A DNA stretch of 15,712 nucleotides from an uncultured Allobaculum sp. (lineage in GTDB: Bacteria > Bacillota_I > Bacilli_A > Erysipelotrichales > Erysipelotrichaceae), in contig CAOKFJ010000010.1 in the NCBI GenBank assembly GCA_948467695.1, positions 1 to 15,712 on the forward strand. The letters are read 5' to 3'. The translations under genes and the position numbers were made by a program. Positions 1 to 15,712 of this stretch are shown here, piece after piece (position 1 is the first letter of the stretch; each line of letters starts with the position of its first letter). The notes beneath the pieces were generated by a model, which was not told the origin of the DNA, ran no database searches, and worked only from the letters and a program-made list of their open reading frames with translations.

Positions 1-2
1 CG

Positions 3-605
3 CCGCTGATCGGTTTTGAACTGGACGGCTACGCTGGCATCATCATCTCCTTTATCATCTTTTATTCGGCATGGGGTCTTCTCAAAGATGTCATCAACGC
101 ATTGCTTGGCGAAGCGCCTTCCTCTGAACTGATGAACCAGATGGTGGATCTGATTATGGAAAATCCGATCGTGATCGATGTGCATGATATTGCCATTCAT
201 ACCTATGGTCCGAAATATACGTATGCGACAGCGCATGTCGAGGTGGATGGAACGCTGAATTTGATGGATGCGCATATGGAGGTTGACCGCATCGAGCGCG
301 ACGTCATGAAGGAAATGGGGATTGAACTCGTCACGCATGTGGATCCGGTTCTTCTGCATGATGAAGAGACAATCCAGGCGGAAGAACAGCTGCGCATCGC
401 GATTTGCGCCTGCAATGAGAAATGGATGATTCAGGATTTCCGTATCGAGCGCGCACCTGATGGCAGGCAGATTCTGTTTTTCGATCTGATTGTTCCGTAT
501 GACGAACAGCGCGCGGTGGAAGAAATCGGTCAGCTGATTCGTCTGCAGCTGCCCTCCAATCCGGACTGCTACATGGAAATGCGCATCGTTCATCCTTATT
601 CCTGA
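3..605 (+). CDS. Cation diffusion facilitator (CDF) transporter, C-terminal part, cut by the window edge
   Basis: The reading frame is open from base 3, and the true start lies upstream of the window. The first ~35 visible residues form the last membrane helix, ending in a D-V-I-N-x-L-L-G segment typical of the CDF family. CDF proteins exchange divalent metal ions (Zn, Mn, Fe or Co) for protons across the cytoplasmic membrane. After the helix comes the cytoplasmic dimerisation domain, with the HVEVDG stretch and the THVDPV signature that carry metal-binding His and Asp in relatives. The final ~80 residues (IQDFRIERAPDG, then FDLIVPYDEQ) match the longer C-terminal tail seen in many Firmicute CDF proteins. 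An ATG-like start inside the fragment (TTG at 102) is not the real start because coding continues upstream. The metal cannot be assigned without the membrane part. A strong terminator follows at 740-800. Confidence 0.88.
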   Translation, partial: PLIGFELDGYAGIIISFIIFYSAWGLLKDVINALLGEAPSSELMNQMVDLIMENPIVIDVHDIAIHTYGPKYTYATAHVEVDGTLNLMDAHMEVDRIERDVMKEMGIELVTHVDPVLLHDEETIQAEEQLRIAICACNEKWMIQDFRIERAPDGRQILFFDLIVPYDEQRAVEEIGQLIRLQLPSNPDCYMEMRIVHPYS

Positions 606-739
606 TTCAGATTTTTATTTGTATTGCGTTATCTGTATTGCGAATGTTGTTTCGAAGATAACTCTTTGGGAATATGGAATATATTGCTGAAACGGTACGA
701 TCCACGCTGCTGTACGCATTGGTATAGCGTTAATACAGG

Positions 740-806
740 AAAAACGTCATATGCATCTCGCTCCTGCATGGCAGGAAGCGTAAAGGCATATGACGTTTTT
801 ATTTTG
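740..806 (+). terminator. Long hairpin terminator after the CDF gene
   Basis: A perfect 15-bp inverted repeat (740-754 and 786-800, AAAAACGTCATATGC and its complement) encloses a second inner stem (CCTGC/GCAGG around 763-774). The right arm ends in TTTTTATTTT on the plus strand, giving an intrinsic terminator for the plus-strand CDF transcript. The left arm begins with A residues, so it could also work in the opposite direction. Confidence 0.85.
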
Positions 807-835
807 TACAGTTTTTGCGTTCGCACGGAAGAATA

Positions 836-869
836 CAAAAAAAACAGGCGTTCTGCTGGGCGCCTGTTT
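836..869 (-). terminator. Intrinsic terminator of the secreted DUF5648 protein gene
   Basis: AAACAGGCG (842-850) pairs with CGCCTGTTT (861-869) around a 10-base loop. Read on the minus strand, the stem is followed by eight T residues (837-844 on the plus strand are all A). It lies about 170 bases past the stop codon of the minus-strand gene at 1039, which makes it the likely 3' end of that transcript. Confidence 0.8.
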
Positions 870-1038
870 AAGCAGCAATGAAGCTGCAAGGTGTTGGGGG
901 ATGCTGAAGGTCGGGGAATATGCGCCTGCCCAAGGAGGTGAGCGGCGAGAAGGAGAAAGATCCCGGATCAGCGTTTAGTTGCTTTGATGTTTGGTATGGG
1001 TGCTGTGTTCGTCAATGAGATGAAATGAGCCGAGTGAA
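870..1038. other. Intergenic remainder with no recognisable gene
   Basis: This stretch is between the minus-strand terminator and the stop codon of the secreted-protein gene, so it is probably 3' untranslated RNA of that gene. It contains a chance AGGAGGTGAG at 932-941 but no following open frame that looks like a protein. The whole gap from 606 to 1038 otherwise holds only the two terminators. Confidence 0.5.
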
Positions 1039-2643
1039 TTACTCGACAACCCACCAGCCGACACCTTCGCCGGACCAGCCAAGGGAAATCAGGTGGTTGT
1101 TTTCTTTGCGGTCGGTTGTGAAGTTGTGCGCGCCGGCAGCTTTTGCGTTCGGGTTGTACTGACGCAGAACTTCAACGCCCTGACCATGGGGCATGGAATA
1201 CCAGGCGATGCCTTCGTCTTTCCAGCCAAGGGAAACGAGAACGTCTCTCTCTTCTTTATTCATTGTGTAGTGGTGATCGCCCGCATTCGGGTTGTACACA
1301 CGGTATACAGGGTAGTCGGATTTTTCCGGAGATACCCAGCCGATGTTTTCATCATCCCATCCGAGATTGATGAGGTAGTCGCGTTCTCTCAGATCGCCGG
1401 TGTAGAAGTGTTCGCCGGAGTTGGGGTTGTAGACGCGGTAGATGGTTGTGGTTTTGAGCTCTTCTTTGTCTCCCTCGTCTTCATCCACTTTTTTGTCAAA
1501 AGTGAAGGTGTAGGAAGCGCCATCGGTGCCGTCTTCGTTCATGATGATGCCGTTTTCGTCCATGTTCAGAGCCGGACTCCATTTGCCTGTTTTTTCATCG
1601 AATCCTTCAGCGGCGATCATGCCCGAAGGAATGAGATCTTCGCTCAGTGTTCCGGCAGCCTGCCAGGTGCCGTCGATGTTTACAACGTTTGTCGGCAGAA
1701 CGATGGATTTGGTTTCGTTTGTGCCATCAGCCCAGGTGCCGTTTTCCACATTGAAGGAAACACTTGTTGCGGGCACATTGAGTGTGAGCTGTTCAAGAAC
1801 AGTTTCTGCATTGAAGCGGATCGGGAAAACCATAGCCATCCAGGGATCCATGTCGATTTCGCCGGAGAATTTGGCAGGTCCCGGAACCGCAACAGCTTCG
1901 TTTTTGAAGTTTTCCGATTTGATCACCATGCCGCCTTTGGGGGAGTAGGCTTCGATGGTTTTCGGTTTAGCTGTTTTCTTGTTGTCTTCAATGGTAGCGA
2001 CAGAAACTTTGTTTGTGCCGTTTTCATTGATGGTGAATGTAACGGATACTTCACCGGTTGCTTCGTCATACGAAGCTGCGGAGCATCTCATGAAGGAGAA
2101 GAATGCCGAAGCTTTGTCGCCGCTGCCTTCTTCAAAGGCTTTCTGCCATTCGGCAGGATTGCAGAGAATGTCTTCGTTTACAGTCACGACATCCGGATTG
2201 ATGGTGAATGTATAGGTGTAGCTGCCTTTCAGCGCTTTGGAACGGAATTCAGCGGTGCTGTGGGTAAGTGTGTAAGCGAGTTTGAAAGCATCGTAGCTGG
2301 ACCATACTTTGGACAGGTCCAGAGTGCCGCCAAGCTGTACTTCAACTTCTTCCTGACCGGGAACGAAAGTTGTGTGGTCAGCGATTTCACCGTTGACTTT
2401 GGTGTTCAGCGTCAGATTGCAGCTGACGTCTGTGCCATTGCGGTAAGTGCCTGCTTCTGTGTTTTCGAGAACAGTTTCTTCATTGAATTCTTCTGCGGCG
2501 ATTTCGCCGGAGAGAGAAGTGTTTTCGTCAAATTCAGTGAAGGATTCTTCCTGCGCAAAGACTGCAGAAGGCTGCAGGATGGCGCCTGCAGAGGAAAGCA
2601 GAAGGGATGCGCTCAGAGAAGCTTTAAGAAATGTGTGTTTCAT
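1039..2643 (-). CDS. Secreted protein with three C-terminal DUF5648 repeats
   Basis: This 534-residue protein starts with a clear Sec signal peptide: Lys2/Lys7, a hydrophobic core of about residues 8-23, and probable cleavage after VFA30. The mature N-terminal region (31-~395) is acidic and rich in beta-type Thr/Val/Gly sequence. Within it, residues ~290-388 (ENGTWADGT, then GMIAAEGFDEKTGKW) resemble the beta-repeat units of Gram-positive surface proteins. Residues 402-534 are three tandem units of 43-45 residues with the signature Y-R-V-Y-N-P-N-x-G-x-H-x-Y-T followed by L-G-W, characteristic of the DUF5648 repeat (Pfam PF18885). I see no LPXTG anchor, lipobox or catalytic domain, so it is probably released or loosely wall-associated. 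A Shine-Dalgarno AAGGAAG lies 9 bases before the ATG. The repeat's ligand is not established; a wall or glycan contact is inference. Confidence 0.85.
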   Translation of the reverse strand: MKHTFLKASLSASLLLSSAGAILQPSAVFAQEESFTEFDENTSLSGEIAAEEFNEETVLENTEAGTYRNGTDVSCNLTLNTKVNGEIADHTTFVPGQEEVEVQLGGTLDLSKVWSSYDAFKLAYTLTHSTAEFRSKALKGSYTYTFTINPDVVTVNEDILCNPAEWQKAFEEGSGDKASAFFSFMRCSAASYDEATGEVSVTFTINENGTNKVSVATIEDNKKTAKPKTIEAYSPKGGMVIKSENFKNEAVAVPGPAKFSGEIDMDPWMAMVFPIRFNAETVLEQLTLNVPATSVSFNVENGTWADGTNETKSIVLPTNVVNIDGTWQAAGTLSEDLIPSGMIAAEGFDEKTGKWSPALNMDENGIIMNEDGTDGASYTFTFDKKVDEDEGDKEELKTTTIYRVYNPNSGEHFYTGDLRERDYLINLGWDDENIGWVSPEKSDYPVYRVYNPNAGDHHYTMNKEERDVLVSLGWKDEGIAWYSMPHGQGVEVLRQYNPNAKAAGAHNFTTDRKENNHLISLGWSGEGVGWWVVE

Positions 2644-2757
2644 ATTCTATGTCTTCCTTTCTGTGTAATTGATACAAGCTGTATATGTTGCTTGTACATG
2701 ATGATTGGATTGCTTTATGTTATGCGGCGTGCATATCCATGACTGCCACAGAGCAAG

Positions 2758-2786
2758 AGTATAGATAAACATGTATAGTGTTGCAA
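2758..2786 (-). promoter_or_regulatory. Candidate sigma-70 type promoter for the secreted DUF5648 protein
   Basis: On the minus strand, TTGCAA (2781-2786) is followed after exactly 17 bases by TATACT (2758-2763). This matches four and five of six consensus bases. Transcription would start near 2750, giving a leader of about 105 bases before the ATG at 2643. Confidence 0.55.
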
Positions 2787-2961
2787 TAGAATCTGAATAA
2801 AATGATGATTTCACATAATCATGCGTAAATCATATATTTTCGTATCCTTTTTGGCTGATGCAGAGTGGGATGCATGACATGAAATATGCGTGATGATAAA
2901 ATACGCAAATTTCTTTGGACAGTATCTGCAGTACGAAACGCCTGTTTTTCAATGGATGCAA

Positions 2962-3022
2962 AATGAAAAAGACGTTTCTGCATTCAAACGCCAGCTATGC
3001 GGCGGGTGCAGAAACGTCTTTT
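2962..3022 (-). terminator. Terminator of the small minus-strand transcription unit
   Basis: A perfect 16-bp inverted repeat (2967-2982 with 3007-3022, AAAAGACGTTTCTGCA and its complement) has an inner CGCC/GGCG stem. On the minus strand it ends in TTTTTCATTTT, so it terminates transcripts coming from the 3113-3277 gene. The symmetrical A and T flanks suggest it can also stop plus-strand transcription. Confidence 0.8.
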
Positions 3023-3112
3023 GTTGTTGAGATGAGTAAAAAACTCTCTTATGCACAGTGAAACAGGCGTGCAAGAGCAGTTAAGAAGTGCCGATTATCC
3101 AAAGGCAGCTGC

Positions 3113-3277
3113 TTACCGGGATCCCTTTCCTGGTGGAGCAGGTGGCGTATCTGGTCCTTTGGTCGGCTGGAATATCCCTTGGGGCTGTGGATGGCGAGAC
3201 TGGAAGACGCCTTGAAAGGGTGGATAGTACGGGGCTTGTATTTTTTCCTTGTTTATTGGTTTCTGTTTTTTTGTCAC
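3113..3277 (-). CDS. Putative 54-residue Pro/Gln-rich small protein
   Basis: A GTG start at 3277 is preceded at 8 bases by AGGAGGTGATA (3281-3291), one of the best ribosome binding sites in the window. The product has a lysine-rich N-terminus (TKKQKPINKEK), then an 11-residue tandem repeat: residues 18-28 (YPPFQGVFQSR) and 29-39 (HPQPQGIFQPT), sharing P, Q-G, V/I and F-Q. It ends in a proline-rich basic tail (PPAPPGKGSR). It has no membrane segment and no signal peptide. The gene sits alone between the DUF368 terminator (3589-3643) and its own terminator (2967-3022), which supports an independent transcript. I do not recognise the family. Proline-rich spore-coat-like or adaptor peptides are possible analogues, but no function can be given. 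A longer overlapping frame (3081-3482) competes with it. Confidence 0.45.
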   Translation of the reverse strand: MTKKQKPINKEKIQAPYYPPFQGVFQSRHPQPQGIFQPTKGPDTPPAPPGKGSR

Positions 3278-3588
3278 TTTTATCACCTCCTGAATTCACT
3301 GATGGAACGAATTCGATTCGTGAGATTTCCCCGCGTCTTATGCAGATCGAATTCACATCCTTCATCCGTGTCCATCCGGATTCGGTGTTTTCATAAACTG
3401 CTTCCAGATACAGATCCTGTTCGCTGGAAGATACGGAAGCACAGGAATCTCTCCCGAACCATCCGCGTATAACAGTATTCATCCATTCGACCTCTGATAA
3501 CTGAATTGCTGGTATAGATATTGTATCCGGAAAAGATAAGCTTAGAAAGCATACGTTGGTTAATATTTAAATAAGCATTGCATAAATA
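3278..3588 (-). other. Leader or upstream partial frame of the small transcription unit
   Basis: These ~310 bases lie between the DUF368 terminator and the 54-residue frame. A minus-strand TACAAT (3520-3525) could be a -10 element, but its -35 partner is poor. An open frame starts at ATG 3480-3482, 7 bases after a weak AGAGGT site. Its first ~70 residues have protein-like composition (for example DLYLEAVYENTESGW), but it then runs through the small-gene region in another frame until 3081 with implausible sequence. This may be a long leader, a second small gene, or one gene broken by a frameshift. Confidence 0.3.
3281..3291 (-). promoter_or_regulatory. Strong ribosome binding site deciding the GTG start at 3277
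   Basis: The minus strand reads AGGAGGTGATA, complementary to the 16S rRNA 3' end over its whole core, 8 bases before GTG. This site is the main reason for preferring the 54-residue frame over the overlapping longer one. Confidence 0.6.
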
Positions 3589-3643
3589 AAAACGCTCTGT
3601 GCTGTTGGGGACTGCTTCTGCAGTGTGGAGCACAGGGCGTTTT
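3589..3643 (-). terminator. Intrinsic terminator after the DUF368 gene
   Basis: A 15-bp inverted repeat (3589-3603 with 3629-3643) carries a single G-U-compatible mismatch. Read on the minus strand, the stem ends in TTTTTATTTA. It lies about 45 bases past the DUF368 stop codon. Confidence 0.82.
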
Positions 3644-3686
3644 CGTTCGTTGAATAACAGTCTGAGGACAGAGCGATGGTTTAGAT

Positions 3687-4547
3687 TTAGGCGGAAAGCT
3701 TGCCGGCGGCATACCATCCGGCAGCGCAGGCGACAAGACCGATCAGCAGCTGAATAATGGAGAATGATGCCCAGCTTGTGTTCATCAGAATGGCAATGGG
3801 GCTTGCGATGATCAGACCGAGGATACCCCAGTATGTCTGGAGTTTCCATTTGTTCATGATCCATTCAATCAGTTTGGCGATGCCGAAGATACCGAGAATC
3901 ACACCGATGCCAAAAGGCAGGCCAAGCGCGACGCAGCGTCCGATTTCCGGCAGATTGAAGTGAACCAGTGCGCTGATGGCATCGGAAATCAGGTTGATGA
4001 CAGGCTGATAGTAGCCCATGAGCATCAGGATCATCGATCCGGATACGCCCGGAATAACCATCGTGGCGGCAGAGATGACGCCGACGATAAACAGCATGAT
4101 CAGATTGAAGAAGTTCACCTTCAGAACGACGTCGTTTCCGCTGACTTCATTGAGTGCCGCAAAGAGAATGATCACCACAAAGAACAAAGCGAAGCAGATG
4201 CCGTACGATTTATTAAAGCCTTTGTGTTTGACGTTCTGAAAAATCGAGGGAACGGATCCGAGGATCAGACCGCAGAAGCCGAGGTTGGTCGCGATCGGCC
4301 AGTTGGCAAGCAGATACGAGAACAGCTTGGCCAGAAGCGCAAGCGAGAGAATGACGCCAAGAAAGATCGGGATCAGCAGTTTCATCGATTTTTTGAATTC
4401 GGAAAAAAGATGAGTAATGGCGTGGATCAGGCGGTCGTAAATGCCCATCGACACCATCATGGTGCCTCCGGATACACCGGGGATGATGTTGGCGATGCCG
4501 ATGACCATGCCGCGCAGCGTGTCCATCCAGAAGGAAGAAATTTTCAT
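3687..4547 (-). CDS. DUF368 membrane protein, probable polyprenyl-phosphate translocase (PopT-like)
   Basis: This 286-residue polytopic protein has the DUF368 (PF04018) signature twice: PGVSGGT at residues 23-29 and PGVSGS at 166-171. Each is followed by a membrane segment, showing the inverted-repeat build of the family. I count about eight hydrophobic stretches and no signal peptide. Work on the DUF368 family has assigned members as undecaprenyl-phosphate translocases (PopT), which recycle the lipid carrier of cell-wall synthesis across the cytoplasmic membrane. Applying that to this protein is by family only. The start is supported by AAGGAG five to six bases before the ATG. The length fits the family (about 270-310). 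It is transcribed alone, divergently from the polyamine operon, and ends at the 3589-3643 terminator. Nothing nearby gives a wall-synthesis context. Confidence 0.9.
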   Translation of the reverse strand: MKISSFWMDTLRGMVIGIANIIPGVSGGTMMVSMGIYDRLIHAITHLFSEFKKSMKLLIPIFLGVILSLALLAKLFSYLLANWPIATNLGFCGLILGSVPSIFQNVKHKGFNKSYGICFALFFVVIILFAALNEVSGNDVVLKVNFFNLIMLFIVGVISAATMVIPGVSGSMILMLMGYYQPVINLISDAISALVHFNLPEIGRCVALGLPFGIGVILGIFGIAKLIEWIMNKWKLQTYWGILGLIIASPIAILMNTSWASFSIIQLLIGLVACAAGWYAAGKLSA

Positions 4548-4630
4548 ACAGACTCCTTTTATGTGTGTTCATCCGTTTGGCGCAGTGTGCGCTTTTCCGA
4601 TTGGTTTTTCATCGTTTTTACGGATGAAAG

Positions 4631-4659
4631 CCGATCTCTGTTTCATATACAGGGATCGG
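4631..4659. promoter_or_regulatory. Hairpin or operator-like inverted repeat upstream of DUF368
   Basis: CCGATCTCTGT (4631-4641) and ACAGGGATCGG (4649-4659) form an 11-bp inverted repeat with one G-U-compatible mismatch and a 7-base loop. It lies in the probable leader of the minus-strand DUF368 transcript, about 85 bases before its start codon. There is no proper T-run after it, so an operator or leader structure is more likely than a terminator. Confidence 0.4.
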
Positions 4660-4683
4660 TTTGACGAAAAAGTTCGCATGCAT

Positions 4684-4712
4684 TTTATCGAATTCCCGCT
4701 CAAAATGCTCAA
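4684..4712 (-). promoter_or_regulatory. Candidate promoter for the DUF368 gene
   Basis: On the minus strand, TTGAGC (4707-4712) and GATAAA (4684-4689) are separated by 17 bases, each matching four of six consensus bases. Transcription would begin near 4677 and run through the 4631-4659 inverted repeat. Confidence 0.35.
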
Positions 4713-4758
4713 AAACCACAAGCCAGACGAAAATTTCACATATTTGCGGCATTCAAAA

Positions 4759-4786
4759 TTGTAATCCGTGCCCGCATGCATATAAT
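4759..4786 (+). promoter_or_regulatory. Promoter of the regulator-potABCD operon
   Basis: A perfect TATAAT (4781-4786) is preceded after 16 bases by TTGTAA (4759-4764). Transcription would start near 4793, about 80 bases before the regulator ATG, and would include the palindrome at 4817-4835. It is the only consensus-quality -10 box in this intergenic region on the plus strand. Confidence 0.6.
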
Positions 4787-4816
4787 GAGCATTGCGTTTA
4801 TATAAGTTGTATCGAT

Positions 4817-4835
4817 TGTTTAGTATTGGTAAACA
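4817..4835. promoter_or_regulatory. Palindromic operator candidate TGTTTA-N7-TAAACA
   Basis: TGTTTA (4817-4822) and TAAACA (4830-4835) are perfect inverted halves separated by GTATTGG. The site lies 25-45 bases downstream of the predicted transcription start and before the regulator gene. That is a good position for a roadblock-type operator bound by the regulator encoded immediately downstream (autoregulation). Binding by that protein is inference. Confidence 0.45.
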
Positions 4836-4871
4836 CAGAACGATCGTTTTCGATGGAAGAAGGTGCGCGCG

Positions 4872-5414
4872 ATGGAAATGGATATCGGATCCAAAATCCG
4901 AAAGCTTCGTCTGGCGAATTCTCTGACGCTTGAAGAACTTGCGAGCCGCAGCGAACTGACCAAAGGCTTTTTGTCTCAGCTTGAACGCAACAAGACCTCT
5001 CCCTCGATTTCGACGCTCTCGGATATTCTCGAGGCGCTCGGCACGAATCTGCATGAGTTCTTCCGCGAGGAAGAGGAAAACCAGATTGTGTTCAAGAAAG
5101 ATGATTTTTTCGTCGATGAGCGTGAAGATCATAGCGTTTCGTGGATTGTGCCCAATGCGCAGAAAAACGAGATGGAGCCGATTCTTGTCCAGATCGCCCC
5201 GATGGGCGAGTCGATGGTGATCGCAAACCATTCGGGCGAAGAGTTCGGCTATGTGCTCAAGGGAAGCGTTCAGCTCGTTCTCGAAGACGGCCGCAAGTTC
5301 GCGGTGCGCGCGGGCGAGACGTTCTATCTCGACGGCACCGCAAGCCATCACTTAAGCAATCCCTACAAAACGACGGCCCAGGTGCTCTGGGTATCGACAC
5401 CCTCGGTGTTCTAG
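4872..5414 (+). CDS. XRE-family regulator with C-terminal cupin domain (PuuR-like)
   Basis: This 180-residue protein joins a helix-turn-helix DNA-binding domain (about residues 7-62, with LTLEELASRSELTKGFLSQLER holding the two DNA-contacting helices) to a small cupin barrel (about 105-176: HSGEEFGYVLKG, then FYLDGTASHHLSN). Proteins of this layout commonly control polyamine, amino-acid or osmolyte transport, with the cupin binding the effector. This one is 12 bases upstream of potA in the same direction, so it is most likely the local regulator of polyamine uptake. I chose ATG 4872 because AAGAAGG lies 8 bases before it. An in-frame GTG at 4863 and an ATG at 4878 are possible alternatives. 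His120, Glu124 and His159/His160 are candidate cupin metal or ligand residues. Confidence 0.9.
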   Translation: MEMDIGSKIRKLRLANSLTLEELASRSELTKGFLSQLERNKTSPSISTLSDILEALGTNLHEFFREEEENQIVFKKDDFFVDEREDHSVSWIVPNAQKNEMEPILVQIAPMGESMVIANHSGEEFGYVLKGSVQLVLEDGRKFAVRAGETFYLDGTASHHLSNPYKTTAQVLWVSTPSVF

Positions 5415-5426
5415 AAAGGAAAACGG

Positions 5427-7013
5427 ATGGAAAAACCAAAAACTCTGATTCAGTTCAGAAACATCCAGAAGAGCTTCGATGACCAGATTATCCTCAAGGG
5501 CATCGATCTCGATATTAATGAAAACGAATTTGTCACCCTGCTTGGTCCCTCGGGATGCGGCAAGACGACCCTTCTGCGAATACTGGGAGGATTTCTGCAG
5601 CAGGATGAAGGAGAAGTCTACATCGCCGGCAAGGAAATTTCCTCCCTGCCGCCGTATAAGCGCGAGCTCAACACGGTATTCCAGAAATACGCTCTGTTCC
5701 CGAACATGAACGTATACGAAAACATCGCGTTCGGTCTGCGCATTAAAAAAGTGTCCAACGACATCATCGAACAGAAGGTTATGCGTATGCTTCGTCTGAT
5801 CGGTCTTGAAGGCTATGAAAAACGCGAAATCACGCAGCTTTCCGGCGGTCAGCAGCAGCGTGTCGCCATTGCGCGCGCGCTGGTCAACGAACCCAATGTG
5901 CTTCTTCTCGACGAACCCCTTGGCGCGCTTGACCTCAAGCTGCGCAAAGAGATGCAGTACGAACTCAAACGCATTCAGCAGGAAGTCGGCATTACCTTTA
6001 TTTTTGTTACGCATGACCAGGAAGAAGCGCTGACCATGTCGGACAAGATCGTCATCATGAAAGAGGGCGAAATCCAGCAGATCGGTTCTCCGGTTGAAAT
6101 CTACAACGAACCGGTCAACGCGTATGTCGCCAACTTCATCGGCGAATCGAACATTCTGCCCGGCGTCATGGTTCACGATGAACTCGTGCGTTTTGACGAG
6201 CAGGATTTCGAGTGCGTCGACAAAGGCTACAAGCCGGGCGAACGCGTCGATGTCGTCATTCGTCCCGAAGATATCGACATTGTCGGCCCGAATGAAGGCA
6301 AGCTTAACGGCACGGTGGAATCCGTTCTGTTCAAAGGCATGCTTTACGAAATGATGGTCGAAACCAAACCCGGTACGCACGTTACCGTGAACATGCATAT
6401 TACCAGCGAAGATGCCAACCAGAATGACGATGGACACATCCACATTTCCGGAAACAGCTTCTACCTTGACGTTGAAGATATGGAAGGCATCGAGGAAAAA
6501 GATCTGATCGCCCGTGCCGATGCGCAGGCGTGGAACGATGAAACCGATGAACAGCTGTCGATCGAACATGTGGAAACCGATCTCGAAAACAAGATCGGCA
6601 CCTACTCCATCACCTTTACAACCGTAGGCGGTCTGTCGATCACCAAAACCATTCAGGTTATCGACCAGCAGATTGTCCGCGACGAGAAGCGAAACGAGGG
6701 TGTTTCGGCGTTCAACTTCTTCAAATCCAAAGACGAAATTCAGGAATCTGTCGCGCTCGACACCGATCTGAAAACATGGGCGAACGCGCAGGGATGGCGT
6801 CTGTCCAATGAGGACGAAGCGATTCCTCTGGATGTCACCTACGAATTTGATCCCGATAAAATCGCGCCGGGTGTCTATCCGGTAACGTTCTGGACAAAAG
6901 GCCGCGTTTTCAAAGTGCACACGACCGACTTTGTCGAAGAAGGCGCGCGTGTCGGTCTGCAGTTTGGCCCGGCTGACATTCACGTTATGGAAAAAGAGGG
7001 GTACACCTCATGA
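5427..7013 (+). CDS. potA: PotA, polyamine ABC importer ATPase, with a large Ig-like insertion in the C-terminal domain
   Basis: The N-terminal ~240 residues are a complete ABC ATPase: Walker A GPSGCGKT (40-47), Q-loop Gln86, signature LSGGQQQR (138-145), Walker B VLLLDEP (158-164), D-loop GALD (166-169) and switch His196. It should energise spermidine/putrescine uptake with PotB and PotC at the inner face of the membrane. The TOBE regulatory domain begins normally at about 270 ([11 protein letters not shown], 276-286) and finishes with [13 protein letters not shown] (509-521). Between them, residues ~323-498 are extra, because usual PotA proteins are about 350-380 residues and this one is 528. 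The insert holds two Ig-like units related to each other (see findings). An AAAGGA site precedes the ATG by about 7 bases. The stop overlaps the potB start by four bases, indicating translational coupling. Confidence 0.95.
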
Positions 7014-7846
7014 AGACATGGCGCAGACTCGCAATTCCCTATCTGATCTGGGGAAGCTGCATGCTCCTGCTCCCGATGCTTCTGATCGTGTTCTACTCCA
7101 TTGTGCAGCCCGGCAATGAAGTCACCACATTCAGCTTCACTCTGAACAGCTACGTGCGCTTCTTTACCGATCCAAACTTCCTGATGATTTTATGGCGCTC
7201 GCTTAGTGTGGCGCTCAAAACGACAGCGCTGTGTCTTTTGATCGGCTATCCGATCGCCTACTGGATCAGCCGCTGCTCCAAAAAGACGCAGAACCTCATG
7301 ATTCTGCTTATTACGCTCCCGATGTGGATCAACATGCTTGTGCGTACCTACGCCTGGATCGGACTTCTTTCCGAAGGCGGTCCGATTTCGATCGTGCTTG
7401 GATGGTTCGGCATTCACAACGTGGAGATTCTCTACACCGAAACCGCCGTGCTGATCGGCATGGTGTACAACTACCTGCCTTTCATGGTGCTTCAGATTCA
7501 CGCGTCGCTGACCAAAATGGATCCTTCGCTTGTCGAAGCGGCAAGCGACTTGGGCGCTTCGCCTTTCCAGACCTTCTGGCGCGTTATTTTCCCGCTTTCC
7601 GTACCGGGCGTAATTTCCGGCATCACGCTTGTGTTCCTTCCGGCGATTTCCGCCTTCTTCATTCCGAAACTGCTTGGCGGCGGCGGATGGTTCCTGATCG
7701 GAAATGTCATCGAGAACCAGTTCATCACTGTCGGTGAATGGAACTTCGGTTCAGCGATCTCCGTTATCATGGCGCTGATCATGATGCTTCTGATGGGTCT
7801 CGTGCGCAGAGCTGACCGCAAAGGCGCCAAGGAGGCGAAGGCATGA
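7010..7846 (+). CDS. potB: PotB, polyamine ABC importer permease
   Basis: This 278-residue integral membrane protein has about six transmembrane helices. The family EAA loop (residues 176-200, [20 protein letters not shown] and following) docks the ATPase. It forms the translocation pore together with the PotC part of the next gene. Identity as PotB rests on the order ATPase-permease-permease-binding protein, on a long first periplasmic-side loop after helix 1, and on the [14 protein letters not shown] segment (103-116) typical of PotB. The ATG overlaps the potA stop and its own stop overlaps the next start (ATGA at both junctions), so the three transporter genes are translationally coupled and made in similar amounts. 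Confidence 0.94.
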
Positions 7847-9768
7847 AACAGAAACAGGGCATGAATAAAAGACGCCCCTTTGGCGCTACCCTGACTACCC
7901 TGATGATGATCTTCTTCTATCTGCCGATCATCTTCATGGTTGTCTTCTCCTTCAACAGTTCCAAATCGCTGACGCACTTTACCGGCTTCTCGCTTCGCTG
8001 GTATGAGCAGATGTTCGCTTCGCACGACATGATGAACTCGCTGTATGTGACGATAATCATCGCGGTGCTGGCGACTCTGATTTCAACCATTGTCGGCACC
8101 CTGACCGCCATTGGTCTTCGCTATTCCAAAAAACTTGTCCGCGCCTATGTGACGCAGATCAATGACCTGCCGATGATGAACCCGGAAATTGTGACCGCGA
8201 TCGGTCTGATGCTTCTGTTCATCACGTTCCATATCGAACGCGGATTCACCACGCTGCTTCTGGCGCATATCGCCTTCTGCATTCCCTACGTCATGCTTTC
8301 CGTTATGCCGAAACTGCGTCAGCTCGATCCAAACCTTGCCGATGCGGCGATGGACCTTGGCGCGACGCCGTTTCAGACGCTGACCAAAGTCATCGTGCCG
8401 GAAATCATGCCGGGTATTGTCTCGGGCGCGATTATCGCGTTTACGATGAGTTTCGATGACTTCATCATTTCGTACTTCGCGACCGGGAAAGGCGTGAAAA
8501 ACCTTTCGATCATGGTCTACACCATGGCTAAGCGTGTAAATCCCTCGATCAACGCGATTTCGACTCTGCTTGTCGCGCTGATCACGGTGATTCTGCTTGC
8601 GGTCAATATCGTTCCGGTTATCCGCAAAAAGATCGCGGAAAAACACCAGAACGATCCGACTTACTCTCCCGCACCGCGCAAACATACCGCGCGCAACACG
8701 CTCATATTCGCTCTTGTGGGCGCAGCCGCAGCGTGCCTGATCTTCTTCCGTCCCTCCACCGGCACACAGCCATTTGCGGGACAGGTTCTCCATCTGTATC
8801 TGCCGGGCGAATACATTTCCGATGAAATGCTTTCGAACTTCGAACAGCAGACCGGCGCCGAGGTTGTGGTCGACAACTTCGATTCCAACGAACAGATGTA
8901 CATCAAGGTCGCCAACGGCGAATCGTTTGATGTTCTGATTCCCTCGGACTATATGATTCAGCGCCTGATCGAAGAAGACCTGCTTCTTAAACTCGATCCC
9001 GCCAAAGTCGATGAGGCGATGGTGCAGATCGATGACAAAGTGCTCGATATGGCGTACGATCCGGGCAACCAGTACTCCGTGCCGTACTTCTGGGGCACTG
9101 TGGGCATTGTCTACGACAAAAACAAAGTGTCGCAGGAAGATCTTGAAAAAGACGGATGGGCGATCTTCGCCGATCCGAAATACAAAGGCGACATTTACCT
9201 GTACGACAGCGAACGCGATCAGTTCATGTCCGCGCTCAAGAGCCTGGGCTACTCGATGAATACATCGGATCCCGAAGAGCTCAAACAGGCGTACGAATGG
9301 CTTGAAAACATCGTCAAAACGATGGAGCCGGAAATCGTCACCGACGAAATCATCGACAACATGGCAAACGCCCGTAAAGCGCTTGGCATGATCTACTCGG
9401 GCGATGCGACCTACGTCATGCAGGAAAACGACCAGATGGGCTACTATCTGCCTGAAGAAGGCACGAATATCTGGACCGACGCCATGTGCATTCCCAAGAG
9501 CGCGCAGAACCCTGAACTCGCCTACGAATTCATCAACTATGCCGCTTCCTACGAAGCGCAGATGATCAACTCTCTGTATGTCGGCTATACTGCCGCCAAC
9601 AAGGAGGTTGAAGATGAACTTGCGGCAAGCGAGTTCGAAGGTCTCGATTCCTACATTCCGCGTTCGGGAAATGCGCTCGATGAAGTCTTCGAGTACAATC
9701 CCGACAGCCGCAAAGCGATTGCGGAATACTGGAGCCGCGTTAAAGTCGTTGCTTCCAACAGCCGCTAG
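7843..9768 (+). CDS. potC: PotC-PotD fusion: polyamine permease joined to its substrate-binding domain
   Basis: This 641-residue protein has residues ~1-268 equivalent to PotC, with about six membrane helices and the EAA loop at 168-190 (DAAMDLGATPFQTLTKVIVP). A charged cytoplasmic linker (~261-284) leads to a seventh helix (about 285-302, NTLIFALVGAAAACLIFF). Residues ~312-641 are a full PotD-type binding protein: the PSDYMIQRL segment near 367, LYDSERDQF near 453-461 and IWTDAMCIP at 543-551. In E. coli PotD the matching W-x-D holds the polyamine. The seventh helix places the binding domain outside the cell, so no lipobox or separate PotD gene is needed, and none is present. A strong AAGGAGG site lies 7 bases before the ATG, inside potB. 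Similar permease/binding-protein fusions are known in other importer families. Spermidine versus putrescine preference cannot be read from sequence alone. Confidence 0.94.
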   Translation: MKQKQGMNKRRPFGATLTTLMMIFFYLPIIFMVVFSFNSSKSLTHFTGFSLRWYEQMFASHDMMNSLYVTIIIAVLATLISTIVGTLTAIGLRYSKKLVRAYVTQINDLPMMNPEIVTAIGLMLLFITFHIERGFTTLLLAHIAFCIPYVMLSVMPKLRQLDPNLADAAMDLGATPFQTLTKVIVPEIMPGIVSGAIIAFTMSFDDFIISYFATGKGVKNLSIMVYTMAKRVNPSINAISTLLVALITVILLAVNIVPVIRKKIAEKHQNDPTYSPAPRKHTARNTLIFALVGAAAACLIFFRPSTGTQPFAGQVLHLYLPGEYISDEMLSNFEQQTGAEVVVDNFDSNEQMYIKVANGESFDVLIPSDYMIQRLIEEDLLLKLDPAKVDEAMVQIDDKVLDMAYDPGNQYSVPYFWGTVGIVYDKNKVSQEDLEKDGWAIFADPKYKGDIYLYDSERDQFMSALKSLGYSMNTSDPEELKQAYEWLENIVKTMEPEIVTDEIIDNMANARKALGMIYSGDATYVMQENDQMGYYLPEEGTNIWTDAMCIPKSAQNPELAYEFINYAASYEAQMINSLYVGYTAANKEVEDELAASEFEGLDSYIPRSGNALDEVFEYNPDSRKAIAEYWSRVKVVASNSR

Positions 9769-9806
9769 ACTATCGGCTCAAACGCTTCACTCAAATACAT
9801 ACACGC

Positions 9807-9840
9807 AAGCCGCCGTAAGAATACGGCGGCTTCTTTGTAT
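9807..9840 (+). terminator. Terminator of the pot operon
   Basis: An 11-bp perfect stem (9807-9817 with 9822-9832, AAGCCGCCGTA and its complement) closes a 4-base AGAA loop and is followed by CTTTGTAT. It lies about 40 bases beyond the potCD stop codon. The T-run is interrupted, but the stem is GC-rich and stable. Confidence 0.8.
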
Positions 9841-9892
9841 CTGACAGACTTTCAAAGTGAAGCGCAGCGGTTTGGCGTCGCTGCCTGGACAG

Positions 9893-9930
9893 AATAAAAC
9901 GCCTCTGCAGACCATATGGCGGCAGAGGCG
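9893..9930 (-). terminator. Terminator of the M56 peptidase gene
   Basis: CGCCTCTGC (9900-9908) pairs with GCAGAGGCG (9922-9930) around a loop holding CCATATGG. On the minus strand the stem is followed by TTTTATT. It lies about 65 bases past the stop codon of the minus-strand gene at 9994, back to back with the pot operon terminator. Confidence 0.78.
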
Positions 9931-9993
9931 CAGCCCGAAAAATTACGGACGAAGTTTGTGTTGAGAAAAATTGAGATGTCTTCGCTGCTGCGG

Positions 9994-10944
9994 CTAGGGA
10001 AGAACCTCGGTTGAAACAAGAAGAAGCGACGAGAGAAACGCCATCAGATAAGGGATCACCAGGATAAGCGGATGCGTTTTGAGCGGCTTTTCGAAATTGG
10101 TATTGAGCAGAAAATGAATGCGCGATTCGAGGGGCTCTTTGGCCATGACGGAAAACGCCTGCGCGTATGCGGGATCCTTCTGGCGGATGTATTTCGAAGA
10201 AGGAGAGGAAAAGCGCAGCAGCGCGCGGGAGTAATCCAGACGCGCCTGAGCACTGCGGTTGGCGTTCACCGTAAGATCGACGCGGATTTCATAGAAGAGA
10301 TCCATGGTCGGGGTGATTTTATTGATGGGCGGAAACCACCAGTACAGAATCCTAAGCAGTTTGACGGCGCGAAGATAGGCAATATCGTCATTGTTGATAT
10401 GCCCGGCTTCGTGCAGAAGGACAAATTCATATTCTTCCGGCGTCATGGGATCGTCGGGAATCAGGATGCGTCTGCTTCTTCCCATGACAAAGGAAGACTG
10501 CACATTCGGGCATACATACACATCATAGTCCGGGCCGATGTAATCGGGGAGAAAGTCGGAAATATGGCGGTGCACAGAATCTTTGAGAAGCAGATCGCAG
10601 AGCACGCCCTGCTTGTTCCAGGCGATGCGCTGTTTGACGATTGTGAACAGAGCGCCCGCAAGCCAGATCCAGTTCAGCCAGCCAAAACCGTTTATGGAAA
10701 GGAAAGTAAACGAATCCAGAAAGCGCTCAAGTTCATAGAACCAGGAGTTCCACGGCAGCGGAATACCGATGAGAAAACTGCAGGGAAGAAACATTCGAAG
10801 AAAGAAAATCCATACAAGAATCGTCAGAAAATCGGGATGGATTTTATAGGCAATTGCGGGATTGCGAAAGATCAGTTTGAGTACCCAGATGATGGCCCAT
10901 GAAGAGAGCAGAGCCATGCACAGAGAATAGAGAGACAGGGTCAT
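9994..10944 (-). CDS. M56 family (BlaR1/MecR1-like) membrane metallopeptidase, stand-alone
   Basis: This 316-residue membrane protein has the zinc-peptidase motif HEAGH at 178-182 and a downstream YEIRVD (218-223) whose Glu219/Asp223 fit the third-ligand region of M56 enzymes. Hydrophobic segments lie at about 2-24, 37-62, 87-104 and 293-312, putting the catalytic loop on the cytoplasmic side as in BlaR1/MecR1. Those sensors are about 600 residues with an extracellular penicillin-binding domain, and that domain is absent here. Usually a BlaI/MecI-type repressor gene is adjacent and is the protein cleaved, but no such gene is visible on either side. So the signal sensed and the substrate are unknown. 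Start choice: AAGAAGG lies about 6 bases before the ATG. It is convergent with the pot operon and ends at the 9900-9930 terminator. Confidence 0.85.
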   Translation of the reverse strand: MTLSLYSLCMALLSSWAIIWVLKLIFRNPAIAYKIHPDFLTILVWIFFLRMFLPCSFLIGIPLPWNSWFYELERFLDSFTFLSINGFGWLNWIWLAGALFTIVKQRIAWNKQGVLCDLLLKDSVHRHISDFLPDYIGPDYDVYVCPNVQSSFVMGRSRRILIPDDPMTPEEYEFVLLHEAGHINNDDIAYLRAVKLLRILYWWFPPINKITPTMDLFYEIRVDLTVNANRSAQARLDYSRALLRFSSPSSKYIRQKDPAYAQAFSVMAKEPLESRIHFLLNTNFEKPLKTHPLILVIPYLMAFLSSLLLVSTEVLP

Positions 10945-11008
10945 GAGGCACCTTCTTTCCTGTTTTCATTCCGGAAAATCGCTTCCGAAATGAAAGTAAA
11001 TGAAACAA

Positions 11009-11025
11009 AATTGGGTCACCCAATT
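11009..11025. promoter_or_regulatory. Perfect 17-base palindrome upstream of the M56 gene
   Basis: AATTGGGT-C-ACCCAATT is perfectly symmetrical and lies 65-81 bases upstream of the M56 ATG. On the minus strand it is followed by TTTTGTTT. It is most likely an operator for a dimeric repressor. A weak hairpin terminator with a short stem is less likely. A poor promoter (TTGGGT, 17 bases, TTTACT on the minus strand) overlaps it. Confidence 0.45.
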
Positions 11026-11040
11026 CCTTTCCATTTTAAC

Positions 11041-11550
11041 AAATGCGTCGCTGTGTAAAGATGGGAGAAATGAATCTGCGGGATTTGTTTAGGAAGCATG
11101 CGAAAAACAGGCATTGGAAAGAATTGAGAAAAGGAATTTTTGTCTTATGGACGGTTATATTAAAATATTGATGGATTATAAATATGAAGGTATCTGATTT
11201 TGATGATTAACTCCAAAACCGTGAAACCTTGTCATTCTTTATGATTGGCGCAAACAAAAGCAATTTATTCGTTCGCTTACGGCGGACATAACGGTTAGCA
11301 TCTGCACGTTAGACAGAGCGACTGTATAAAGAAAACACATCGGACATTAAGACTTTCGATAGAAAAGCCGGCCTTCAGATCCGGAAAATTTTGTCCGTTT
11401 CCTATTCTACAACAGCGCTTACATTCATTTCATTGATTTTCATCCGCACCATGCAACTCATGCTTTAAATGAGTATTGAAGAATGGATATTGTCCAATTG
11501 ATGTGAGTGCCGAAAGCGTTTGCCAAAGCATGGTCTGATAAAATAGAGAA
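11041..11550. other. About 500 bases without a recognisable gene
   Basis: This is AT-richer than the flanking genes and broken by stop codons in all six frames. The open frames present are short and lack ribosome binding sites. I see no tRNA, no known riboswitch and no repeat array. It separates the divergently arranged M56 gene and copA, so it should contain their promoters, but I cannot place a convincing -35/-10 pair for copA in it. Confidence 0.5.
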
Positions 11551-11632
11551 CGCAAGCTGGCTTTCGTTTTGCGAATGAGCATGCAGAAGATCTGAAAAGA
11601 TCTCGCATACCTGAGAGAAGGTATATTTTTTT
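11551..11632 (+). ncRNA. Structured element ending in a T7 run (possible copA leader attenuator or small RNA 3' end)
   Basis: Three adjoining inverted repeats are visible. CGCAA/TTGCG lies at 11551-11555 and 11569-11573. ATGC..AGATCT/AGATCT..GCAT lies at 11581-11593 and 11598-11608 around a GAAA loop. ATACCT/AGGTAT lies at 11607-11612 and 11619-11624. The last is followed by ATTTTTTTAA. The third stem is short, but the uninterrupted T7 is unusual in this window. The element is 125-205 bases before the copA start and reads in the same direction, so it could end an independent RNA or act as an attenuator in the copA leader. No known RNA family is recognised. Confidence 0.3.
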
Positions 11633-11717
11633 AATGGGCGCATCCCCCTGCAGACAGGTTATGTCCACGACAACGATTCAATCTGCACACGATGCGCTGC
11701 ACACCGTTTATATACAG

Positions 11718-11734
11718 ACTGGCGTATCGCCAGT
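11718..11734. promoter_or_regulatory. Inverted repeat just upstream of copA
   Basis: ACTGGCG-TAT-CGCCAGT is a perfect 7-bp inverted repeat. It ends 12 bases before the copA Shine-Dalgarno, and a direct repeat ATACAG flanks it on both sides (11712-11717 and 11737-11742). A TATATA/TATACA sequence at 11709-11716 may be the -10 box, making this a candidate operator around the transcription start. It does not match the TACA-N2-TGTA box of CopY or an obvious CueR site. It could also be an mRNA hairpin. Confidence 0.4.
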
Positions 11735-11757
11735 GCATACAGGAAAGGAGAAGATGA

Positions 11758-14700
11758 ATGGAAAAGAAAACTTTTGATGTCTCCGGCATGACATGCGCCG
11801 CCTGCGAAGCGGCTGTCACACGCGCTGTTTCCAAACTGGATGGCGTTGAGCAGGCAGACGTCTCTCTTCTTGCGCAGGATATGAAAGTCGAATTCGATCC
11901 TGCCAAAGTCACCCCGCAGAAAATCGAAGAAGCGGTAAAGCAGGCCGGATATGCCGCAAGCCTGCAGACACCTCCAGATGCGGCTCATAAAGAAACCGTC
12001 GCGGATATATGGGCAAAGCGCAGCGAGCGCATTCGAAACGAATCCGAACAGAAAAAGAAAAAGCTGATCGCTTCGCTGATTCTTCTTGCCGTTCTGATGT
12101 GCTTTTCGATGCTTCCCATGCTTGGCGTTTTCACCTTTTTGATGGATATGGAATGGATGATGGTTGATGCGACGGTGCAGATGTTCATCGCCACGCTCAT
12201 TCTCTTTATTCAGAAAGATTTCTTTACGCATGGCTTCAAGACACTGTTTCACGGCAGTCCGAATATGGACACCCTTGTCGCGGTCGGCTCTTCCGTGTCG
12301 TTTATCTACGGATTCTATGGTCTGATGCTCATGGCGTACGGCTATGGCGTCATGGACCATACGCTGATTCATAACGGTATGAACGCGCTCTATTTTGAAA
12401 GCGCGGCGATGATCGTGACACTGGTTTCGCTGGGCAAATACCTCGAAGCGAGATCCAAATCCAAAACCGGTGACGCGCTGGCTAAACTGGTCAGTCTCGC
12501 GCCGAAAACCGCGCTGGTTAAACGCGGCGCGGATTTTGTCGAAGTGCCGGCTGAAGATGTGCGCGCCGGCGATCTGGTCAAGATTGTTCCCGGCGCTAGC
12601 ATTCCTGTTGACGGTATTGTAAAAGAGGGCACAGGCACCCTGGATCAGTCGGCGATTACCGGCGAGTCGATGCCGGTTGAAAAGGCCGAGGGCGATTCGG
12701 TGATGTCGGCTTCGACCAACCTGAACGGCTCGTTTGTGATGGAAGCGACTAAGGTCGGTTCCGATACCACACTTGCGCAGATCATTACACTTGTCGACGA
12801 AGCCGGAAACTCCAAAGCGCCGATTGCGCGTCTGGCGGACAAAGTCTCCGGTGTCTTTGTGCCTACGGTTCTGGCGCTGTCTTTGCTGACGCTTGCCGGA
12901 TGGCTGATCGCCGGCAAAGATATCGGCTTCGCGCTCAACTGCGCGATTTCCGTTCTTGTTATTTCGTGCCCGTGCGCGCTTGGTCTGGCGACACCGCTGG
13001 CGATTATGGTCGCTACCGGAAAAGCCGCGCAGTATGGCATTCTGGTCAAATCCGCGAGCGCGCTCGAGACGCTGGCTAAAGTCAATACGGTCGTTCTCGA
13101 CAAAACCGGAACCATTACGCAGGGAAAACCGAGTGTTGTCTCGATGACCCTCTTCAACCGCGACTTCGATCGCGAGCGTTTTCTCTCGATTGCAGCGGCT
13201 GCGGAATCCGGATCGGAACATCCGCTCGCTAAAGCCGTTCTTGAAGAAGCTTCCAAAGAAAAACTTGTTCTGCCGGCAGTCTCCAGTTTCAAAGCGTTTG
13301 GCGGAAAAGGACTGGAAGCGACAGTCGATGGAATTCATGTGCAGGCGGGAAACGCCGTGTTCATGGAACAGGAAGGCATTGTGCTTTCCGAGAATGCGCG
13401 CAAAGCCGCGCAGGATGTTGCCGATCTTGGCGGAACACCTTTGTTCTTCGCTTTTGACGGACGTCTTTGCGGACTGATCGGCGCGGCAGATGAAGTGCGT
13501 GCCACTTCGCGCGCGGCGATCGCGAGACTTCGCAAAGAAGGCGTCGATGTCATCATGCTCACCGGAGACAACGCCCGCACCGCGAAAGCCATTGCGGCCA
13601 ATCTGGATGTCAGCGATGTAATCTCCGATGTTCTGCCTGCGGACAAGGAATCTGTCATTCGCAAACTGCAGGATGAAGGCAAACTGACCGTCATGGTCGG
13701 CGATGGCATCAACGATGCGCCGGCGCTGACAAGAGCCGATGTCGGCATCGCGGTAAAATCCGGAACGGATATCGCAATGGAATCCGCCGATATTGTCCTG
13801 ATGAAAAACAATCTGATGGATGTCGTGACAGCGATCGAGCTTTCGCGCTCCACCATTCGAAATATCAAAGAAAACCTCTTCTGGGCTTTCTTCTACAACT
13901 GCCTGGGCATTCCTCTGGCGATGGGCCTGTTCTACCCGTTCAATGGCTGGCTGCTCAACCCGATGATCGGCGCGGCTGCCATGTCCTTCTCGTCCGTGAC
14001 TGTCTGCCTCAACGCGCTGCGTCTGCGTTTCTTCAAGCCGGCTAAAGCTGACGTGCAGGCAGAAAAAGCGGATGAAAACGCCGTTGGTGAAAAAACGGTA
14101 AAATGCACGGAAATGTTTGAAGATCCTGCCAAAACATCTGTTTCGCCAACAGACGGCATGGTCAGAATTCCCGTCTTCGGACCGGTGAACAGCACATGCA
14201 AAAAGAAAGCTTCCAATGAAGCGATTGAAAAAGCAGAAACCGCGGCTCCTGTCTCCAAACCGGATGCAGGCAATACGCCCGCTTTTGCGCAGACGACGCT
14301 GTTCCATGTAAATGGCATGATGTGCGCGCACTGTCAGGCGCATGTCACACAGGCGCTTGAAGCGCTTGAAGGTGTAAAAGAGGTTATTGTCTCTCTCGAG
14401 AACAATGATGCCCGCGTATGTTCCGATCGTCCCATCGACTTGCAGGTATTCAAAAACGCGATTGAAGATGCCGGCTATGAAGTCAAAGCCGATACACCAT
14501 CGGTTATCGCCAAAGCAAAATCTTCAGCCGCTCTTTCGCAGCAGCATGTGGATGAAATGCTGTTTGCATTGCGCGATCAGTACGACGGCATGAACTGGAT
14601 GATCTGGAACAATGCCGATCGCATGCTTGCCTGCAAAGGCGAAAATATTCCTTCACAGACCGAACTCGAGGCATATCTTGAAGAAAGCATTGCCTCTGAT

Positions 14701-14931
14701 GACGTAAATGCAGAGAAAGGAGGTGCGCCCATGACTCTGAAAATTGATGGCATGTCCTGCATGCACTGCGCAGCACGCGTAGAAAAAGCGCTGCTTGGCG
14801 TAGATGGTGTCAAAACCGCTAAAGTCGACCTCGACAACGCTTCCGCTACCGTAACTGGTGACAACCTCGATGCAGCGGCTCTTGCCAAAGCAGTAACCGC
14901 AGCCGGTTATTCCGTAAGCGCAATTGACTAG
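11758..14931 (+). CDS. copA: CopA, Cu(I)-exporting P1B-type ATPase with one N-terminal and two C-terminal HMA domains
   Basis: This 1057-residue protein pumps Cu(I) out of the cytoplasm. HMA domain 1 is at 4-70 with Cys13/Cys16 (MTCAAC). The ATPase core carries TGES (301-304), the metal-site CPC (404-406), phosphorylation Asp448 in DKTGT, HP (488-489) and GDGINDAP (648-655). The last helices have YN (713-714) and M-x-x-S-S (742-746), the Cu(I)-specific P1B-1 signature. Typical Firmicute CopA ends soon after about residue 760. Here a hydrophilic linker (761-845, with Cys783 and Cys814) leads to HMA2 (847-910, Cys856/Cys859), an unrecognised ~80-residue segment and HMA3 (992-1057, Cys1001/Cys1004). 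AGGAAAGGAG lies 7 bases before the ATG; an ATG at 11754 is out of frame and short. No copper regulator is adjacent. Confidence 0.96.
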   Translation: MEKKTFDVSGMTCAACEAAVTRAVSKLDGVEQADVSLLAQDMKVEFDPAKVTPQKIEEAVKQAGYAASLQTPPDAAHKETVADIWAKRSERIRNESEQKKKKLIASLILLAVLMCFSMLPMLGVFTFLMDMEWMMVDATVQMFIATLILFIQKDFFTHGFKTLFHGSPNMDTLVAVGSSVSFIYGFYGLMLMAYGYGVMDHTLIHNGMNALYFESAAMIVTLVSLGKYLEARSKSKTGDALAKLVSLAPKTALVKRGADFVEVPAEDVRAGDLVKIVPGASIPVDGIVKEGTGTLDQSAITGESMPVEKAEGDSVMSASTNLNGSFVMEATKVGSDTTLAQIITLVDEAGNSKAPIARLADKVSGVFVPTVLALSLLTLAGWLIAGKDIGFALNCAISVLVISCPCALGLATPLAIMVATGKAAQYGILVKSASALETLAKVNTVVLDKTGTITQGKPSVVSMTLFNRDFDRERFLSIAAAAESGSEHPLAKAVLEEASKEKLVLPAVSSFKAFGGKGLEATVDGIHVQAGNAVFMEQEGIVLSENARKAAQDVADLGGTPLFFAFDGRLCGLIGAADEVRATSRAAIARLRKEGVDVIMLTGDNARTAKAIAANLDVSDVISDVLPADKESVIRKLQDEGKLTVMVGDGINDAPALTRADVGIAVKSGTDIAMESADIVLMKNNLMDVVTAIELSRSTIRNIKENLFWAFFYNCLGIPLAMGLFYPFNGWLLNPMIGAAAMSFSSVTVCLNALRLRFFKPAKADVQAEKADENAVGEKTVKCTEMFEDPAKTSVSPTDGMVRIPVFGPVNSTCKKKASNEAIEKAETAAPVSKPDAGNTPAFAQTTLFHVNGMMCAHCQAHVTQALEALEGVKEVIVSLENNDARVCSDRPIDLQVFKNAIEDAGYEVKADTPSVIAKAKSSAALSQQHVDEMLFALRDQYDGMNWMIWNNADRMLACKGENIPSQTELEAYLEESIASDDVNAEKGGAPMTLKIDGMSCMHCAARVEKALLGVDGVKTAKVDLDNASATVTGDNLDAAALAKAVTAAGYSVSAID
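14714..14725 (+). promoter_or_regulatory. Internal Shine-Dalgarno sequence within copA
   Basis: AGAAAGGAGGTG sits 6-7 bases before the ATG at 14731. It also encodes the linker residues E-K-G-G of CopA. Its near-full complementarity to the 16S rRNA 3' end and correct spacing decide the nested chaperone start. Confidence 0.55.
14731..14931 (+). CDS. Possible nested CopZ-like copper chaperone made from an internal copA start
   Basis: An in-frame ATG at 14731 (Met992 of CopA) is preceded at 7 bases by AGAAAGGAGGTG (14714-14725), a stronger ribosome binding site than the one at the start of copA itself. Initiation here would give a 66-residue protein that is exactly one HMA domain: beta strand MTLKIDGMSC, the copper-binding MSCMHC (Cys10/Cys13 of the short form), and the usual VDGVKTAKVDL and AGYSV elements. 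Free CopZ chaperones are about 66-70 residues. The layout suggests an ancestral copA-copZ gene pair fused by loss of the copA stop codon, with the copZ start site kept. Whether it is still used is not shown by sequence. Confidence 0.5.
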   Translation: MTLKIDGMSCMHCAARVEKALLGVDGVKTAKVDLDNASATVTGDNLDAAALAKAVTAAGYSVSAID

Positions 14932-14972
14932 CCGCTTCTGCGCTAAAACGCATGAGAATACCAGCAGCATGA

Positions 14973-15026
14973 AACAAAGAAACGCGCCCGATTCCAAACG
15001 AAAGGAATCGGGCGCGTTTCTTTGTT
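14973..15026. terminator. Bidirectional terminator with a perfect 23-bp stem
   Basis: The 23 bases 14973-14995 are perfectly repeated in inverted orientation at 15004-15026, around an 8-base AAACGAAA loop. The stem core is CGCGCCCGATTCC, and both ends read TTTCTTTGTT on the outgoing strand. It lies about 40 bases after the copA stop and about 30 bases after the stop of the minus-strand gene at 15057. It therefore serves both converging transcripts. Confidence 0.9.
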
Positions 15027-15056
15027 GTTCTGATTGAAGAAAGAAATGGTGGATGG

Positions 15057-15712
15057 CTATTTTGCTACGTAACGAGTGTTTCGACCTCCGCCGACCTTTT
15101 CGAGAAGACCGGTTTCAATCATTTGATTCAAGATGTTCGAGCAAGTTGCTCGGCTTTTCTGAAGTATTTCTTCAGTTTCTCGACGAGAAATAGAACCATG
15201 GCTGTTTATAAATTCGAGGATTAACTCTGAATCAGACCGTGGAATTGTCACCGGACTCTGAAGAGTTTCTGAATCAGAATTTTTAAAATCTTTCGAAGGT
15301 GTATTTAACATAGTTGAGTTTGGAAAGTTTCGGTTAGGAAGCGTAATCTTGAAGACATTTTTTGATGTTTCGATCGTTGGAGCACAGTTTTCATTTTTGT
15401 ATTCTAACCGAATCTTATCTAATCCCGTTCCGTATGCTTCTATCAGACCCAATCGATAAAATACGTTAGCAAGAGAAGGATTGCGGCATACTGAGATGCC
15501 AAACTGCAAATCCGGATACTCAATTCCCGGTGCAAGACCGCCATACGAAATGATTTCCATCCGGTCGCTGTACAGGCGGATCATAGTACTTGTGAGTACG
15601 CTGTAGTCTCGATGGACGAGTGCATTAAGCAGAGCTTCGCGAATGGCAAGTTCAGGATAATCTCGTTTATCAAGTCGCATTAAACCTTCATAAGTTGATC
15701 CTAATCGATTGA
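15057..15712 (-). CDS. ATP-binding, AlbA_2/HATPase_c_4-type protein with C-terminal winged helix, cut by the window edge
   Basis: About 218 C-terminal residues are present. The frame stays open to the right edge, so an internal ATG at 15678-15680 is not the true start. The segment YPELAIREALLNALVHRDYS with the following R-x-Y-S-D-R-M-E-I-x-S-Y-G-G-L matches the HATPase_c_4 domain (PF13749) of COG2865-type proteins, whose missing N-terminus normally carries an AlbA_2 (Schlafen-like) domain. After a Ser/Thr/Asn-rich linker, the last ~60 residues (SDSELILEFINSHGSISRRE to the KVGGGRNTRYV end) look like a winged helix-turn-helix. Such proteins are usually called transcriptional regulators or RNA/DNA-binding ATPases and are common in accessory regions. 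Codon use is visibly AT-richer than in copA and the pot genes, suggesting horizontal transfer. Function in this organism is not known. Confidence 0.8.
   Translation of the reverse strand, partial: NRLGSTYEGLMRLDKRDYPELAIREALLNALVHRDYSVLTSTMIRLYSDRMEIISYGGLAPGIEYPDLQFGISVCRNPSLANVFYRLGLIEAYGTGLDKIRLEYKNENCAPTIETSKNVFKITLPNRNFPNSTMLNTPSKDFKNSDSETLQSPVTIPRSDSELILEFINSHGSISRRETEEILQKSRATCSNILNQMIETGLLEKVGGGRNTRYVAK

Follow-up and report, generated by a model that had tools for sequence, protein, structure and literature searches.

A predicted CopZ chaperone nested in frame at the 3' end of copA in Allobaculum and related Firmicutes

Escherichia coli reportedly makes a copper chaperone, CopA(Z), from copA by programmed -1 frameshifting, as Meydan and Drees are each said to have described in 2017. 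In the available parts of PMC7558416, PMC10187127 and PMC5009743, frameshifting on copA gives a 70-residue chaperone from the 5' segment of the gene. Two-polypeptide phage endolysins are encoded by single genes, which the available part of PMC9430671 describes as experimentally shown, and their two products may assemble.

The locus described here lies in a window of 15,712 nucleotides from an uncultured Allobaculum sp. (contig CAOKFJ010000010.1), the whole stretch of DNA that was analysed. The source assembly is a draft genome of 2.0 Mb that is 68% complete. Judged from the sequence, internal initiation on the copA mRNA very probably makes free CopZ. In the proposed mechanism copA and copZ, which are fused in one reading frame, yield two products. 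Ribosomes starting at 11758 would produce the CopA pump with a CopZ-like C-terminal domain, and other ribosomes on the same mRNA would bind an internal Shine-Dalgarno (SD) sequence at 14714-14725 and start at the ATG at 14731. The product of the second start would be a free CopZ chaperone of 66 residues that would bring Cu(I) to the CopA pump. We infer initiation in cells, a free and stable product, and copper delivery.

The copA gene and the reading frame nested in it

The copA gene (11758..14931, forward strand, as are all features of this locus described here) encodes a P1B-1 copper-exporting ATPase of 1057 amino acids, in which Pfam finds one N-terminal and two C-terminal HMA domains. The protein scores 592.5 bits against the NCBIfam model TIGR01511, for which the cut-off is 397, and this places it among the P1B-1 copper ATPases. 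Its own ribosome binding site, AAAGGAG, is seen in the sequence at 11744..11750. Profile matches locate the N-terminal HMA domain, with the motif MTCAAC, at 11770..11952 and the middle HMA domain, which is C-terminal and has the motif MMCAHC, at 14302..14481. The middle domain serves as an internal control, because the 25 residues preceding its motif contain no methionine. The linker between the middle and last HMA domains (14488..14713) has diverged in sequence within the genus, and a Pfam search of the 81 residues of CopA encoded by 14488-14730 gave no match. Downstream of the gene a hairpin of 20 pairs resembling an intrinsic terminator (14976..15023) would end the copA/copZ mRNA. Elsewhere in the window are a polyamine transporter of PotC-PotD type in which permease and substrate-binding protein are fused (7843-9768), and a PotA-like ATPase whose C-terminus carries a long extension (5427-7013).

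The internal SD sequence, AGAAAGGAGGTG, occupies 14714..14725. It is followed by a putative start codon at 14731..14733, proposed from the sequence and its conservation, which lies in the copA frame and encodes Met992 of the 1057 residues. The ATG is 5 nt from the end of AGAAAGGAGGTG and 7 nt from its GGAGG. The whole of AGAAAGGAGGTG is complementary to the 16S end GGATCACCTCCTTTCT of Allobaculum mucilyticum (G002), a genome of the same genus in which this 16S-end pattern occurs 15 times; the drafts G000, to which the window belongs, and G003 gave no match to it. The anti-SD duplex energy at ATG 14731 is -15.5 kcal/mol, compared with -9.0 at copA's own start. Among ten chosen coding sequences of the window it is the best of 146 in-frame internal ATGs, with the runner-up at -9.5, and also the best of 311 internal ATGs in all frames. 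When the six upstream codons are recoded by copA's own codon usage, -15.5 is reached with p = 0.0055. The mRNA fold around ATG 14731 is -13.2, no looser than at control methionines (median -13.5), so accessibility does not help the window's own site. Pooled over the 182 sites described below, the median fold is -2.9, compared with -13.5 for 1092 control methionines and -8.45 for 160 gene starts, and A-rich linkers explain part of this weak folding. An internal promoter is unsupported; one 9-of-12 match lies at 14652-14679, and 0.7 are expected by chance.

The nested copZ reading frame (14731..14931) is in frame with copA, shares its stop codon and encodes 66 amino acids including MSCMHC. The product matches positions 1-61 of the 62 in the Pfam HMA model with 65.6 bits, which is one complete HMA domain. 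MSCMHC conforms to MxCxHC, the signature of CopZ2-like chaperones according to the available part of PMC7558416. The predicted structure has a pLDDT of 97.2 and the order E-H-E-E-H-E, and the nearest solved structure to the model is that of the CopZ metallochaperone 6ff2 (TM 0.90). The sequence-only reading had an in-frame ATG with an SD at 14731 opening a CopZ-like domain of 66 residues, and the sequence, Pfam and the anti-SD energy all confirm it.

The best NCBIfam family for the 66-residue product is CopZ NF047957, at 80.5 bits, which is below the equivalog cut-off of 85. The CopZ_Bs model also matches the N-terminal (72.3 bits) and middle (63.7 bits) HMA domains, so the NCBIfam CopZ models cannot separate a chaperone from a pump domain. 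In tallies that include duplicates, CxHC is the motif of 90 of the 112 last domains and of 35 of the 40 middle C-terminal ones, and the 126 N-terminal motifs, mostly CAAC, CSAC and CASC, include no case of it. The C-terminal HMA domains are therefore CopZ2-like as a group, and the last one is distinguished by its start site, not by motif or family score. In a public protein set a predicted free protein of 66 residues (P0001, from 4 contigs) equals the A. mucilyticum product and begins at the same methionine; it adds little, since the contigs are short (the longest is 3219).

Conservation of the internal site among fused copA genes

Loci across the order were taken as the best-scoring ones; 228 of 315 genomes were matched and 128 copA reading frames were read, with none obtained for L087. 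A C-terminal HMA motif is present in 112 of the 128. Removal of duplicates and a frame-split gene (L012, L101 and L137 were dropped on one or other ground) left an order set of 109 fused genes. A methionine lies 4-25 residues ahead of the last HMA motif in 99 of these. The anti-SD energy at the 99 sites has a median of -10.3 and is -5.8 or lower in 97 and -8 or lower in 78, compared with 212 and 13 of 3114 control internal methionines from the same genes. The start sites of 107 copA genes in this set have a median of -9.3 and are indistinguishable from the internal sites (p = 0.13). Where a C-terminal HMA domain is not the last one, a methionine precedes it in 14 of 39 cases, and the energy is -8 or lower in 2.

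A second sample, rich in Clostridia, consisted of the 80 best-matching loci from named genomes, most of which are Clostridia according to their titles, and this choice favours fused genes. The energy is -5.8 or lower in 75 of its 79 fused genes, of which 4 repeat order-set genes, and in 252 of 1875 control methionines. In the pooled tally (L219, L241 and L252 being excluded as duplicates), an in-frame ATG with an SD before a C-terminal HMA domain is kept in 182 of 194 fused copA genes. This label is lenient; it takes the best methionine before any C-terminal HMA domain at a threshold of -5.8, which 7% (order) to 13% (Clostridia) of control methionines pass by chance. The ATG stands exactly 8 residues before the HMA motif in 126 of the 182. 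Two features of in-frame internal initiation are found here: an SD with an in-frame start codon marks the edge of a domain, and its position is conserved among homologues.

The sequence-only reading had made internal initiation depend on close homologues that keep the fusion also keeping the SD and ATG. This holds for the 182 and fails for the other 12. The pattern extends across the order and reaches Clostridia, beyond the scope of that reading.

Besides the 194 fused genes, the tally includes 21 copA genes followed within about 110 nt by the copZ motif of a separate gene, 22 with neither arrangement and 2 that are cut off. Evenly drawn samples of the class and phylum (the best 30 matches of each) gave 38 new loci, comprising 17 with separate copZ, 11 with neither, 9 fused with the site and 1 fused without it, which makes separate genes the commoner arrangement in the wider class.

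Within the genus, AAAGGAGG precedes the ATG in G000, G002 and G003 despite the divergence of the linker. The same-genus G004 (L009) has a weaker SD, GAAGGA, with an energy of -5.9. In four genes with tandem C-terminal HMA domains (L027, L030, L031 and L072) the site sits before the first of the two, so the predicted chaperone would have two domains. In G001 (L101 and L012), also of this genus, the CopZ domain is in another frame and its ATG overlaps a TGA. Since copA itself is split there into 600 and 523 amino acids, and the single contig of the assembly has a listed completeness of 58%, indel errors are likely; G001 does not enter the order-set and later counts.

Of the 12 fused genes without the site, two have a separate CopZ-like reading frame just downstream. 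In Ileibacterium valens (L036/G235) this copZ has its own SD and lies within about 200 nt, and in L246 it lies directly past the copA stop. Five more belong to one genus, g66 (L073, L074, L080, L093 and L099), in which a 65-codon HMA reading frame occurs elsewhere in all 5 genomes; the three that were read (L267-L269) are CopZ-like, with MMCQHC or MMCKHC. L113 is followed by a reading frame of CSMC type, a type also seen after site-bearing genes. L078 narrowly misses the threshold (-5.6), and no small HMA reading frame was found at this locus or at the loci of L160, L184 and L215. An MxCx[HN]C copZ lies just downstream of 2 of the 12 genes without the site and of 0 of the 182 with it.

Small reading frames matched within up to 2.5 kb of copA at 9 of the 182 site-bearing genes; 7 of these are HMA proteins and 2 are unrelated. 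The 7 directly follow copA and have CxMC or CCxC, none having MxCx[HN]C. At six loci (L083, L084, L085, L102, L110 and L131) the internal copZ is followed by a second small HMA reading frame, with CxMC, that begins at the copA stop codon or overlaps it, and one operon may therefore yield three HMA products.

A Pfam HMA search covered 35 site-bearing genomes, with complete match lists for 20 (G002, G003, G005, G013, G024, G032, G035, G036, G037, G041, G042, G046, G047, G050, G058, G059, G067, G071, G231 and G282). No free soluble MxCxHC protein was seen in these 20. Their small HMA reading frames are of DCANC/DCPNC-like types, with one ACPTC and one CxMC, the latter a free protein in G067. In ten of the 20 there is a 121-141-codon protein whose N-terminus is hydrophobic and whose HMA domain, in some cases with CxHC, comes after a pair of cysteines. 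Such a predicted membrane-anchored HMA family (L260, L261, L262, L290, L295 and L296-L301) is present in many site-bearing genomes. In G002 (92% complete) and G003 (98%) copA encodes three HMA domains, and each genome has in addition a single protein with DCPNC or DCPTC. For the incomplete genome of the window the matches are three in copA and a fourth, below the cut-off, in a 394-codon frame. G005 has a second, partial copA-like frame (L266, G005:C41), apart from its main copA, which ends in a Met-led CGHC domain. The internal CopZ is thus not always the sole small HMA protein, given the CxMC and CCxC reading frames, the G067 protein and the membrane-anchored proteins.

Selection at the internal site and alternative explanations

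A linker rich in lysine and glutamate could mimic an SD, and codon choice was therefore tested against each gene's own usage, with the duplicates L139-L142 excluded from these tests onwards. Glutamate at codon -4 is encoded by GAG in 101 of 129 cases (39.3 expected), or 104 of 133 (40.5 expected) in the full set of 182 genes. Glycine at the same codon is GGA in 30 of 31 (7.2 expected), and lysine at codon -5 is AAG in 80 of 109 (48.2 expected). The bias at codon -3 runs the opposite way, glutamate there being GAG in 12 of 84 (29.3 expected). Glutamate and lysine codons at -20 to -9 have no comparable excess, and at matched controls, which are other internal methionines of the same genes with glutamate at -4, GAG is used in 97 of 309 (96.0 expected). 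Thinning to less than 60% core identity left 34 genes, of which 31 have the site. In this set GAG encodes glutamate at codon -4 in 20 of 21 cases (5.7 expected), and in 27 of 31 genes no other in-frame methionine has as strong an SD (1.5 expected).

The presence of the SD can also be tested in a way that is not conditioned on a methionine. In 153 of the 194 fused genes the 35 codons that lead up to the HMA motif contain an AGGAG or GGAGG core. An in-frame ATG follows 4-13 nt past this core in 149 of the 153, compared with 27 of 742 cores elsewhere in copA, which indicates that SD and ATG are kept as a pair. Synonymous recoding gene by gene gave p < 0.05 in 31 of 107 genes; this test is weak because the amino acids that the SD imposes stay fixed, and the pooled codon test was used instead. 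The codon choices indicate that selection acts on nucleotides at the internal SD.

The alternative named in the sequence-only reading is that a recent fusion of copA and copZ left the SD and ATG behind and that neither is used any more. The 21 copA genes with a separate copZ just downstream fit this explanation, several of them having an evident SD before copZ (L097, L220, L221, L232 and L248), as does the absence of the site from 12 of the 194 fused genes. The fusion history in that reading is borne out by these relatives. The SD of the separate copZ in L097 and L220 (TAGGAGG) includes the copA stop TAG, and in L248 the copZ SD is inside copA and the copZ ATG overlaps the copA stop TGA. These three separate-gene relatives appear to be intermediates showing how the fusion can arise, and since several of the separate downstream copZ genes have an SD, the internal site plausibly descends from the copZ ribosome binding site.

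The fusion does not appear to be recent. In a FastTree tree of 239 CopA cores the fused or separate label needs at least 7 changes. With midpoint rooting, the largest clades without separate copZ contain 58, 28, 26, 23 and 22 genes (support 90, 95, 99, 99 and 47 respectively), with minimum core identities of 0.44-0.57. At such identities unconstrained linker sites should be randomised, yet the site is kept in 182 of 194 genes. The synonymous constraint at the SD also stands against an unused remnant, as does the distribution of downstream MxCx[HN]C genes, found beside 2 of the 12 genes without the site and none of those with it. A disused site is thus very unlikely. Internal initiation is favoured over it by the retention of SD and ATG, the synonymous constraint, which control methionines do not have, and the diverged fused clades.

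A second alternative is that the internal SD acts on elongating ribosomes and not in initiation, through pausing or through programmed frameshifting that sheds the tail. The linkers are A-rich, and in other genes an SD-like sequence ahead of a slippery site promotes frameshifting. An in-frame X_XXY_YYZ heptamer occurs between -9 and +24 of the ATG in 8 of the 182 genes only, and programmed frameshifting of the E. coli CopA(Z) type finds no support there. Pausing or frameshifting needs no ATG, and the 149 of 153 genes that have one in frame after the SD core therefore speak against an elongation effect, which we consider most improbable.

The C-terminal HMA domain might instead do no more than bind metal as a fixed part of the pump, like that of Archaeoglobus fulgidus CopA, with the SD a by-product of a linker rich in lysine and glutamate; such C-terminal domains of CopA are known (Agarwal 2010, as cited in the available part of PMC7558416) and both residues are common in linkers, but the confinement of codon bias to the SD codons, its absence from matched control methionines and its reversal for glutamate at -3 make this hardly credible.

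Significance and comparison with known systems

The preferred reading, internal initiation within copA, would have consequences beyond the window. In a large part of the gut Firmicutes, namely the Allobaculum order and many Clostridia, a fused copA-copZ gene is likely to be the source, by internal initiation, of the main or even the sole soluble MxCxHC copper chaperone, for which there would be no separate gene. This arrangement would be old and strongly selected, would place pump and chaperone on one mRNA, where the internal SD would set their ratio, and would be an independent counterpart of E. coli CopA(Z). Gene finders normally give one protein per stop codon, so the chaperone would be missing from many annotations of gut bacteria, and annotated genomes would wrongly look as if they had no CopZ. 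The sites across related genes form a natural series of SD strengths. Among the matches listed in openly licensed PMC literature, considered by title and the start of the abstract, there was no published report of CopZ internal initiation within copA.

The locus resembles the separate copA-copZ pairs of other Bacilli (L220 and L248) in gene order and in having a CopZ-like domain with its own SD and ATG. It differs in that their frames are divided by a stop codon or a frame change, neither of which is present in the window's copA. An HMA domain at the C-terminus is shared with Archaeoglobus fulgidus CopA, whose C-terminal metal-binding domain is presumably structure 3fry; no claim of free production of that domain was seen in the literature consulted.

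As the two-polypeptide endolysins are described in the available part of PMC9430671, they share with the nested copZ an in-frame internal start at a domain edge, a common stop codon and the production of the C-terminal part alone. The endolysins are phage lysis enzymes established by experiment, and the present case concerns a bacterial copper pump and its chaperone, proposed from sequence.

The likeness to E. coli CopA(Z) is that one gene would give both a copper pump and a separate single-domain chaperone. The routes differ, since E. coli CopA(Z), in the parts of the sources available, comes from the 5' segment by a frameshift, and the chaperone proposed here would come from the 3' end by in-frame internal initiation. 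If this is true, the production of pump and chaperone from one gene evolved by two different translational routes, and this points to the importance of keeping them together.
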